Assembly: GCF_018623035.1 (NCBI RefSeq)
Contig: NZ_CP076023.1
Coordinates: 3,534,001 to 3,598,000 of the forward strand
Origin: Cellulomonas dongxiuzhuiae
GTDB lineage: Bacteria; Actinomycetota; Actinomycetes; Actinomycetales; Cellulomonadaceae
Direction: 5' to 3'
DNA length: 64,000 bases
In this document: positions 1 through 64,000 of the stretch, piece by piece
Position numbering within the stretch: the first letter of the stretch is position 1
Layout: each line of letters starts with the position of its first letter
The notes under the pieces: model-generated
Database searches by the model: none
Seen by the model: the letters and a program-made list of their open reading frames with translations, nothing else
Told to the model about the DNA's origin: nothing
Program-made: the position numbers and the translations under genes

Positions 1-242
1 AGCTCGACCTGCCGGCCCTCATGGCGCGGCGCGGGTCGGTCATCGCCACGACGCTGCGCGACCGTCCCGCCGCGCAGAAGGCCGCGATCATGGCCGACGT
101 GCGCGCCCACGTCTGGCCGCTCGTGCTCGACGGCCGCGTGCGTCCCGTCGTGCACGCGCGCGTGCCGCTGGCCGACGCGCGCCGCGCGCACGAGCTGCTC
201 GAGTCGGGCGAGGTGTTCGGCAAGGTCCTGCTGCTGCCCTGA
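1..242 (+). CDS. Zinc-type NAD(P)H:quinone oxidoreductase, C-terminal end (cut by window edge)
   Basis: An open frame enters from the left edge (first full codon at base 3) and ends at TGA 240-242, giving the last 79 residues. The stretch MARRGSVIATTLRDRP, followed by an Ala/Lys-rich helix, a Val-rich strand and a closing segment reading ESGEVFGKVLLLP, matches the C-terminus of medium-chain quinone oxidoreductases of the PIG3/QOR type. These transfer hydride from NADPH to quinones in the cytoplasm. The cofactor-binding Rossmann part lies outside the window, so activity cannot be judged. The next gene converges on it after 17 bases. Confidence 0.75.
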   Translation, partial: LDLPALMARRGSVIATTLRDRPAAQKAAIMADVRAHVWPLVLDGRVRPVVHARVPLADARRAHELLESGEVFGKVLLLP

Positions 243-259
243 GCGCGCGGGCGCAGGCG

Positions 260-1492
260 TCAGCCAAGCAGACCGGCCGCCAGCGCGGGCGCCAGGGCGG
301 GTGCGAGCGGCAGGCGCGGCACGAGCGTCGCCTGGACCGCGTGGTAGATGTCCGCCTTCCCGGCCCACACGGTCCGCGAGACCCGGTTGTCGGTGCCGAG
401 CTCGTGCCACCACGAGCCGCCGTCCCGGTCCAGCACGTGCTCGCCGATGTACTCCCACCACAGCGTGTAGAGGTCGTCGTAGCCCGCGTCGCCGGTCGCG
501 GCGTGCAGCGCGGCGGCGGCGGCGACGGCCTCCGCCGCGACCCAGTGCATGCGCTCGCGGACGACGGGACGCCCCTGCCAGTCCACCGTGTAGACGAACC
601 CCGGGGCGCCGTCGACGTCCCAGCCGTCGCGCACGGACGCGCCGAAGAGGTCGGCCGCGTCGTGCAGGAGCCACGCGGGTGCGTCGTCGCCGCGGGCCTG
701 CAGCGCGGCGCGCGCGTGCAGCGTGAGGCGCGCCCACTCGAACCCGTGGCCCACGGTCGCGCCGTAGGGCCGGAAGGGGTGCGCCGGGGTGTCGGCGTTG
801 TACTCACGGTCCTCGCGCCACGACGCGTCGTAGTGCTCCGGCAGGCGCCAGGAGCCGCCGCGCGCGAAGCCGTGCACCACCCGCTCGACGATCCGCACGG
901 CGCGGTCGAGCCACCGCCGGTCGCCGGTGACGTCCGCGGCGGCGAGGTACGCCTCGACCGTGTGCATGTTCGCGTTGACGCCCCGGTACGGGTCGAGGTC
1001 CGTGAACGTGCGGTCCCACTCCTCGACGACCATGCCGGCCTCGTCGTCCCAGAACCGGCGCTCCTGCACGGCGAGCGCGTCGTCGAGCAGCGCGCGGGCG
1101 CCGGGGCGTCCCGCGACGGTCGCGCTCGCGGCCGCGAGGACGACGAACGCGTGCGGGTAGGCGGCCTTGGTGGTGTCGCGCGGCGTCCCGTCGGGCTCGA
1201 CCTCGGCGAACCAGCCGCCGTGCTCGTCGTCGCGGAACAGCCCGGTCAGCGCCGCGAGCCCGTGGTCGACGAGGGCGGCGGACCCCGGCCGGCCGGCGAG
1301 GTGACCGAGCGCGTAGACGTGCGTCATGCGGCACGTGATCCACAGCTCGAGGGGGCCGGGCTGGGGACGCCCCACGTCGTCGAGCCGGGCGAAGCCGCCG
1401 CGCGCGAGCCGCGACGGACGCCCGAACTCCCACAGGCGGTCCGTCTCCGCCTCGAGCCAGCGGCCGTGCGCCGGGGTGCTGAGCCACGCCAT
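260..1492 (-). CDS. AGE-family sugar isomerase/epimerase (YihS/mannose-isomerase-like)
   Basis: The 410-residue protein has the length and pattern of N-acylglucosamine 2-epimerase (alpha/alpha)6-barrel enzymes. The catalytic-site residues of the YihS/mannose isomerase branch can be read off: Arg55 (TCRMTH), His177 (NANMHTVEAYL), His249 and Glu252 (GHGFEWARL), and His384 (DIYHAVQ). Family members interconvert aldoses and ketoses such as mannose/fructose or sulfoquinovose/sulfofructose. No sulfoquinovose genes are nearby, so mannose or a related sugar is the more cautious guess. It is cytoplasmic, with no signal peptide. It appears monocistronic and is transcribed away from bpa. Confidence 0.85.
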   Translation of the reverse strand: MAWLSTPAHGRWLEAETDRLWEFGRPSRLARGGFARLDDVGRPQPGPLELWITCRMTHVYALGHLAGRPGSAALVDHGLAALTGLFRDDEHGGWFAEVEPDGTPRDTTKAAYPHAFVVLAAASATVAGRPGARALLDDALAVQERRFWDDEAGMVVEEWDRTFTDLDPYRGVNANMHTVEAYLAAADVTGDRRWLDRAVRIVERVVHGFARGGSWRLPEHYDASWREDREYNADTPAHPFRPYGATVGHGFEWARLTLHARAALQARGDDAPAWLLHDAADLFGASVRDGWDVDGAPGFVYTVDWQGRPVVRERMHWVAAEAVAAAAALHAATGDAGYDDLYTLWWEYIGEHVLDRDGGSWWHELGTDNRVSRTVWAGKADIYHAVQATLVPRLPLAPALAPALAAGLLG

Positions 1493-1561
1493 CCACCCAC
1501 CCTAGTCAGCGCTCGTCCGGGTGGGCCTGCGCCTGGCGGGCGTCTCGGCGATGATGGCGGG

Positions 1562-2176
1562 GTGGACCACGACGAGCAGCACGACGAGCAGCACGGCGGG
1601 CGCGCGACGGGCGAGACCCGGGTGGGCCCCGGAGCCGGGAGCGGGGGGTCGGCCCCGCGCGTCGTCGTCGTGCCCCCGGACGCTCCGGAGGGCGACGCGC
1701 GCCCCGGCGGTGACGAGGACCTGGCCGGCATGGTCGGCCAGCCGGCGAAGGTCATGCGGATCGGCACAATGATCAAGCAGCTCCTCGACGAGGTGCGCTC
1801 GGCCCCGCTCGACGAGGCCGCCCGCGCGCGGCTGGCGGAGATCCACGAGCGCTCGTTGCACGAGCTCGAGGAGGGCCTGTCCCCCGAGCTGCTCGCCGAG
1901 CTGCACCGCATCACGCTGCCGTTCACCGAGGACACGGCACCGTCGGACGCCGAGCTGCGGATCGCGCAGGCCCAGCTGGTCGGGTGGCTCGAGGGCCTGT
2001 TCCACGGCATCCAGACGGCGCTCGTCGCGCAGCAGATGGCGGCGCAGGCCCAGCTCACGCAGATGCGGCGCGCACTGCCGCCGGGGCACGCGCCGGGACC
2101 GGGTGGCCTCGTGGTCCCGGTGGCCCGCGACGAGGGTCCGGACGACCTGCGTCCGTCGACGGGCCAGTACCTCTAG
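1562..2176 (+). CDS. bpa: Bacterial proteasome activator Bpa (DUF2587)
   Basis: From residue 57 the sequence VGQPAKVMRIGTMIKQLL, then RITLPF, DAELRIAQAQLVGWLEG and LFHGIQTALVAQQMAAQAQL, follows mycobacterial Bpa (Rv3780) almost residue for residue. The protein ends in GQYL, the tail that docks into and opens the 20S proteasome gate. Bpa forms a ring that feeds unstructured proteins to the proteasome without ATP. I chose GTG 1562 (204 residues) because it gives a disordered acidic N-terminus like the relatives'. ATG 1730 would start directly at the core. The stop codon overlaps that of the convergent EamA gene in a shared CTAG. Confidence 0.93.
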   Translation: MDHDEQHDEQHGGRATGETRVGPGAGSGGSAPRVVVVPPDAPEGDARPGGDEDLAGMVGQPAKVMRIGTMIKQLLDEVRSAPLDEAARARLAEIHERSLHELEEGLSPELLAELHRITLPFTEDTAPSDAELRIAQAQLVGWLEGLFHGIQTALVAQQMAAQAQLTQMRRALPPGHAPGPGGLVVPVARDEGPDDLRPSTGQYL

Positions 2177-3045
2177 CCGTCGGTGCCGCCGTCGGTGTCG
2201 CCGTCGGTCCCGCGGGACGGGCGGGCGGTCAGGGCGATGGCGCCCGAGACGAGGACCAGCCCGACCAGCTCGAGGCCGTGCGGCCACTGCCGCAGCGCCA
2301 CGGCCCCCACGACGGCCGCGGTGGCCGGCAGCAGCGCGAGCAGGATCGCGAACGTCGCGGCGCTGACCCGGCGCAGGACGACCTGCTCGAGCACGTAGGG
2401 CACGAGCGAGGAGCACACGGCGATCGCGACGACGACGCCGGCGAGCCGCGCGTCGTGCAGGACCGGACCGGCACCGCCCACGAGGAACGGCGCGAGGACC
2501 AGCGCGCCCGCCGCCATGGCGACCGCCAGGCCCGACGGCCCGGGCGCCCCGGCCCGCGCGACCCGGCGCCCCAGGACGATGTACGCGGCCCAGCACGCGG
2601 CGGCGACGCCGATCGCGACGAGGCCGGTGACGGCACCGGGCCCGGTGTCGAGGCTGATGCCCGCCAGCAGCACGACCCCCACGGCGGCGACCGCGATCGC
2701 GGCACGGTCCCGCCAGCCGGACCCGGTCACCGCGGCCACGGCCACCGGCCCGAGGAACTCGAGCGCGACCGCCGTGCCCAGCGGCAGGTGCTCGATCGCG
2801 ATGTAGAAGGTGACGTTCATCGTCGCGAGCACGACGCCGAAGACCACGGTCACCCGCAGGCGCCGCGCCTCCCACAGCTCCGCCACACGCCACGGCCGCC
2901 GCCACGCGAGCAGCACCGCCGCCGCGACGGTGACGCGCAGCCACGCGACCGTCCCCGCCGGGACCACCGCGAACAGCCCGACCGCGAGCGCTGCCCCGAG
3001 GTACTGCGTCAGCCCCGACAGCACGAACATCAGGGGAGCAGGCAC
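2173..3045 (-). CDS. EamA/DMT-family metabolite exporter
   Basis: This is a 290-residue, strongly hydrophobic protein with about ten membrane segments arranged as two EamA repeats. TFYIAIEHLPLGTAVALEFLGP and the second repeat's LEQVVLRRVSAATFAILLALLP are typical of the RhtA/YdcZ-like branch, which exports amino acids such as threonine and homoserine. The substrate cannot be read from sequence. The start is GTG; an in-frame ATG lies five codons in. The C-terminus is a short Gly/Asp/Thr-rich tail. Its 3' end overlaps bpa by four bases, tail to tail. Confidence 0.85.
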   Translation of the reverse strand: MPAPLMFVLSGLTQYLGAALAVGLFAVVPAGTVAWLRVTVAAAVLLAWRRPWRVAELWEARRLRVTVVFGVVLATMNVTFYIAIEHLPLGTAVALEFLGPVAVAAVTGSGWRDRAAIAVAAVGVVLLAGISLDTGPGAVTGLVAIGVAAACWAAYIVLGRRVARAGAPGPSGLAVAMAAGALVLAPFLVGGAGPVLHDARLAGVVVAIAVCSSLVPYVLEQVVLRRVSAATFAILLALLPATAAVVGAVALRQWPHGLELVGLVLVSGAIALTARPSRGTDGDTDGGTDG

Positions 3046-3097
3046 GCCGCCAGGCTACGTCCCCCGTGCTCCCCCACCCGGCCCGCCACCCCTGGCA

Positions 3098-3139
3098 CGC
3101 GAGAGAGCGATCCAGCACGTGCTGGATCGCTCTCTCGCG
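3098..3139 (-). terminator. 42-bp perfect palindrome, likely terminator of the sugar ABC operon
   Basis: Bases 3098-3118 are the exact reverse complement of 3119-3139, centred on CACGTG with no loop. It lies 25 bases beyond the last gene of the ABC operon and upstream of the EamA start. A transcript would fold into a very stable hairpin without a U-tract, as many actinobacterial terminators do. The arm core GCGATCCAGC recurs in the hairpin after pgm (17038-17086). Confidence 0.7.
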
Positions 3140-3164
3140 GACGACGGGCGGTGCGGCCGGGGGG

Positions 3165-4103
3165 TCAGCCCTTCACGGAGCCGGCCAGCAGGCCACGGAC
3201 GAAGTACCGCTGGAGCGCCAGGAAGACGACCAGCGGGACGACCATCGCGACGAACGCCCCCGCCGACAGCAGGTGCCACTGCGACCCGCGCGTGCCGGCG
3301 AGCTCGGCGATGCGGACCGTCAGCGGCGCGACGTCCGTGGTGCCGCCGACGAACACGAGCGCGACGAGCAGGTCGTTCCACACCCAGAGGAACTGGAAGA
3401 TGCCGAACGACGCGATCGCAGGCGTGAGCAGCGGCAGCAGCACCCGGAAGAACACGGTCACGTGCCCCGCGCCGTCGACGCGCGCGGCCTCGACGAGGGA
3501 CGCCGGGATGTCCTTCATGAAGTTGTGCAGCAGGTAGATCGCCAGCGGCAGCGCGAAGATCGAGTGCGACAGCCACACGACCCAGAACGAGCCGGCGAGC
3601 CCCCACGACACGTACTGCTGGAGCAGCGGCAGCAGCGTGACCTGGATCGGCACGACCTGCAGCGCAAAGACGGCGACGAACAGGACCTCGCGGCCGCGGA
3701 ACGGGATCCACGCGAACGCGTACGCCGCGAGCAGCGCGAGCGAGATCGGGATGACGACCGCGGGCAGCGTGATGACCAGGGAGTTGACGAAGAACGTCGC
3801 GAAGCTGGTCGACGAGCCGAACAGCACCTCGGTGTAGTTCTCGAGCGTGGACATCGGGTTGCCGAAGTACGTCCACCAGCCGCTGGTGCGGATCTCGGAG
3901 CGCGGGCGGAACGACGTGACGAGCAGGCCGAACGTGGGGACGGTCCACAGGATCGCCAGGACGATCGCGATGCCCGAGGCCCACGGCGAGCTGAGCCGCC
4001 CCTTGGCCGCGATCGCACGCTGCTCCGCCCGGGTCAGGCCCCGGACCTTGCGGGTGTCGACCTCGCCCGGGTCGATGAGCGTCGTCGGCGGGATGGCGGT
4101 CAT
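3165..4103 (-). CDS. Sugar ABC transporter permease, MalG/AglG type
   Basis: The 312-residue protein has six predicted membrane segments and the inner-membrane-permease EAA loop (EAARVDGAGHVTVFFRVLLP), which contacts the ATPase. It ends in RYFVRGLLAGSVKG, the usual C-terminus of MalG-type permeases. It forms the channel with the permease encoded just upstream, whose TGA overlaps this ATG (ATGA). Similarity to alpha-glucoside (AglG) permeases is my recollection of the family; the substrate is unproven. Its N-terminal 45 residues are a polar cytoplasmic extension. Confidence 0.9.
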   Translation of the reverse strand: MTAIPPTTLIDPGEVDTRKVRGLTRAEQRAIAAKGRLSSPWASGIAIVLAILWTVPTFGLLVTSFRPRSEIRTSGWWTYFGNPMSTLENYTEVLFGSSTSFATFFVNSLVITLPAVVIPISLALLAAYAFAWIPFRGREVLFVAVFALQVVPIQVTLLPLLQQYVSWGLAGSFWVVWLSHSIFALPLAIYLLHNFMKDIPASLVEAARVDGAGHVTVFFRVLLPLLTPAIASFGIFQFLWVWNDLLVALVFVGGTTDVAPLTVRIAELAGTRGSQWHLLSAGAFVAMVVPLVVFLALQRYFVRGLLAGSVKG

Positions 4104-5098
4104 CGGATCTCCTCCGCGAGCTTCAGCTGCCGCACGTTGTACGCGATGATCGGGATGACGAGGATGAAGAGGATGACGGCCAGAGCGGCGCCCAGCCCCT
4201 GGTTCCGCGCGGTGAAGCTCTGCGTGTAGAACTCGTAGGCCACGACCGACGTGCCGAAGTTGCCGCCGGTCATGGTGCGGACGATGTCGAAGACCTTCAG
4301 CGTCGCCATCGCGATGGTCGTCAGGACGACCACCAGCGCCGGCCGGATCGACGGCACGGTGATGAAGCGGAACATCGACAGACCGTGCAGACCGTCGAGG
4401 CGCGCGGCCTCGACGATGTCGTCGGGGATCGCCTTGACGGCGGCCGACAGCACGGTCATCGCGAAACCTGCCTGGATCCACACCATGACGACGATGAGGA
4501 ACAGGTTGTTCCACGGCTGGTCCTGCAGGAACTGCTGCGGTTCCATGCCCAGCCACACGAGCAGCTGGTTGAGCAGACCCGTCTGCTGGATGTTGCCCTG
4601 CACGGGCTTGTACTCGTAGACGAACTTCCAGATGATCGACGCGCCCACCAGGGAGATCGACATCGGCAGGAAGACCAGCGTCTTCGCGACGTACTCGAAC
4701 CTGGTGCGATCCACCAGCACGGCGTACACCAGGCCGAAGAACGTCGCCGCGAGCGGGACGAGCACGACCCACAGCGCGGTGTTGCGCAGCACGGTCTGGA
4801 ACTGGTCCTCCGTGAACGCCGTGACGTAGTTGTCCACGCCGACGAAGTTGCGCCCACGCCCGTCGTGGAAGGAGCTCCACACGGTGCGCAGCCCGGGGTA
4901 GAGCAGGCCGAAGGAGAGGAAGAGCAGGGTCGGGCCGAGGAACCCGAGCACGACGAGCCACGTCGGTGCCCGCCTCAGCCGGTCGATCCCCAGGAGGATC
5001 GCACCCATCACGACGACGAAGAGCAGGATGGCAAGAACCATCAGCGTCAGCTTCTCGGCGGTCGTGTCGGGTTGGAGCAACCAGTCCACGATGGTCAT
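4100..5098 (-). CDS. Sugar ABC transporter permease, MalF/AglF type
   Basis: The 332-residue membrane protein has a first helix near residues 18-40, a second near 52-75, and a permease core carrying the EAA motif EAARLDGLHGLSMFRFITVP. It pairs with the MalG-type permease to form the transmembrane channel. It sits second in the operon, 101 bases after the binding-protein gene across a strong hairpin, and is translationally coupled to the next permease. No ATPase gene lies nearby. In actinobacteria such importers often share a distant multi-use ATPase (MsiK-like). Confidence 0.9.
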   Translation of the reverse strand: MTIVDWLLQPDTTAEKLTLMVLAILLFVVVMGAILLGIDRLRRAPTWLVVLGFLGPTLLFLSFGLLYPGLRTVWSSFHDGRGRNFVGVDNYVTAFTEDQFQTVLRNTALWVVLVPLAATFFGLVYAVLVDRTRFEYVAKTLVFLPMSISLVGASIIWKFVYEYKPVQGNIQQTGLLNQLLVWLGMEPQQFLQDQPWNNLFLIVVMVWIQAGFAMTVLSAAVKAIPDDIVEAARLDGLHGLSMFRFITVPSIRPALVVVLTTIAMATLKVFDIVRTMTGGNFGTSVVAYEFYTQSFTARNQGLGAALAVILFILVIPIIAYNVRQLKLAEEIR

Positions 5099-5147
5099 CC
5101 CCTCGTCGTGCCGGTCGACGGCGACCGGTCAGCGGGTACGGCGGACG

Positions 5148-5187
5148 GCGTGGTGGGGGCCACCGATGTCGGCGACCCCCACCACGT
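5148..5187 (-). terminator. Intercistronic hairpin between binding-protein and permease genes
   Basis: Bases 5150-5159 pair perfectly with 5176-5185 (GTGGTGGGGG/CCCCCACCAC), extended by a C-G and a G-U pair. Hairpins in this place usually attenuate transcription or protect the upstream message, so the binding protein is made in excess over the permeases. The sequence shows the stem; the role is inferred. Confidence 0.55.
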
Positions 5188-5199
5188 GATGCTGCGACG

Positions 5200-6579
5200 T
5201 CAGCTGCTGGGCCAGTCGGCCTCGACGTTCGACAGCGTCGTCTGCGAGTCCTGCCCGGGGCTGATCCAGGAGACCATCTCGCGCCAGAACGAGCCGGCAC
5301 CGACGGAACCCGGCATCTGGTCGGAGCCGTCGAAGCGGAACGTGTACGTCTCGTCCGTCAGCAGGTCGAAGGACAGCTGGTCGATCGGCGACTGCAGCAG
5401 CTCGGGGTCCAGGCCGCTGTTCGCGCTGATCCAGCCCTGGCCCGTGACCTCGGCCTTGGCGTTGGCCCACTGCGGGCTCGACAGGTACGCGTGGAAGGCC
5501 CCGACCTCCGGCCGGTCCGAGAACGCCGTGACGAACTCGCCGCCACCGAGCAGCGGCTTGTCGTCCTCGGAGGCACCCGGCAGGTAGAACGCGTAGACGT
5601 CACCGTCCTCCGCGACCTCGATCCCCTCGTCCCAGTTGGCCTGGTAGAAGTTCGCGGCCCGGTGCAGGAAGCACGTCCCGTCGGGGATGCCGTTGCCGGA
5701 CTCGTTCCACGGGGCCGACGCGATCGACGCGACGTTGCCGAGGCCACCGTTGACGTAGTCCTCGTTCTTGAGGATGCCGCCGACCTCGTCGAGCGCCGCG
5801 ACGATCTGCGGGTCGTCGAAGGGGATCTCGTGGTTGACCCACTGGTCGTAGACGTCCGGACCGGCGGTCCGCAGCACGACGTCCTCCAGCCAGTCGGTGG
5901 CCGGCCAGCCGGTGCCCTCGCCCGACTCGATGCCGGCGCACCACGGCTTGATGTCGGGGTTGTCCTCGACGATCTGGTCGGTCAGGTCGAGCAGACCCTG
6001 CCACGTCGTCGGGACCTCGTAGCCGTTCTCCTCGAACGCCGCCGGCGAGTACCAGACGAACGACTTCACGTTCGCACCGAGCGGCGTCGCGTAGAGCGTC
6101 CCGTCGACGGTCCCGTACTCGGCCCAGGCCTCGGTGTAGTACTCGCTCGCGTTGTCGATGACGGGCTGCGGTGCGGGCTGCACCGCATCGGGGAAGTCCG
6201 CGACGAGCGACCGCAGGAAGCCCGGCTGCGGGATGTAGGCGATGTCGGGCGGGTTGCCCGCCTCGAGCCGCACGGGCAGCTGCGCCTCGAACTCGCGCGA
6301 CCCCTCGTAGTCGATCGTGGCGCCGGTGCACTCCTCGAAGGGTGCGTACGACGCCCGCTGCTCCTCGGCCTCCGGGTCGACGATCGAGGTGTAGACGGAG
6401 ATCGTCTTGCCCTCGAGGTCTCCGTACTGCTCGAAGTCCGCGCAGTCGAACGTCGGCTCGGCGTCACCGCCCCCCGAGGTGTTGTCCCCGTCCCCGCTCG
6501 AGCATGCCGTCAGCACGAGCCCGAGCCCGGTGACAGCGGCAGCGAGCGTCAGCCCGCGGCTCTGCTGGATGCGCTTCAT
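5200..6579 (-). CDS. Extracellular solute-binding lipoprotein of alpha-glucoside-type ABC importer
   Basis: The 459-residue protein starts with a positively charged signal peptide ending in the lipobox LTAC (Cys26), so it should be lipid-anchored outside the membrane. A Ser/Gly/Asp linker follows, then a family-1 binding fold. DLEGKTISVYTSIVDPEAEE and PPDIAYIPQPGFLRSLV resemble AglE-like alpha-glucoside binding proteins. GGAGG lies eight bases before the ATG, which fixes this start over an upstream in-frame option. A TTGACG hexamer on the minus strand (6683-6678) may be part of its promoter, with a poor -10. It is the first gene of the three-gene operon. Confidence 0.9.
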   Translation of the reverse strand: MKRIQQSRGLTLAAAVTGLGLVLTACSSGDGDNTSGGGDAEPTFDCADFEQYGDLEGKTISVYTSIVDPEAEEQRASYAPFEECTGATIDYEGSREFEAQLPVRLEAGNPPDIAYIPQPGFLRSLVADFPDAVQPAPQPVIDNASEYYTEAWAEYGTVDGTLYATPLGANVKSFVWYSPAAFEENGYEVPTTWQGLLDLTDQIVEDNPDIKPWCAGIESGEGTGWPATDWLEDVVLRTAGPDVYDQWVNHEIPFDDPQIVAALDEVGGILKNEDYVNGGLGNVASIASAPWNESGNGIPDGTCFLHRAANFYQANWDEGIEVAEDGDVYAFYLPGASEDDKPLLGGGEFVTAFSDRPEVGAFHAYLSSPQWANAKAEVTGQGWISANSGLDPELLQSPIDQLSFDLLTDETYTFRFDGSDQMPGSVGAGSFWREMVSWISPGQDSQTTLSNVEADWPSS

Positions 6580-6737
6580 GTGACCTCCACGTCCATGTGG
6601 TCGTGCCGGCGGGCCCTGGTGGACCCGACCTGCCACGAGACAAGTCCGTTTCGCGGGCACCTGCAAGGGCAAACGCACGTCAACCGGTCACGATCGGATC
6701 ACGGTCGGAACGTTGGGTGACCAGCGCGTCCGTCCCG

Positions 6738-7535
6738 TCACACCAGCACGTGCCGCAGCACGGCCACCGCCCCGTCGTCCTCGATGGTCCCGGTCACCTC
6801 GTCGGCCGCGCCGCGCACGGCGTCGTTCGCGTGCCCCATCGCGACCCCGCGCGCCGCCCAGCGCAGCATCTCCAGGTCGTTCTCGCCGTCGCCGATCGCG
6901 AGCGTCTCGTACGGCTCGACGCCCAGCGCGCGCCGGACCTCCTCGAGCGCGGAGGCCTTGGAGACGCCCCCGGGCGTGAGGTCGAGCCACGCGCTCCAGC
7001 CGACGGCGTACGTCACCTCGTGCAGCCCGACGCGCTCGACGATCGCGTGGAACTCCTCGGGGGTGCTCTGCGGCGCCCGGATGACGACGCGGGTCGCGGG
7101 TGCGGACGCGAGCTCGTCGAACGCGACGACCGTCACCTCGCCGGTCATCTCCCCCGGCGGGAACGGGGCCGAGACCCGGAAGCCGACACCGAGGTCCTCG
7201 ACCGCGTACAGCGCGTCGGGCAGCTCCAGGGCGATGGCGCGCAGCGCGGGCCCGGGGTCGAACGTCACGGAGCCGGCGATCGTCCACCCGTTCTCCTCGT
7301 CGGCGTCGAGCCGTGCCGTCACCGCACCGTTGGAGCACACGACCCAGCCGTGGGTCAGACCCAGGTCCTGCGCGACGGCGACGGCCGAGTGGGCGGACCT
7401 GCCGGTGGCCAGGACGACGTGGACACCCGCGTCGACCAGCGCGGTCACCGTGGTGCGCACGTCGTCGCTGATGACGCCGTCGTAGGACATGAGCGTGCCG
7501 TCGACGTCGAGCGCGACCAGCCGGGTGCGGCTCAT
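6738..7535 (-). CDS. HAD-superfamily phosphatase, Cof type
   Basis: The 265-residue protein carries the HAD nucleophile motif LDVDGTLM (Asp10, with Asp12 as general acid), a motif II threonine in ATGRSAHS, a type IIB cap, the motif III lysine in GVSKASAL, and [11 protein letters not shown] for magnesium. Cof-type enzymes hydrolyse sugar phosphates and other small phosphoesters in the cytoplasm; the substrate is unknown. The ATG overlaps the TGA of serS (ATGA), so the two are co-translated. This HAD-after-serS order is, as I recall, common in actinobacteria. Confidence 0.9.
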
Positions 7536-8812
7536 CGGACGGGCTCCAGGACCTCGAGGCCGCCCAGGTACGGCCGCAGGCCGTCGGGGACGCGCACCGA
7601 ACCGTCGGCCTGCTGGTGGTTCTCGAGGATCGCGACGATCCAGCGCGTGGTGGCGAGCGTGCCGTTGAGCGTCGCGACCGTGCGCATGCCGTCGGCCGTG
7701 CGCTCGCGCACCCCGAGCCGGCGGGCCTGGAACGTCGTGCAGTTGGAGGTCGACGTGACCTCCATCCAGCGCTGCTGGCTGGGCAGCCACGCCTCGCAGT
7801 CGAACTTGCGCGCGGCGCTCGACCCGAGGTCGCCCGCGGCGGTGTCGATGACGCGGTACGGCAGGTCCACGAGCGCGAGCATCTCCTTCTCCCACGCCAG
7901 GATCCGCCGGTGCTCGTCGTACGCGTCGTCGGGACGCGTCCACACGAAGGCCTCGACCTTGTGGAACTGGTGCACGCGGATGATGCCGCGCGTGTCCTTG
8001 CCGTACGACCCGGCCTCGCGCCGGTAGCAGGCGCTCCACCCGGCGTAGCGCAGCGGACCGTCCGCCAGGTCGAGGATCTCGCCCGAGTGGTAGCCGGCCA
8101 GGGCGACCTCGCTGGTCCCGACGAGGTACAGGTCGTCCGCCTCGAGGCGGTAGATCTCGTCGGCGTGCGACCCGAGGAACCCGGTGCCGGCCATGATCTC
8201 GGGCTTCACGAGCGTGGGGGTGATCGTCGGCGTGAACCCGTTGCGCATCGCCAGGTCCATCGCGGCGTTGAGCAGCGCGAGCTCGAGGCGCGCGCCGACG
8301 CCCGTGAGGAAGTAGAAGCGTGCGCCCGAGACCTTGGCACCGCGCTCGGTGTCGATCGCGCGCAGCCCCTCGCCGAGCTCCAGGTGGTCCTTCACGACGA
8401 AGTCCGGGCCGTACTCGGCCGCGAGGTCGCGCGGCGTGCCGACGTGCTCGAGCACCGTGTAGTCGTCCTCGCCCCCGCTGGGGACGCCGTCCTCGATGAC
8501 GTTGCCGATGCGCCGCGCGAGCTCGGTGGCGCGCGCCTCGGCCTGCTCGGCGTCACCCTGCAGGGCCTTCACGCGGGCGGCGAGCTGCTTGGTGTGCGCG
8601 AGCAGCGCCTGCTTCTCGTCACCGGAGGCCTGCGCGACCTGCTTGCCGAGGGACTTCTGCTCGGCCCGCAGCGTCTCGTACTCCGTCAGCGCGGAGCGAC
8701 GCAGCGCGTCGGCGTCGAGCACCTCGTCGACGAGGTGCGGGTCCTCGCCGCGGGCCACCTGGCTGGCGCGCACGATGTCGGGTTCCTGGCGCAGGAGCTG
8801 CAGATCGATCAC
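7532..8812 (-). CDS. serS: Seryl-tRNA synthetase
   Basis: The 426-residue protein has the length of bacterial SerRS. The N-terminal coiled-coil arm (about residues 30-100, rich in Glu, Lys and Ala) grips the long variable arm of tRNA-Ser. The class II catalytic domain follows, with the serine-binding [10 protein letters not shown], motif 2 ([15 protein letters not shown]) and motif 3 ([19 protein letters not shown]). It charges tRNA-Ser and also supplies Ser-tRNA for selenocysteine where that exists. It starts at MIDLQLLRQ, the standard N-terminus, 84 bases from the divergent kinase gene. Confidence 0.98.
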
Positions 8813-8896
8813 CCCCCGACCCTACCGACCCCGCCACCCGGGTTCCCGCCGGCGCCCGCGCTGCGGCGTCGGCCGCGCACCCGTAGATTGCGCGAC

Positions 8897-10033
8897 ATGT
8901 CATGGGTCGCGTGGGTCGCAGTGGTCGCCGGTGTGCTGGCGCTCGTCGCCGTCGGGCTGGGCCTGTGGGTCTGGCGTCAGCAGCGCAGTCTCGGCGCACG
9001 GCTCGCGGGGCCCGCACCCGCGTCGGCGGAGACGGGTCGACCCGCCGGCCAGCTCGTCGCGTTCGTCGCCAACCCGTCCAAGCCCGACGTCGCCGACCTG
9101 CGCGCCGCGGTCCGCAAGGCCGCGTCCGAGCAGTACCTGCCCGAGCCGATGTGGCTCGAGACGACCGTCGAGGACCCGGGCGTGGGTCAGGCGCGCTCGG
9201 CCGTCGCGTCCGGCGCTGACCTCGTGGTCGCCGTCGGCGGCGACGGCACCGTGCGCGCGGTCGCCGAGGCCCTCGCCGGGACGGGCGTGCCGATGGGTCT
9301 CATGCCGCTGGGCACGGGCAACCTCCTGGCCCGCAACCTCGACGTGCCGCTGAACGACCCGCTCGCGGCCCTGCAGCTCGCGCTCGACGGCACGGACAAG
9401 CCCATCGACGTGGGCTGGCTGCGCGTCGAGCGGTGGGAGTCGCAGATGGACGACGACATCGCCGAGGCCGCCGACGACCTGCCGGACGACACCGACAAGC
9501 CGCGCGACCACATCTTCCTCGTCATCGCCGGCCTGGGCTTCGACGCCGCCATGGTCGCCGACACCGACGACCAGCTCAAGGCCAAGGTCGGCTGGATCGC
9601 CTACTTCATGGCGGGCGTGCGCCACCTGCACGGACGGCGGCTGCGCGTGCGCCTCACGCTGGACGACAAGCCCGTCCAGCAGCTGCGCGCCCGCAGCCTG
9701 CTGGTCGGCAACTGCGGCAAGCTGCCCGGCGGCATCACGCTGCTGCCCGACGCGGTCCTCGACGACGGCGTGCTCGACATCGCCTCGATCGACACGCGCG
9801 GCGGCATCGCGGGCTGGGCGCAGCTGTTCGGCGAGGTCGTGCTGCAGGGCGTCGGCGTGCGCAACGAGTCCGCCGCGAAGATCGGCCGCATCGACCACGT
9901 ACGGGCCCGCACCGCGCGCATCGAGGTGGCCGGGGGCGAGCACGTGCAGGTCGACGGCGACATCGTCGGGCGCGCGGGCGTCATCACCGCGCGCGTGGAC
10001 CCCGGCGCCCTGGTCGTGCGCGTCGCGGCCTGA
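8897..10033 (+). CDS. Membrane-anchored diacylglycerol/lipid kinase family protein
   Basis: The 378-residue protein has one N-terminal membrane helix (residues 2-26), a linker, and a DAGK catalytic domain with the nucleotide motif VAVGGDGTVRAV and LMPLGTGNLLARNL. The C-terminal beta-domain includes GNCGKLPGGITLLPDA and the closing HVQVDGD segment seen in DgkB/YegS-like enzymes. Such enzymes phosphorylate diacylglycerol or other lipid alcohols at the inner face of the membrane. An acidic insertion (about residues 182-200) separates the two domains. It is divergent from serS. Confidence 0.9.
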   Translation: MSWVAWVAVVAGVLALVAVGLGLWVWRQQRSLGARLAGPAPASAETGRPAGQLVAFVANPSKPDVADLRAAVRKAASEQYLPEPMWLETTVEDPGVGQARSAVASGADLVVAVGGDGTVRAVAEALAGTGVPMGLMPLGTGNLLARNLDVPLNDPLAALQLALDGTDKPIDVGWLRVERWESQMDDDIAEAADDLPDDTDKPRDHIFLVIAGLGFDAAMVADTDDQLKAKVGWIAYFMAGVRHLHGRRLRVRLTLDDKPVQQLRARSLLVGNCGKLPGGITLLPDAVLDDGVLDIASIDTRGGIAGWAQLFGEVVLQGVGVRNESAAKIGRIDHVRARTARIEVAGGEHVQVDGDIVGRAGVITARVDPGALVVRVAA

Positions 10034-10072
10034 GCCCCGCCCTCGTCGGGGCGCGGCGCACGGCGGCCCGCG

Positions 10073-11026
10073 TCAGGCCGGGTCGCCGCCGCGCAGCCGG
10101 TCGAGCCACGCACGCGCCTCGACGAAGTCCGCGTCCGACGTGCCCACGTGGACCAGCGGCGCGACCGCGTCGGCACGCGGGTAGGACCCGAGGAACCGCA
10201 CGTACGGGCACCGCCGGTGCAGGCCCATGAGCACCTCGCCCATGCGCTCGTCGGTCACGTGCCCCTCGGCGTCGATGGAGAACGAGTAGCGGCCCAGCGC
10301 GTCGCCGATGGGCCGCGACTCGATGCGCGAGAGGTTCACGCCGCGCACGGCGAACTGCTCGAGCATCGCGAGCAGCGCGCCTGCCTCGTTGTCCGGCAGG
10401 TGCACCACGAGCGTCGTCTTGTCGGCGCCCGTCGGCGCGGGCACGGGGCCGGGCGGTCCGACGACGACGAACCGCGTGAGCGCCGACGGGTTGTCCGCCA
10501 CGTGCTCGGCCACGGGTGCCAGCCCGTACGTCCCGACCGCCGCCGGGGGCACGAGCGCGGCGTCGAACGCGAGCGCGCGCACCGCCGCCGGGTCGCCCGC
10601 CGCTTGGGCGAGCAGCGCCGCCGGTGCCGTGTTGCTCGTCGCCGGGACGTGCACCGCGTGCGGCAGGTGCGCCGCGAGCCACCGGCGGCACTGCACCCAC
10701 GCGTGCGGGTGCGCCGCGATGCGCCGGACGTCCGCGAGCCGCACGCCCGCCGGGGCGACGAGCGTGAACTGCACCGGCACGAGCACCTCGCGCACGATGA
10801 CGAGCGGCGACCCCGCGGCCAACGAGTCGAGCGTGGCGGTCACGCCGCCCTCGGCGGTCGACTCGATCGCGACGACCGCACGGTCGGCGTCGCCCGAGCG
10901 GACCGCGGCGATCGCGGAGCCCACGTCCGTCTGCGGCAGGTACACGGCCTCGTCGGGTGCCGCGACCTGCCGCAGCGCCTCCTCCGTGAAGGTGCCCGCA
11001 GGCCCGAGGTACGCGTAGCGCAGCAC
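10073..11026 (-). CDS. pheA: Prephenate dehydratase
   Basis: The 317-residue protein is monofunctional: no chorismate mutase domain precedes it. The PDT domain opens with RYAYLGPAGTFTEEAL, carries the catalytic segment ALTRFVVVG (the TRF motif), and is followed by an ACT domain with VNLSRIESRP, the phenylalanine-binding ESRP signature. It converts prephenate to phenylpyruvate in phenylalanine synthesis and should be feedback-controlled by phenylalanine. The GTG start at 11026 gives the standard N-terminus. It is divergent from the next gene, with 130 bases between. Confidence 0.95.
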   Translation of the reverse strand: MLRYAYLGPAGTFTEEALRQVAAPDEAVYLPQTDVGSAIAAVRSGDADRAVVAIESTAEGGVTATLDSLAAGSPLVIVREVLVPVQFTLVAPAGVRLADVRRIAAHPHAWVQCRRWLAAHLPHAVHVPATSNTAPAALLAQAAGDPAAVRALAFDAALVPPAAVGTYGLAPVAEHVADNPSALTRFVVVGPPGPVPAPTGADKTTLVVHLPDNEAGALLAMLEQFAVRGVNLSRIESRPIGDALGRYSFSIDAEGHVTDERMGEVLMGLHRRCPYVRFLGSYPRADAVAPLVHVGTSDADFVEARAWLDRLRGGDPA

Positions 11027-11156
11027 GGCGATCGGCCTCCCACCCGCGGGCGCCAGGGCCCGTCGTCTCCGTCGCGCACGGCACCGGACAGGTGCGCGGA
11101 CGCGGCGCGACCGCGCGCGCGGCCCCGCCGAGCCTACTGGGCGCCCGTAGGCTGGG

Positions 11157-13529
11157 GTGGTGCCCCGGTCCCTGCGCGCGCTCGCCGCTGCCCTGCTCGC
11201 CGCGCTCGCGGTGCTGCTGGGTGCACCCGCGCAGGCGGCCGAGCGTGCGGTGCCCGAGCCCGTCCCCGGGCCGGTGGTGCTGGTGGGCGTCACGGGTCTG
11301 CGCTGGGACGACGTCGGTGCCCTGACGACGCCGGCGCTGTGGACGCTGTCGCGCGAGGGCTCCGTCGGCACGGTCGCGACCCGCTCGGTGCGCGCGCGCG
11401 GGTGCCCCGCCGACGGGTGGCTCGCGGTCTCCGCCGGCAACCGCGCGGCCGACCTCGTCGCGGACGACAAGACGTGCCGCTCGCTGCGCGACCCCGGCGA
11501 GTCCGGCGAGGTGCCCGGCTGGGAGGACTACCTCGCGAGCGCGGGCGCCGAGTCGTACGGCGCACGGCCCGGCATGCTCGGCGACCTGCTCGCGCGCACC
11601 GGCACCACCGTCACCGGCGTCGGGCCGGGTGCCGCCGTCGCGCTCGCGGACTCCGCGGGCCGGCCGGTCGGCGAGCACGTGCGCCTCCCCGCCGAGCAGC
11701 GCGGCCTCGCACAGGTCGTCCGGGACGCCGCCGCGGCCTCCGAGCTGCTCGTCGTCGACGCCGGCACGATCCGCGACCCCGGGTACGCGACCGTGGCGCG
11801 CCTGCCCTCCGCGACACCCAGCGCCGTCCCCGACGACGAGCTGCCCGGCATGGGCAGCGCCGACGACGACCTGCCGGGGTCCGAGTCCATCGTCGAGCCG
11901 ACGCGCGCGCAGCAGGCGGTCCGGCTCGACGCCCGCATCGGCGCGGTGCTCGACGGCCTGTCGGGGCACGACGCCACCGTCCTCGTGGTCTCCCTGGCCG
12001 ACTCGGGGCGCTCGGGCCTGCAGCTCGCGATCGGCCTCGGCCCGCGCGAGGTGCCACCCCCGTTCGCCGAGAGCCAGCTCACGTCGGGGTCCACGCGGCA
12101 GCCCGGCGTCGTCCAGGTCACCGACGTCACCCCGACGCTGCTCGCGCTGCTCCTGCTCGGCGACGACGCCCCCGCGCTGCCCGGCGCGCAGATCGTGCCC
12201 ACGCCGGGCGCCGCGACCGGCGGCGAGCGCGTGGCCCGGCTGCTCGACGTGCAGCGGGAGGCCGGCGCGATCTCCCTGGTGTTCGGGTCGTTCTCGGCAC
12301 GTCTCGTGCTCGCGCAGGCCGCACTCTTCGTCGCCGCGGCGATCATCCTGGTCGCGCGCGGCCGCGCCGACCACCCGCCCCTGCGCCCCGCGCTGCGGGT
12401 CCTGCAGGTCGGGGCGCTCGTCCTGGGGTCCGCCCCGGTCGCGTCGTTCCTCGCCGGGCTCGTGCCGTGGTGGCGTGCGGACCGTCCCGTCACCGCCTTC
12501 TGGCTCACGCTCCTCGCCTGGATCGTCGTCATCACGGCCGCCGCGCTCGCGGGCCCGTGGCGCCGCCACGTCCTCGGCCCCGCGGGCGTCGTCGCCGGCG
12601 TCACCGTCGTCACCCTCGTGCTCGACGCCGTGACCGGGTCGAACCTGGTCATCGACGGGCCCATGGGGGCGCACCGGATCGTCGCCGCGCGGTTCTACGG
12701 CATGAGCAACCAGGCGTTCGCCCTCATCACCGCCGGGGGCGTGCTGCTCGCGGTGGTGGTGGCGGACCACCTGCTGCGCATCGGCAGGCGGCGCCTGGCG
12801 GTCGCGTCGGTCGTGGCGATCGGCGCGCTGCTCGTCGTCGTCGACGGTGCGCCGCAGTGGGGCGCGGACTTCGGCGGCCCGCCCGCGATCATCCTGGCCT
12901 TCGCGATGCTCGCGGTCGCGGTCAGCGGGCGGCGCGTGTCGTGGCGGCTCGTGCTGCTCGTGGGCGCCGTCGGGGTGGCCGTCGTGCTCGGGTTCGCCGT
13001 GCTCGACTGGATGCGGCCCGCCGCGGACCGCACGCACCTGGGCAGGTTCCTCGACACCGTGCTCGAGGGCGGGCTGTGGGACGTCGTGTGGCGCAAGCTC
13101 TCGGTGAACCTGCGGGTCCTGACGTCCTGGCGCTACCTCGTCCTGGCCATCGGCGGCGTCGCGCTGACGTGGCTCGTGCTCGCGGGCCCGCGCGCGCACC
13201 GCGGCGGGCTGCTCGGCGCGGGGTCGCCGCTCGCGGACCTGCAGCGCGAGGTCCCGCTGCTGCGTCCGGCGGTCGCCGCCACGGGTGCGGCGCTCACGGT
13301 CGGCTTCCTCATGAACGACTCGGGCATCGTCGTGCCGGCCACGGGGATCGCGCTCGCGGTGCCGTGCCTGGTCGCGGCGTCGGCGCAGTGGCGGCTGGGC
13401 GCACGGCACGTCGAGGACGCGGGCGGTGCCGCGCCGACCTCGACGGACGCGACGGGAGCCCGTCGGACCGTCGGGGAGACCGCCGTCAGCGACCCGGACG
13501 CTGCGGGTCCGGCGACATCGTCCGCCTGA
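11157..13529 (+). CDS. Secreted alkaline-phosphatase-like domain fused to a multi-pass membrane domain
   Basis: The 790-residue protein starts with a signal peptide ending near residue 28 (APAQAAE). The next ~350 residues begin VVLVGVTGLRWDDV with TPALWTLSREGSVG, the layout of phosphatase/sulfatase-fold enzymes, although the usual metal ligands are hard to assign. A Pro/Asp-rich stretch leads to about ten membrane segments (residues 380-750). It resembles conserved actinobacterial membrane proteins of unknown function. It may act on envelope polymers; this is inference from the neighbouring GT2 gene, with which its 3' end overlaps by 44 bases tail to tail. GTG at 11157 or 11160 can start it. 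Confidence 0.8.
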   Translation: MVPRSLRALAAALLAALAVLLGAPAQAAERAVPEPVPGPVVLVGVTGLRWDDVGALTTPALWTLSREGSVGTVATRSVRARGCPADGWLAVSAGNRAADLVADDKTCRSLRDPGESGEVPGWEDYLASAGAESYGARPGMLGDLLARTGTTVTGVGPGAAVALADSAGRPVGEHVRLPAEQRGLAQVVRDAAAASELLVVDAGTIRDPGYATVARLPSATPSAVPDDELPGMGSADDDLPGSESIVEPTRAQQAVRLDARIGAVLDGLSGHDATVLVVSLADSGRSGLQLAIGLGPREVPPPFAESQLTSGSTRQPGVVQVTDVTPTLLALLLLGDDAPALPGAQIVPTPGAATGGERVARLLDVQREAGAISLVFGSFSARLVLAQAALFVAAAIILVARGRADHPPLRPALRVLQVGALVLGSAPVASFLAGLVPWWRADRPVTAFWLTLLAWIVVITAAALAGPWRRHVLGPAGVVAGVTVVTLVLDAVTGSNLVIDGPMGAHRIVAARFYGMSNQAFALITAGGVLLAVVVADHLLRIGRRRLAVASVVAIGALLVVVDGAPQWGADFGGPPAIILAFAMLAVAVSGRRVSWRLVLLVGAVGVAVVLGFAVLDWMRPAADRTHLGRFLDTVLEGGLWDVVWRKLSVNLRVLTSWRYLVLAIGGVALTWLVLAGPRAHRGGLLGAGSPLADLQREVPLLRPAVAATGAALTVGFLMNDSGIVVPATGIALAVPCLVAASAQWRLGARHVEDAGGAAPTSTDATGARRTVGETAVSDPDAAGPATSSA

Positions 13530-14388
13530 CGCTCGACGCGGCGGCGCGCGCCCGGCGCGCGTTCACGGCGAGCTGCACGTCGCGGTACTGCGCGGCGCGG
13601 TGCAGCTGACCCTTGAGGTCCGTGCCCGAGGGCCGGTGCCGCAGCTCGCACGGCACCTCCAGGACGCGGAAGCCCAGGCGCAGCAGGTCGATCGTCATGC
13701 CCGCCTCGACGCCCCAGCCCCGCGCGAGCGGCGTCGCGGCCTCGAACGCCTCGCGGGTCAGGCAGCGCATGCCGGACAGCGGCTGCGTGGGCGTCCACCC
13801 CGTCATCGACGCGATGGCACGCCGCGCGGCGCCGACCACGAGCCCGCGACCACCCGCGCCGGGCTGCGGCGGCAGCAGGGCGATCGTGAGGTCCGCGATG
13901 CCGTCCATCACCGGCGGCACGAGCGGCGCGGTGTTGACGGCCGTGTCGGCCAGGTCGCCGTCGACGAACAGCAGGTGGCGCGGCGGCCGGTCGGGGGCGT
14001 CGCGCATCGCGACGACCGCGGCACCCGTCTCCATCGCCGCGGCCTTGCCGCGGTTGTGCGAGTGCCGCACCACGACCGCGCCGGCCTCGCGGGCGACGTG
14101 CTGCGTGTTGTCCTCGGACCCGTCGTCGACCACGAGCACGAGGTCGACGTGCGGGATGGCGCGCGCCGAGCGCACGGTCGCGGCGATCCGGCGCGACTCG
14201 TCCTTGGCCGGGATGATCACCGCCACGCGCTGGCGCTGCTTGTGCCCGCGCGCGGCGCGGGCCGCGCGCTCGGCGGTCGCGTCGGAGGCCGTGCCGGGGG
14301 CCGGGTCAGCGGTCACGTCGGCCATCGGTCGGACGGCCTCGCTTCCCGTGCGTGTCACGGGGCCCACCTTATCGACCGCAGGTGACAC
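13486..14388 (-). CDS. Glycosyltransferase family 2
   Basis: The 300-residue protein has a GT-A fold without membrane helices. VAVIIPAKDESRRI, the nucleotide-sugar region LVLVVDDGSEDNT, NRGKAAAMETG and the metal motif FVDGDLAD are clear. QPLSGMRCLTREAFEA and GWGVEAGMTIDLL match the acceptor half of DPM1/GpgS-like enzymes. The donor and acceptor cannot be named. An alternative ATG at 14325 would remove 21 poorly conserved residues. It follows the DUF5926 gene after 39 bases on the same strand, so the two are probably one transcript. Confidence 0.88.
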   Translation of the reverse strand: MSPAVDKVGPVTRTGSEAVRPMADVTADPAPGTASDATAERAARAARGHKQRQRVAVIIPAKDESRRIAATVRSARAIPHVDLVLVVDDGSEDNTQHVAREAGAVVVRHSHNRGKAAAMETGAAVVAMRDAPDRPPRHLLFVDGDLADTAVNTAPLVPPVMDGIADLTIALLPPQPGAGGRGLVVGAARRAIASMTGWTPTQPLSGMRCLTREAFEAATPLARGWGVEAGMTIDLLRLGFRVLEVPCELRHRPSGTDLKGQLHRAAQYRDVQLAVNARRARAAASSVRRTMSPDPQRPGR

Positions 14389-14427
14389 GTCGCCTCACGA
14401 GCGCCGGACGGCGCGCAGGCCGCCCCG

Positions 14428-15252
14428 TCAGCGCAGCGTGACCTGCCGCGCCACGAGGCCGGCGCGGGCCCGGCGGGCGTTCGCGTCGAGCGGCGTGTCG
14501 TCGGCCATCGCAGCCTCGAGGCGCGGCACGAAGGCGGCCAGGGGCTTCTCGACGTCGTCGGCCTCCGAGCCGCGCGCCAGCTCCCACACGGGCACGACGA
14601 TGCCGGCGGCACGGAAGTAGCCGATGAACTTGGCGTCGTCGAAGCCGGACTCCCGGCGCGCGTGCAGCCGCGACAGGCCGTCGAGGACGACCTGCTCGTC
14701 CGCGGGCTGGGCCCAGCGCAGGTACTCGCGGGCGCCCATGCGGCACCAGTACGCGGACTCGGCGGCGGCCAGGCGGCGCGTGTCGATGATGCCGGCGTCG
14801 GCCTCCTCGAGCGCGGCCTGCAGGTCGGGGGTGACGTCGGTGCTCGGGTCGAGCCAGTAGGCGAAGCTCTCCTGCACCGTCACCTCGAACGGCACCGACA
14901 GGTCCAGGACGTCCTGCAGCCGGGGGCCCGGCGTGGGCAGGCCGATGGTCTCGATCGCGGTGCCGGGCTCGGCGTCCAGCGCCAGCAGCAGCGCGGTCGC
15001 GACGTCGCGGCTCGCGTCACCCGAGCTGGTGCCGGTCTGCAGCGCGACGAGCACGACGCCGTCCGTGCGGTGCAGGGCCGCCCAGCTGTTCGGCAGCACG
15101 GTGGTGACGACGACGTCACGTGCACCGTGCTCGGCGGTGGTGCGGGCGGTCGCGGTCGCCGCGGGCACGAGCTCGCGCAGCGCGACCCAGTCGGGCTCAC
15201 CGGGGAGCCCCTCGAACGGGCGCAGCACGAAGTCGGGCGTGTTCTTGGCCAT
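14428..15252 (-). CDS. DUF5926 family protein of unknown function
   Basis: The 274-residue soluble protein is recognised as the actinobacterial DUF5926 family by its start, [20 protein letters not shown], and by its alternating beta/alpha pattern. It has no signal peptide or membrane segment. No catalytic motif is evident. It is likely cotranscribed with the GT2 gene downstream, and is divergent from pgm with a 77-base shared promoter region. Confidence 0.82.
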
Positions 15253-15329
15253 GCGTGCACCTTACCGACCCGCGAGACGTCCGGCCGAGCACGTGCGCCG
15301 CGGGGGTCGACTGCGGGAGGATCACCCGT

Positions 15330-17015
<1,686 letters not shown>

Positions 17016-17037
17016 CCCCTGGTGGTCCCCTGGTGGC

Positions 17038-17086
17038 CGTGAGAGCGCCATCCGGTCTGTGTCTCGGGCTGGATCGCACTCTCACG
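17038..17086 (+). terminator. Hairpin terminator after pgm
   Basis: Bases 17038-17053 pair with 17071-17086 with two mismatches around a 17-base loop. The distal arm, read on the minus strand, contains GCGATCCAGC, also present in the palindrome at 3098-3139. No T-tract follows. It lies 23 bases after the pgm stop. Confidence 0.65.
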
Positions 17087-17135
17087 ACCCCGGGGGACGG
17101 CGGAGCCGGACCGGCCTCCTCACGGGGGTGAGGGA

Positions 17136-17158
17136 CCGGCCCGGCTCGGTCGGGCCGG
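17136..17158 (-). terminator. GC-rich hairpin after ugd
   Basis: CCGGCCCG (17136-17143) pairs with CGGGCCGG (17151-17158) around a seven-base loop, directly after the ugd stop codon on the minus strand. It probably ends the polymer operon. Confidence 0.55.
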
Positions 17159-17159
17159 G

Positions 17160-18542
17160 TCAGGCCGTCAGGCGGCCCAGTCCCGTGAACTCCCAGCCGG
17201 CCGCACGCCACTGGTCGGCCGAGAGCTTGCCGCGCGCGTCGATGACCCGCGGGGTGCTGGTCAGGCCTGCGAGGCGCTGCGGGTCGACGTCGACGAACTG
17301 CTTCCACTCGGTGAGCACGAGCAGCACGTCGGACCCCTCCACGGCCTCGTCGACGCTCGTGCCGTAGCCCAGCGTCGGGAAGGCGCGGCGCGCGGTGTCG
17401 CCCGCCTCGGGGTCGTAGACCGTGACCTGCGCACCGCGCAGGTGCAGGGCCGCCGCCACGTTGAGCGCCGGCGAGTCGCGCACGTCGTCCGTCAGCGGCT
17501 TGAACGCCGCCCCCAGGACGCCGATGCGCTTGTTGAGCACCGACCCGCCGCAGGCCTCGAGTGCCATGTCGATGACGCGCTCGCGCTGGCCCATGTTGAT
17601 CTCGTCGACCTGCTGCAGCAGCGCGGCCGCGCGGTTGGCGCCGAGCTCCTTGGACCGGTGCATGAGTGCACGGATGTCCTTGGGCAGGCAGCCGCCGCCG
17701 AAGCCGAGGCCGGCGTCGAGGAACTGGCGGCCGATGCGCACGTCGTGGCCCAGCGCGTCGGCCAGGACCGTGACGTCGGCGCCGGCGGCCTCGCAGACAC
17801 CCGCGATCGCGTTGATGAACGAGATCTTGGTGGCGAGGAACGCGTTGGCGCTGACCTTGACGAGCTCGGCGGTCGGCAGGTCCGTCACGACGACGGGTGA
17901 GCCCTCGGCGATCGGCGCGGCGTAGACGGCACGCATGATCGCCTCGGACCGCTCCGAGACGCCGCCGAGCACGATGCGGTCGGGGTGGAGGGTGTCGCCG
18001 ACGGCCTTGCCCTCGCGCAGGAACTCGGGGTTCCACAGCAGCTCGGCGTCGATCCCGGCCGGGACCGACGCGGCGACCAGCTCACGCAGCCGCGCGGCCG
18101 TGCCGACGGGGACGGTCGACTTGCCGACGATGACGGCGTCCTTGGTGAGGTGCTGCGCGATGACGCGCGTCGCGTCCTCGACGTACGCGAGGTTCGCGGC
18201 GTGCGACGTGCGCTGCTGCGGGGTGCCGACGCACACGAAGTGCACGTCGGCGCCGGCGACCGCGGACGCGGCGTCGGTCGTGAACCGCAGGCGGCCGGTG
18301 GCCAGGGTCTTCTCCAGCAGCTCGGGCAGCCCGGGCTCGAAGAACGGGACCTTGCCGGCGGCGAGGGCGTCGACCTTCGCCTGGTCGACGTCCACGCCGA
18401 CCACGTCGAAGCCGAGCTCGGCCATCGCGACGGCGTGCGTCGCGCCGAGGTAGCCGGTGCCGAAGACCGTGATCCTGAGGTTCGCCGGGGCGGTCGTGGC
18501 CGCCCCGGCCGGACGGGGGGTGGTGCTGCGCTGGGTGCTCAT
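17160..18542 (-). CDS. ugd: UDP-glucose 6-dehydrogenase
   Basis: The 460-residue protein has the NAD-binding VFGTGYLGATHAVAMAELGF near residue 27, a central dimer domain, and the catalytic cysteine Cys285 in FGGGCLPKDIRAL. The C-terminal UDP-binding domain contains GVLGAAFKPLTDDVRDSPAL. It oxidises UDP-glucose twice to UDP-glucuronate in the cytoplasm. As third gene after a processive GT2 synthase and a GH26 hydrolase, it most likely supplies UDP-glucuronate to that synthase, as hyaluronan operons pair hasA with hasB. The first 20 residues are a Thr/Ala/Pro-rich extension. Confidence 0.95.
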   Translation of the reverse strand: MSTQRSTTPRPAGAATTAPANLRITVFGTGYLGATHAVAMAELGFDVVGVDVDQAKVDALAAGKVPFFEPGLPELLEKTLATGRLRFTTDAASAVAGADVHFVCVGTPQQRTSHAANLAYVEDATRVIAQHLTKDAVIVGKSTVPVGTAARLRELVAASVPAGIDAELLWNPEFLREGKAVGDTLHPDRIVLGGVSERSEAIMRAVYAAPIAEGSPVVVTDLPTAELVKVSANAFLATKISFINAIAGVCEAAGADVTVLADALGHDVRIGRQFLDAGLGFGGGCLPKDIRALMHRSKELGANRAAALLQQVDEINMGQRERVIDMALEACGGSVLNKRIGVLGAAFKPLTDDVRDSPALNVAAALHLRGAQVTVYDPEAGDTARRAFPTLGYGTSVDEAVEGSDVLLVLTEWKQFVDVDPQRLAGLTSTPRVIDARGKLSADQWRAAGWEFTGLGRLTA

Positions 18543-18569
18543 GGGTCCTTCTTCTTCACGTCGGAGGTG

Positions 18570-20159
18570 TCAGGAGCCGGGGAGGAAGCCGGCGGAGGGG
18601 TCGCGGATGCCGTCGAGGAACGCCTGCTGGGAGTCCTCGCGCGAGGTGATGCGCCAGTCGTTGGTGACCAGCTGGCCCTCGCTGACCGTCGTGACGGTGT
18701 GGTGGAACCAGGCGAACCCGATGACGTCGGCGTTGCGCGGCTGCGCGAGGGCGTCGAACAGGTCGGTCACCCAGGCGGCCTTGTTGCCACCGGACTCCGA
18801 CGCCCCGATCTCCGTCAGGAGGACCGGCTTGTCGGTGATGGCCCGCAGCTGGTCGAGCGAGCGGTCGAACGTCCACGAGAACGTGGGCGTCTGGTCCGCG
18901 TCGTACGGCGGGCGGTAGTAGCCGGACAGGCCGACCCAGTCCACGTACTCGTTGCCGGGGTACAGGCTCCGCGTGTACTCGAGCGGCTGGTTGAGCTTGG
19001 GCAGGCGGTTGACGATGTTGGGCGACCACACCCAGATCGCGTACTCGTTGGCGCCCTCGGCCTCGAAGATGTCGTGGACGTGCCGCCACACCTTGACGAA
19101 GTCGCCCCGGTTGTTGCCGTTGACCTGCGCGCCGTTGACGCCCAGCTCGGACCACGGGTACCAGGACCCGTTCATCTCGTGGTTCAGCCGGATCGCGACG
19201 GGCAGGCCCAGGGCCGTGACGTCCCGTGCGTACTGACGCAGGTAGTCGTCGAACGCGCCGTCGAGGATGCGGGGCAGCGAGTACTCCGGTGCCTCGGACT
19301 CGCCGTTGCTCGCCTCCATGGGCCGCGACTCCCACGTCACCATGGGCAGCGCGCCCTTGGTCCACGAGCGCGTGACCGCGTCGGCCCGGAACGGCGTGTC
19401 CCAGCCCTGGAAGTACCCAGCGAGGTCCGGCTGCACGCCGACCGTCGACGCGACCTGGTCGTGCTCCGACCAGGAGAACGGGGACTGCGCCGTGTACAGA
19501 CCGAAGTACCGGTCCGTCGGGTGCACGATCGCGTCCCGGGTGGGCGTGCTCGGCCTGACCGGCTTGGCGGCCTCCGCACGGGCGGCGGCGGCCTGCCGGG
19601 CGAAGTCGACCTGCGACTGCGCGACCGCCGCGCGGATGGCGGCACCCTGCGCGTCACCGCGCGCCGCGGCGAGCTGACGCTCGAGCACGGCCTTCTGCTG
19701 CGAGCGGGCGTGGGCCGCGGCCTTCTCGGCCGCAGCCTTGGCCTTGCCGTTCGCGGCAGCAGCGGCCTTCTCGGCGGCGGCCTTGGCCTTGCCCCCGTCC
19801 TGCGCCGCGGCCTTGTCGGCGGCGGCCTTCTCCTGCGCCGCGGCCTTCTCGGCGGCGGACTTGGCCCGGCCGGACTCCGCACCGGCGGCGCGCTCGGCGG
19901 CCGCCTTGTCCTGCGAGGCCAGCAGGTCGGCGATCTCGTCGTCGCGGTCGGCGAGGACCGCCGCGAGATCGGCGTTCTCCTGCGTGAGCTGCCTCTCGGC
20001 CTCCGTCATGAGGGGGCCCGGCATGGCGCCCGAGGGCGAGAGCCAGACGACGCCGGTGACGGCACCGAGCGTGACGGCGAGCACGACGGCCGAGAGCTTG
20101 CCGACGAGTCCGAGGTGGCCGTCGAGCGTCCACCAGTGCTTTCCGGTGCGCTCAGACAT
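18570..20159 (-). CDS. Membrane-tethered glycoside hydrolase family 26 protein with Ala/Lys stalk
   Basis: The 529-residue protein has a membrane helix at about residues 20-42 without a signal cleavage site. A stalk of about 150 residues follows, almost pure Ala, Lys, Glu, Gln and Asp, expected to be a long helix or coiled coil. The GH26 catalytic barrel starts near 210. The acid/base glutamate is Glu328 (AIRLNHEMNGSWYPW) and the nucleophile Glu450 (VLLTEIGASESGG). GH26 enzymes cleave beta-mannans and some beta-glucans. Placed between synthase and ugd, it probably trims or releases the polymer at the outer membrane face. Its ATG lies inside the end of the synthase gene (8-base overlap). Confidence 0.9.
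   Translation of the reverse strand: MSERTGKHWWTLDGHLGLVGKLSAVVLAVTLGAVTGVVWLSPSGAMPGPLMTEAERQLTQENADLAAVLADRDDEIADLLASQDKAAAERAAGAESGRAKSAAEKAAAQEKAAADKAAAQDGGKAKAAAEKAAAAANGKAKAAAEKAAAHARSQQKAVLERQLAAARGDAQGAAIRAAVAQSQVDFARQAAAARAEAAKPVRPSTPTRDAIVHPTDRYFGLYTAQSPFSWSEHDQVASTVGVQPDLAGYFQGWDTPFRADAVTRSWTKGALPMVTWESRPMEASNGESEAPEYSLPRILDGAFDDYLRQYARDVTALGLPVAIRLNHEMNGSWYPWSELGVNGAQVNGNNRGDFVKVWRHVHDIFEAEGANEYAIWVWSPNIVNRLPKLNQPLEYTRSLYPGNEYVDWVGLSGYYRPPYDADQTPTFSWTFDRSLDQLRAITDKPVLLTEIGASESGGNKAAWVTDLFDALAQPRNADVIGFAWFHHTVTTVSEGQLVTNDWRITSREDSQQAFLDGIRDPSAGFLPGS
19717..19794. repeat. Direct repeats encoding the GH26 stalk
   Basis: Two 33-base units (19717-19749 and 19762-19794) are nearly identical and 45 bases apart. 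They encode AKAAAEKAAA-type heptad-like segments of the GH26 stalk. The flanking stretch to about 19890 is degenerate repeat of the same kind. Confidence 0.7.
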
Positions 20160-21708
20160 AGGCCACCGCCATGAGGGCGAACATGAGGATCCCGATCAGG
20201 TAGGGGACGAGTGCGAGGGGGTTGCCACGGCGCCGGGCGGCGGGTGCGGCCTGCGCCTGGGCGCGGAGGCGGGTCTCGGCGCGCAGCGCGACACGGCCGC
20301 CGGCCGCGGCCTGGGCGTCGGGGCGCAGGACCGACACGCGCGGGACGGCGTGCCCGGCCTGCGTGGGCACGGTCGGCCGGTCGACGACGTCGACGGGAGC
20401 GGTGTGCGGCGTCGTGTCCTCGAGCTGTGCCATGAGGTCGCCGTCGGACGCGTCCTGCTGGCCCGCGACGTAGGCCCCGGCACGGGTGCCCCAGCCGGCG
20501 ACGTGCGCCATGCGGAAGAACCCGATGATCCGGATCGGCATGAGGAAGAGCGTCGAGGTGATGATGAAGACGGGCAGCCGCAGGAAGTCCGAGGGCTTCT
20601 CCTGCAGGTGGCGGATCTGGCGGATCGCCATGGACAGCACCGACGAGACGATCATCAGGCTGACGACCCAGGCCAGGCCCTGCACGCCGGTCGTCGTCTC
20701 GAGGATCGCCTGGTACAGGTTGATGCCCGTGCCCGAGACCGCGCGGTAGACCCAGCCGGCGACGGTCCCGAAGAGCAGGAACGGCAGGATGATGTCGACG
20801 AGGAAGAAGATCGACAGGACGGGCGCGTGGCCGAGCATCCAGGGCAGCATGCGCAGGGTGTTGTACTGGCTGCCCCGCGACCAGCGCAGCTGCTGCTTGT
20901 AGAGCTTCTTGATCTCGAGCGGGGCGTCCGTGTAGACGAGGCTCGTGTGCTGGTAGACCGTGCGGTAGCCGGCCTTGAGCGTGAGGTTCGTCAGGGTGCG
21001 GTCGTCGGAGACCTCGAGGAAGACGCCGAGGAACTTCTCGGTCATGAACTTGTCCATGACCGACATGAGGATGTGCCGGCGGAACGCGATGGTGCGTCCC
21101 GGCAGGCAGCCGACCTGACCCAGCACGGACTGCGCGGGCATCGAGTACAGCGCACGCGTGTTCTCGAGCCAGTCGGCCCAGCGGGTGATCCAGGAGCGAT
21201 TCGGCTCGAGGATGCGCTGGCGCGTCGTGACGCCGCCGACCGACGGGTCCGCGAACGGCTTGACGAGCTCGTCGAGCGCGCCGTCGGTCCACACGGTGTC
21301 GGAGTCGACGAGCACGGTGATGTCGCCGTGCGACATCACGGTGCCGATCTTCACGGCGTTGCGCTTGCCGGGGATCGGCGTGTGCACGCGCTGGACGACG
21401 GGTGCGAACTCGTCGCACACGCCCTCGAGCCCGGGGTTGGGTGCGCCGTTGATGACGACGATGACCTCGTCGGGCTGCTGCTCGACGATGCGCCGCAGGA
21501 CGTCGCGGAAGAGGTCGAGCGGCTCGTCGACGACGGGGACGACGACGCTCGTGCTGATCGCGTACGGGGCGGTGACGGGACGGTAGCGCCGCGAGAGCAC
21601 GACCTTGAGGATCCAGAGAGCCCAGACGATGGTCGAGAAGACGGCGAAGAGATAGATCTCGTTCTGGCCCTCGAACATGTGCCGCAGCTGCAGGATGAAG
21701 ATGAACAT
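20152..21708 (-). CDS. Processive GT2 polysaccharide synthase (hyaluronan/cellulose-synthase-like)
   Basis: The 518-residue protein has an N-terminal membrane helix (residues 17-38) and a cytoplasmic GT2 domain with the DxD metal motif VDSDTVW (135-137) and GCLPGRTIAFRR (about 200-211). The catalytic-base region is SDDRTLT (234-240), and the processive-enzyme motif QQLRW sits at 272-276. Four to five C-terminal membrane helices and a Pro/Ala/Arg tail ending in a last helix follow. This is the architecture of HasA-like synthases that polymerise UDP-sugars and extrude the chain. First gene of the operon with GH26 and ugd. GGAGA precedes the ATG. The polymer is unknown; UDP-glucose and UDP-glucuronate are likely donors. 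Confidence 0.92.
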   Translation of the reverse strand: MFIFILQLRHMFEGQNEIYLFAVFSTIVWALWILKVVLSRRYRPVTAPYAISTSVVVPVVDEPLDLFRDVLRRIVEQQPDEVIVVINGAPNPGLEGVCDEFAPVVQRVHTPIPGKRNAVKIGTVMSHGDITVLVDSDTVWTDGALDELVKPFADPSVGGVTTRQRILEPNRSWITRWADWLENTRALYSMPAQSVLGQVGCLPGRTIAFRRHILMSVMDKFMTEKFLGVFLEVSDDRTLTNLTLKAGYRTVYQHTSLVYTDAPLEIKKLYKQQLRWSRGSQYNTLRMLPWMLGHAPVLSIFFLVDIILPFLLFGTVAGWVYRAVSGTGINLYQAILETTTGVQGLAWVVSLMIVSSVLSMAIRQIRHLQEKPSDFLRLPVFIITSTLFLMPIRIIGFFRMAHVAGWGTRAGAYVAGQQDASDGDLMAQLEDTTPHTAPVDVVDRPTVPTQAGHAVPRVSVLRPDAQAAAGGRVALRAETRLRAQAQAAPAARRRGNPLALVPYLIGILMFALMAVAYV

Positions 21709-21971
21709 GGGTCTCCTGTGCAGACCTGACGTGGGACGGGCTGCCCGACGTCGTCGGCGATGCAGCAGGGAGGGACCGGGCAGGCCCGGGAGCAGCCCGA
21801 GGGCTGGTGTGTCCGAGGGGAGCGGTGGCGCCGGGGCGGGTGCGACCCGTCGTCCGTCGTGCGCCGGTGCTGAGCGCCACTGGCGTGCGGCGCGTCGTCG
21901 GTGGTTCCACTCTGGGGCCCACCAGGGCGAAAGAGAAGTAAGACGGATGTTCAGGATTGAAACGACTCATC

Positions 21972-21983
21972 GGACAATTGTCC
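21972..21983. promoter_or_regulatory. Palindrome GGACAATTGTCC, possible operator
   Basis: A perfect 12-base palindrome in the A+T-richer part of the region, 264 bases upstream of the synthase start. A regulator is not identifiable, and core promoter hexamers are not clear. Confidence 0.35.
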
Positions 21984-22065
21984 AGGTCCGACGGGCCCGC
22001 TCAGCGAACTCCCAGGTCACGTGCGAGATCGGCTGGCGCCGGTAAGTTCGCAGGTCAGCGCGCGA

Positions 22066-22081
22066 TGTGAGGCACGTCACA
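22066..22081. promoter_or_regulatory. CRP/GlxR-type cAMP receptor protein site
   Basis: TGTGA-GGCACG-TCACA matches both half-sites of the CRP consensus (TGTGA-N6-TCACA) exactly. It lies 358 bases upstream of the synthase operon and 229 bases upstream of the MFS start; which gene it controls is not shown. The actinobacterial GlxR consensus prefers TA at the centre, which is absent here. Confidence 0.6.
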
Positions 22082-22309
22082 CCGGCGCGATCCCGCTCGA
22101 CGCACCCCTCCTGTCGGCATTTTGTCGCGTCTCCGGCACCTCGTCCCGACAACGCCCGGACGTCCTGAGTGAACCGATTCACACCACGGTGCCCCGATCG
22201 CGCACCGGGTGGCCCCGTCGGCCGCCCGGACCCACCCGGCACCGCGGCCACCGCCGCAGCGCACGCACCCCCGGCGCCCGTCGTGGGCGCCGGATGCGAC
22301 AGTGGAGGC

Positions 22310-23668
22310 ATGCTCCAGCCCTACCGGGACGTCCTGGCACGCCCTGGCGCACTCGCGTTCTCCGGCACCGCCGTCGTCGCCCGGCTCCCCATGTCGATGG
22401 TCGGCATCGGGATCGTCCTCATGGTCTCGGCCCTGTACGGCTCCTACGGGCTCGCGGGACGCGTGTCCGCGGCCGTCGTGATCGCCCAGGCCGGCGGCGC
22501 ACCGCTGCTCGCCCGGCTCGTCGACCGGCACGGCCAGGCCCGCGTCATGCGGCCCGCGATCATCGTGTCCGCCACGAGCCTGGTCGCGCTCGTCGTCGCC
22601 GCCTCGCTGCGCGCCCCCACCGTCTGGCTCTACGTCACCGCGCTGCTCGTCGGCGCGACCATCGGCTCGTTCGGGTCCCTCGTGCGCGCGCGGTGGAACC
22701 ACTCCCTGGGCGACGACCCGCGCCGCGTCCACACCGCGTACTCGCTGGAGTCGGTGCTCGACGAGCTGGTGTTCGTCATCGGACCCGTCGCGGCGACCGT
22801 CCTGGCCACGAGCGTGTCCCCGACCGCCGCCCTCATCGTCCCGGTCGTCGCCATGGTGGTCGGCGGCCTGGCGTTCCTGAGCCTGCGCGACACCGAGCCG
22901 CCCGTCGCGCCCGCGCACGAGCCGCGGCCGCGCGGCAGCGTGCTGCGCCGCCCCGGGATGGTCGTCATCGTCCTGGTCTTCGTCGCCATCGGCTCGATCT
23001 TCGGCGCGACCGACGTCGCGACCGTCGCCTTCGCCGACGAGTCCGGCCGCAAGGAGCTCGCGGGCGTCATCCTGGCGGTCTTCGCGCTCGGCTCCCTGAT
23101 CTCGGGTCTGCTCTACGGCGCCCGGCACTGGGTCTCGCCGCTGCACCGCCGGTTCGCGATCGGCGTGGTGGCCCTCGCGATCGGCGTCTGCGTCTTCTTC
23201 CTGGCGCAGACCCTCTGGGTGCTCGCTGCCGCGATGTTCGTGGTCGGGTTCTCGATCGCGCCGTCGATCATCAACGGCAACGCGCTCGTCGCCGAGCTCG
23301 TCCCCCCGGGCCGGCTCACCGAGGGCCTGACGTGGGTGGGCACCGGCCTGAGCATCGGGGTGTCCGTCGGGGCGTCGGTGGCGGGCAGCCGCATCGACGC
23401 GGCCGGGTCGCACGCGGGTTTCCTCGTCGTCGTCGTGTCCGGCGCGGCCGCGCTCGTCGCGACGCTCGCTGCCCTGCCCTCGCTGCGCCGCCACACCGCG
23501 CGACGCGCCGACCGGGCGGCCGCGCTCGCGGACGCCGCGCAGGCCGCGGACCGCGACGCCCGCGCGAGCGAGGACGAGCCGCCCAGCGCGACGGCGGGGG
23601 CGACGGTCGCGGCGTGCGAGCTCGCGCGCGACCGCACGGCCGAGCACCGCGACGAGCACGACCACTGA
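22310..23668 (+). CDS. Major facilitator superfamily transporter
   Basis: The 452-residue protein has about 12 membrane segments and a charged C-terminal tail (residues 400-452) rich in Ala, Arg and Asp. RLVDRHGQARVM between helices 2 and 3 is the MFS loop motif. LVPPGRLTEGLTWVGTGLSIGVS resembles putative sugar or drug efflux carriers of actinobacteria. The substrate is unknown. The ATG at 22310 follows GGAGG with only one base of spacing, so the true start could be upstream, or translation may be leaderless. Confidence 0.85.
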   Translation: MLQPYRDVLARPGALAFSGTAVVARLPMSMVGIGIVLMVSALYGSYGLAGRVSAAVVIAQAGGAPLLARLVDRHGQARVMRPAIIVSATSLVALVVAASLRAPTVWLYVTALLVGATIGSFGSLVRARWNHSLGDDPRRVHTAYSLESVLDELVFVIGPVAATVLATSVSPTAALIVPVVAMVVGGLAFLSLRDTEPPVAPAHEPRPRGSVLRRPGMVVIVLVFVAIGSIFGATDVATVAFADESGRKELAGVILAVFALGSLISGLLYGARHWVSPLHRRFAIGVVALAIGVCVFFLAQTLWVLAAAMFVVGFSIAPSIINGNALVAELVPPGRLTEGLTWVGTGLSIGVSVGASVAGSRIDAAGSHAGFLVVVVSGAAALVATLAALPSLRRHTARRADRAAALADAAQAADRDARASEDEPPSATAGATVAACELARDRTAEHRDEHDH

Positions 23669-23782
23669 CCCTGCGGGGTGCGACCCCGTCGCACGCCGCC
23701 CACGCTGAGGTGAACCCCACCTCTCACCGGAGGTCACCGTGGCCAGACGCACCGGCGGCGACCCGCTGCGCCGGCGGGCCTC

Positions 23783-25066
23783 TCAGGGCGTCGGGTGCCG
23801 CGCGTCGTAGTGCCAGAACGTGCGCTGCGCGCGGACGAGCACCCACAGCAGCACGACGCACGCGACCCCGCCGATCACCGCCGCCCCGGCCTCACCCACG
23901 CGCGTGGACAGCGCACCGAGCACCAGCTCACCCAGGCGCGGGCCGCCTGCCACGACGACGACGAACACGCCCTGCAGGCGGCCGCGCATGTGGTCCGGGG
24001 TCGCGGTCTGCAGGATGGTCTGGCGGAACACCGACGACACCGCGTCCGACGCGCCCGCGAGCGCGAGCGTCACGACCGCGAGGGCCAGCGCGAGGGGCAG
24101 CACGCCGTCCGGCGTCGTGCGGCCGGCGGTGACCAGGACGAGGCCGAACGCGACGATCGAGAGCCCCCACGCCGTGATCGCACCCGCGATGACGCGGCCC
24201 TGCCAGCGCACGCGCGCCAGGCCGCCGGAGAACAGGCCGGCGAGGATGCCACCGGCGGCGATCGCCGCGGTCAGCACGCCCGTCGTCGTCTCGCCGCCGC
24301 CGAGGTAGAGGACCCCCACGGCCGGGAACAGCACGCGCGGCATCGCGGTCACCATCGCGACGATGTCGACGAGGAACGTCATCCGCACGTTGGGCTGCGT
24401 GCCGAGGTAGCGCAGGCCGTCGACCACCGAGCCCAGGCCCAGGCGCTGCCGGCGGTCGTCGGACGGCTCGGGCGGCACGGGCGGCAGGCGCAGCAGGGCC
24501 GTGAGCGCGAACGTGAACAGCACCGCGTCCACCGCGTACGCCCACACGTAGCCGATGCCGGCGACCAGCGCCGCACCCGCGAGCGGGCCGAGCGTCAGCG
24601 CGACGTTCCAGCCCATGGTCTGCAGCGCGTTGGCCGCGGGCATCAGCCGCGGCTCGAGCAGGCGCGGGATGATCGCCGAGCGGGCGGGCGAGTTCACCGC
24701 ACCGGCAGCCGACTGCACCGCCACCAGCGCGTACAGGACACCGACGTGCTCGTTGCCGACCGCGGCCTGCCCGACCAGCGCGAGGACGGCGACCCACGAC
24801 ACGACGGACGCGACGACGGCGACCGTGCGGCGGTCGTAGTGGTCGACGAGCGCACCGCCGTACAGCCCGAACACCACCAGCGGCACGAGCGCGCACATCC
24901 CCAGCACGCCGACGGCCAGCGTCGACGCCGTCAGCGCGTACACCTGCAGGCCGACCGCGACGACCGTGAGCTGCGAGCCGAGGTTCGCGACCGACAGGCC
25001 CAGCCACAGCCCCCGGAAGGCCGGGCTGACGCGCACAGGGGTCAGGTCGACGAGCAGCGAACGCAC
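23783..25066 (-). CDS. MFS exporter, EntS-like (MFS_3)
   Basis: The 427-residue protein has 12 predicted membrane segments. FRGLWLGLSVANLGSQLTVV and GLYGGALVDHYDRRTV place it in the MFS_3 branch that includes the enterobactin exporter EntS. DAVSSVFRQTILQTATPDHMRGRLQG is the typical second-half loop. It may export a siderophore or drug; no biosynthetic genes are adjacent, so the substrate is open. It runs on the same strand as gluconokinase, 39 bases after that gene. Confidence 0.88.
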   Translation of the reverse strand: MRSLLVDLTPVRVSPAFRGLWLGLSVANLGSQLTVVAVGLQVYALTASTLAVGVLGMCALVPLVVFGLYGGALVDHYDRRTVAVVASVVSWVAVLALVGQAAVGNEHVGVLYALVAVQSAAGAVNSPARSAIIPRLLEPRLMPAANALQTMGWNVALTLGPLAGAALVAGIGYVWAYAVDAVLFTFALTALLRLPPVPPEPSDDRRQRLGLGSVVDGLRYLGTQPNVRMTFLVDIVAMVTAMPRVLFPAVGVLYLGGGETTTGVLTAAIAAGGILAGLFSGGLARVRWQGRVIAGAITAWGLSIVAFGLVLVTAGRTTPDGVLPLALALAVVTLALAGASDAVSSVFRQTILQTATPDHMRGRLQGVFVVVVAGGPRLGELVLGALSTRVGEAGAAVIGGVACVVLLWVLVRAQRTFWHYDARHPTP

Positions 25067-25105
25067 CGCAGCACCCTACGTTGCTCGGGGCAACGGACCG
25101 GGCCG

Positions 25106-25606
25106 TCAGGCCAGGGCCGTCAGCGCGTCCTTGACGACGACGTCCGGGCCGCCCGTCACCGGGACCGTGACGCCGTCCTCGTCCGCGCCCAGCGGCTCGA
25201 GCGTCGCGAGCTGGGACTCCAGCAGGCTCGGGGGCATCCAGTGCCCGCTGCGGTGCACGACGCGCTCGCGCAGGTCCTCGGGTGGGACGTCGAGGAGCAG
25301 GAAGCGCACGCGCCCCTGCGCCTCGCGCAGGACGTCGCGGTACTGCCGGCGCAGCGCCGAGCACGCGACCACGGTCGACCTGCCCTCGCCGGCGTGCACG
25401 CTCATCGTGTCGCGAACCGCCCGCAGCCAGGGACGCCGGTCGTCGTCGTCGAGCGGCGTCCCGGCGCTCATCTTGGCGACGTTCACCTCGGGGTGCAGCG
25501 CGTCACCCTCGAGGAACGGCCGCCCGAGCCGCTCGGCGACCGCCTGTCCGACGGTCGACTTGCCGGTACCGGACACTCCCATGACCACCAGGTGCTCGAC
25601 GTCCAC
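25106..25606 (-). CDS. gntK: Gluconokinase
   Basis: The 166-residue protein is a P-loop kinase: MGVSGTGKSTVGQAVAERLG, then FLEGDALHP, RRPWL and CSALRRQYRD, the GntK signature set. It phosphorylates gluconate to 6-phosphogluconate for the pentose phosphate pathway. The GTG at 25606 (VDVEHLVVMG) gives the family's usual N-terminus and follows a GGGTGGG stretch. An ATG 11 codons upstream is possible. No gluconate permease or GntR regulator sits beside it. Confidence 0.92.
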   Translation of the reverse strand: MDVEHLVVMGVSGTGKSTVGQAVAERLGRPFLEGDALHPEVNVAKMSAGTPLDDDDRRPWLRAVRDTMSVHAGEGRSTVVACSALRRQYRDVLREAQGRVRFLLLDVPPEDLRERVVHRSGHWMPPSLLESQLATLEPLGADEDGVTVPVTGGPDVVVKDALTALA

Positions 25607-25702
25607 GCGCCCACCCTGCCATCCGTGGGGCCACCGCACCGCCCACCGGAGCCCCGTTCCCCGCAGGTCACCCTGCCGGGAACGGGGGTTCCGGTCGGGT
25701 GG

Positions 25703-26044
25703 TCAGACGCGCGGGGCGTCGGGGTTCGCGTCGTCGGCGTCGACGAGCGGGCCGTCCGCGGGCTCCCACGTCGACGTCTCGGACGACGCGTCGTCGTCCG
25801 ACGAGCCGGACGAGCCGAACTTGCTCTTCGCGGTCGAGACCGCCTTCTCCTTCAGGGCGCCGCCCTGCGTCTTCGCGAACTCGGTCGCGGCCTGCTCCGC
25901 GTTGTGCACGTAGCCCTGCAGGCGCGGGTCCTGCCAGGTGTCCGACGCCCAGGTCTTGATCTTCTCGAACTGCTGACGGCCGGCACGGGTGCCCAGCAGG
26001 TAGCCGACCCCGGTGCCGACGACGAACGCGAGCTTGCCCTTCAT
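25703..26044 (-). CDS. YtxH-like small membrane-associated protein
   Basis: The 113-residue protein begins MKGKLAFVVGTGVGYLLGTRAGRQ, a short glycine-zipper membrane helix. An amphipathic region (QFEKIKTWASDTWQDPRLQG) and a Ser/Asp-rich tail follow. This is the YtxH-domain layout seen in stress-related envelope proteins; the precise role is unknown. AAGGAGG lies seven bases before the ATG. Confidence 0.8.
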   Translation of the reverse strand: MKGKLAFVVGTGVGYLLGTRAGRQQFEKIKTWASDTWQDPRLQGYVHNAEQAATEFAKTQGGALKEKAVSTAKSKFGSSGSSDDDASSETSTWEPADGPLVDADDANPDAPRV

Positions 26045-26303
26045 GGGTGTCCTCCTTCGCCCCGGCCGCACGGGCCGGGGGGTGCGTGTGGTCGTACGAG
26101 GGCGGCGACCGGCCGGTGGGGTCCTCGGACGAGCGACCCCACCGGGCCACGTCGCCGGAGCCACCGAGCGTAGGGCCGCGACGGCCCGCCCGCGCGGTGA
26201 ACCGCGCGGTCACCGCGCCGACGGCCTCGACGCGCGGCAGCGGCGCGGCGGCGCGAGACTGGCGGGCAGACCGGCCGCCCGGCCGGCTGTCCCGGAGGCT
26301 GCC

Positions 26304-27695
26304 ATGGTCGCCACCTCGCCCGCCAGCACGCCGGCCCTCAAGCGCTCGGTCGGCCGCCGGATGCTGCTGGTCTTCGTCATCGGCGACATCCTCGGCGCCG
26401 GCATCTACGCGCTCACCGGCAAGGTCGCGGGGCAGGTCGGCGGAGCGATCTGGATCCCCTTCCTGCTCGCGTTCGGGCTCGCGGCGCTGACGGCCACCGC
26501 GTACGCCGAGCTCGTCGGCCGCTACCCCCGGGCCGCGGGTGCCGCGGTGTACGCGCAGCGGGCGTTCGGGCGGCCGTTCGTGACGTTCCTCGTGGCGTTC
26601 GCCGTGCTCATGAGCGGCATCACGAGCGCGAGCGCGGCGGCGCGGGCGTTCGGCGGGGACTACCTGGCCGAGCTCGTCACCGTCCCCACGCTCGTCGCCG
26701 CCTGGGCATTCGTCCTGGTCGTCGCGGTGGTCAACGCCGTCGGCGTCTCGGAGTCCGTGCGCGTGAACCTCGTCCTCACCGCCATCGAGGTCACGGGACT
26801 CGTCGTGATCCTCGTCATCGGGGCGCGCGCGTTCCTGGCCGGCGAGGGAGACCCGGGCCGGGCCATGACGCTCAGCAGCGACGGACCGGTGTGGATGGCC
26901 GTGCTCGGCGGCACCGCCCTCGCGTTCTACGCGCTGCTCGGGTTCGAGGACTCCGTCAACCTGGCCGAGGAGTGCCGGCACCCCCGCAACGACTTCCCGC
27001 GCGCGCTGTTCGGCGGCATCGCGGTCGCCGGCCTGATCTACCTCGCGGTCGCGTTCACGACGTCGATGCTGGTCGACACCGCGACGCTCGCCGAGTCCAC
27101 CGGGCCGCTGCTGGAGGTGGTCCGGGTCGCGGGCCTGGTGTTCCCGCCGTGGCTGTTCGCGCTCATCGCCCTCGTCGCGGTGTCGAACACCGCCCTCATC
27201 AACATGATCATGGCGTCCCGCGTGGTCTACGGCATGTCGCGCGAGGGCATCGTGCCGTCCTGGCTGGGCCGCGTGGACCGCCGCCGCCGGACGCCCTGGG
27301 TCGCCATCGCCTTCACGACCGTCATCGCGCTCACCCTGGTCAGCACCGGTGACCTGTCGGGGCTCGCGGACACCACCGTGCTGCTCCTGCTCCTCGTCTT
27401 CGCCGTGGTCAACGTCTCGGTGCTCGTGCTGCGGCGACGCCCGGAGGACCGCGACGCCCGGATCGAGGGCGACGGCCCGCGCGGCTTCCGGGCACCCACG
27501 TGGGCCCCCGTCGCGGGTGCGGTCGTGTCGCTGGTCCTGGCGTCGCCGCTCACAGGACGGTCGGGCGACGTGTACGCGCGTGCCGGTCTGCTGCTCGGCA
27601 TCGGCGTCGTGCTGTACGTGGTCAACCGGCTGTTCGTCGGGCCCGCCCGGCAGGCGGACGCGATCGACGCCTCCGCCCCGACCGACTCACCCTGA
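26304..27695 (+). CDS. APC-family amino acid permease
   Basis: The 463-residue protein has 12 membrane segments. FVIGDILGAGIYALTGKVAG in helix 1 carries the unwound G[AS]GI substrate-binding motif. FYALLGFEDSVNLAEECRHP in helix 6 is the family's second signature. It imports or exchanges amino acids by a cation-coupled mechanism. CGGAGG precedes the ATG by five bases. The CPA1 antiporter gene follows 26 bases later on the same strand. Confidence 0.9.
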   Translation: MVATSPASTPALKRSVGRRMLLVFVIGDILGAGIYALTGKVAGQVGGAIWIPFLLAFGLAALTATAYAELVGRYPRAAGAAVYAQRAFGRPFVTFLVAFAVLMSGITSASAAARAFGGDYLAELVTVPTLVAAWAFVLVVAVVNAVGVSESVRVNLVLTAIEVTGLVVILVIGARAFLAGEGDPGRAMTLSSDGPVWMAVLGGTALAFYALLGFEDSVNLAEECRHPRNDFPRALFGGIAVAGLIYLAVAFTTSMLVDTATLAESTGPLLEVVRVAGLVFPPWLFALIALVAVSNTALINMIMASRVVYGMSREGIVPSWLGRVDRRRRTPWVAIAFTTVIALTLVSTGDLSGLADTTVLLLLLVFAVVNVSVLVLRRRPEDRDARIEGDGPRGFRAPTWAPVAGAVVSLVLASPLTGRSGDVYARAGLLLGIGVVLYVVNRLFVGPARQADAIDASAPTDSP

Positions 27696-27721
27696 CCTGG
27701 GCCCCTGCTGCGAGGTGATGC

Positions 27722-29440
27722 ATGGACCCGGTGGTGTTCGCCGTCCTGGTGGTGCTGGTGATCGTCGCCGTGACGTCGTTCGCACCGCGGGTCGGGGTCG
27801 CCGCACCACTGCTGCTCGTGCTCATCGGGATGAGCGTGAGCCTGCTGCCGTTCGTGCCGCCGATCGAGGTCGAGCCCGAGCTGATCCTCGCGGTCGTGCT
27901 GCCGCCCCTGCTGTACTCGTCGGCCACCAACATGCCGACCATGGACTTCCGGCGGGACTTCCGGACGATCTCCGCGTTCTCCGTCGTGCTGGTGGGGGTG
28001 TCGGCGGTCGTCGTCGGGTTCGTCCTGGAGCGGCTGGTGCCGGGGATCGGACTGGCGACCGGCATCGCCGTCGGCGCCGTCGTCAGCCCGACCGACGCGG
28101 TCGCGACGTCCGTCGTCCGCAAGGCCGGCGTCTCGCCGCGCATCGTCACCGTCCTGGAGGGCGAGTCGCTGCTCAACGACGCGTCCGCGCTGGTGCTGCT
28201 GCGCTCCGCGATCGTCGCGACGGCCGGCACCGTGTCGCTGTGGGGCGTCGCCGGTGACTTCGTGTACGCCGTGGTCGTGGCGGTCGTCGTCGGGTACGCC
28301 GTGGGACGCCTGCACGTCTGGGCCCGCGGCCACCTGAGCCAGACCACCTCGAACGTCGCGCTGTCCTTCGTCGTGCCGTTCGTCGCGTTCCTGCCCGCGG
28401 AGCACCTGGGCGCGTCGGGCCTGGTCGCGGCGGTGACGGCGGGGCTCGTCACCGGGTCGGCCGCCCCGCGGGCGCTGCGGGCCCGCGACCGCGTCACCGA
28501 GCACGCCGTGTGGCGCACGATCGAGCTGCTGCTCGAGGGCGCCGTGTTCCTCGTCATGGGTCTCGAGGTGTTCGCCCTCATGGAGGACGTCGAGCACGCG
28601 CACGGCAGCGTGTGGACGGCCCTCGGGCTCGGTGCGGTCACCGCGACGCTCGTCGTCGCGCTGCGCTCCGTGTTCGTCGCGTGGTCCGTGTGGGAGCTCG
28701 CGCGCCGGGCCGACCGCAACCCGCAGGTCCGGGACTGGCTGACGCACGCGCAGGCGCGCCTGGACGCGGGCGAGACGGTGACGCCGCCGCCGGGCAGGCG
28801 GCGGCGCCGCGCGGCCGCGCGGGGCAGCGACGCCGGCAGGCTCGTGCGCCGGCGCATCGCCGACATCGACTACCTGGCGGCGGAGCGGTTCGGTCCGCGT
28901 GAGGGGGTCGTGCTGGTCTGGGCGGGCATGCGTGGTGTCGTGACGCTGGCCGCGGCGCAGTCGCTGCCGTCGGACACCCCGCAGCGGTCGCTGCTGGTCC
29001 TGGTGGCGTTCGTCGTCGCGGCCGGCACGCTCGTCGTCCAGGGCGCCACGCTGCCGTGGGTCGTGCGGCGGCTGGAGCTGACCGGTCGCGAGGAGGACGA
29101 CCGCGAGGCGCTCGCCGCGCTGCGCGCCGAGCTGCGGCGGGCCGCCGTCGAACGCCTCGACGACCCGCGCCTGCGGCAGCCCGACGGCACCCCGTACCCG
29201 CCGTCCGCCGTGGAGCAGGTGCGCGAGCGCGTGGTCGCGCCCGACGCCGCGGCCGACGAGGACGCCGAGCCGGCCACGCGCGACCGCGCCACCGACCTGC
29301 GGCTGCAGCTGCTCGTCCTGCAGGCGCAGCGTGCGGAGCTGCTGCGCCTGCGCGATCTCGGCACGTACCCGTCGGCGGCGCTGCAGCGGGCGCTGACGGA
29401 GCTCGACGCCGTGCAGATCGGGCTCGAGCTGCGGTCGTGA
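27722..29440 (+). CDS. CPA1-family Na+/H+ antiporter (NhaP-like)
   Basis: The 572-residue protein has 12-13 membrane segments followed by a ~150-residue cytoplasmic tail. GAVVSPTDAVATSVV holds the ion-binding Asp, LEGESLLNDASALVL is the helix-6 motif, and VWAGMRGVVTLAAA the C-terminal arginine motif. It exchanges Na+ (or K+) for protons for pH and salt homeostasis. The tail (residues 430-572), rich in Leu, Arg and Glu, is probably regulatory and helical. Likely cotranscribed with the amino acid permease. Confidence 0.93.
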   Translation: MDPVVFAVLVVLVIVAVTSFAPRVGVAAPLLLVLIGMSVSLLPFVPPIEVEPELILAVVLPPLLYSSATNMPTMDFRRDFRTISAFSVVLVGVSAVVVGFVLERLVPGIGLATGIAVGAVVSPTDAVATSVVRKAGVSPRIVTVLEGESLLNDASALVLLRSAIVATAGTVSLWGVAGDFVYAVVVAVVVGYAVGRLHVWARGHLSQTTSNVALSFVVPFVAFLPAEHLGASGLVAAVTAGLVTGSAAPRALRARDRVTEHAVWRTIELLLEGAVFLVMGLEVFALMEDVEHAHGSVWTALGLGAVTATLVVALRSVFVAWSVWELARRADRNPQVRDWLTHAQARLDAGETVTPPPGRRRRRAAARGSDAGRLVRRRIADIDYLAAERFGPREGVVLVWAGMRGVVTLAAAQSLPSDTPQRSLLVLVAFVVAAGTLVVQGATLPWVVRRLELTGREEDDREALAALRAELRRAAVERLDDPRLRQPDGTPYPPSAVEQVRERVVAPDAAADEDAEPATRDRATDLRLQLLVLQAQRAELLRLRDLGTYPSAALQRALTELDAVQIGLELRS

Positions 29441-29452
29441 CCGGGCTCGGGG

Positions 29453-29776
29453 TCAGGCGCCCGGGCGGGGCAGGTCGGCGAGCCACCCCCGCACGCTCGC
29501 CTCGGCGCCGTGCAGGAGCTCGACCACGGCCGCCTGCGCGGCCGGGTCCGTGTGCAGCAGCCCGACGACGACGCCGACGGCCGCCGACGTCGTCAGCAGG
29601 GCGAGCGCCACGTCGCGGACGACGTGCCCGCGGCGCGCGGTGCCGTGCCGTGCCACGGACGCGCGGCCGCCGGAGCGCGTGTGCTGCGGCGGGCGGACCC
29701 ACTCGGGGTCACGCGCGTGGTGCGCGGTCGCACGCCGGGGACGACCCTGTCCGCGGCGGTCGACGATGGTCGCCAT
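29453..29776 (-). CDS. Small hypothetical protein with one membrane helix
   Basis: The 107-residue protein has an Arg-rich N-terminus (about 50 residues), one hydrophobic helix (DVALALLTTSAAVGVVVGLL) and a short acidic/amphipathic end. Its stop lies 13 bases from that of the antiporter, tail to tail. No family is recognised. Third-position G+C is high as in real genes, but its short length limits confidence. Confidence 0.5.
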   Translation of the reverse strand: MATIVDRRGQGRPRRATAHHARDPEWVRPPQHTRSGGRASVARHGTARRGHVVRDVALALLTTSAAVGVVVGLLHTDPAAQAAVVELLHGAEASVRGWLADLPRPGA

Positions 29777-29902
29777 CTGCGCAAACTAGACAGATCGCCC
29801 ACGCACCGCACCCCTCGCACGGCGCGTCGGCGGCAGACTCACCTGGACGAGTGACCTGATCGGGTCCTGGCCCGTCCTCCGCCGCCGGAGCGCCCGGCGG
29901 CG

Positions 29903-32269
<2,367 letters not shown>

Positions 32270-32404
32270 GTGTCCTCCGTGACGGTGCGGGCGCCCTCAG
32301 CGTAGGACCGGCGTGCGACACGCGCCCCGCCCCGCGCCTCGCCTCGCCGTGCCCCGCCACGCATGGCACGCTCCGGGGACAGAGCCCCGAGGTGAGGAGA
32401 CCAC

Positions 32405-34537
32405 GTGCCGGCATCGGCGGACGACGCGACCAGCGAACCGCGGCCCGTCGACGCGCACGACGCACGCCTGTCGCTGCTCGACTCTGCCGCCCAGGCGGCC
32501 GGCCTGGGCACGTTCCAGTGGGACCTGACCACGGGCGCGCTGCACTGGGACGCGACGCTCCTCGAGGTCTTCGGCTACGACGAGGGCTCGTTCCCCGGCA
32601 CGATCGACGCGTTCGACGCCCGGCTGCACCCGGGGGACGCCGCCCTCGTCGCGGCCGCGCTGGAGACCGCGATCTCGACGTGCGGTGTGTACGAGGCCGA
32701 GTTCCGCGTCGTGCAGCGAGACGGCTCGACGCGCTGGCTGGCGGCACGGGGACGCGCACTGGCGGGTCCGTCGGGGCGCGCGGAGCACCTCATCGGCGTG
32801 ACGACCGACACCACTGCGTTGCGCGAGCGGGACCTGCACGTCCAGCAGATCCTCGAGGACATGTCGACCGGCTACTTCTGGCTCGACGCGGACTGGCGCT
32901 TCGGCTACGTCAACGCGGAGGCGGAGCTCATCCTGGCCCGCACGCGCGCCGACCTGCTGGGCGGCGTCATCTGGGAGCTGTTCCCCGCCGCCGTGGGCGC
33001 CGCGTTCGAGGAGCACTACCGCGCGGTCGCGCGCACCGGCGCACCGCAGGTGTTCGACGCCTACTACCCTGCGCCGCTGGACGCCTGGTACGAGGTCCGC
33101 GCGATCCCCGAGCGGGGCGGCGTGGCCGTCTACTTCACGGACGTCACCGCGCGCCGGCGGGCCCTGGCCCTCGCCGAGGAGGGACGCGCCCGCTCCGACC
33201 TCCTCGCCGCGGTCGCGGCCGAGCTGGCCGATGCCGTCGACCCGGTCCGGGCCCTCGACGCCGTGCTGCCGCACCTCGTGCCCGGCGTCGCCGACTTCGC
33301 CATCGCGAGCCTTCTCGACGACGGGCCCGGGCCGTGGCGCACGCGCCTGCGCGACGTGTCCGCGCGGCACGCCGACCCGGACCTGCAGCCGGTCCTCGAC
33401 GAGTACCGGTCGCTGCGGGTGCCCGCGCTGACCCGCACGTCGCTCGTCGCGGAGGTGCTCACGACGTCGCGTCCCGTGGTCCGGTACGGCGCGACGTCGC
33501 TCGACGACATCGTGGAGCCCGGTCCCGTGCGCGACCTGCTCGACCGGCTCGCACCCGAGACGCTCATGGTCCTGCCGCTGCGGGGGCGGGGCCGCACGCG
33601 CGGCGTCGTGACGCTGGCGCGCGGCGCGGGACGCGGGGGGTTCACGGACGCCGACGTGAAGGCGATGCGCGAGGTGACCGCCCAGATGGGCCTCGCGCTG
33701 GACAACGCCCACCTGCACTCGGCGCGCCGGGACCTGACCGAGGAGCTGCAGCGCAGCCTGCTCACCGAGCTGCCCGAGCCGGACCACCTGCACCTGGTCG
33801 CCCGGTACGTGCCGGCGTCGACGGGTACCCAGATCGGTGGTGACTGGTACGACGCGTTCCTGCTGCGGGACGGCTGCACGTGCCTGGTCATCGGTGACGT
33901 CACGGGCCACGACCTGCAGGCGGCCGTGAAGATGGCGCAGATCCGCAACGTCCTGCGGGGTGGCGCGCACGCGGTCGTGCAGCCGCCCGCGGCGATCCTG
34001 TCGGCGTACGACTGGGCCGCGCGTGACCTCCTCATCGGCGCGTTCAGCACCGCGATCCTCGCGCGGATCGAGCAGCCGGCCGAGCTGGTGCCGCAGGGTG
34101 CGCGGCTGCTGCGCTGGTCCAACGCCGGGCACCTGCCGCCGCTGCTGCTGCAGCCGGACGGGCGCGCGGAGCTGCTGTGGCGTCCGACCGACCTGCTGCT
34201 GGGCGTGCGCGCGCACACCGTGCGGCACGACCACACGGAGCTCCTGCTGCCCGGTGCCACGCTGCTGCTGTACACCGACGGCCTGGTCGAGAGCCGTGGT
34301 GAGCGCCTCCAGGTCAGCCTCGAGCGGTTGCGCGCGTGCGCCGAGCGCCACGCCCACCTGCCGCTGGAGGAGTTCTGCGACGCGGTCGTCGCCGAGCTCG
34401 CGCCCTCGAACGACGACGACGTGGCGCTGCTGGCCGTGCGGGCGTACCCCCAGGACGAGCCGCGACCGCCGGAGGCCGGTCCCCGGTACGTCCCGGCGGA
34501 CGACGACGAGGCACCGACGGACCACCGGTTTGGTTGA
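32405..34537 (+). CDS. PAS-PAS-GAF SpoIIE-type (PPM) serine phosphatase
   Basis: The 710-residue soluble protein has two PAS domains (about 30-140 and 145-260), a GAF domain (270-445) and a C-terminal SpoIIE/PP2C domain. The metal-site motifs are IGGDWYDAF (477-485), IGDVTGHD, SNAGHLPPLLL and YTDGLVESR (623-631). Such phosphatases sense signals through PAS/GAF and dephosphorylate anti-sigma-factor antagonists. No antagonist, anti-sigma or sigma gene is beside it, so its partner must be elsewhere. Starts at GTG, after a GAGGTGAGGAG ribosome-binding site. No histidine-kinase-like ATPase domain is fused. Confidence 0.92.
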   Translation: MPASADDATSEPRPVDAHDARLSLLDSAAQAAGLGTFQWDLTTGALHWDATLLEVFGYDEGSFPGTIDAFDARLHPGDAALVAAALETAISTCGVYEAEFRVVQRDGSTRWLAARGRALAGPSGRAEHLIGVTTDTTALRERDLHVQQILEDMSTGYFWLDADWRFGYVNAEAELILARTRADLLGGVIWELFPAAVGAAFEEHYRAVARTGAPQVFDAYYPAPLDAWYEVRAIPERGGVAVYFTDVTARRRALALAEEGRARSDLLAAVAAELADAVDPVRALDAVLPHLVPGVADFAIASLLDDGPGPWRTRLRDVSARHADPDLQPVLDEYRSLRVPALTRTSLVAEVLTTSRPVVRYGATSLDDIVEPGPVRDLLDRLAPETLMVLPLRGRGRTRGVVTLARGAGRGGFTDADVKAMREVTAQMGLALDNAHLHSARRDLTEELQRSLLTELPEPDHLHLVARYVPASTGTQIGGDWYDAFLLRDGCTCLVIGDVTGHDLQAAVKMAQIRNVLRGGAHAVVQPPAAILSAYDWAARDLLIGAFSTAILARIEQPAELVPQGARLLRWSNAGHLPPLLLQPDGRAELLWRPTDLLLGVRAHTVRHDHTELLLPGATLLLYTDGLVESRGERLQVSLERLRACAERHAHLPLEEFCDAVVAELAPSNDDDVALLAVRAYPQDEPRPPEAGPRYVPADDDEAPTDHRFG

Positions 34538-34562
34538 CGATTGAAGTAATCCGCCGTAACCT
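34534..34562 (+). promoter_or_regulatory. Sigma-70-type promoter of the VOC gene
   Basis: TTGACG (34534-34539), a 17-base spacer and TAACCT (34557-34562) precede the VOC-dioxygenase gene. The -35 box overlaps the stop codon of the phosphatase gene. The A+T-rich spacer stands out in this G+C-rich region. Confidence 0.6.
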
Positions 34563-34565
34563 TCG

Positions 34566-34579
34566 GTTGTCACGACAAC
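34566..34579. promoter_or_regulatory. Operator GTTGTC-AC-GACAAC over the transcription start of the VOC gene
   Basis: A perfect inverted repeat with six-base arms starts four bases after the -10 box, so a bound protein would block initiation. The arms resemble MarR/MhqR-type operators in form only. No regulator gene is adjacent. Confidence 0.5.
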
Positions 34580-34592
34580 TAGAGGTCCGGAG

Positions 34593-35531
34593 ATGACGAT
34601 GCCCACGCCGACCACGCCCGCCGCCCCCGTCGAGGAGGCCGTCCTCGCGCCCGCCACGGCGATGGACGCCGTCACGCTGCACGTGGGCGACCTCGAGGGG
34701 ATGTCGACGTACTACGCGAACGCCATCGCGATGGAGCCCCTGGAGGAGCGCAGCCGCGGGCGCCAGGTGCACCGCGTGCTCGGGCGTGGCACCACACCCC
34801 TGCTGCGGCTCGTCCACACCCCCGACCTCCCCACCGTCGACCCGCGCCAGGCCGGCCTGTTCCACACCGCGTTCCTCTTCGACGACGCCACCAGCCTGTC
34901 GGCCACCGTCTACCGCGCCGCGCAGGACCCGCGCAGCAGGTTCGTCGGGTCGAGCGACCACCTCGTCTCCGAGGCCTTCTACTTCACCGACCCCGAGGGC
35001 AACGGCATCGAGCTGTACACCGACCGGGACCGGGACCTGTGGCTGCACCGCGACGGCAACCTCGTCATGGGCACCGAGTACCTCGACCCGAACGCGTACC
35101 TGCGCACGCACCTGTCGCAGGAGGCCGTCGACGCCGGGCCCGCGCTCGCCGGGCGGGTCGGCCACGTGCACCTGCAGGTCGGGGACATCGCGGCGGCGGA
35201 GTCGTTCTACCTCGACGCCCTGGGCTTCGAGGCCACCGTGCGCGGCTACCCCGGTGCGCTGTTCGCGTCGGCGGGCGGCTACCACCACCACGTCGCGATG
35301 AACACGTGGAACAGCAGGGGCGCGGGCCCGCGCGCCTCGACGCTCGGCCTCGGGGACGTCGCGGTGACGGTCCCCGGACGCGAGGACCTCGACGCGCTCG
35401 CGGCCCGCCTGCGCGCCCGCGGCCTGACGTTCGCCGACGACGGCCGCGCGATCACGCTGCGCGACCCGTGGGACACCCAGGTCACGGTCTCGGTGCCGGG
35501 CACCACCACGGCGGACCTGCTCGCGCGCTGA
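34593..35531 (+). CDS. VOC-family ring-cleavage dioxygenase (catechol 2,3-dioxygenase/CatE-like)
   Basis: The 312-residue protein is a tandem vicinal-oxygen-chelate protein. The N-terminal module (about residues 26-140) contains GLFHTAFLF and DPEGNGIELYTDR; the C-terminal module (about 185-300) contains GRVGHVHLQVGD, YHHHVAMNTW and an Asp-Pro-Trp end strand. Relatives are hydroquinone-type or catechol dioxygenases of the MhqO/CatE group, using Fe(II) with two His and one Glu. It probably opens quinol or catechol rings during quinone stress. It has its own promoter and operator. Confidence 0.87.
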   Translation: MTMPTPTTPAAPVEEAVLAPATAMDAVTLHVGDLEGMSTYYANAIAMEPLEERSRGRQVHRVLGRGTTPLLRLVHTPDLPTVDPRQAGLFHTAFLFDDATSLSATVYRAAQDPRSRFVGSSDHLVSEAFYFTDPEGNGIELYTDRDRDLWLHRDGNLVMGTEYLDPNAYLRTHLSQEAVDAGPALAGRVGHVHLQVGDIAAAESFYLDALGFEATVRGYPGALFASAGGYHHHVAMNTWNSRGAGPRASTLGLGDVAVTVPGREDLDALAARLRARGLTFADDGRAITLRDPWDTQVTVSVPGTTTADLLAR

Positions 35532-35552
35532 GGCCCGCGCCGACCTGCGTCG

Positions 35553-36083
35553 TCAGAGCCGCCTCTCGAGCAGGACGACGTCGAGCCACGTGCCGGCGAG
35601 CGGGCCGTGCGTCATGAGCCCCAGCCGTTCGCGCGTGCCGACGACCCGGAACCCCGCGGCGGCGTGCAGCGCCAGGCTCGCGACGTTCTGCGGGAAGACG
35701 CCGCCCTGCACCGTCCAGAGGCCGCCGTCGCGCGCCGACGCGAGCAGGCGCTCGAGCAGGACGCGCCCGACGCCGCGGCCGCGGGCGGCCGGTGCGACGT
35801 AGACGGAGTGCTCCACGACGCCCGCGTACACCCGGCGTCGCGACACCGGCGAGACGGCGACCCAGCCGACGACGTCGCCGCCGTCCAGCGCGACGAAGCG
35901 GTGCTCGGGCAGGTGCCCGGCGTCGAACTCGTCCCAGGCCGGCGGCTGCGACTCGAACGTCGCCAGGCCGGTGGCGATGCCGGCGGCGTGGACGTCCAGG
36001 ACCGCGGGCGCGTGCGCGGGGCGCATCGGGACGACGCGCAGCGCCCCGGCCGTCGACGTCACCGGGTGCGGGTCGGGCGGCAT
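35553..36083 (-). CDS. GNAT N-acetyltransferase (phosphinothricin acetyltransferase-like)
   Basis: The 176-residue GNAT protein shows LDVHAAGIATGLATFESQPP and HSVYVAPAARGRGVGRVLLERLL (acetyl-CoA pyrophosphate loop R/G-x-x-G-x-G/A). GGVFPQNVASLALHAAAGFRVVGTRERLG follows, the pattern of Pat/MnaT-like enzymes. These acetylate phosphinothricin, methionine sulfoximine or related amino acids; the native substrate is unknown. The ATG at 36083 gives the expected family N-terminus. Confidence 0.87.
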   Translation of the reverse strand: MPPDPHPVTSTAGALRVVPMRPAHAPAVLDVHAAGIATGLATFESQPPAWDEFDAGHLPEHRFVALDGGDVVGWVAVSPVSRRRVYAGVVEHSVYVAPAARGRGVGRVLLERLLASARDGGLWTVQGGVFPQNVASLALHAAAGFRVVGTRERLGLMTHGPLAGTWLDVVLLERRL

Positions 36084-36103
36084 GGACCCATGATGCGCGA
36101 TCC

Positions 36104-36715
36104 TCAGCGGCTGCGGACGAGGTCCTCGACGGCGTCGCGCAGCGTCGCCCGGGCCGCGTCGGCGTCGTCGAGGTAGCCCGCGACCATGGCGCCGTCGCGC
36201 AGGGCCGTCCAGCGACGCCCGCCCTCCTGCGGGTCGGGGTGGCCGCCGAGCCGCAGGGCCCGCGTGGCCGCGTCCTGCAGCCAGTCCCGGTGCGCGCGCA
36301 CGACGCGCCGCACCGGGCTGGCCGGGTCCGGGAACTCGGCGGCGGCGTTGATGAACGGGCAGCCGCGGAAGCCGGGCCGGCACAGCTCGTCGGCGACGCG
36401 CAGCGTCATGCCGGTGAGCCACTCCCGCGCGGCGGCGGCGTCCTGCGGGACGTCGCCGACGGCCGCGCGCACGGCACGGTCGGTCGCGTCGAGGTACGCG
36501 ACGACCAGCGCCTCCTTGCCCGGGAAGTGCCGGTAGAACGTCGCGCGCGTGACGCCGGCCTCGGCGATGACGCGGTCCACGCCGACCGCCCGCACGCCGT
36601 CGGCGTAGAAGAGCTCGGCCGCGGTGCGCAGCAGCCGGGCACGGGCGGCCGACGGCCCGCGCGCCCCGACGGCGTGCTGCGTCGCACCGGCGCCCTGCGC
36701 GTCAGCGGTTGACAT
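36104..36715 (-). CDS. TetR-family regulator, divergent from ohr
   Basis: The 203-residue protein has an N-terminal TetR helix-turn-helix (ARLLRTAAELFYADGVRAVG ... AGVTRATFYRHFPGKEALVV, about residues 26-70) and a ligand domain with two cysteines (Cys111 and Cys117, around LCRPGFRGCPF). Its position opposite an Ohr/OsmC gene, sharing the palindrome at 36749-36762, suggests it represses that gene and itself. The cysteines could sense peroxide or electrophiles, which is inference. Confidence 0.9.
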   Translation of the reverse strand: MSTADAQGAGATQHAVGARGPSAARARLLRTAAELFYADGVRAVGVDRVIAEAGVTRATFYRHFPGKEALVVAYLDATDRAVRAAVGDVPQDAAAAREWLTGMTLRVADELCRPGFRGCPFINAAAEFPDPASPVRRVVRAHRDWLQDAATRALRLGGHPDPQEGGRRWTALRDGAMVAGYLDDADAARATLRDAVEDLVRSR

Positions 36716-36748
36716 CCCGGCCTCCCGGCGGTGAGGTGAGCAGTAAAG

Positions 36749-36762
36749 AGAACGAACGTTCT
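36749..36762. promoter_or_regulatory. TetR operator AGAAC-GAAC-GTTCT
   Basis: A 14-base inverted repeat lies between the divergent TetR and Ohr genes, 17 bases before the Ohr ATG and four bases before its TTGGAGG ribosome-binding site. The position fits autorepression plus control of Ohr. Confidence 0.6.
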
Positions 36763-36779
36763 GTCTTGGAGGCTATCCC

Positions 36780-37202
36780 ATGCCCGCTCTGTACACCGCC
36801 GTCGCCACCGCCACGGGCGAGGGCCGCGAGGGCCACACGCGCAGCTCCGACGGCCTCGTCGACGTCGACCTCGCCGTCCCGCGCGAGATGGGTGGCCCCG
36901 GCGGCGCCACCAACCCCGAGCAGCTGTTCGCCGCCGGGTACGCGGCGTGCTTCCACAGCGCGCTGAAGTCCGTGGCCCGGCGCGACAAGGTGACCTTCAC
37001 CGACTCCGCGGTCACCGCCGAGGTCGGCATCGGCCCCACGGACGGCGGCGGCTTCGGGCTCGAGATCACGCTGCGCGTCGAGCTCGGCGGCGTCGACCAG
37101 GCGACGGCCGAGCGTCTCGTCGAGGCCGCGCACCAGGTGTGCCCCTACTCGAACGCGACCCGCGGCAACGTCCCCGTCACGCTGGAGACGGTGACGGCCT
37201 GA
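36780..37202 (+). CDS. Organic hydroperoxide resistance protein (Ohr/OsmC family)
   Basis: The 140-residue protein has the two reactive cysteines of Ohr: Cys57 in FAAGYAACFHSAL and Cys121 in HQVCPYSNATRGN, with GPTDGGGFGLEITL between. MPALYTAVATATGEGREGHTRS is the typical Ohr start. It reduces organic hydroperoxides to alcohols using lipoylated proteins as electron donors. Probably induced by peroxide through the divergent TetR protein instead of the more usual OhrR. Confidence 0.93.
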   Translation: MPALYTAVATATGEGREGHTRSSDGLVDVDLAVPREMGGPGGATNPEQLFAAGYAACFHSALKSVARRDKVTFTDSAVTAEVGIGPTDGGGFGLEITLRVELGGVDQATAERLVEAAHQVCPYSNATRGNVPVTLETVTA

Positions 37203-37229
37203 GGCACCCGGCGACCACCGGGCGGGCGC

Positions 37230-37739
37230 TCAGCGCGCGGGACCGCCCGGCGGGTCGACCGTCACGCACGCCGCGCACAGCCCCGACAGCGCGACGTGCG
37301 TCGGCTCGACGGTGAACCCGTCGCGGTCCAGCACGGCGCTGGCGACGCCGTCGAGCAGGTCGGGCGGCAGGTCCTGGACCACGCCGCACCGGCGGCACTC
37401 GGCGTGCAGGTGCTCCCGCCCCCCGTGCGCCAGGTGGTACGCCGTGCCGGTGCGCCGCACGTGCACGTGCTGGACGACCCCGAGGTCCGCGAGCGCGTCG
37501 AGCGTCCGGTAGACCGTGGCGCGGTGCACCCCCGCGTCCAGGGCCGCCACCCGGCCGACGACCTCCTCCGCGCCGAGGTGCGCGCCGTCGCCCACCAGGA
37601 CCGTCAGCACGGCCCGCCGCGCGCGGGTCATGCGCTCACCCCGCGCCCGCAGCAGCACGCCGACGCGCTCGATCGTGGTCGCCGGGTCCGCGGCCACCGC
37701 CACCGCCGCCGCCGGCCGGCGGACCACCTCGCTCGTCAT
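37230..37739 (-). CDS. Fur-family metalloregulator (possibly nickel- or zinc-responsive)
   Basis: The 169-residue protein has the Fur winged helix (GERMTRARRAVLTVL ... AGVHRATVYRTLDALADLGVV) and the dimer domain with HLHAECRRCGVVQDLP (CX2C) and a second CX2C near the C-terminus (LCAACVTV), the structural zinc site. Its divergence from a NiCoT nickel/cobalt permease suggests a Nur-like nickel uptake regulator. Zur is the main alternative. The N-terminal 20 residues are an Ala/Val-rich extension. Confidence 0.9.
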   Translation of the reverse strand: MTSEVVRRPAAAVAVAADPATTIERVGVLLRARGERMTRARRAVLTVLVGDGAHLGAEEVVGRVAALDAGVHRATVYRTLDALADLGVVQHVHVRRTGTAYHLAHGGREHLHAECRRCGVVQDLPPDLLDGVASAVLDRDGFTVEPTHVALSGLCAACVTVDPPGGPAR

Positions 37740-37768
37740 CGATCAGTCCCACCCCTCACGACGACTGA

Positions 37769-37782
37769 CGGACGGCCGTCCG
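37769..37782. promoter_or_regulatory. Palindrome CGGACGGCCGTCCG between fur-like and nickel permease genes
   Basis: A perfect 14-base palindrome, 30 bases upstream of the Fur-family start. It does not match the A+T-rich Fur box or the TTGCAA repeats known for Streptomyces Nur, and short G+C palindromes arise by chance here. Confidence 0.3.
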
Positions 37783-37921
37783 CTGCACGGTGGTTCCACT
37801 CTAGGACGGGGGGTCTGCCGGGTGTCGCCCGTTCTGGTGCAGTTACGACCCTGTCGCAGTAGCGTGGCGAGCGGCGCACGCACCTGATGCCTTCGGGTGC
37901 GACGCGTCCGGGGGGAGCGCC

Positions 37922-39055
37922 ATGACAGCGACGTCCGGCACACGCACAGGGACCGTCCGCGGCCGGGGCCGCCTGACCAGGGGCGAGTGGGCGTCGATCT
38001 CCGTGATGGCGGCGGTCGTGCTCGCGCTCACCGTCGTCGGCTGGGGCGTGCTCGTCCTGGTCGTCGCGCCCGCGCAGTACCAGGTCGACTCGACCACGGT
38101 GTTCGGCGTCGGGCTGGGGCTGACCGCGTACACCCTGGGCATGCGGCACGCCTTCGACGCCGACCACATCGCCGCGATCGACAACACCACGCGCAAGCTC
38201 ATGACCGACGGGCAGCGGCCCGTGTCCGTCGGCTTCTGGTTCTCGCTCGGGCACTCGAGCATCGTGTTCCTGCTGTGCGTGCTGCTCGCGCTCGGCGTGC
38301 GCGCGCTGGCGGGGCAGGTCGAGGACGAGTCGTCGACGCTGCAGCAGACCACCGGCATGATCGGCATCTCGGTGTCCGCGGTGTTCCTGCTCGTCATCGG
38401 CGTGGTCAACCTCGTGGTGCTGCGCCAGATCCTGCGGGTCTTCCGGGACATGCGCGGCGGCGCGTACGACGAGGCGACGCTCGAGCAGCACCTGGCCAAC
38501 CGCGGCCTGATGAACCGCATCCTGTCGGGCGCGACGAAGGCCGTCCGCAAGCCGTGGCACATGTACCCCGTGGGCCTGCTCTTCGGCCTGGGGTTCGACA
38601 CCGCCACCGAGGTCTCGCTGCTCGTGCTCGCCGGCGGCGCCGCGGCGTTCGAGCTGCCCTGGTACGCGATCCTCACGCTGCCCGTGCTGTTCGCCGCGGG
38701 GATGACGCTACTCGACTCGATCGACGGCTGCTTCATGAACTTCGCCTACGGGTGGGCGTTCTCGCAGCCCGTGCGCAAGGTCTACTACAACCTCACGGTG
38801 ACGGGGCTGTCGGTCGCGGTGGCGCTGCTCATCGGGGGCATCGAGGTGCTGTCCGTCGTCACCGAGAAGCTGGGCCTGGAGTCCGGTCCCGTCGCGTGGG
38901 TCGGTGGTCTCGACCTCGGCTACGTGGGCTTCCTCGTGGTCGGGCTGTTCGTCGCGACGTGGGCCGTCTCGCTCGCGGTGTGGCGCTTCGGGCGCGTCGA
39001 GGAGCGCTGGACCGCGCACCTGCGACCCGCACCCGCGACCACCGAGCGCGACTGA
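37922..39055 (+). CDS. NiCoT-family nickel/cobalt permease (HoxN/NixA)
   Basis: The 377-residue protein shows all the NiCoT signatures: RHAFDADHIAAIDNTTRK (the HX4DH metal motif in helix 2), WFSLGHSSIVFL, FGLGFDTATEVSLL and GMTLLDSIDGCFMNFAYGW. Eight membrane segments are expected. It imports Ni2+ or Co2+ with high affinity for nickel enzymes or cobalamin; no urease or hydrogenase genes are in the window. GGGGGGAG precedes the ATG. Probably repressed by the divergent Fur-family protein. Confidence 0.94.
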   Translation: MTATSGTRTGTVRGRGRLTRGEWASISVMAAVVLALTVVGWGVLVLVVAPAQYQVDSTTVFGVGLGLTAYTLGMRHAFDADHIAAIDNTTRKLMTDGQRPVSVGFWFSLGHSSIVFLLCVLLALGVRALAGQVEDESSTLQQTTGMIGISVSAVFLLVIGVVNLVVLRQILRVFRDMRGGAYDEATLEQHLANRGLMNRILSGATKAVRKPWHMYPVGLLFGLGFDTATEVSLLVLAGGAAAFELPWYAILTLPVLFAAGMTLLDSIDGCFMNFAYGWAFSQPVRKVYYNLTVTGLSVAVALLIGGIEVLSVVTEKLGLESGPVAWVGGLDLGYVGFLVVGLFVATWAVSLAVWRFGRVEERWTAHLRPAPATTERD

Positions 39056-39123
39056 GGGACGGCGTCACCCCGCCGTGCCGACCGCACCGTCGGGCTCGAA
39101 GCGGTGGTGCGCCGGCCGCACCG

Positions 39124-40101
39124 TCAGGGGGTGTCGGGCACCGCCGCGGCCAGCCGCCGGGCCAGGACCGCGCACACCACGATCTGCAGCTGGTGGAACG
39201 CGATCACCGGCAGCGCGACGCTCGCCGCGACGGCCGGGGCGAACAGCACCGCCGCCATCGGCAGCCCGGTCGCCGCCGACTTCTTCGACCCGCACATCAG
39301 CAGCGCGATGCGGTCGCCGCGGTCCAGCCCGAGCCGCCCGCCGCCCCACCACGTCAGCCCGAGCATCGCGGCGAGCACGACGCCGCACACGACCAGCAGC
39401 GCCACGAGGGTCCCCACCGTCAGGTCGTCCCAGGCGCCCTCGGACTGCGCCTCGCTGACCGCGGTGAACACGACCAGCAGGATCGTCGCGCGGTCGGTGA
39501 CCTTGGTGAGCCGGCCGTGCCGTCGCAGCCACGCACCGATCCAGGGCTGCACGCACTGGCCGACCACGAACGGGAGCAGCAGCTGCAGCAGGATGCCGCC
39601 CACCGCACCGCCGTCGAGCCCCGCGCCCGTGGCACCCAGCAGCACCGCGACGAGCAGCGGCGTCAGCAGCACGCCCAGCACGTTCGAGATCGTCGCGCCC
39701 GTGATCGCCCCGGCGACGTTGCCGCGCGCGATCGACGTCATCACCACGGAGGACTGGACGGTCGACGGCAGCACCGACAGGTAGAGCAGGCCGTGGCGCA
39801 GCTCGGGGGCGAGCACCGCGTCGGGCAGCAGCTGGACCGCCAGCCCCAGCAGCGGGAAGACCAGGTAGGTCGCCGCGAGCATCGAGCCCTGCAGCCGGAA
39901 CCGCCGCAGCCCTTCGACGACCTCATGCGTCGGCATCCGGGCGCCGTAGAGGAAGAACAGCAGGACGATCGCACCCGTGCGCACGGTGTCCAGGCCCGCC
40001 GCGACCCCGTCGGGGACGGGCACGAGCAGCGCCAGCACCAGGACGCCGAGGATCATCGCGGTGAGCGGGTCGAGCCACCGCAGCCAGGTGGGGGTCCTCA
40101 T
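39124..40101 (-). CDS. Bile acid:sodium symporter-family transporter (BASS, YfeH-like)
   Basis: The 325-residue protein has about ten membrane segments. LYGARMPTHEVVEGLRRFRLQ, LSVLPSTVQSSVVMTSIARGN and CGSKKSAATGLPMAAVLF are the signatures of the SBF-like (PF13593) branch. Substrates in bacteria are mostly unknown organic anions. It converges on the nickel permease, with 68 bases between their ends. Confidence 0.88.
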   Translation of the reverse strand: MRTPTWLRWLDPLTAMILGVLVLALLVPVPDGVAAGLDTVRTGAIVLLFFLYGARMPTHEVVEGLRRFRLQGSMLAATYLVFPLLGLAVQLLPDAVLAPELRHGLLYLSVLPSTVQSSVVMTSIARGNVAGAITGATISNVLGVLLTPLLVAVLLGATGAGLDGGAVGGILLQLLLPFVVGQCVQPWIGAWLRRHGRLTKVTDRATILLVVFTAVSEAQSEGAWDDLTVGTLVALLVVCGVVLAAMLGLTWWGGGRLGLDRGDRIALLMCGSKKSAATGLPMAAVLFAPAVAASVALPVIAFHQLQIVVCAVLARRLAAAVPDTP

Positions 40102-40480
40102 GCGGAGCGACGGGAGCGGAGGCGGGGGCGGAGGCTCACCGGCACATCCTCGCGCACGCGTACACGTCCGCGGCGCCCCGTCACGCCCCTGGGGACGTCC
40201 GCTCGCCCATCTGCGTCGGGCACCCGCTCCCACGCCGCGCGCGAGTCGTCCTCGCTCAGGGTGTTGGCGAAGGCGCGGCAGCGCCTCCACCTCGATCTCG
40301 AACCCGGGGGGCCGGGTACCGGGGCCCCAGGCGCGTGTCGTGCCAGGTGTGCCCGGTTCGACCGTTGGCGCGACGACTGTCCCGGCACATCGCCCGGGTG
40401 TCCAGGGGTCGCGGGCGACGGGTGGGGACGGCCGCGCCGTACAGCCGTCGACGCGCGGGCGCTCGCGCTACCGTCGGTCG
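40102..40480. other. Intergenic region without a recognised gene
   Basis: About 380 bases between divergent genes. Minus-strand frames at about 40100-40300 show short protein-like pieces in two frames (such as PGFEIEVEALPRLRQ and SEDDSRAAWERVPDADG), which may be a decayed small gene. No start/stop pair makes an intact product, and no clear promoter or repeat is seen. Confidence 0.4.
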
Positions 40481-40927
40481 ATGAGCGGGGACGCACCACC
40501 GCACGCCGGGCCGCCGCGGGTCGACGGCGACCGCCACCTGCGCATCGCGCCCGAGGACGTCGTCGACGTGTTCGTCTACGTCGTCGTGCTCAACCTGGCC
40601 CAGCAGTACGCGCCGCAGGTCATCACGGAGTCGTTCTCGATGTCGCTGCTGGTCGCGGTGGTCCTCAAGCTCGTGCTGGAGGCCGTGCTCGCGGTGAAGG
40701 GCTGGGCGCGGCGCAGGTTCGCCGCCGCGCGGACGCCCGTCGGCAAGGTCGTCGGCGTGCTGACGCTGGCGGTGATCCTGCCCGGCTCGAAGCTCCTGGT
40801 GCTCGAGGTCGTCGACGTCGTCTTCGGCGACGCGGTGAGCCTGGGCGGGTTCTTCCTCGTCACGGCCCTGATCCTCGTGCTGCTGCTGGCGCGGCTGGGC
40901 GTCCGCAGGCTGCTGGCGTCCACCTGA
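40481..40927 (+). CDS. Small membrane protein of unknown function
   Basis: The 148-residue protein has a polar N-terminus, three hydrophobic stretches (VVDVFVYVVVLNLAQQY; SMSLLVAVVLKLVLEAVLAV; LGGFFLVTALILVLLLARL) and a fourth weaker one around GVLTLAVILPGSKLLVLE. No family recognised. Third-position G+C and hydrophobic pattern support a real gene. The nearest downstream gene is on the same strand after 108 bases. Confidence 0.75.
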   Translation: MSGDAPPHAGPPRVDGDRHLRIAPEDVVDVFVYVVVLNLAQQYAPQVITESFSMSLLVAVVLKLVLEAVLAVKGWARRRFAAARTPVGKVVGVLTLAVILPGSKLLVLEVVDVVFGDAVSLGGFFLVTALILVLLLARLGVRRLLAST

Positions 40928-41035
40928 CGAGATGCGTCCGTGGCCCCGGGTCGTGGACGCGGACCACTCCGCCGACGGCCTAGCCTGGGGAGGCACCCGA
41001 GAAAGGACCCGGACGGCACCGGCCGCCCGACCCCC

Positions 41036-42076
41036 ATGACGAAGACCCTCCTGGCCGTCGACGGCAACTCCCTGCTCCACCGCTCGTTCCACGCGCTGGC
41101 GGGCTCGCAGCTGCGCACTCGCGACGGGCAGGCCACGTGGGCCGTCAAGGGCGCGCTGTCGCAGATCCTCGGTGCCGTCGACCGGGTCGCCGCCGACGCC
41201 GTCGTCATCGGGTTCGACGACGCCGCGGGCAACGAGCGCAAGGTCGCCCACCCGCACTACAAGGCGCACCGCACCGAGAAGCACGCCGACCTGGTCACGC
41301 AGCTCTCGCTCGCGGTCGACGTCTTCTGGTCCGCCGGCCTGCACGTCGTGATCCCTGACGGCCTGGAGGCCGACGACGTCCTGGCCTCGGCCGCCTCCAC
41401 GGCGACGGCCGCGGGCTGGCACACCGTGGTCTGCACGTCCGACCGCGACGCGTTCGCGCTGGTCACGGAGACGACGTCGGTGCTGCGGATCATCAACGGC
41501 GGCGTCGAGGCCTCCCCCGTCCTCAACCCGGAGCGGCTGCGCATCCTGCTCGGCATCGACCCGTGGCAGTACCGCCAGTACGCGGCGATGCGGGGGGACG
41601 CGTCGGACAACCTCACCGGCATCCGCGGCATCGGCGAGAAGACCGGCGTCGCGCTGCTCAACGCGTTCGGCTCCGTCGAGGCCGCCTTCGCCGACATCGA
41701 CACCAACGACGGCGCCCGCGTCGCCGAGGTGCTCGGCAAGGCGTGCGTCAAGAAGCTCGCGGACCCGGACGGGCGTGCGGCGTTCTGGCAGAACGTCGAG
41801 CTCATGACGATGCGCACGGACCTGGACCTCGAGACGGACCTCGCCGCCGGGACCGGGCCGGGCCTCCTGCCCCTCGACCCGCAGGCCCTGCACGACGCGC
41901 TCGCCAAGGTCGAGCTCCACTCGCTGCAGTGGCTGGCGGCCCGGGTGCTGGCCGGCGCCGCCGCGGACGCGCCCCGCGAGGCCGTGACACGGGCGCCGGC
42001 CCCCGCCCGCGAGCCCGCCACCGTCACGGCGGCCGTCGTGGACGCCGAGGACGAGGACGACCTGACGCTGTTCTGA
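41036..42076 (+). CDS. 5'-3' exonuclease (Pol I N-terminal-domain type, stand-alone)
   Basis: The 346-residue protein has the acidic cluster of FEN-like 5' nucleases: LLAVDGNSLLHRSFHAL, IGFDDA, GLEADDVLAS and TSDRDAFALV. The helix-hairpin-helix GDASDNLTGIRGIGEKTGVALL follows. The first ~290 residues match the 5' nuclease part of DNA polymerase I, without polymerase domains. The last 60 residues are disordered and acidic, ending DEDDLTLF. It would remove 5' flaps or RNA primers. Such stand-alone copies beside a full polA are usual in actinobacteria. Confidence 0.92.
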   Translation: MTKTLLAVDGNSLLHRSFHALAGSQLRTRDGQATWAVKGALSQILGAVDRVAADAVVIGFDDAAGNERKVAHPHYKAHRTEKHADLVTQLSLAVDVFWSAGLHVVIPDGLEADDVLASAASTATAAGWHTVVCTSDRDAFALVTETTSVLRIINGGVEASPVLNPERLRILLGIDPWQYRQYAAMRGDASDNLTGIRGIGEKTGVALLNAFGSVEAAFADIDTNDGARVAEVLGKACVKKLADPDGRAAFWQNVELMTMRTDLDLETDLAAGTGPGLLPLDPQALHDALAKVELHSLQWLAARVLAGAAADAPREAVTRAPAPAREPATVTAAVVDAEDEDDLTLF

Positions 42077-42170
42077 GCGGGGACCCCGACGACACCGCAG
42101 GACCTCGTGCCACCCGCAACGCCGCGCTTCCTCGTGTCGTGCGGAGGGCGGTCGCGGTGGAGGATGCAGC

Positions 42171-43106
42171 ATGAAGACCTTCACCCTGCCGGGGACCGAC
42201 GTCGTCGCTCCCAACGTCGTGCTCGGGCTCATGCGGATCGCCGAGAAGTCGGACGACGAGATCCGTGAGCTCGTGCGCACCGCACGGGACGCGGGCATCG
42301 ACTTCGTCGACCACGCCGACGTCTACGGCCGCGAGATGCACGAGTGCGAGCGCCGGTTCGCCGACGCCATGGCGCTCACGCCCTCGCAGCGCGACGAGAT
42401 CACGATCCAGACCAAGTGCGGGATCGTGCGCGAGGGGCCGTACTTCGACTTCTCGTACGAGCACATCATGGCGTCGGTCGAGGCCTCGCTGCAGGCCCTG
42501 CGGACCGACCACGTGGACGTCCTGCTGCTGCACCGCCCGGACGCGCTCGTCGAGCCGGACGAGGTCGCGCGGGCGTTCGACGAGCTCGAGGCGGCCGGCA
42601 AGGTGCGGGCGTTCGGCGTCTCCAACCACACGCCGCGGCAGATCGAGCTGCTCAAGCGGTCGGTGCGCCAGCCGCTCGTGGCCAACCAGCTCCAGCTGTC
42701 GATCACGCACGCGGCGCTCGTCGCCCAGGGCGTCGCCGGGAACATGGTGGCCGAGGACCAGTCCGTCACCCGGGACGGCGGCGGGCTGCTCGACTACTGC
42801 CGCCTGAACGACATCACCGTGCAGGCGTGGTCGCCGTTCCAGGCCGGGTTCTTCACGGGCACGTTCCTCGGCTCCCCGGAGTACCCCGAGCTCAACGCCG
42901 TCATCGACCGGCTCGCCGCCCAGTACGAGGTGCCGCCGATCGCGATCGCCACGGCGTGGATCACGCGGCACCCCGCGCAGATGCAGGTCGTGCTCGGCAC
43001 CACGACCCCCGAGCGGGTCGCGGGGGCGGCCCTCGGGTCGGACCTGCCGCTGACCCGGGCCGAGTGGTACGAGCTGTTCCGCGCTGCCGGGCACATCGTC
43101 CCCTGA
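42171..43106 (+). CDS. Aldo/keto reductase (YdhF-like)
   Basis: The 311-residue TIM-barrel protein has the catalytic tetrad: Asp in DFVDHADVYG with its Tyr, Lys in IQTKCGI and His in LLLHRPD. GVSNHTPRQIELL and the C-terminal VVLGTTTPERV bind NADPH. The closest remembered relative is E. coli YdhF. It reduces carbonyls; the native substrate is unknown. It begins 94 bases after the exonuclease gene. Confidence 0.92.
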   Translation: MKTFTLPGTDVVAPNVVLGLMRIAEKSDDEIRELVRTARDAGIDFVDHADVYGREMHECERRFADAMALTPSQRDEITIQTKCGIVREGPYFDFSYEHIMASVEASLQALRTDHVDVLLLHRPDALVEPDEVARAFDELEAAGKVRAFGVSNHTPRQIELLKRSVRQPLVANQLQLSITHAALVAQGVAGNMVAEDQSVTRDGGGLLDYCRLNDITVQAWSPFQAGFFTGTFLGSPEYPELNAVIDRLAAQYEVPPIAIATAWITRHPAQMQVVLGTTTPERVAGAALGSDLPLTRAEWYELFRAAGHIVP

Positions 43107-43333
43107 CCGCCGGGCCCCGGAGCCCGGTCCGCAACCGTGCGGGCCGGGCGCCGTCGTGCTCCCGTCGGACTGTCCACCCCGGCCGTCCTCGGCCGGGCGG
43201 TCCTCCCGGTCGAGGCCGTCGCGGCGCCAGGCTCCGTCGCTCGCTCCACACGGCCGACGCCCACCTGGTGAGCATCGCCCCGGCGGCCTGAGACCGACCT
43301 GGCACCTCCTCGACCGACCGGGTCGGTACCGTC

Positions 43334-44014
43334 CTACCCGCCGGCAGCGCCCGTGAAGTAGTCGACCAGCCCCGAGCGCACCTGCAGGTAGAGCGACCGG
43401 CTCGGCACGGTCTCACCGCGCTCGGCGCGGCGTGCCCACTCGTCGTACGCCAGGCGCACCGCGGTGCCGATCGCGGTGACCACGGTGCGGGCGCGCAGCT
43501 CGTCGACGTCGGGGTGGTCGCTGGCGTGCAGCACGATGGTGGTGAGCTCCTGCACCTGCTCGGCGTCGCGGGCGAGGGCACGAGCGAGGAGGCCCGGGTC
43601 GGTGAGGACGAGCCGGCGGACCCGCAGGACGCGCGCGTGGCTCGCTGCCGGTTCGGCGTCGAAGGCGTCGAAGTGCGCGAGGAACGCCTGCTCGATCGCG
43701 CGGACCACGGCGGGACCCCGCTGGTCGACACCGCGCACGCTCGCGACGAGCCGTTCCATCGAGTCGTCGTCGACGAACAGCGCGTTCTCCTTCGTCCCCG
43801 CGTGGCGGTAGAAGGTGCGCGGGGCGATGCCCGCGGCGTCGGCGATGGCCTCGACGCTCGTGGCCGGGACGCCCTGGCGCTCGAAGAGGTCGAGTGCGGC
43901 GTCGGTGATCGCGCGACGGGTCTCACGGCGGCGGTGCTCGCGCAGGCCGCAGTCGGCGTCCGGGCCGTCGGGGACGCCGTGCGGGCCGCGCTGCGGGTCG
44001 TCCACCTCGAGCAT
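43334..44014 (-). CDS. TetR-family regulator of the adjacent exporter
   Basis: The 226-residue protein has a His/Arg-rich N-terminal extension, then the TetR helix-turn-helix (RRAITDAALDLFERQGVPAT ... AGIAPRTFYRHAGTKENALF) and an all-helical ligand domain. GGGAGG sits eight bases before this ATG, which supports it over upstream in-frame starts. It faces the DHA2 exporter gene and shares the operator at 44044-44058, so it is probably its drug-responsive repressor. Confidence 0.9.
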   Translation of the reverse strand: MLEVDDPQRGPHGVPDGPDADCGLREHRRRETRRAITDAALDLFERQGVPATSVEAIADAAGIAPRTFYRHAGTKENALFVDDDSMERLVASVRGVDQRGPAVVRAIEQAFLAHFDAFDAEPAASHARVLRVRRLVLTDPGLLARALARDAEQVQELTTIVLHASDHPDVDELRARTVVTAIGTAVRLAYDEWARRAERGETVPSRSLYLQVRSGLVDYFTGAAGG

Positions 44015-44043
44015 CCGTTCATCCTCCCACCCCACGACGATGG

Positions 44044-44064
44044 TGGCAGTTACTGCCATATACT
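44044..44064 (+). promoter_or_regulatory. Operator TGGCAG-TTA-CTGCCA abutting a TATACT -10 box
   Basis: Six-base inverted arms (44044-44049 and 44053-44058) are followed directly by TATACT (44059-44064), a good -10 for the exporter gene. The -35 is weak (GACGAT at 17-base spacing). A TetR dimer bound here would cover the promoter spacer and block polymerase. Confidence 0.6.
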
Positions 44065-44132
44065 CGTCGCCCGGACGTCCGCGGTTCCTCAGGAACGCCG
44101 CCCGCGACCCCCTCCCCTGACAGAGAGACCTC

Positions 44133-45614
44133 ATGACGCTCGAGCACGACCTGCGGCCCACCCCGCCCTCCACCCCGGACGGGGCCCCCGCGATCCGCAC
44201 CGGCCCCGTGATCGCGCTGCTCGTGGCCTCCGCGTTCGTCGTCATCCTCAACGAGACGATCATGGGCGTCGCCCTGCCCCGGCTCATGGTCGACCTCGAC
44301 GTCACCGCCGCGACCGCGCAGTGGCTGACCACCGGCTTCCTGCTGACCATGTCGATCGTCATCCCGTGCACCGGCTACCTGCTGGCCCGGTTCCCGCTGC
44401 GGGGACTGTTCTTCACGGCGATGTCGCTGTTCGCCACCGGCACCCTCGTCGCGGCGCTCGCGCCCGGCTTCGAGGTGCTGCTCGCCGGGCGCGTCGTCCA
44501 GGCGTCGGGCACGGCGATCATGCTGCCCCTGCTGTTCACCACGGTGCTCAACGTCGTCCCGGCCAGCCACCGCGGCCGCATGATGGGCGTCATCTCCATC
44601 GTCATCGCCGTCGCTCCCGCGATCGGCCCGACGGTGGCTGGCGCGATCCTGTCCGCGCTCGACTGGCGCTGGATGTTCTGGCTCGTGCTGCCCATCGCGC
44701 TGCTCGCCATCGCGCTCGGCGCCGTGTGGGTGCGCAACGTCACCGAGACGTCGCCGGCGACGTTCGACCCGCTCTCCGCGCTGCTCGCGGCGGCCGGGTT
44801 CGGCGGACTCATCTACGGCCTCAGCCTCGTCGGGGAGTCGGCGTCGGGGCACGCGCCCGTGGCGCCCGGCATCCCGGTCGTGGTCGGCGTCGTCGCGCTC
44901 GTCGTGTTCGTGTGGCGCCAGCTGGTGCTGCAGCGGACCGACTCCGCCTTCCTCGACCTGCGCACGTTCACCTCGCGGTCCTTCAGCCTCGCCGTCGTGC
45001 TCGTCGTCGTCGTGATGTCGGCGCTGTTCGGGTCGCTCATCCTCCTGCCGCTGTACCTGCAGCAGGCGCTCGCGCTCGACACCCTGACCGTCGGCCTGAT
45101 GATGCTGCCCGGCGGCGTCCTCATGGGCGTCATCGCGCCCGTGGTCGGCGCCCTCTTCGACCGTCACGGGCCGCGGCCGCTGGTCCTGCCCGGCATGGTC
45201 GTCGCCGCGGCCGCGCTGTGGGGCATGACGACGTTCGGCATCGACACGCAGATCTGGTGGATCGTGGCCGTGCACATGACCCTCAACCTGGGCCTCGGCT
45301 TCGTCTTCACACCCCTGCTGACCTCGGCGCTCGGGTCGCTGCCCCGCTCCCTGTACTCCCACGGCAGCGCCATCACCAGCACGCTGCAGCAGGTCGCCGG
45401 CGCCGCCGGCACCGCGCTGTTCGTCACGCTCATGTCGGTCGGGGCCGCCGGTGCAGCTTCCGCGGGTGCCGCACCCGCCCAGGCGATGGCCGTGGGCGTG
45501 CACCGCGCGTTCGTCGTCGGCGCGTTCATCGCCAGTGTCGCGGTCGTGCTCACGCTGTTCGTGCGCAAGCCTGCGGAGGTCGAGGGGGAGGCTCCGGTGC
45601 TCGTCGGGCACTAG
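44133..45614 (+). CDS. MFS multidrug exporter, DHA2 family (EmrB/QacA-like)
   Basis: The 493-residue protein has 14 predicted membrane segments. NETIMGVALPRLMVDLDVTAATAQWLTTGF is the DHA2 helix-1 motif region, and GRVVQASGTAIMLPLLFTTV is motif C-like. It exports drugs or toxic metabolites by proton antiport. Expression is probably held down by the divergent TetR regulator. A strong hairpin (45703-45747) lies after it. Confidence 0.93.
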   Translation: MTLEHDLRPTPPSTPDGAPAIRTGPVIALLVASAFVVILNETIMGVALPRLMVDLDVTAATAQWLTTGFLLTMSIVIPCTGYLLARFPLRGLFFTAMSLFATGTLVAALAPGFEVLLAGRVVQASGTAIMLPLLFTTVLNVVPASHRGRMMGVISIVIAVAPAIGPTVAGAILSALDWRWMFWLVLPIALLAIALGAVWVRNVTETSPATFDPLSALLAAAGFGGLIYGLSLVGESASGHAPVAPGIPVVVGVVALVVFVWRQLVLQRTDSAFLDLRTFTSRSFSLAVVLVVVVMSALFGSLILLPLYLQQALALDTLTVGLMMLPGGVLMGVIAPVVGALFDRHGPRPLVLPGMVVAAAALWGMTTFGIDTQIWWIVAVHMTLNLGLGFVFTPLLTSALGSLPRSLYSHGSAITSTLQQVAGAAGTALFVTLMSVGAAGAASAGAAPAQAMAVGVHRAFVVGAFIASVAVVLTLFVRKPAEVEGEAPVLVGH

Positions 45615-45702
45615 GGCCACAGGGCCGCTGACCCTCTGGGACCGCTCGTCGCGGCGGGCCTGCTGACGCAGCCGCGGCTCCCACCGTCGCCGCAGGCGAC
45701 AC

Positions 45703-45747
45703 GACGGACCGGTATCGACCCCTTCCTGGAGTCGATGCCGGTCCGTC
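45703..45747 (+). terminator. Hairpin terminator after the DHA2 exporter
   Basis: Seventeen-base arms (45703-45719 and 45731-45747) pair with one G-U/T-G position around an 11-base loop. It separates the exporter transcript from the downstream VTC operon. No U-tract follows. Confidence 0.75.
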
Positions 45748-45903
45748 TCCACGTTCTCAGGAGGCTCAAAGGGTCGACCACCATGCTGCGGGCTCCCGAT
45801 GTTCATCCACCGGCCCGCCGCTGTTCGTCGCGCCGGCCGGACCCACGAGAGGACCGCGCCCGTGCGACGCCTGTCCCGACGCGCCACCGAGGACCCCGGA
45901 GCC

Positions 45904-46848
45904 ATGCCGGACGCGACGGACGACGGTCCGGTCGCGACCGTCGCGAGCGCCGCCCGCACCAACACCGCCAGCCGCCTGCACGCGTTCAACCGGTTCGAGA
46001 TCAAGTACCTCGTTCCGCAGGCCCAGGCCGACGAGCTCCGCACCGAGCTGGGTCGGCACATGGACGAGGACGCCTACTCCGGCGCGACCGGCTACCCGGT
46101 CACGAGCCTCTACTACGACACCCCGCACCTGAGGTTGTACTGGGAGAAGATCGAGGGGCTGAGGTTCCGGCGCAAGCTGCGTGTCCGGCACTACGGCACG
46201 GCGGACGACCTGACCGCGGACTCGGCGGTGTTCGTCGAGATCAAGCAGCGCGTCAACCGCGTCACCCAGAAGCGGCGGGTGCGCCTGCCGTACCGCGACG
46301 CCCTGCTGCTGTGCTCACCGCAGGGGTACGCGCCGGTCGGTGAGATCAGCAGCCGTGAACACGCCTTCCTGGACGAGGTGACCGCCCTCGTCGGTGAGCT
46401 CGGGCTGCGCCCGACCGTGACGACGGCCTACCACCGTGAGGCGTGGGTGGGACGCGAGGCCGATCTGGGCCTGCGCATCACGCTCGACCACCGGCTGCGC
46501 GGCCGGGACCGCGACTTCCACCTGGCCTCCGAGAGCCTGAACCGCCTCACGCTGCCCCCGGGGCTGTCGATCCTGGAGGTGAAGGCCGACGAACGCGTCC
46601 CGACGTGGGTCACGGACGCGGCAGCCCGGATGAGCCTGGACCTGGTCCGGATCTCCAAGTACTGCCAGAGCGTGCAGGCCTTCGGTCTCGCGCCCCGCTC
46701 CCTCGCGCACGCACCCGACGAGGTCGACGAGGTCCTGCGCCCGGCGCCGGACCAGGCACCCGGCCGTCACCGCGTCACGTCTGCACGCCCGACCACCCCG
46801 ACCGGCGTCGACGACGCCCCGAGCCGACAAGGTGCACCCACCCGATGA
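45904..46848 (+). CDS. VTC-domain protein (polyphosphate polymerase-like)
   Basis: The 314-residue soluble protein is a triphosphate-tunnel-type VTC domain. RFEIKYLV (ExK), SLYYDTPHLRLYWEKIEGL, FRRKLRVRHYG, VFVEIKQRVNRVTQKRR and LSILEVKADERVP supply the ring of basic and acidic tunnel residues. In yeast, VTC4 makes polyphosphate from ATP. The bacterial product in this context is not established. The ATG at 45904 follows CCGGAG; longer frames reach upstream to 45799. The C-terminal 45 residues are disordered. Its TGA overlaps the ATG of the DUF4956 gene. Confidence 0.9.
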   Translation: MPDATDDGPVATVASAARTNTASRLHAFNRFEIKYLVPQAQADELRTELGRHMDEDAYSGATGYPVTSLYYDTPHLRLYWEKIEGLRFRRKLRVRHYGTADDLTADSAVFVEIKQRVNRVTQKRRVRLPYRDALLLCSPQGYAPVGEISSREHAFLDEVTALVGELGLRPTVTTAYHREAWVGREADLGLRITLDHRLRGRDRDFHLASESLNRLTLPPGLSILEVKADERVPTWVTDAAARMSLDLVRISKYCQSVQAFGLAPRSLAHAPDEVDEVLRPAPDQAPGRHRVTSARPTTPTGVDDAPSRQGAPTR

Positions 46849-47516
46849 ACCTCACCGACCTGAGCGGTACCTTCTCCGTCTTCGACGTCGCGGCGACGCT
46901 GACGCTCTCGTTCGTCCTGTCCGCCGCCATCGGCTGGGTCTACCAGCGGACGCACCGCAACATCTCCTACAGCCAGTCGTACGTCCAGACGCTCGTCGTC
47001 ATCGGCATGGTCGTCGCCGTCATCATGCTCGTCGTCGGGTCGAACATCGCGCGCGCGTTCGCGCTGGTCGGCGCGCTCTCGGTGATCCGCTTCCGCAACG
47101 CGATCAAGGAGACCCGCGACGTCGGCTTCATCTTCCTCGTGATGGCGATCGGCATGGCGGTGGGCACCCGCTTCTACCTCCTGGCGGCGGCCGCGACGGC
47201 GTCCATCCTGCTGGTCGTCTTCCTCATGCAGCGTTTCGACTGGTTCAAGCTCGACATCCAGCGCCAGGTGGTCAAGGTCCAGACCCCTCCCGAGGCGCGT
47301 TACCAGCAGGACGTCGCCGACGTGCTCGTCCGCACGACCCTGGAGTTCGAGCTGGTGAGCGTCGAGACCGTGCGGGGAGGTGCGCTGACCGAGCTCTTCT
47401 ACTCGGTACGCCTCAAGCCGGGAGTCACGACCACGGAGATCATCGGCGCGCTGAGCGAGATCAACTCCGGGCAGAAGGTCACCGTCCTGACCGGGTACGA
47501 CCAGTCGGACATGTGA
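46845..47516 (+). CDS. DUF4956 membrane protein
   Basis: The 223-residue protein has four membrane segments (about residues 14-34, 48-68, 75-95 and 102-128). VGALSVIRFRNAIKETRDVGFIFLVMAIG is the conserved signature. A ~90-residue ferredoxin-like cytoplasmic domain ends TVLTGYDQSDM. The family is very often encoded beside VTC-domain and CotH proteins. The biochemical role is unknown; a membrane partner or anchor for the VTC enzyme is a fair guess. Translationally coupled to both neighbours. Confidence 0.9.
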   Translation: MNLTDLSGTFSVFDVAATLTLSFVLSAAIGWVYQRTHRNISYSQSYVQTLVVIGMVVAVIMLVVGSNIARAFALVGALSVIRFRNAIKETRDVGFIFLVMAIGMAVGTRFYLLAAAATASILLVVFLMQRFDWFKLDIQRQVVKVQTPPEARYQQDVADVLVRTTLEFELVSVETVRGGALTELFYSVRLKPGVTTTEIIGALSEINSGQKVTVLTGYDQSDM

Positions 47517-47527
47517 GAGGCAGCAGC

Positions 47528-49108
47528 ATGAGTCGCGCAGACCTCCGCAGGCGCCTCCCGGTGCGGCTGCGTCAGCACTGGAAGCCGCTGACAGCAGGCG
47601 TGGCAGGAGTCGCCGTCGCCCTCACGGTCCTCGGTGACGTGACGATCCGGCCCTACTCCACGAGCACGGCCGCCGTCACCGACGAGGAACGCGTCACCGA
47701 GGACGTCGAGGGCACGGTCGACCTCTTCGACACCACCGTCGAGCACCAGATCGCGTTGTCCTACTCCCAGGACGGCTACGACCGGATGCTCGACGCCTAC
47801 TTCACCGAGGGCGAGAAGGAGTGGATGACCGCCGACATCACGATCGACGGCACCACGATCGAGTCCGCAGCGGTGCGCCTGAAGGGGAACTCGACGCTCT
47901 CGTCGCTGGTCGACAGCCGTGCGGGATCCGCGACCCAGGGCGAGCGCGCCCCGGGGGGCCTCGGAGGCCGGGGCGGCGGTGAGGTGCCCGGCGGCGGCGA
48001 GGTGCCACAGCTGCCGGGCGGCGGGGGCGAGGTGCCACAGCTGCCCGACGGCGCTGGACGCGGCCCGGGCGGCGGGTTCGCCGGCGCGGGCGTCCCGCTG
48101 AGCACGCAGGAGCCGGAGAACCTGCCGCTGCTCGTCAGCCTCGACGAGAACCGGCCCGGGCGCGCCTACCAGGGCATGACCGAGCTGGCGATCCGTCCCG
48201 CGAGCGCCGCGGCCGCGTCGTCGCTCAATGAGGCCGTCGCGCTGGAGCTGACGCAGCAGTCCGGCCAACCGACGCAGGACTACGTGTTCACGACCTACGC
48301 CGTGAACGACCGCCCGACGACGACCCGCCTGGTCGTGCAGAACCCCGACCCGCAGTACGCCGCCGGGCTCGAGGGCGACGGAGTGCTCTACAAGGTGCTG
48401 TCCACGAGCTCCTTCACCTACCAGGGCGATGACCAGACCGCGTACGTCGACGACTTCACGCAGGTCAACCTCCGGGGAAGCCAGGACCTGCAGCCGATCG
48501 TGTCGTTCCTGGAGTGGCTCGGCGGTGCGTCCGACGAGGAGTTCGCACGGGACCTCGACCAGTGGGTCGACGTCGAGTCGTTCGCGACCTACCTGGCCAC
48601 CCAGGACGTGCTCGGGAACATGGACACGATCGCGGGGCCCGGCCGGAACGCCTACCTCTACTACGACCTGGGCACCGGGCTGATCAGCGTCGTCGCGTGG
48701 GACCTCAACCTGGCTCTGGGCGGCATGTCGATGCCGGGCACGGGCGGGCCCGGTGGCGGCGACGGCTCGGCCCGGCCGGGCGCGCCGGGTGCCGCTGGGA
48801 TGCCGGGTCTGCCCGAGGGCGTCGAGCTGCCCGAGGGCGTGGAGCTGCCCGAGGGCGTCGGGCGGGGACCGGGAGCCATGGGAGGCAACGCGCTCGTGAC
48901 CCGGTTCGAGGCGAGTGTCGACTTCGCGGCTCTCATCGACGCGGCGACCGCGGAGCTGCGGGCCGCGTGGCTCGACAGCGGCCAGGCGAGCCGGCTCGTC
49001 GAGGAGGTCGCCTCGCGGGTGCCGGTCACCGACGGGGTGGACCAGGCGACGATCGACGCCGACGCCCAGGCGGTCATGTCCCGGCTGGTCGGCGACGATG
49101 CTCCCTGA
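47528..49108 (+). CDS. CotH-family protein kinase-like secreted/membrane protein
   Basis: The 526-residue protein has a basic N-terminus and one membrane helix (about residues 20-40), so the rest is probably extracellular. CotH features are ADITIDGTTIESAAVRLKGNST (early domain), LSTSSFTYQGDD, VLGNMDTIAGPGRNAYLYYD (catalytic Asp region) and WDLNLALGG (metal-binding). CotH proteins are atypical extracellular Ser kinases. A Gly/Pro-rich repeat (about 140-185) and an LPEGVE repeat (428-445) interrupt the fold. Third gene of the VTC operon; its end overlaps the TetR gene by 11 bases. Confidence 0.9.
   Translation: MSRADLRRRLPVRLRQHWKPLTAGVAGVAVALTVLGDVTIRPYSTSTAAVTDEERVTEDVEGTVDLFDTTVEHQIALSYSQDGYDRMLDAYFTEGEKEWMTADITIDGTTIESAAVRLKGNSTLSSLVDSRAGSATQGERAPGGLGGRGGGEVPGGGEVPQLPGGGGEVPQLPDGAGRGPGGGFAGAGVPLSTQEPENLPLLVSLDENRPGRAYQGMTELAIRPASAAAASSLNEAVALELTQQSGQPTQDYVFTTYAVNDRPTTTRLVVQNPDPQYAAGLEGDGVLYKVLSTSSFTYQGDDQTAYVDDFTQVNLRGSQDLQPIVSFLEWLGGASDEEFARDLDQWVDVESFATYLATQDVLGNMDTIAGPGRNAYLYYDLGTGLISVVAWDLNLALGGMSMPGTGGPGGGDGSARPGAPGAAGMPGLPEGVELPEGVELPEGVGRGPGAMGGNALVTRFEASVDFAALIDAATAELRAAWLDSGQASRLVEEVASRVPVTDGVDQATIDADAQAVMSRLVGDDAP
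47971..48048. repeat. Imperfect tandem repeat encoding GGGEVPQLP units in CotH
   Basis: The sequence GCGAGGTGCCACAGCTGCC occurs at 47997-48015 and again 30 bases later. A shortened copy precedes them. It encodes a Gly/Glu/Pro linker inside the CotH domain. Confidence 0.75.
48809..48862. repeat. Three 18-bp tandem repeats encoding LPEGVE/LPEGVG in CotH
   Basis: Units at 48809-48826, 48827-48844 and 48845-48862 differ at three positions in all. They lie right after the metal-binding segment of CotH and would make an extended flexible loop. The copy number may vary between strains. Confidence 0.85.
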
Positions 49109-49796
49109 CCGGGACGACGAGCCGCTCGGGCTGCGGGAGCGCAAGCGCGCCGCGGCCCGGGCGCGCGTCGAGCAGATCGCCGTTGACCTGTGCCTGCAGC
49201 ACGGCTACGACTCCGTCACCGTCGCGCAGATCTGCGCCGCCGCCGGGATCGCGCAGAGCACGTTCTTCACCTACTTCGGCAGCAAGGACGCGGCGATCCT
49301 CGGGCGACCGCCGCTGCCCTCCCCCGAGGCGGTCGAGGCGTTCGTCGAGGCGGACGGGCCCCTGCTCGGTGACCTGCTGACGCTCCTGACCGTCGGCGCC
49401 CGCGACGCCGTGGGCGACCTCGCCCTCTTCCGCCGCAGGTTCGAGCTGGTCGACAGCGACGCGCGGCTCAGAGCCCGCGAGGCCCGACGCGCCGAGGTGG
49501 CCCCCTGGCAGACGGACGCGGTCGCCCGGCGGCTGCGGCGGCGCGGTGATCTGGCCGCAGCAGAGATCGCGGAACAGGCTCAGATGGCGGCGGCCCTGGC
49601 CCTCAGCATCCTGCGGCACACGTTCTGGTCCGTCCAGAGCGCACCGGGGACCGAGTGGAACGACCGCCTCCGGCGCAGCCACGCCCTCGCGCGCGCTCTC
49701 CTCCTGGGGTCCCCGCAGAATGCACCACGTGGCCGAGCGGTGTCCGGGGTCCCGCGCCCCGGGGCCGGTGGCGGCTCCCGCCCTCGGAGGGGCTGA
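49098..49796 (+). CDS. TetR-family regulator, last gene of the VTC/CotH operon
   Basis: The 232-residue protein has a TetR helix-turn-helix (VEQIAVDLCLQHGYDSVTVA ... AAGIAQSTFFTYFGSKDAAIL) and an all-helical C-terminal domain. The last 25 residues are Pro/Gly/Arg-rich. The ATG lies within the end of the CotH gene, so it is probably made with the operon and may autoregulate it. Its ligand is unknown. No clear palindrome was found in the 45748-45903 leader. Confidence 0.87.
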   Translation: MLPDRDDEPLGLRERKRAAARARVEQIAVDLCLQHGYDSVTVAQICAAAGIAQSTFFTYFGSKDAAILGRPPLPSPEAVEAFVEADGPLLGDLLTLLTVGARDAVGDLALFRRRFELVDSDARLRAREARRAEVAPWQTDAVARRLRRRGDLAAAEIAEQAQMAAALALSILRHTFWSVQSAPGTEWNDRLRRSHALARALLLGSPQNAPRGRAVSGVPRPGAGGGSRPRRG

Positions 49797-49837
49797 GGCC
49801 GGACGACCGGCACGTGGCGTACGCCCGCGACGAGGCC

Positions 49838-50818
49838 TCAGTTCGCCTCGGAGCGCCCCTGACGCCAGTACCCCATGAACGCGACAGCCTTGCGGTCCAC
49901 GCCGCACCCGGTGACCAGGTGCCGCCGCAGCGTCTTGATGACGCCGGCCTCACCCGCGAGCCACGCGTACAGGTGCGCCTCGGCGGCCAGGGGCGCACCG
50001 GTCGTCCAGTCGATCGGCACCTCCCACAGCATGTCGTGGTCGACGTCGACGTCCTCGAGCACCTGGTCCGGTGCCGGTGCCTGGCCGGGCAGCAGGCGCG
50101 CGCACGCGGCCTGGACGGCGGGCACGAGCAGCTCGCCGTGGGCGCGCCCGTCGCGGCCGAGCCAGTGGATGCGCACGCCCTCGGGCGCGTCGAGCGCGAG
50201 GCGGTCGTCGGACCACGGCATCTCGATGAGGACCTCGCCGCGGGCGTCGCGCGGCAGGCGCTCGACGATGCCCGCGATGGCCGGCAGCGCCGTCTCGTCA
50301 CCGGCGATGAGCAGGCGGTCGGTGCGGGCGGGCGGCACGAAGTCGACGCCGCCGTGCGGGCCGACGTGGTCGGCGTTGGGACCCATGACGACCAGCTCGT
50401 CGCCGACCTGCGTGGTCGACGCCCAGCGCGACGCCGGGCCGGTGTCGCCGTGCAGCACGATGTCGACGTCGAGCTCGCGCGGGTGGGGGCGCACGCCGCG
50501 CGCCGTGTAGGTGCGCATGGGGTGGCGGCGGTCGTCGGGGAGCGCGCGCCACGAGCCGTACCAGTCGCCCGTGCGGCCGAGGTCGATGAGGTCCGCGTAC
50601 GGCGAGCCCGTGACGGGCAGGAAGAACTTGATGCGCTGGTCGAACCCGTTGTCCGCGAAGCGGTCGAGGTCGTCGCCGGTGAAGGTGACGCGCAGCAGGC
50701 TGGGGCACAGCCGCTGCAGCGCGACGACGCGCACGTGGAACATGCGGAACGGGGACGCCGCGGGTGCGGTCGCCTCGACGGCCGTCGCTGTGGCGACGGT
50801 CACGGGGGCCTGGGTCAC
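49838..50818 (-). CDS. Siderophore-interacting protein (FAD ferric-siderophore reductase, ViuB-like)
   Basis: The 326-residue cytoplasmic protein has the FAD-binding barrel with HPMRTYTARG and DIVLHGDTGPASRWA, a nucleotide-binding half (DRLLIAGDETALPAIAGIVE), and the SIP C-terminal YAWLAGEAGVIKTLRRHLV. It releases iron from imported ferric siderophores by reduction with NAD(P)H. It sits directly behind a near-consensus IdeR/DtxR box, so it should be induced in iron limitation. No siderophore import or synthesis genes are adjacent. Confidence 0.94.
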   Translation of the reverse strand: MTQAPVTVATATAVEATAPAASPFRMFHVRVVALQRLCPSLLRVTFTGDDLDRFADNGFDQRIKFFLPVTGSPYADLIDLGRTGDWYGSWRALPDDRRHPMRTYTARGVRPHPRELDVDIVLHGDTGPASRWASTTQVGDELVVMGPNADHVGPHGGVDFVPPARTDRLLIAGDETALPAIAGIVERLPRDARGEVLIEMPWSDDRLALDAPEGVRIHWLGRDGRAHGELLVPAVQAACARLLPGQAPAPDQVLEDVDVDHDMLWEVPIDWTTGAPLAAEAHLYAWLAGEAGVIKTLRRHLVTGCGVDRKAVAFMGYWRQGRSEAN

Positions 50819-50828
50819 GGCGTCAGCA

Positions 50829-50847
50829 TAAGGTGAGGCTTACCTGA
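50829..50847 (-). promoter_or_regulatory. IdeR/DtxR iron box
   Basis: TAAGGTGAGGCTTACCTGA is a 19-base interrupted palindrome that matches the DtxR/IdeR consensus (TTAGGTTAGSCTAACCTAA) at most positions. It is 10 bases upstream of the siderophore-interacting protein start. Fe2+-loaded IdeR would repress that gene. Confidence 0.85.
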
Positions 50848-50900
50848 TCGTGCAACCCCCGTCTCATGCCGGGAGCCGCGCGGGCCCGACGTCCCGTCGG

Positions 50901-51266
50901 TCAGTCGTCCCAGGGCGGCGTCTCGTCGAGCTTCGCGTAGTACTTGGCGAGGTGGCTGCGCACGCGGTCACGGTCCTTGTCGGGCAGGTCGACGCCCCCG
51001 CGCGAGCCCTGCATGACCGCCGCCGCGGCGAACACCCCGCGCGGCACGGCGACGAGGTCGCCGTCCACCACGTCGGCGATCAGCAGCTTGTACGCCGTGA
51101 AGTTGTCCTTCTTCTCCGCGTCGTACCAGACGTGCGCGTCGCGGTACCGGTCGTTGGGCTCGTCCTGCGCGTCCGCCCACTGCCGCACGCGTCGTTCGGC
51201 CGCCGCGCCGTCCCACTCGCGGTCGCGGTCGGCGAGGTCCAGGTCCTGGAAGGCGGTCACCGCCAT
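50901..51266 (-). CDS. Small protein with phage prohead-protease-associated-type C-terminal domain
   Basis: The 121-residue soluble protein ends in a segment (YKLLIADVVDGDLVAVPRGV, FAAAAVMQG and SRGGVDLPDKDRDRVRSHLAKYYAKL). I recall this pattern from the C-terminal part of some phage capsid-maturation proteases and from stand-alone actinobacterial proteins (DUF6582-like). No protease residues are present. The role is unknown. It precedes no phage genes, so it is probably a domesticated or independent copy. The ATG follows GAGCGACC, a weak ribosome-binding site. Confidence 0.75.
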   Translation of the reverse strand: MAVTAFQDLDLADRDREWDGAAAERRVRQWADAQDEPNDRYRDAHVWYDAEKKDNFTAYKLLIADVVDGDLVAVPRGVFAAAAVMQGSRGGVDLPDKDRDRVRSHLAKYYAKLDETPPWDD

Positions 51267-51310
51267 GGTCGCTCCTCTCGTGCCGTGCCTGCACGCCCCA
51301 CGGGCGCCCG

Positions 51311-52312
51311 TCAGTCGCTCGGTGCTGCCGCGCGCAGCTTCTCCAGCAGCGGCCCGGCGGCCTCGTCGAGGAACCGCTGCTGCAGCGCGTCGCCCACCTG
51401 GACGACGGCGACGTCCGTGAACCCGGCCTCCCAGTACGCGCTCACCGCCTCGACGACCGCGTCGAGGTCCGGCCCGCACGGGATCGACTCCGCGACGTCC
51501 TCGGGTCGGACGAACTGGCTGGCGGCGTCGAACGACTCGGTGGTGGGCAGGTCGGCGTTGACCTTCCAGCCGCCGCCGAACCACCGGAACTGCTCGTGCG
51601 CCCGGGCGACCGCCTCGTCACGGTCCGGCCCCCACGAGATCGGGATCTGGCCGATCTTGCGCGAGGGCCCGATGACCTCGATCGTCTCGAGACCCTCACG
51701 GGCCTCGTCCCAGCTCCGCACGAGGTCGGCGTCCGGCTCGACGGCGATGAGGTGGTCCGCGAGCCCGGAGAACCGCGAGACCGACTGCGCGCCGGACACC
51801 GCGACGCCGATCGGCACGGGCACCTCGGGGATGTCCCAGAGCTTCGCGGAGTCCACGCGGAAGTGGGCACCCTCGTACGTCACGCGGTCGCCGGTGAGCA
51901 GCTCGTGGATGATCTCGAGCGCCTCCTCCAGCATGTCGTGCCGCTCGCCGACGGCGGGCCAGCGCTCACCGACGACGTGCTCGTTGAGGTTCTCCCCGGC
52001 GCCCACGCCGAGCGTGAAGCGGTCCTGCGACAGCAGCGCCATCGTCGCCGCCTTCTGCGCCACGACCGCCGGGTGGTAGCGGACGGTGGGGCACGTCACG
52101 TACGTCATGAGGCCGATGCGCTCGGTCGCCTGCGCGACGGCGCCCAGCACGCTCCACGCGTACGGTGCGTGGCCCTGCTCGTCGAGCCACGGGAAGAAGT
52201 GGTCGGACGACACGGCGAAGTCGAAGCCCAGCCGGTCGGCGTGCTGCGCGTACCGCACGAGCTCGCGCGGACCGGACTGCTCGGTCATGAGGGTGTACCC
52301 GAATCGCGTCAC
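51311..52312 (-). CDS. LLM-class F420-dependent oxidoreductase (FGD-like)
   Basis: The 333-residue TIM-barrel protein of the luciferase-like family has RFGYTLMTEQSGPRELVRYA, FDFAVSSDHFFPWLDEQGHAP, GLMTYVTCPTVRYHPAVVAQ and FTLGVGAGENLNEHVVGERWP. This set marks the F420-dependent glucose-6-phosphate-dehydrogenase-like (TIGR03557) subgroup. It probably uses coenzyme F420 in the cytoplasm; the substrate is unproven. The GTG start at 52312 gives the family N-terminus. It lies 44 bases before the small prohead-like gene on the same strand. Confidence 0.9.
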   Translation of the reverse strand: MTRFGYTLMTEQSGPRELVRYAQHADRLGFDFAVSSDHFFPWLDEQGHAPYAWSVLGAVAQATERIGLMTYVTCPTVRYHPAVVAQKAATMALLSQDRFTLGVGAGENLNEHVVGERWPAVGERHDMLEEALEIIHELLTGDRVTYEGAHFRVDSAKLWDIPEVPVPIGVAVSGAQSVSRFSGLADHLIAVEPDADLVRSWDEAREGLETIEVIGPSRKIGQIPISWGPDRDEAVARAHEQFRWFGGGWKVNADLPTTESFDAASQFVRPEDVAESIPCGPDLDAVVEAVSAYWEAGFTDVAVVQVGDALQQRFLDEAAGPLLEKLRAAAPSD

Positions 52313-52359
52313 CCCCCGAGCCTCACCCGACGCGCGCGATCCGGCATCCGGAGACGACG

Positions 52360-53562
52360 TCAGACCGCCGAGGCGCCGAAGGCGAGACCCAGCAGGTACG
52401 TCACCGCGGCGGCGCCGTACCCGATCGCGAGCTGCCGCAGCGCCCGCCGCACGGGCGACGCCCCGGACAGCAGGCCCACCACCGAGCCGGTGCCGATCAG
52501 CGCGACACCGACGAGCCCGCACGACCACGCGACGGCGGTGAACCCCGTGGCACCCACGAGGTAGGGCAGCACGGGGATCAGCGCGCCGGAGGCGAAGAAG
52601 CAGAAGCTCGCCATCGCGGCGCCCCACGCGGTGCCGACCGACTCGTGCTCGTCGCGGTCCGGGACGGGAGGCGCGGGCGGTCCCGAGGCGGACCCAGCCT
52701 CCGCACCGTCGTCGACGCCACGGCCGGGCAGAGCGGTCGTCGTGCGCAGCAGCGACGCGTCGACCGCCTGCTGGGCCTCGTACTGCGCGAGCGACGCGAG
52801 CACGACGTCGGCCCGCGCGTGGGCGTCGTCCGCGCTCATGCCGCGCGCGCGGTAGACCAGCGCGAGCTCGTTGGCGGCGACGTCGAGGTGCGCGAGCGCC
52901 GTGGCGGCGTCGGCGGCGGGCCGCGACGCCTCGAGCAGCTCGCGCTGCGAGCGCACGGACACGTACTCGCCGGCCGCCATGGACAGCGCCCCCGCGAGCA
53001 GCCCCGCCAGGCCCGTGAGCAGCACGGTCGCCGCCCCGACGCCGCTCGCGCCGATGCCCAGGACGAGCGCGAGGTTGGACACGAGCCCGTCGTTGGCGCC
53101 GAACACCGCGGCACGGAACGTGCCGGAGATCTGCTGGCGCCCCCGCATGGCCAGCCCGCGGACGACCTCCTCGTGGATCTGCTCGTCGGCCGCCATGCGG
53201 GGCGTCGCCTCGGCGTCCTGCGCGTACGCCGACCGGGACTCGGCCCGCTGCGCGAGCGCGTACACCCACACGGACCCGAAGCGTCGCGCGAGCCAGCCGA
53301 GCACGCGCGTGCGCCAGTCGCCGCGCACGGGCCGGCCGACGTCGTCGCCGAGCAGGTCGAGCCAGTGCACCTCGTGGCGCCGCTCCGCCTCGGCGAGGGC
53401 GACGAGGATCTCGTGCTCCTCACCGGTGCGACGCGAGGCGAGGTCCCGGTACACGGCCGCCTCGGCACGCTCGTCGGCGAGGTTGCGCCGCCACCGGCGC
53501 AGCTGCGCCGAGGAGGGACGGTGGTGTCCGTCCGGGCCGGTGGGGGCGGTGCGGGGAGGCAT
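52360..53562 (-). CDS. Ferritin-like/VIT1 fusion iron-manganese exporter (MbfA-like)
   Basis: The 400-residue protein joins an N-terminal ferritin-like four-helix domain (residues 20-140) to a VIT1/CCC1 transporter. Likely diiron ligands are Glu34, Glu60 and His63 (EAERRH), Glu108, Glu127 and His130 (DEQIHEE). VFGANDGLVSNLALVLGIGA and GEYVSVRSQRELLE are VIT signatures. Five membrane helices are expected. Rhizobial MbfA exports iron and protects against peroxide, which suggests the same here. No IdeR box was seen upstream. Confidence 0.92.
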   Translation of the reverse strand: MPPRTAPTGPDGHHRPSSAQLRRWRRNLADERAEAAVYRDLASRRTGEEHEILVALAEAERRHEVHWLDLLGDDVGRPVRGDWRTRVLGWLARRFGSVWVYALAQRAESRSAYAQDAEATPRMAADEQIHEEVVRGLAMRGRQQISGTFRAAVFGANDGLVSNLALVLGIGASGVGAATVLLTGLAGLLAGALSMAAGEYVSVRSQRELLEASRPAADAATALAHLDVAANELALVYRARGMSADDAHARADVVLASLAQYEAQQAVDASLLRTTTALPGRGVDDGAEAGSASGPPAPPVPDRDEHESVGTAWGAAMASFCFFASGALIPVLPYLVGATGFTAVAWSCGLVGVALIGTGSVVGLLSGASPVRRALRQLAIGYGAAAVTYLLGLAFGASAV

Positions 53563-53740
53563 CGAGCTCCTGGGACGACGGGACGGGGTGCAGCGGCACG
53601 CTAGCGGGCCACCGGGGGTTGCGAGGACGGGCGGCGTGGGAGTGCCGATGCCCGCAACCGCACGTTCCGCCTGCCCGAACCACCATGCTTCACCCGGTGC
53701 CGGTTAGGACCTAGGTCTCTGGACCCCCGATAATCCGACC

Positions 53741-56428
53741 ATGACGGCCGAGATGTCGACGTCCGGCGAGTCCGGGCGTGGCACGGGGGCGGCCGGGGCG
53801 TCGGCGCGACCGCCCCTGCGGACGCCTGGGAGCGCAGTGGTGCGCGCGCGTCTGCCCGCGCGCCTCGACCGCGTCGAGAAGGTCGCCGTCGTCCGGGCCG
53901 CCACCGGCTACGGACGCACCACGCTGGTCTCGCAGTGGGCCGACGCCCGTCGCGCCGCGGGCCACCCCGTCGCGTGGACGGCACGGCCGTGGAACCGCGA
54001 CGACCCCTGGTCGGTCCTGCACGGCGCGGTGACCGCCGCGCTCGGGGCGCACGGGGTCGACGTCCCCGAGGCGGCGTGGCCCGACGCGCTCGCGGCGGCG
54101 ATCGACGCGGCGGGCCGTCCGGTGATCCTCGTGGTCGACGACGCGGACGAGCTGGACGACCCGGACGCGGTCAAGGCCCTGGCCGAGCTCCTCGCGACGT
54201 CGGCCGCGCTGCGCGTGGTGCTCGTCACCGGCCCGCGCTACCGCATGCTGCCGACCGGTCCGCAGCACCCCGTCCTGACGGCCGTCGGCCACCCGCTGCC
54301 GGTCCTCACCCTCACGGCGCGCGATCTGGCGTTCACGGCCGACGAGCTGCGTGCCGCTGTCGTCTCGTGGGGTCACGACATCGACGACGCCCGCCTGGAG
54401 TACCTGGTCGAGCTCGTGGGCGGTTGGCCGCGGCTCGCGCGCACCGTGCTCGACGACACGCGACCCGACGACGAGCAGCTCGCCACGGCCTCGGCGTACG
54501 CCTTCATCCGTGACGTGGTCGTGCCCTCCGTCGGCGACACGGACCTCCTCGAGATCGCGATGCTCGTGGCCGCCGCCGGCGACCCGACGGTGGAGACCGT
54601 GCGGCTGGTGCTCAGCACGGCGGGGCGGAACGTCGGCCCGGACGACCCCCTCGACGCCCTCATGCGGCTCGAGTCCGTGGGCATCGCCGTGCGTGACCGC
54701 GAGCGCAGCGGCGCCGCCGCCCCCAGCCGCTGGCACATCCCGGCGCTGCTGCACGAGGTCCTGCGCCGTGAGCTGGAGCGGCGGTCCCCCGACCGCGCGG
54801 TCGCGCTGCACCGGGCCCTGTCGCGCGCCGCCCTGCGCGCCCACCCGCCGGACCCGCGCCGCGCCGTCGAGCACGCCGCCCGCGCGCACGACTGGACGCT
54901 GCTGGAGACCTGCTGGCTCGACTTCGGCACGTACCTGGTCGCCACGGGCGGTCCCGCCGTGGACGCCGTGTACAGCGCGGTGCCCGACGACGTCGCCACC
55001 ACGTCGACCGTGCTCGCCCTGGCCCGTGCGACGACGCGCCGCACCCCGGAGGAGCGCGCGGACGCCCGCGAGCTGGTGCTCGGGCTCATGACCGAGCTGG
55101 GCTCGCTCGCGCTCGACGGCGCCTGGCGCAGCCGCACGGCCGCCGGCCGCTGGGCCGGTGCGGCCGCCGCGCTCGTGGCGGCGCGCGCCCGCGGCGACAT
55201 GCGCCGCGCGATGACCGTCATGCGCGACACCGAGGTCGCGGCCGCGCGCTCGGGCGTCAAGGGCGGCACCGCGGGTCGCCCGTACTGGTGGTTCCTCGTG
55301 CAGGCGGGCCGCACGGCGCTGCTCGAGGGCGACCTCGGCTCGGCCCTCGAGCTGCCGATGCGCGCGTACGAGCTCGCGGACCCGTACCGGGCACCGGACG
55401 TGCGCGCGGCCGCGGCCGGGCACGTGGCGCTCGTGCACGCGCTCGACGGGATGCTCGTCGACTCCGACCGGTGGCTCGTGCGGCACGTGGAGTCGCTCGA
55501 ACCCGAGTGGGAGGACGTCGTGCGCGACAACGCGGCCGACGTGGCCGAGGCGCTCCTCGCCACCGGCCGGCTCGACAAGGCGGCCACCGACGCAGCGCTG
55601 TCCCGGCTCCACCTGGACGTGCGGGCGCCGGACGTCACCTGGCCGTACGTGCTGCGGGCACGCGTGCGCCGGGCGGTGCTGTTCGGTGACCCCGAGCAGG
55701 GCCTGGCCGAGCTCGAGCAGATCGAGCGCACGCGGCACGCCTGGCTGGAGCAGGTCGGGACGGTGCAGCAGGCCCTCGTGCGGATGCGCGCGGAGCTGCT
55801 GATCGCGCTCGGGGAGATCCACCGCGTCGCGGACCTGCTCGCGGAGCCCGACGCGACCGGCGCGTGGAGCGACGTGCCCCGCGCGCGCTGGCACCTGCTG
55901 ACGGGCGACCCCAACGCGGCGCTACGGGCGGCCGTGCTGGGCGGGCGTCGCCGGCGCGTCAACCTCGGCGACCGCACCGACCTGCTGGTGCTCGAGGCGT
56001 GGGCCGCCCACGAGGTGCGCCAACCGGTCCTCGCCGTGCGCGCGTTCCGCACGGCGCGCCGCCTCGCGGGTGAGCAGGATGCGCTGCGCAGCTTCGCCCA
56101 CCTGCCCCCCGACGTGCGCGACGAGCTGGCGGAGCAGTCCGGCCTGGGCTTCAGCGAGGACGAGCTGGCGCGGCTCGCCGCGACCGGTCGCGTCGTGCCC
56201 GACCCGGGCCGGCTCGTGCCGCTGACCCCGCGCGAGCGCACCGTGCTGACGCTCCTCAACGAGCACGACACGACGCGTGACGTGGCCGACGCGCTGACGG
56301 TGTCCGTCAACACCGTGCGCAAGCAGGTGCTGAGCATCTACGCGAAGCTCGGCGTCCACGACCGGGAGGCCGCGCTGCGTCGCGCGCACGAGCTGGGGAT
56401 CATCAGCCCGGACGACCCGGCACGGTGA
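53741..56428 (+). CDS. Large LuxR-family (LAL/MalT-like) transcriptional regulator
   Basis: The 895-residue protein has a P-loop NTPase domain: ATGYGRTTLVSQW at residues 54-66, where the Walker A lysine is replaced by Arg59, and Walker B VILVVDDADELDD. A long helical, TPR-like middle (about 400-800) and a C-terminal LuxR helix-turn-helix follow (LTPRERTVLTLLNEH from 828, then VSVNTVRKQVLSIYAKLGV). MalT-like regulators bind an inducer and ATP to oligomerise on DNA. A palindrome GACCTAGGTC (53708-53717) lies just upstream. Targets are unknown; the oxidoreductase behind it is a candidate. Confidence 0.9.
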   Translation: MTAEMSTSGESGRGTGAAGASARPPLRTPGSAVVRARLPARLDRVEKVAVVRAATGYGRTTLVSQWADARRAAGHPVAWTARPWNRDDPWSVLHGAVTAALGAHGVDVPEAAWPDALAAAIDAAGRPVILVVDDADELDDPDAVKALAELLATSAALRVVLVTGPRYRMLPTGPQHPVLTAVGHPLPVLTLTARDLAFTADELRAAVVSWGHDIDDARLEYLVELVGGWPRLARTVLDDTRPDDEQLATASAYAFIRDVVVPSVGDTDLLEIAMLVAAAGDPTVETVRLVLSTAGRNVGPDDPLDALMRLESVGIAVRDRERSGAAAPSRWHIPALLHEVLRRELERRSPDRAVALHRALSRAALRAHPPDPRRAVEHAARAHDWTLLETCWLDFGTYLVATGGPAVDAVYSAVPDDVATTSTVLALARATTRRTPEERADARELVLGLMTELGSLALDGAWRSRTAAGRWAGAAAALVAARARGDMRRAMTVMRDTEVAAARSGVKGGTAGRPYWWFLVQAGRTALLEGDLGSALELPMRAYELADPYRAPDVRAAAAGHVALVHALDGMLVDSDRWLVRHVESLEPEWEDVVRDNAADVAEALLATGRLDKAATDAALSRLHLDVRAPDVTWPYVLRARVRRAVLFGDPEQGLAELEQIERTRHAWLEQVGTVQQALVRMRAELLIALGEIHRVADLLAEPDATGAWSDVPRARWHLLTGDPNAALRAAVLGGRRRRVNLGDRTDLLVLEAWAAHEVRQPVLAVRAFRTARRLAGEQDALRSFAHLPPDVRDELAEQSGLGFSEDELARLAATGRVVPDPGRLVPLTPRERTVLTLLNEHDTTRDVADALTVSVNTVRKQVLSIYAKLGVHDREAALRRAHELGIISPDDPAR

Positions 56429-56482
56429 TCCGCGGGTGCGTCGCCGGTCCCGGTTAGGGTCGACGCCGACGAGGAGGTCCGT

Positions 56483-57604
56483 GTGACGCAGCAGCAGCCG
56501 ACCCGGTTCGGGGTCGTGGGGTCCGGATGGCGTGCCGAGTTCTTCGTGCGTGCCGCACGCCTGATGCCGGACCGGTTCCGGTGCGTGGGCGTTGTCACGC
56601 GCACCGCCGAGCGCGGCGCGTGGGTCGAGGCGCACTGGGGCGTGCCGACCGTGCGCACGGTCGAGGAGCTGGTCACCGGCGCGCTGCCGGGTGCCGGCGC
56701 AGCGCCCGACCGGCCCGAGGTCGTCGTGGTCGCGACGCCGTGGCCGGTGACGCCGGACGTCGTCCGCGAGGTCGTGGACGCCGCGGTCCCGGTGCTCGCC
56801 GAGACCCCGCCGGCGCCCGACGTCGACGCGCTGCGCGCCCTGTGGGCCGACGTGGGCGCGACCGGGCTCGTGCAGGTCGCGGAGCACTCGCCGTCGATGC
56901 CGGCGCACCGCGCACGGCGTGCGGTGGTCGAGGCGGGGACGATCGGGCAGCCGACGAGCGTGCAGATCTCCTCGACGCACCTGTACCACGCGGTCGGTCT
57001 GGGCCGGTACCTGCTGGGCGCCGGACGCGGGCCGGTGACGGTGCGCGCGCAGGCGTTCACGGCGCCGCTGCTCGAGCCGGTGGGGCGCGACGGGTGGACG
57101 GGCGCGACGTCACCGGAGGCGGTGCGGTCGATCCTCGCGACGCTCGACCTGGGTGACGGCCGGACGATCCTCTACGACTTCACCGACAACCAGTGGTACA
57201 ACCCGCTGCGCACCAACCGCGTCGTCGTGCGCGGGTCGCACGGCGAGATCGTCGACGACGCCGTGACGCGCTGGGTCGACGAGCGGACGGTGCTGACGTC
57301 GTCGATCGTGCGACGCCAGGCCGGGATCGAGCAGAACCTCGACGGCTTCGACCTCGAGCACCTGTCGATGGACGGGCGCGTGCTGTACCGCAACCCCTTC
57401 GCGGGCGCGCGGCTCGCCGACGACGACCTGGCGGTCGCGCACCTGCTCGACGACACCGGTGCGTGGCTGCGCGGCGAGGCGGCGCCGCCGTACCCGCTGG
57501 CCGACGGCTGCCAGGACCACCTGCTGGGCCTGGCGATCGAGGAGTCGGCGCGCACGGGCGACCCGGTGACGACGGCGACGGAGGCGTGGGCGGACGCCCT
57601 CTGA
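56483..57604 (+). CDS. Gfo/Idh/MocA-family NAD(P)-dependent oxidoreductase
   Basis: The 373-residue protein has an N-terminal Rossmann fold (RFGVVGSGWRAEFFVRAARL) and the family's ETPPAPDVDAL segment, where ETP replaces the common EKP and so loses the usual catalytic lysine. The C-terminal substrate domain is beta-sheet rich. Members oxidise or reduce sugars and cyclitols. GAGGAGG lies six bases before the GTG. It follows the LuxR gene by 54 bases and may be its target. Confidence 0.88.
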   Translation: MTQQQPTRFGVVGSGWRAEFFVRAARLMPDRFRCVGVVTRTAERGAWVEAHWGVPTVRTVEELVTGALPGAGAAPDRPEVVVVATPWPVTPDVVREVVDAAVPVLAETPPAPDVDALRALWADVGATGLVQVAEHSPSMPAHRARRAVVEAGTIGQPTSVQISSTHLYHAVGLGRYLLGAGRGPVTVRAQAFTAPLLEPVGRDGWTGATSPEAVRSILATLDLGDGRTILYDFTDNQWYNPLRTNRVVVRGSHGEIVDDAVTRWVDERTVLTSSIVRRQAGIEQNLDGFDLEHLSMDGRVLYRNPFAGARLADDDLAVAHLLDDTGAWLRGEAAPPYPLADGCQDHLLGLAIEESARTGDPVTTATEAWADAL

Positions 57605-57660
57605 CGGACCGGTGACCCCCTCCGCCCGACCAGGTCCCACATCTCGGGACGCACGCCCGT

Positions 57661-57715
57661 CGAGACCGGGCTGAGTCGTCGCCAGACGCTCCGAGGACGA
57701 CTCAGCCCGGTCTCG
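57661..57715. terminator. Bidirectional hairpin terminator with 20-bp perfect stem
   Basis: Bases 57661-57680 pair perfectly with 57696-57715 around a 15-base loop, between the ends of two convergent genes. It can serve both strands. No T-tract on either side. Confidence 0.8.
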
Positions 57716-57744
57716 CCGTGCGGGGGAGCTGGGCCAGCGGTGCG

Positions 57745-58605
57745 TCAGGCGGTGGCGGCCCACGCGGCCGTCAGGCCGTCGAGGAGGGAGGTCGTCGGGC
57801 GGCCGAGCAGCGTCCGCAGGGTGTCCGTCGCGTCGGCCAGTGCACCCGTGGCGATGTTCTGCTCCAGCGCGACGACGAACCCGGCGGTGCCCTCGTCGAG
57901 CCCCGCGGCCAGCAGTCCGGCGCGCTGCTCGTCGGGCGTCACGTCGCGGTACACGACCTCGCGGCCCAGCACCTGGGACGCGGCGGCCGCGAGCTCGTCG
58001 TGCGTCCACGCGTGGTCGCCGGTGAGCTCGTACGTGCGGCCGTCGTGCGCGTCCGTCGTCAGCACCGCGACGGCGCCGGCGGCGAGGTCCGCGCGCGTCG
58101 CGGACGCCACCCGGCCCTGGCCGACGGAGCCGACGATCTCCCCCGTCGCCGCCGCCTGGCGCAGGGGCTGGACGTAGTTGTCGGTGTACCAGTTGTTGCG
58201 CAGCACCGTCGTGACCAGGCCGGACGCCGCCAGCAGCTCCTCGGTGGCCTTGTGCTCGGGCGCCAGGACGAGGTCGGTCGTGTCCGCGTGCGGCGCCGAG
58301 GTGTACACGACGCGGCGTACGCCGGCGGCCCTGGCGGCGTCGATCGCGGCGCCGTGCTGCGCGACGCGGCGGCCCACCTCGGACCCGGAGACGAGCATGA
58401 GGGTGTCGGCGCCCGCGAGCGCGGCGGCCAGGGTCTCGGGGCGGTCGTAGTCGAGCTCGACGACACGCGCACCGCGCTCGGCCAGGTCGGCGGCGCGCTC
58501 GGTGCGGCGGCCGCCCGCGACGACGTCCGTGACGCCCGCGTCGAGCAGCCCCTCGACGATCAGACGGCCCAGGTGGCCGGTGGCCCCGGTGACGACGACG
58601 GACAT
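57745..58605 (-). CDS. NmrA/SDR-family NAD(P)H:quinone oxidoreductase (QorB-like)
   Basis: The 286-residue atypical SDR begins MSVVVTGATGHLGRLIVEGLL (GxxGxxG cofactor motif). RVVYTSAPHADTTDLVLAPEHKATEELLAASG and LRNNWYTDNYV match QorB/YtfG. It probably reduces quinones with NAD(P)H, or senses their ratio as NmrA does. AGGAGG precedes the ATG. It is separated from the upstream membrane-protein gene by a hairpin (58644-58673). Confidence 0.9.
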   Translation of the reverse strand: MSVVVTGATGHLGRLIVEGLLDAGVTDVVAGGRRTERAADLAERGARVVELDYDRPETLAAALAGADTLMLVSGSEVGRRVAQHGAAIDAARAAGVRRVVYTSAPHADTTDLVLAPEHKATEELLAASGLVTTVLRNNWYTDNYVQPLRQAAATGEIVGSVGQGRVASATRADLAAGAVAVLTTDAHDGRTYELTGDHAWTHDELAAAASQVLGREVVYRDVTPDEQRAGLLAAGLDEGTAGFVVALEQNIATGALADATDTLRTLLGRPTTSLLDGLTAAWAATA

Positions 58606-58643
58606 GTGTCCTCCTGCAGGTCGGGATGCGGTCGTCCTCGCAA

Positions 58644-58673
58644 CCCCGCGGGCGCGCAAACCCTTCCGCGGGG
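58644..58673 (-). terminator. Short GC-rich hairpin after the membrane-protein gene
   Basis: CCCCGCGG (58644-58651) pairs with CCGCGGGG (58666-58673) around a 14-base loop containing AAACCCTT. It lies downstream of the minus-strand membrane-protein gene and upstream of the QorB-like gene. Confidence 0.5.
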
Positions 58674-58688
58674 CGTGCACGCGCGGCG

Positions 58689-59303
58689 TCAGGGCGTCCG
58701 GTCCGCGGCCTCGCCCGCGCCGGCCGGGACCTGCTCGTCGTCGCCGTCCGCCGCGTCCGCGAACACCTGCCACACGGGCCCGGCGACGAACCAGATGCCC
58801 ATGACGAGCGTCGCCCGCCCTGCCCAGCCGAGCAGGATCTCGCGCTGCGCGGGGTCGTCGGCGATGAGGAGCAGCACGCCGAGCACCGCGACCGCGACGA
58901 CCCATGCGAGGACCACGCGCAGCCACAGCCGCCACTCGTGCACGACCTTGGCGCGGCCGGACGGCACGCGCGGCGGGCGCGGCCCGTCGAGGAACCGCCA
59001 GGCGACCCACCCGTCGACCTTGTGCACGGTGTACCGGCCGAACGCCACGGTGAAGCCCAGGTAGACGGCCGCCAGGCCGTGCGTCCACGTCGCCTCGGCG
59101 CCGCGCAGCAGGTCGGTGACGGTCGCGACCAGCAGGACGACCTCGATGAGCGGCTCGCACAGCAGCAGGACGGTGGACAGCCGGCGGCGGCGGAACACGT
59201 AGCGCGCGACGACGGCCGCGGCGAGGAACACCCAGAACGCGACCTCGCACGCGATGACCAGCGCGGCGACGGGGTGGACGCGGACCCACTCGACGATCTC
59301 CAT
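58689..59303 (-). CDS. Conserved integral membrane protein of unknown function
   Basis: The 204-residue protein has about five to six membrane segments (such as AALVIACEVAFWVFLAAAVV and WLRVVLAWVVAVAVLGVLLL) and a Glu/Ala/Asp-rich C-terminus. No conserved catalytic motif. It is divergent from the sensor kinase gene with 117 bases between. It could be the target or a sensory partner of that system, which is inference only. Confidence 0.75.
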   Translation of the reverse strand: MEIVEWVRVHPVAALVIACEVAFWVFLAAAVVARYVFRRRRLSTVLLLCEPLIEVVLLVATVTDLLRGAEATWTHGLAAVYLGFTVAFGRYTVHKVDGWVAWRFLDGPRPPRVPSGRAKVVHEWRLWLRVVLAWVVAVAVLGVLLLIADDPAQREILLGWAGRATLVMGIWFVAGPVWQVFADAADGDDEQVPAGAGEAADRTP

Positions 59304-59420
59304 GCCGCGACGATGCCGCGCCGGGGCGTCCGCGCGCTTCCGGCGGACGGACCGACGTGCGCGCCGCGTCTCCTCCGTCCGGAGGAGAGCCGCAGGTCAC
59401 GGACGTGCTGGGATGGGTGC

Positions 59421-60659
59421 ATGAGCCCCCACCTCGCCGCCGTCGTGCGGTGGGTGCGCACGCCGCCGCGGGGGCCGGCGGCGGACCGGGCGTACGCGGT
59501 GGCGCTGCTGCTCGTGGGGCTCGCGCTGCTCGCGCTCGACGTGCGGATGATCGGCACGGACGAGCCGTTCGTCGACGTGCCCGGCGGCACGATGCCCTGG
59601 CAGGTCGGCATCCTGCTGCTGGGCACGACGGCGCTGCTCCTCAAGCGACGCCGACCCGTGCTCGTGCTCGTGGTGATTACGGCGCTGCTCGCCGCCGACG
59701 TCGCGCTCGGCGGCAGCCTCGGCATGTACCTCGTGCTGTTCGACGCGCTGTTCACGGTCGCGCGGGCCGCGGCGCCGCGGGCGCGGGCGGTCGTGCTGGG
59801 TGTGCTGGTGGCGCTCGTCCTGGCCGTGCTGGTCGGCACCGTCGTCGCCGGCGCGTCCGCCCGGGACGTCGTGCAGCTCACGCTCGTCGCGGGGTCGCTG
59901 CTGCTGCCGCCGTGGTGGTGGGGCTCGGACGTGCGCCGCTCGGAGGTGCTGGCGGCCGAGCAGTCCCGCCGGGCGGACGCCGAGCGGGCGCGCGCGGACC
60001 TGGCACGCGCGCACGCCGACGACGTCGCCCGCATCGCCGCGCTCGACCGCGACCGGGCGGTGCAGGACGAGCGCGCCCGGATGGCCCGGGACCTGCACGA
60101 CGTCGTCGCGGGACACCTGTCGGCCGTCGCCATCCACGCCGAGGCGGCGCTCGCCGCACCGCCCGACGAGTCGCGGGACCGCGCGGCGCTGGCCGCCGCC
60201 CGCGCCGGGTCGCTCGACGCGCTGGGCGAGATGCGGTCGATGATCCTCGTGCTGCGCGAGGGTGCGGACGCCGATGCGACGACCGCACCGGCGGGCCTCG
60301 CGCGGGTCACCGACCTCGAGGTGGACGTCGTCGGGGACGTGCCCGCCGGGCTGGCGGCCGCGGTGGACCACGCGGCGTTCCGCATCCTGCAGGAGGCGGC
60401 GACCAACGCGCACAAGCACGGCTCGGGGCCCGCCTCGGTCCGGTTCACCGCCGACACGGACACCCTCGAGGTCGTCGTCGAGAACGCGCTGCGCACGGAC
60501 GCCGTGCCCGTCGACCCCGCGCTGACGTCGTCCACGGGGCTGGAGACGATGCGCGAGCGCGCGACCGCGCTGGGCGGGGCCCTGACGGCGGCACCCACCG
60601 GGGCGACGTGGCGTGTGCACGCCTGCCTCCCCCTGCGACCAGGAGACGAGACACGTTGA
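59421..60659 (+). CDS. Sensor histidine kinase, NarL/DesK type (HisKA_3)
   Basis: The 412-residue protein has five to six membrane segments (residues 25-180), a coiled-coil linker, the phosphoacceptor His226 in ARMARDLHDVVAGHLS, and a GHKL ATPase domain with the N-box FRILQEAATNAHKHG and a G-box STGLETMRERATALGG. The signal is unknown; the compact membrane domain suggests a membrane- or envelope-borne cue. It phosphorylates the response regulator whose TTG start overlaps its TGA. Confidence 0.92.
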   Translation: MSPHLAAVVRWVRTPPRGPAADRAYAVALLLVGLALLALDVRMIGTDEPFVDVPGGTMPWQVGILLLGTTALLLKRRRPVLVLVVITALLAADVALGGSLGMYLVLFDALFTVARAAAPRARAVVLGVLVALVLAVLVGTVVAGASARDVVQLTLVAGSLLLPPWWWGSDVRRSEVLAAEQSRRADAERARADLARAHADDVARIAALDRDRAVQDERARMARDLHDVVAGHLSAVAIHAEAALAAPPDESRDRAALAAARAGSLDALGEMRSMILVLREGADADATTAPAGLARVTDLEVDVVGDVPAGLAAAVDHAAFRILQEAATNAHKHGSGPASVRFTADTDTLEVVVENALRTDAVPVDPALTSSTGLETMRERATALGGALTAAPTGATWRVHACLPLRPGDETR

Positions 60660-61336
60660 CGGAGCCGAACGGGACCACCGGTGCCACCACCCCGGTCCGG
60701 GTGCTGCTGGCCGACGACCACGCGGCGATCCGCGCCGGGCTGCGGCTCATGCTCGAGCAGTCGGGCCGGGTCGAGGTCGTCGGGGAGGCCGCCGACGGTG
60801 ACGTGGCCGTGCGGCAGGCGCGCGCGCTGCGCCCCGACGTCGTGCTCATGGACGTGCGGATGCCGGGGACGGACGGGATCGCCGCGACGGCCGCGATCGT
60901 CGGTGAGCGGCTAACCGAGGTCGTGGCGCTGACGACGTTCGACCTCGACGAGTACGTGCTCGGGATGGTGCGCGCGGGGGCCGCCGGGTTCCTGCTCAAG
61001 ACCGTCGGCGCGGGCGAGCTGGTCGACGCCGTGTGCCGGGTGGCCGCCGGTGAGGGCGTGCTGGCGCCCGAGGTCACGCGCCGCCTGCTCGACGCGGTCG
61101 CGGCCCACGTCCCCGCCGACGCGCCCGCCCCGGCCGACGACCGACTCGCGAGCCTGACCGCGCGCGAGCGCGACGTCCTCGATGCACTCGGTGACGGCTT
61201 GTCGAACGCCGACATCGCGGCGCGGCTCGTGGTGTCGGAGACGACGGTGAAGTCGCACGTCAGCCACCTGCTGGCCAAGCTGGGCGTGCGGACGCGGCTG
61301 CAGGCGGGGGTGCTGGCGCGCGACCTGCGCGGCTGA
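60656..61336 (+). CDS. NarL/FixJ-family response regulator
   Basis: The 226-residue protein has a receiver domain with the acidic pair LLADDHAAIRAG, phosphoacceptor Asp66 (VVLMDVRMPG) and LLKTVGAG. A LuxR-type helix-turn-helix follows (LTARERDVLDALGDG from 167, VSETTVKSHVSHLLAKLGV). It starts at TTG, which overlaps the kinase stop as TTGA; AGGAG lies ten bases upstream. It probably controls its own operon or the divergent membrane protein. Confidence 0.93.
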   Translation: MTEPNGTTGATTPVRVLLADDHAAIRAGLRLMLEQSGRVEVVGEAADGDVAVRQARALRPDVVLMDVRMPGTDGIAATAAIVGERLTEVVALTTFDLDEYVLGMVRAGAAGFLLKTVGAGELVDAVCRVAAGEGVLAPEVTRRLLDAVAAHVPADAPAPADDRLASLTARERDVLDALGDGLSNADIAARLVVSETTVKSHVSHLLAKLGVRTRLQAGVLARDLRG

Positions 61337-61486
61337 CCGGTCGTCGCAGATGGTCAGTCGTACTGCGGTGGGCCACTTGATCTCGATCGGCGTGGGCAGT
61401 CCGCGTCAGGATCGCCGTCGGTACGAAGGCACAGGCTCGTGCCGCGGCGTCCTGCACGACCTCCCCTGGAACCACTTCCCTGGACA

Positions 61487-61906
61487 TCACAGCTGGTCCG
61501 ACGCTGAGCGCCGAGCCTCTAGGGCGTTCTTCGCTGCATCTCGGACGACCCAGGATTGATCTTCTGCTAGGCGGCGCACGACGCCGAGGGGAGCACGTTT
61601 ATTGCTGGCAACTCGCGCCCGGACGGTCGCGTCCTCGTCGCGCGCCAGTCGCTCCAGAACTCGTGAGGGCGCGCTGCGCCGCCTTGCGACCGTCGCTCTG
61701 ACCGTAGGATCCGAGTCATCGGCGAGCATCTCCAGCACGACAGCAGGAACCGTCTTGTTGTGAGCGACCCAACGCCTCAGGTCAGGGTACTTTCCAATGA
61801 TCTCCAACCAGACTTCTAGCGGAGCATTCTCGCGGGACGCTCGATCTTGGTCGTGCAGATTCTCGCTCGTGCGCATTTCGAGAAACTGCGTCGCAGACTC
61901 AATCAA
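61487..61906 (-). CDS. Putative immunity protein of four LRV/HEAT-like helical repeats
   Basis: The 139-residue protein has an N-terminal acidic helix and then four ~23-residue repeats of the pattern P-x2-V-L-x2-L-A-x-D-x-D-x2-V-R-x2-V-A (residues about 28-130), an alpha-solenoid. The TTG at 61906 overlaps the TGA of the Rhs toxin gene (TTGA), with TGGAGG eight bases upstream, which sets this start. Lower G+C than the chromosome around it. Immediate coupling to a toxin tip argues that it binds and neutralises that toxin. Some solenoid proteins have other roles, so this is inference. Confidence 0.75.
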   Translation of the reverse strand: MIESATQFLEMRTSENLHDQDRASRENAPLEVWLEIIGKYPDLRRWVAHNKTVPAVVLEMLADDSDPTVRATVARRRSAPSRVLERLARDEDATVRARVASNKRAPLGVVRRLAEDQSWVVRDAAKNALEARRSASDQL

Positions 61907-63408
61907 TTGATCAACCTCCAGGGGATAAAGGCTCCGACGGCACTCTTGTGCTTGCCACGGATGAAGTCCCCGTACTGATCCGCGCCGGCCATCCACTCGA
62001 GACCTTTAGGGGTTTCTTGGTATACTTTCCAAGCCGACCCTCCATGCCCAGCCGTGTCACGCGACCACCATAAATCATCGGACTTACTCTTCCACAAAGT
62101 TCCGAACGGACCTCTTCGGGTGGCCGCCGTCCCTTCTGTGGTGATGTTCCACAAGCCGCGCACTTTGCAGGTGTTGTGCACGAGAGCGGACTCGTCGCCA
62201 ACCCCGACGAAGTAGGTGTGGATCCCCTCGACGGTGAGGTTGTACGCCAAGGCCTGCCGTGCGCTGCCGGGCGCGAGGCCGTAGACCTCGAGCTCTTGCC
62301 CATCGGCGCTGAGAATCCGCTCGCCTTCACTGAGTTCGTCGGCAGCCTCGAACCGCTGGTCTGTGACCGACCAGAAGGGATGATCCTCGGTCGTGGTAAG
62401 TGCCGCCCCGCCCTCAACCGTGAGGTCGACCAGTGTGTCCTGGTGCATCCACGTGTGAGTGACCTCGCGAGCACCGGCCTCGCCGGTCTCGGGGTCCATC
62501 GCCTGAACCATCTCTCCAACGCGGACCTCGTCGATTGGCTTTCGACTGCCGTCGGCCATCACGACCAGGGTCGCACCGTCAAAAGAGCACACATCGTCAA
62601 CCACGTTCGCGGCTCGGCCCGCTTGAACGCCACCTCGGAACGCCCACCCTCCGAGTGCGCCGAGAGCGCATCCCGACGCGGCCGCCCCTCCGACGGTCCC
62701 CCAGTTGACCTTCCGCCCCGACAACCGCTCACCCAGGTACGCCGCCCCACCATCGAACGCCGCCCCCGCCACACACCCGATCAGCATCGGGTTGTGCCCC
62801 GTCGGATCCGTGAACACCGTCGGCGCATTCGCCCCGTACGCGTACGGGTTCGACCCACCGGCGAACCCGATCGGGTCCTCCGAGATGAACCGCCCCAGAC
62901 CCGCGTCGTAGTACCGCGCCCGATGGAACGTCAGACCCGCACCATCGAACTGCCGACCCGTGAACCCCAGATCCGCACCATGGACATCACCGCTGACCGA
63001 GGCCACCCCGAACGGGTCGAACGACCACCGCGCCGACACCGACCCGTCCGCACCACCCAGACCCACCGGCGAACCCAGCAGATCCGTCAGCACCGCGTCC
63101 GTCCCCCCGGCATGCGTCCGGGCGAACCACTGATCCATCCCCCCGGACAACAACCCCGCGACGGCCTGCCCCTGACCATCGAGCTCGACCGCCGGATTGG
63201 CCCCCACGTCCACGAAGCCCGAGGCCGAGTCCCCCACGCCCCGAGACGAACGACCACCCGTCGGGGAGTACCCGAAGGACAGATCCCCACCCGCGACGTC
63301 CACCGACACCAGACGTCCCAGCTCGTCCCACACGAACGACCGCGACCCGTCCGAGAGCAGGTTCCCGTCCGCGTCGTACTCCAACGCCTCACCGGCGGCC
63401 TCGACCAA
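61903..63408 (-). CDS. N-terminally truncated Rhs core with Hint domain and C-terminal toxin tip
   Basis: The 501-residue frame opens inside the YD-repeat region (LEYDADGNLLSDGSRSFVWD) and runs through the Rhs core end (RYYDAGLGRFISEDPIGFAG ... NPYAYGANAPTVFTDPTG, to residue 204). A glycine-rich segment comes next, then a Hint autoprotease domain (Cys274 in CSFDGATLVVMADG to VHN 410-412), then an 89-residue tip with WWSRDTAGHGGSAWKVY and FIPW near the end. The tip reads as a nuclease-like toxin but has no name I can assign. A stop lies 24-26 bases before the first possible TTG start, so most of the ~1500-residue Rhs shell is missing. Probably an orphan toxin module. Confidence 0.85.
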   Translation of the reverse strand: MVEAAGEALEYDADGNLLSDGSRSFVWDELGRLVSVDVAGGDLSFGYSPTGGRSSRGVGDSASGFVDVGANPAVELDGQGQAVAGLLSGGMDQWFARTHAGGTDAVLTDLLGSPVGLGGADGSVSARWSFDPFGVASVSGDVHGADLGFTGRQFDGAGLTFHRARYYDAGLGRFISEDPIGFAGGSNPYAYGANAPTVFTDPTGHNPMLIGCVAGAAFDGGAAYLGERLSGRKVNWGTVGGAAASGCALGALGGWAFRGGVQAGRAANVVDDVCSFDGATLVVMADGSRKPIDEVRVGEMVQAMDPETGEAGAREVTHTWMHQDTLVDLTVEGGAALTTTEDHPFWSVTDQRFEAADELSEGERILSADGQELEVYGLAPGSARQALAYNLTVEGIHTYFVGVGDESALVHNTCKVRGLWNITTEGTAATRRGPFGTLWKSKSDDLWWSRDTAGHGGSAWKVYQETPKGLEWMAGADQYGDFIRGKHKSAVGAFIPWRLIN

Positions 63409-63493
63409 CCGGTTCTGCGCGCCCAGGAGCGTCGCAAGGCCTCACGATCGGCGAGAACGCCGACGATGCAAGCGGTCGGGGACGTCGCCACCC

Positions 63494-63865
63494 CTAGACA
63501 CCGGTCGGGTGGAACTCCAGGTCACGTGCGTCGACGGCGACGACCGATCCCACGGCCAACCGCATCGGCGCACTCTGCTCGAGCTGGATCTGCATTGCTG
63601 CGCGCGCGACCTCGAGCACGATCACCCCATCGTCGAAGACACGGGCCACGGTGCCGCGAAGCATCCCGGGCGACACGGCTCGAACAGGGTCCAGGACGAG
63701 GTCTTCGAGTCGCCGCTCACCTGGCAGCTCGAGCTCCACGTCGAGGTTCTCGCCGACGGCGACCGGTCGCGGGCCCATCCAGAACCCTACAAGGCGACCG
63801 GCCTCCGTCTCGAGTTCTATGCGTCGGTGATGTGGGTCGGCGCTCGTCACAGCGATTGCACGCAC
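63494..63865 (-). CDS. Small hypothetical protein, possible immunity protein
   Basis: The 123-residue soluble protein appears beta-rich (alternating Val/Leu strands such as GVIVLEVARAAMQIQLE). The GTG at 63865 shares its first base with the TAG of the upstream frame (TAGTG), and GGGAG lies seven bases before it; a TTG two codons earlier is the alternative. No family recognised. Its place, coupled behind a truncated frame and ahead of an Rhs toxin module, fits an immunity gene for the upstream protein; this is a positional guess. Confidence 0.6.
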   Translation of the reverse strand: MRAIAVTSADPHHRRIELETEAGRLVGFWMGPRPVAVGENLDVELELPGERRLEDLVLDPVRAVSPGMLRGTVARVFDDGVIVLEVARAAMQIQLEQSAPMRLAVGSVVAVDARDLEFHPTGV

Positions 63866-64000
63866 TACCAAGCTCCCTTCGGGAACGGGACACGAACTGC
63901 AACATTATGCAGGTTCCAAACAGCAGCGATCTCATCGAACTCCCACGTCTCCTCGTGGAAATGGAACTTTGTGGGCGAGGATCCCGCCTCATGAGCACCG
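63865..64000 (-). CDS. C-terminal end of an unknown protein (cut by window edge)
   Basis: On the minus strand an open frame enters from the right edge and ends at TAG 63867-63865. Its last residues include KFHFHEETWEFDEIAAVW and VAVRVPFPKGAW. The residue mix is protein-like, and the TAGTG overlap with the next start supports coding. It lacks a start in the window and is of modest G+C. It may be the toxin tip of a longer Rhs protein, which cannot be tested here. Confidence 0.5.
   Translation of the reverse strand, partial: GAHEAGSSPTKFHFHEETWEFDEIAAVWNLHNVAVRVPFPKGAW

What the first reader, a model, noticed from the sequence alone, without database searches (positions are those of the whole stretch)
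61903..63408. Orphan Rhs-Hint toxin module with a truncated shell
The frame holds only the last part of an Rhs core, then a Hint domain ending in VHN, then an 89-residue tip. An in-frame stop precedes the first start, so it cannot build the Rhs cocoon. Orphan core-fragment/toxin/immunity cassettes stored behind a main rhs gene are known reservoirs for toxin swapping. G+C falls from the Rhs core toward the tip and immunity gene, suggesting the tip was acquired separately.
Basis: partly seen in the sequence, partly recalled or inferred. Interest (0 to 1): 0.72.

Follow-up and report, generated by a model that had tools for sequence, protein, structure and literature searches.

The report
Orphan Rhs toxin–immunity cassette pair
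A high-G+C bacterium carries two leftover ends of an Rhs antibacterial toxin gene, each followed by a small gene that probably protects against it, parked between two ordinary genes with no intact delivery gene beside them: a known kind of arrangement, here with a small toxin tip that the family libraries searched do not name.

Summary
In detail: window 61903-63408(-) is a 5'-truncated Rhs core, a Hint domain ending in VHN and an 89-residue tip; an LRV-repeat gene overlaps its stop by 4 nt. It is an orphan (dissociated) Rhs cassette, and just past the window edge lies a second one: core 94-95% identical with an in-frame stop, another tip, and a small gene where immunity would be. But no main rhs gene is here. 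The pair fills a 3.95-kb insertion at a place where, in 4 of 8 relatives compared, only 16-85 nt separate the flanking homologies. One relative has two fragments of the same core there, one with a different tip, one broken off; three have unrelated inserts. Core A shares at most 17 identical nt with the four other toxin loci compared in this genome. The tip is a widespread domain: 20 loci outside this genome, several at the ends of long Rhs frames, 13 with the same LRV gene next door. Pfam, NCBIfam, PHROGs and PADLOC gave no confident name (weak Ntox21 resemblance). Most likely a silent cassette whose immunity gene can be translated, without a compatible delivery gene in this genome. New member of a known kind; interest modest.

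The parts
62794..63421 (-). 5'-truncated Rhs core fragment of copy A (homology to copy B begins at about 63421; first start codon TTG at 63408)
   Evidence: TIGR03696 residues 131-205; 96.7% nt identity over 764 nt to copy B; frame table
62584..62793 (-). post-core linker shared by copies A and B and by one G079 copy; tips diverge near its end
   Evidence: translations
62173..62583 (-). Hint (pretoxin HINT) domain, ends VHN, predicted self-cleavage site
   Evidence: PF07591 60.4 bits
61903..62172 (-). 89-aa toxin tip A with stop codon; motif S-x-D-x-A-G-H-G-G-S-A-W-K, then G-K-H-K
   Evidence: alignment A2, 7 invariant columns in 17 sequences; AlphaFold2 beta model, mean pLDDT 84.7
61487..61906 (-). 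immunity gene A, LRV-repeat protein; start TTG 61906 overlaps toxin stop by 4 nt, GGAGGT 7 nt upstream
   Evidence: PF01816 48.7 bits, cut-off 21.6; homologous next gene in 13 of 20 tip loci; start and upstream sequence
63422..63493 (-). 72-nt spacer between the small gene of copy B and core fragment A
63494..63871 (-). 125-aa gene in the place of immunity gene B (by position only)
   Evidence: directly after tip B, with overlap; no Pfam, NCBIfam or PADLOC match
63865..64000 (-). 3' end of tip B; copy B continues right of the window (L014 7865-9286, genome 3597865-3599286) with a core fragment that carries an in-frame stop
61334..64000 (.). window part of the insertion (genome 3595334 to about 3599286, 3.95 kb, edges taken from relative G003) between a response-regulator gene and an LLM-type oxidoreductase gene

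Best explanation
Two dissociated Rhs toxin-immunity cassettes sit in an insertion between a response-regulator gene and an oxidoreductase gene. Shown: both have 5'-truncated cores of one type, the same linker and then different tips, and a related species has the same core type at the same place with a different tip. Inferred: the copies arose by repeated recombination at the shared core, each event leaving an older tip plus immunity gene behind. The delivery part is gone and no compatible rhs was found in this genome, so toxin A is not delivered. It probably lies silent (no upstream promoter found, no good ribosome site at its own starts), while its LRV immunity gene has its own strong ribosome site and could protect the cell. 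If a matching full-length rhs arrived by gene transfer, the core would let it pick up the Hint-tip-immunity unit. In such a fusion Hint would cut after VHN and free the tip, probably a small metal-independent RNase that uses the conserved Asp-His-Lys, and the LRV solenoid would block it.
For: Second copy at genome 3598231-3599013, 94% identical over residues 1-262 and 95% over 1-259, with a different tip. G079 has the same flanks and core pieces at 92-95% nt, one followed by a different tip. In 4 of 8 relatives the flanking homologies are only 16, 23, 58 and 85 nt apart; G003 and G078, two of these, are further from this genome in the flanking oxidoreductase (dS 0.191, 0.255) than G079 is (0.108), which fits a gain before this genome and G079 parted. 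Core A shares 190 identical nt with copy B, 14-17 nt with the four other loci compared. Tip A ends an annotated 1550-aa Rhs protein on Asticcacaulis plasmid pASTEX02 (52%) with an LRV gene next door (36.7% to ours); LRV gene in 13 of 20 outside loci. Nocardioides L054 has Hint 60% and tip 61% identical with no core match. Immunity A has GGAGGT 7 nt before its start; the toxin frame's own starts have GGTGA at best, apart from a GAGGT before a start inside the tip. The same pattern is described for enterobacterial rhs (PMC2935791, abstract and passages read).
Against: No expression data. No full-length parent of this core was found: in 80 further genomes of the genus the next best match by E-value after G079 is 38% identical, and in the order sample the only other match at E up to 1e-20 is 38%, so arrival of a matching rhs is hypothetical. 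Copy B is broken and both G079 copies are damaged, which fits plain decay as well. RNase activity rests on a motif and a fold model with no significant structural match. The conserved Asp, His and Lys are partly built into the search patterns that fetched most tips. dN/dS in the core (0.38 and 0.10, on 6 and 11 differences) is weak evidence and may date from before detachment.
Confidence: 0.62

Rival explanations
1. Plain relic: the cassettes are remnants of a lost rhs gene, decaying without any present use or exchange.
For: Copy B has a stop in its core; both cores are 5'-truncated; both G079 copies are damaged; no compatible rhs partner found in the genome.
Against: Hint, tip A and immunity gene A are uninterrupted, and the 4-nt overlap and a strong immunity ribosome site are kept; tips differ between two species at the same spot, which points to exchange at some time.
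Confidence: 0.25
2. Internally expressed toxin-antitoxin module: tip A is made from a start inside the core or Hint and acts in the producing cell, balanced by the LRV protein.
For: Orphan Rhs toxins of Salmonella are expressed from internal promoters and work so (PMC7043789, abstract and passages read); intact toxin and immunity genes with translational overlap.
Against: No promoter-like site on the minus strand in 61300-64000 (only 0.3 expected by chance, and the scan suits high-G+C bacteria poorly, so this says little); weak ribosome sites at in-frame starts.
Confidence: 0.11
3. Assembly or base-calling error hides an intact rhs gene.
For: One in-frame stop in copy B.
Against: Copy A is preceded by another gene, not by rhs; copy B runs up to the edge of the insertion and no further, and the rhs remnant of G079, another genome, ends at the same place.
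Confidence: 0.02

Closest known systems
Dissociated (displaced) Rhs tips of Enterobacteriaceae (Jackson et al. 2009, PMC2935791; abstract and passages read)
   Same: Core fragments of one type and variable length, each with a different C-terminus, lower G+C in tip than core, some copies with premature stops
   Different: There the fragments lie downstream of an intact rhs gene; here none is present and the spot is an insertion whose site is empty in 4 of 8 relatives compared
Orphan Rhs-CT/RhsI of Salmonella (PMC7043789; abstract and passages read)
   Same: Toxin end plus immunity gene without the delivery part
   Different: Salmonella keeps the full-length gene next door and shows internal expression; the first is absent here, the second untested
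Ntox21 / PF15526 toxins (PMC3482391; passages read)
   Same: [DS]xDxxxH then K motif, HINT and RHS context
   Different: Sub-threshold Pfam score, RxG[ST]/RxxD half not seen, LRV neighbour instead of Imm-Barstar/Imm41
Colicin E3-type ribosomal RNase (PDB 2b5u)
   Same: Predicted small beta domain; of the 50 PDB matches listed (120 found) it had the highest TM-score for the query, 0.39
   Different: Match not significant (E 2.6); PF09000 not among the Pfam matches of the 17 tips

Membership tests
Dissociated/orphan Rhs toxin-immunity cassette | 3' core fragment without start region, followed by variable tip and immunity gene | tested here: met
Dissociated/orphan Rhs toxin-immunity cassette | core nearly identical to another local copy with a different tip | tested here: met
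   94% over residues 1-262, 95% over 1-259; 190-nt exact match
Dissociated/orphan Rhs toxin-immunity cassette | lies downstream of an intact main rhs of the same core type | tested here: not met
   no such gene in this genome nor in the G079 island
Hint-released polymorphic toxin | PT-HINT directly before the tip with terminal His-Asn | tested here: met
   PF07591, VHN at 410-412; cleavage itself not tested
Toxin-immunity pair (tip A / LRV) | the two genes stay together in unrelated genomes | tested here: met
   13 of 20 outside loci; 7 of 20 lack an LRV neighbour, 3 of those (Bacillota) have another, mutually similar next gene. Protection not tested
Ntox21 (PF15526) | score over Pfam cut-off (25 bits) | tested here: not met
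   14.7 bits; at E<=0.1, 4 of 17 tips match, best E 0.0092
Ntox21 (PF15526) | K, [DS]xDxxxH, K, RxG[ST], RxxD residues | tested here: inconclusive
   first part present (SRDTAGH, K), second part not seen (definition); profile comparison with two Ntox21 domains E 0.25, probability 0.2% (shallow profile)
Colicin E3-type RNase (PF09000) | Pfam match or significant fold match | tested here: not met

The most novel reading that the evidence does not exclude
Tip A founds an unnamed antibacterial toxin family (small beta domain, conserved Asp-His-Lys and two further invariant lysines) spread over about six bacterial phyla, paired with an LRV-solenoid immunity protein in most loci and with a different immunity protein in Bacillota; and the insertion shows a cassette array that persists and changes tips between species at one chromosomal spot without any resident rhs gene of its type.
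Probability: 0.33. Interest if true: 0.45.

Novelty: new member of a known kind. Interest (0 to 1): 0.3.

Why it matters
It is one more case of Rhs tip displacement, in a non-enterobacterial genome, with empty sites and a sister species to order the events. Its less usual points are that the array exists without a compatible delivery gene, and that the tip with its LRV partner is widespread but not covered by the family libraries searched, so it could be annotated and tested as a toxin-immunity family.

Tried and rejected
Rejected: a full-length rhs to the right of the window (19 kb fetched; ORFs of the first 9 kb listed; genome-wide searches). Rejected: a frameshift joining copy A to an rhs directly upstream. 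Not filed as Ntox21 or colicin E3-like. Led nowhere: tip A in the other 395 genomes of a phylum sample (0 of 395), in phage records (no match), in viral contigs (5 pattern matches, none confirmed), PDB by sequence (best E 0.0067 to a salivary peptide, taken as chance), PDB and viral folds (none under E 0.001), PADLOC, PHROGs (0 of 17). NCBIfam gave a choice-of-anchor model in 3 of 17 tips, best E 0.019, and Pfam gave gp37_C in 2, Tudor_4 in 1 and PEPCK_GTP in 1 of 17, all weak and taken as chance. PF15526 and PF09000 searches gave 2 of 296 genomes each, too few for good profiles. Promoter scan uninformative. The 125-aa gene after tip B had no match in plasmids; tip B matched one Streptomyces plasmid at 60%, with no feature annotated under the match and a 'hypothetical protein' starting just after it; not followed further. 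Papers seen only as listings: those and 77 other than the three whose passages I read.

Rows dropped: from tip alignment A2 I left out L064 (cut short), L070 (odd C-terminus), L071 (divergent) and L052 (other collection), so it holds 16 of 20 outside tips plus the window's. LRV alignment A3 has the window gene and the 13 neighbours, one (L057) cut by its contig end. The window line is blank through a slip in my script; the ribosome-site claim for immunity A rests on the sequence printed. The genome scan looked for two short motifs, so tips without either are missed. The order scan scored at most 6 candidates in a genome.

Full report
What is there. On the minus strand, window 61903-63408 holds a 501-aa frame that begins at a TTG in the middle of an Rhs core (frame open from 63441). 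It has a weak RHS repeat (11-41), the Rhs-associated core end (131-205), a linker, a pretoxin Hint domain (282-412) ending VHN and an 89-residue tip. The next gene is an LRV-repeat protein. Comparison with relatives puts its start at TTG 61906, overlapping the toxin stop by 4 nt and preceded by GGAGGT 7 nt upstream. None of the toxin frame's own start codons has so good a site: the best before the tip is GGTGA, and one start inside the tip has GAGGT. G+C falls from 0.70 in the core to 0.57 in the tip, 0.61-0.62 in the immunity gene; the window mean is 0.735.

A second cassette. Just past the window's right end the genome has a second copy of the core (3598231-3599013), 94% identical over residues 1-262 (95% over 1-259), with one in-frame stop. 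After the shared linker it has no Hint and a different tip, followed by a 125-aa gene at 63494-63871, taken as its immunity gene by position only (no family match). The order on the minus strand is: core fragment B, tip B, small gene, 72-nt spacer, core fragment A, Hint, tip A, LRV gene. A and B differ at 6 sites in the 156 codons before B's stop and 11 in the 90 codons after it (dS 0.024 and 0.128), so the copies are most alike away from the tip joint. These are small numbers.

No main gene. Beyond copy B come an LLM-type oxidoreductase gene and an alpha-amylase/trehalose-synthase-like gene (names from reading the sequence, recalled). TIGR03696 finds five core ends in the genome: two in long rhs frames (2686 and 2083 aa), the two fragments here, and one fragment behind the 2083-aa frame. 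By DNA, core A shares 190 identical nt with copy B and 14-17 nt at most with the four other loci compared, which include both long rhs genes, so exchange with the resident rhs genes by homology is not expected. A search of 80 other genomes of the genus found this core at over 90% identity in one, G079; the next best by E-value was 38% identical, with short stretches up to 50%. An order sample of 396 genomes including this one gave one other match at E up to 1e-20, also 38%.

The place is an insertion. I compared the spot in the eight relatives whose oxidoreductase is at least 92% identical. In 4 of 8 (G003, G078, G068, G032) the homologies to the left and right flank are 16, 23, 58 and 85 nt apart: an empty site. 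In 3 of 8 (G059, G077, G017) an unrelated 1.0-2.5 kb insert lies there. In 1 of 8 (G079) there are two core fragments with pieces 92-95% identical in DNA to A and B: one runs through the shared linker into a different tip, the other breaks off inside the core, and several small ORFs lie around them. G000 and G079 also share about 50 nt inside the right edge of the insertion that the empty-site genomes lack. In the flanking oxidoreductase G079 is the nearest (dS 0.108), against 0.191 for G003, 0.193 for G059 and 0.255 for G078, so a gain in a common ancestor of G000 and G079 is the simplest reading (no species tree was built). The response regulator differs by dS 0.141 between G000 and G079; core stretches differ by 0.03-0.04 in one part and 0.16-0.21 near the tip joint, which suggests patchy recombination but rests on few sites.

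The tip is a widespread domain. tblastn found it on Asticcacaulis excentricus plasmid pASTEX02 (52%) at the end of an annotated 1550-aa Rhs protein with Hint (another annotated RHS gene lies just upstream of it), and a motif-based scan of the genome collection gave 19 more loci. By their titles these come from Actinomycetota, Pseudomonadota, Bacillota, Acidobacteriota, Planctomycetota and Chlamydiota (phylum names recalled). In 13 of these 20 loci the next gene is a homologue of the LRV protein (Pfam LRV at E up to 0.001 in 11 of 14 members of the alignment), in 7 of the 13 with a 4-nt overlap. The other 7 have no LRV neighbour; 3 of them, all Bacillota, have another next gene, mutually similar by eye. 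In Nocardioides L054 Hint and tip are 60% and 61% identical to ours while the core does not match, so Hint and tip can sit together on other shells.

What the tip may do. Seventeen tips share invariant D40, H44, K50, G69, K75, K77 and G81. The first three lie in the motifs used to fetch most of these tips, so their invariance is partly built in; the last four are not. The AlphaFold2 model is confident (mean pLDDT 84.7, pTM 0.74) and made of strands with one short helical turn. No PDB fold match is significant; of the 50 listed among 120, colicin E3 (2b5u) had the highest TM-score for the query, 0.39, at E 2.6. Pfam Ntox21 is hit below its cut-off (14.7 of 25 bits; 4 of 17 tips at E up to 0.1). 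The Ntox21 motif [DS]xDxxxH then K is present, its second half is not seen, and a shallow profile comparison is not significant. I infer a metal-independent RNase, possibly related to Ntox21, at perhaps 55%. It is not filed as a member.

How it likely works. By the displacement model of Jackson et al. (abstract and passages read), incoming core-tip DNA recombines with a resident core and pushes the old tip downstream. Zhang et al. (passages read) describe exchange with standalone cassettes that bring toxin and immunity together. The pair of cassettes, the shared core and linker, the changing tips and the foreign composition fit this. What does not fit the usual picture is the absence of a main gene. 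Either it was lost before G000 and G079 parted (neither has it, and both share the right edge) or only cassettes were inserted. In this genome the toxin is therefore undelivered, and as far as sequence shows it is silent while the immunity gene can be translated on its own. Internal expression as a toxin-antitoxin pair, known in Salmonella (abstract and passages read), is not excluded.

Verdict. This is a known kind of locus. The points worth keeping are the insertion with empty sites and a sister copy, and a widespread tip-LRV pair without a name in the libraries searched.

Noticed in passing
L016 2735-9467 (genome 3225234-3231966, minus): A classic arrangement elsewhere in the same genome: a 2064-aa rhs gene with Hint and tip, a small next gene, then a dissociated core fragment with an early stop (next gene and stop read by eye).
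   Followed up: partly
L017 5105-9265 (genome 1365104-1369264, plus): A 1386-aa ALF-repeat protein with PT-HINT and an Ntox24 tip; its Hint is 52-54% identical to the Hint of the finding.
   Followed up: partly
L018 around 10530-10890 (genome about 2218530-2218890, plus): A second long rhs frame (2686 aa) with a core end of another type.
   Followed up: no
L051 8197-11056: In G079 six small minus-strand ORFs lie at this spot, five between the two core fragments and one beyond the left one; perhaps further tips and immunity genes. One of six has a weak Pfam match (DUF7919).
   Followed up: partly
L104, L107, L108: The place between the response-regulator and oxidoreductase genes holds unrelated inserts in G059 and G077 (alike by eye, a large secreted-looking protein) and G017 (a FadR/GntR-like regulator by eye): a recurrent insertion spot.
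   Followed up: no
L062, L063, L065: In three Bacillota loci the same toxin tip is followed by a different next gene of about 214-236 aa, mutually similar by eye, instead of the LRV gene: possibly a second immunity type.
   Followed up: no
L054 5599-6692: Nocardioides turkmenicus carries Hint, tip and LRV gene like ours at the end of a frame of over 2000 aa whose core does not match.
   Followed up: partly
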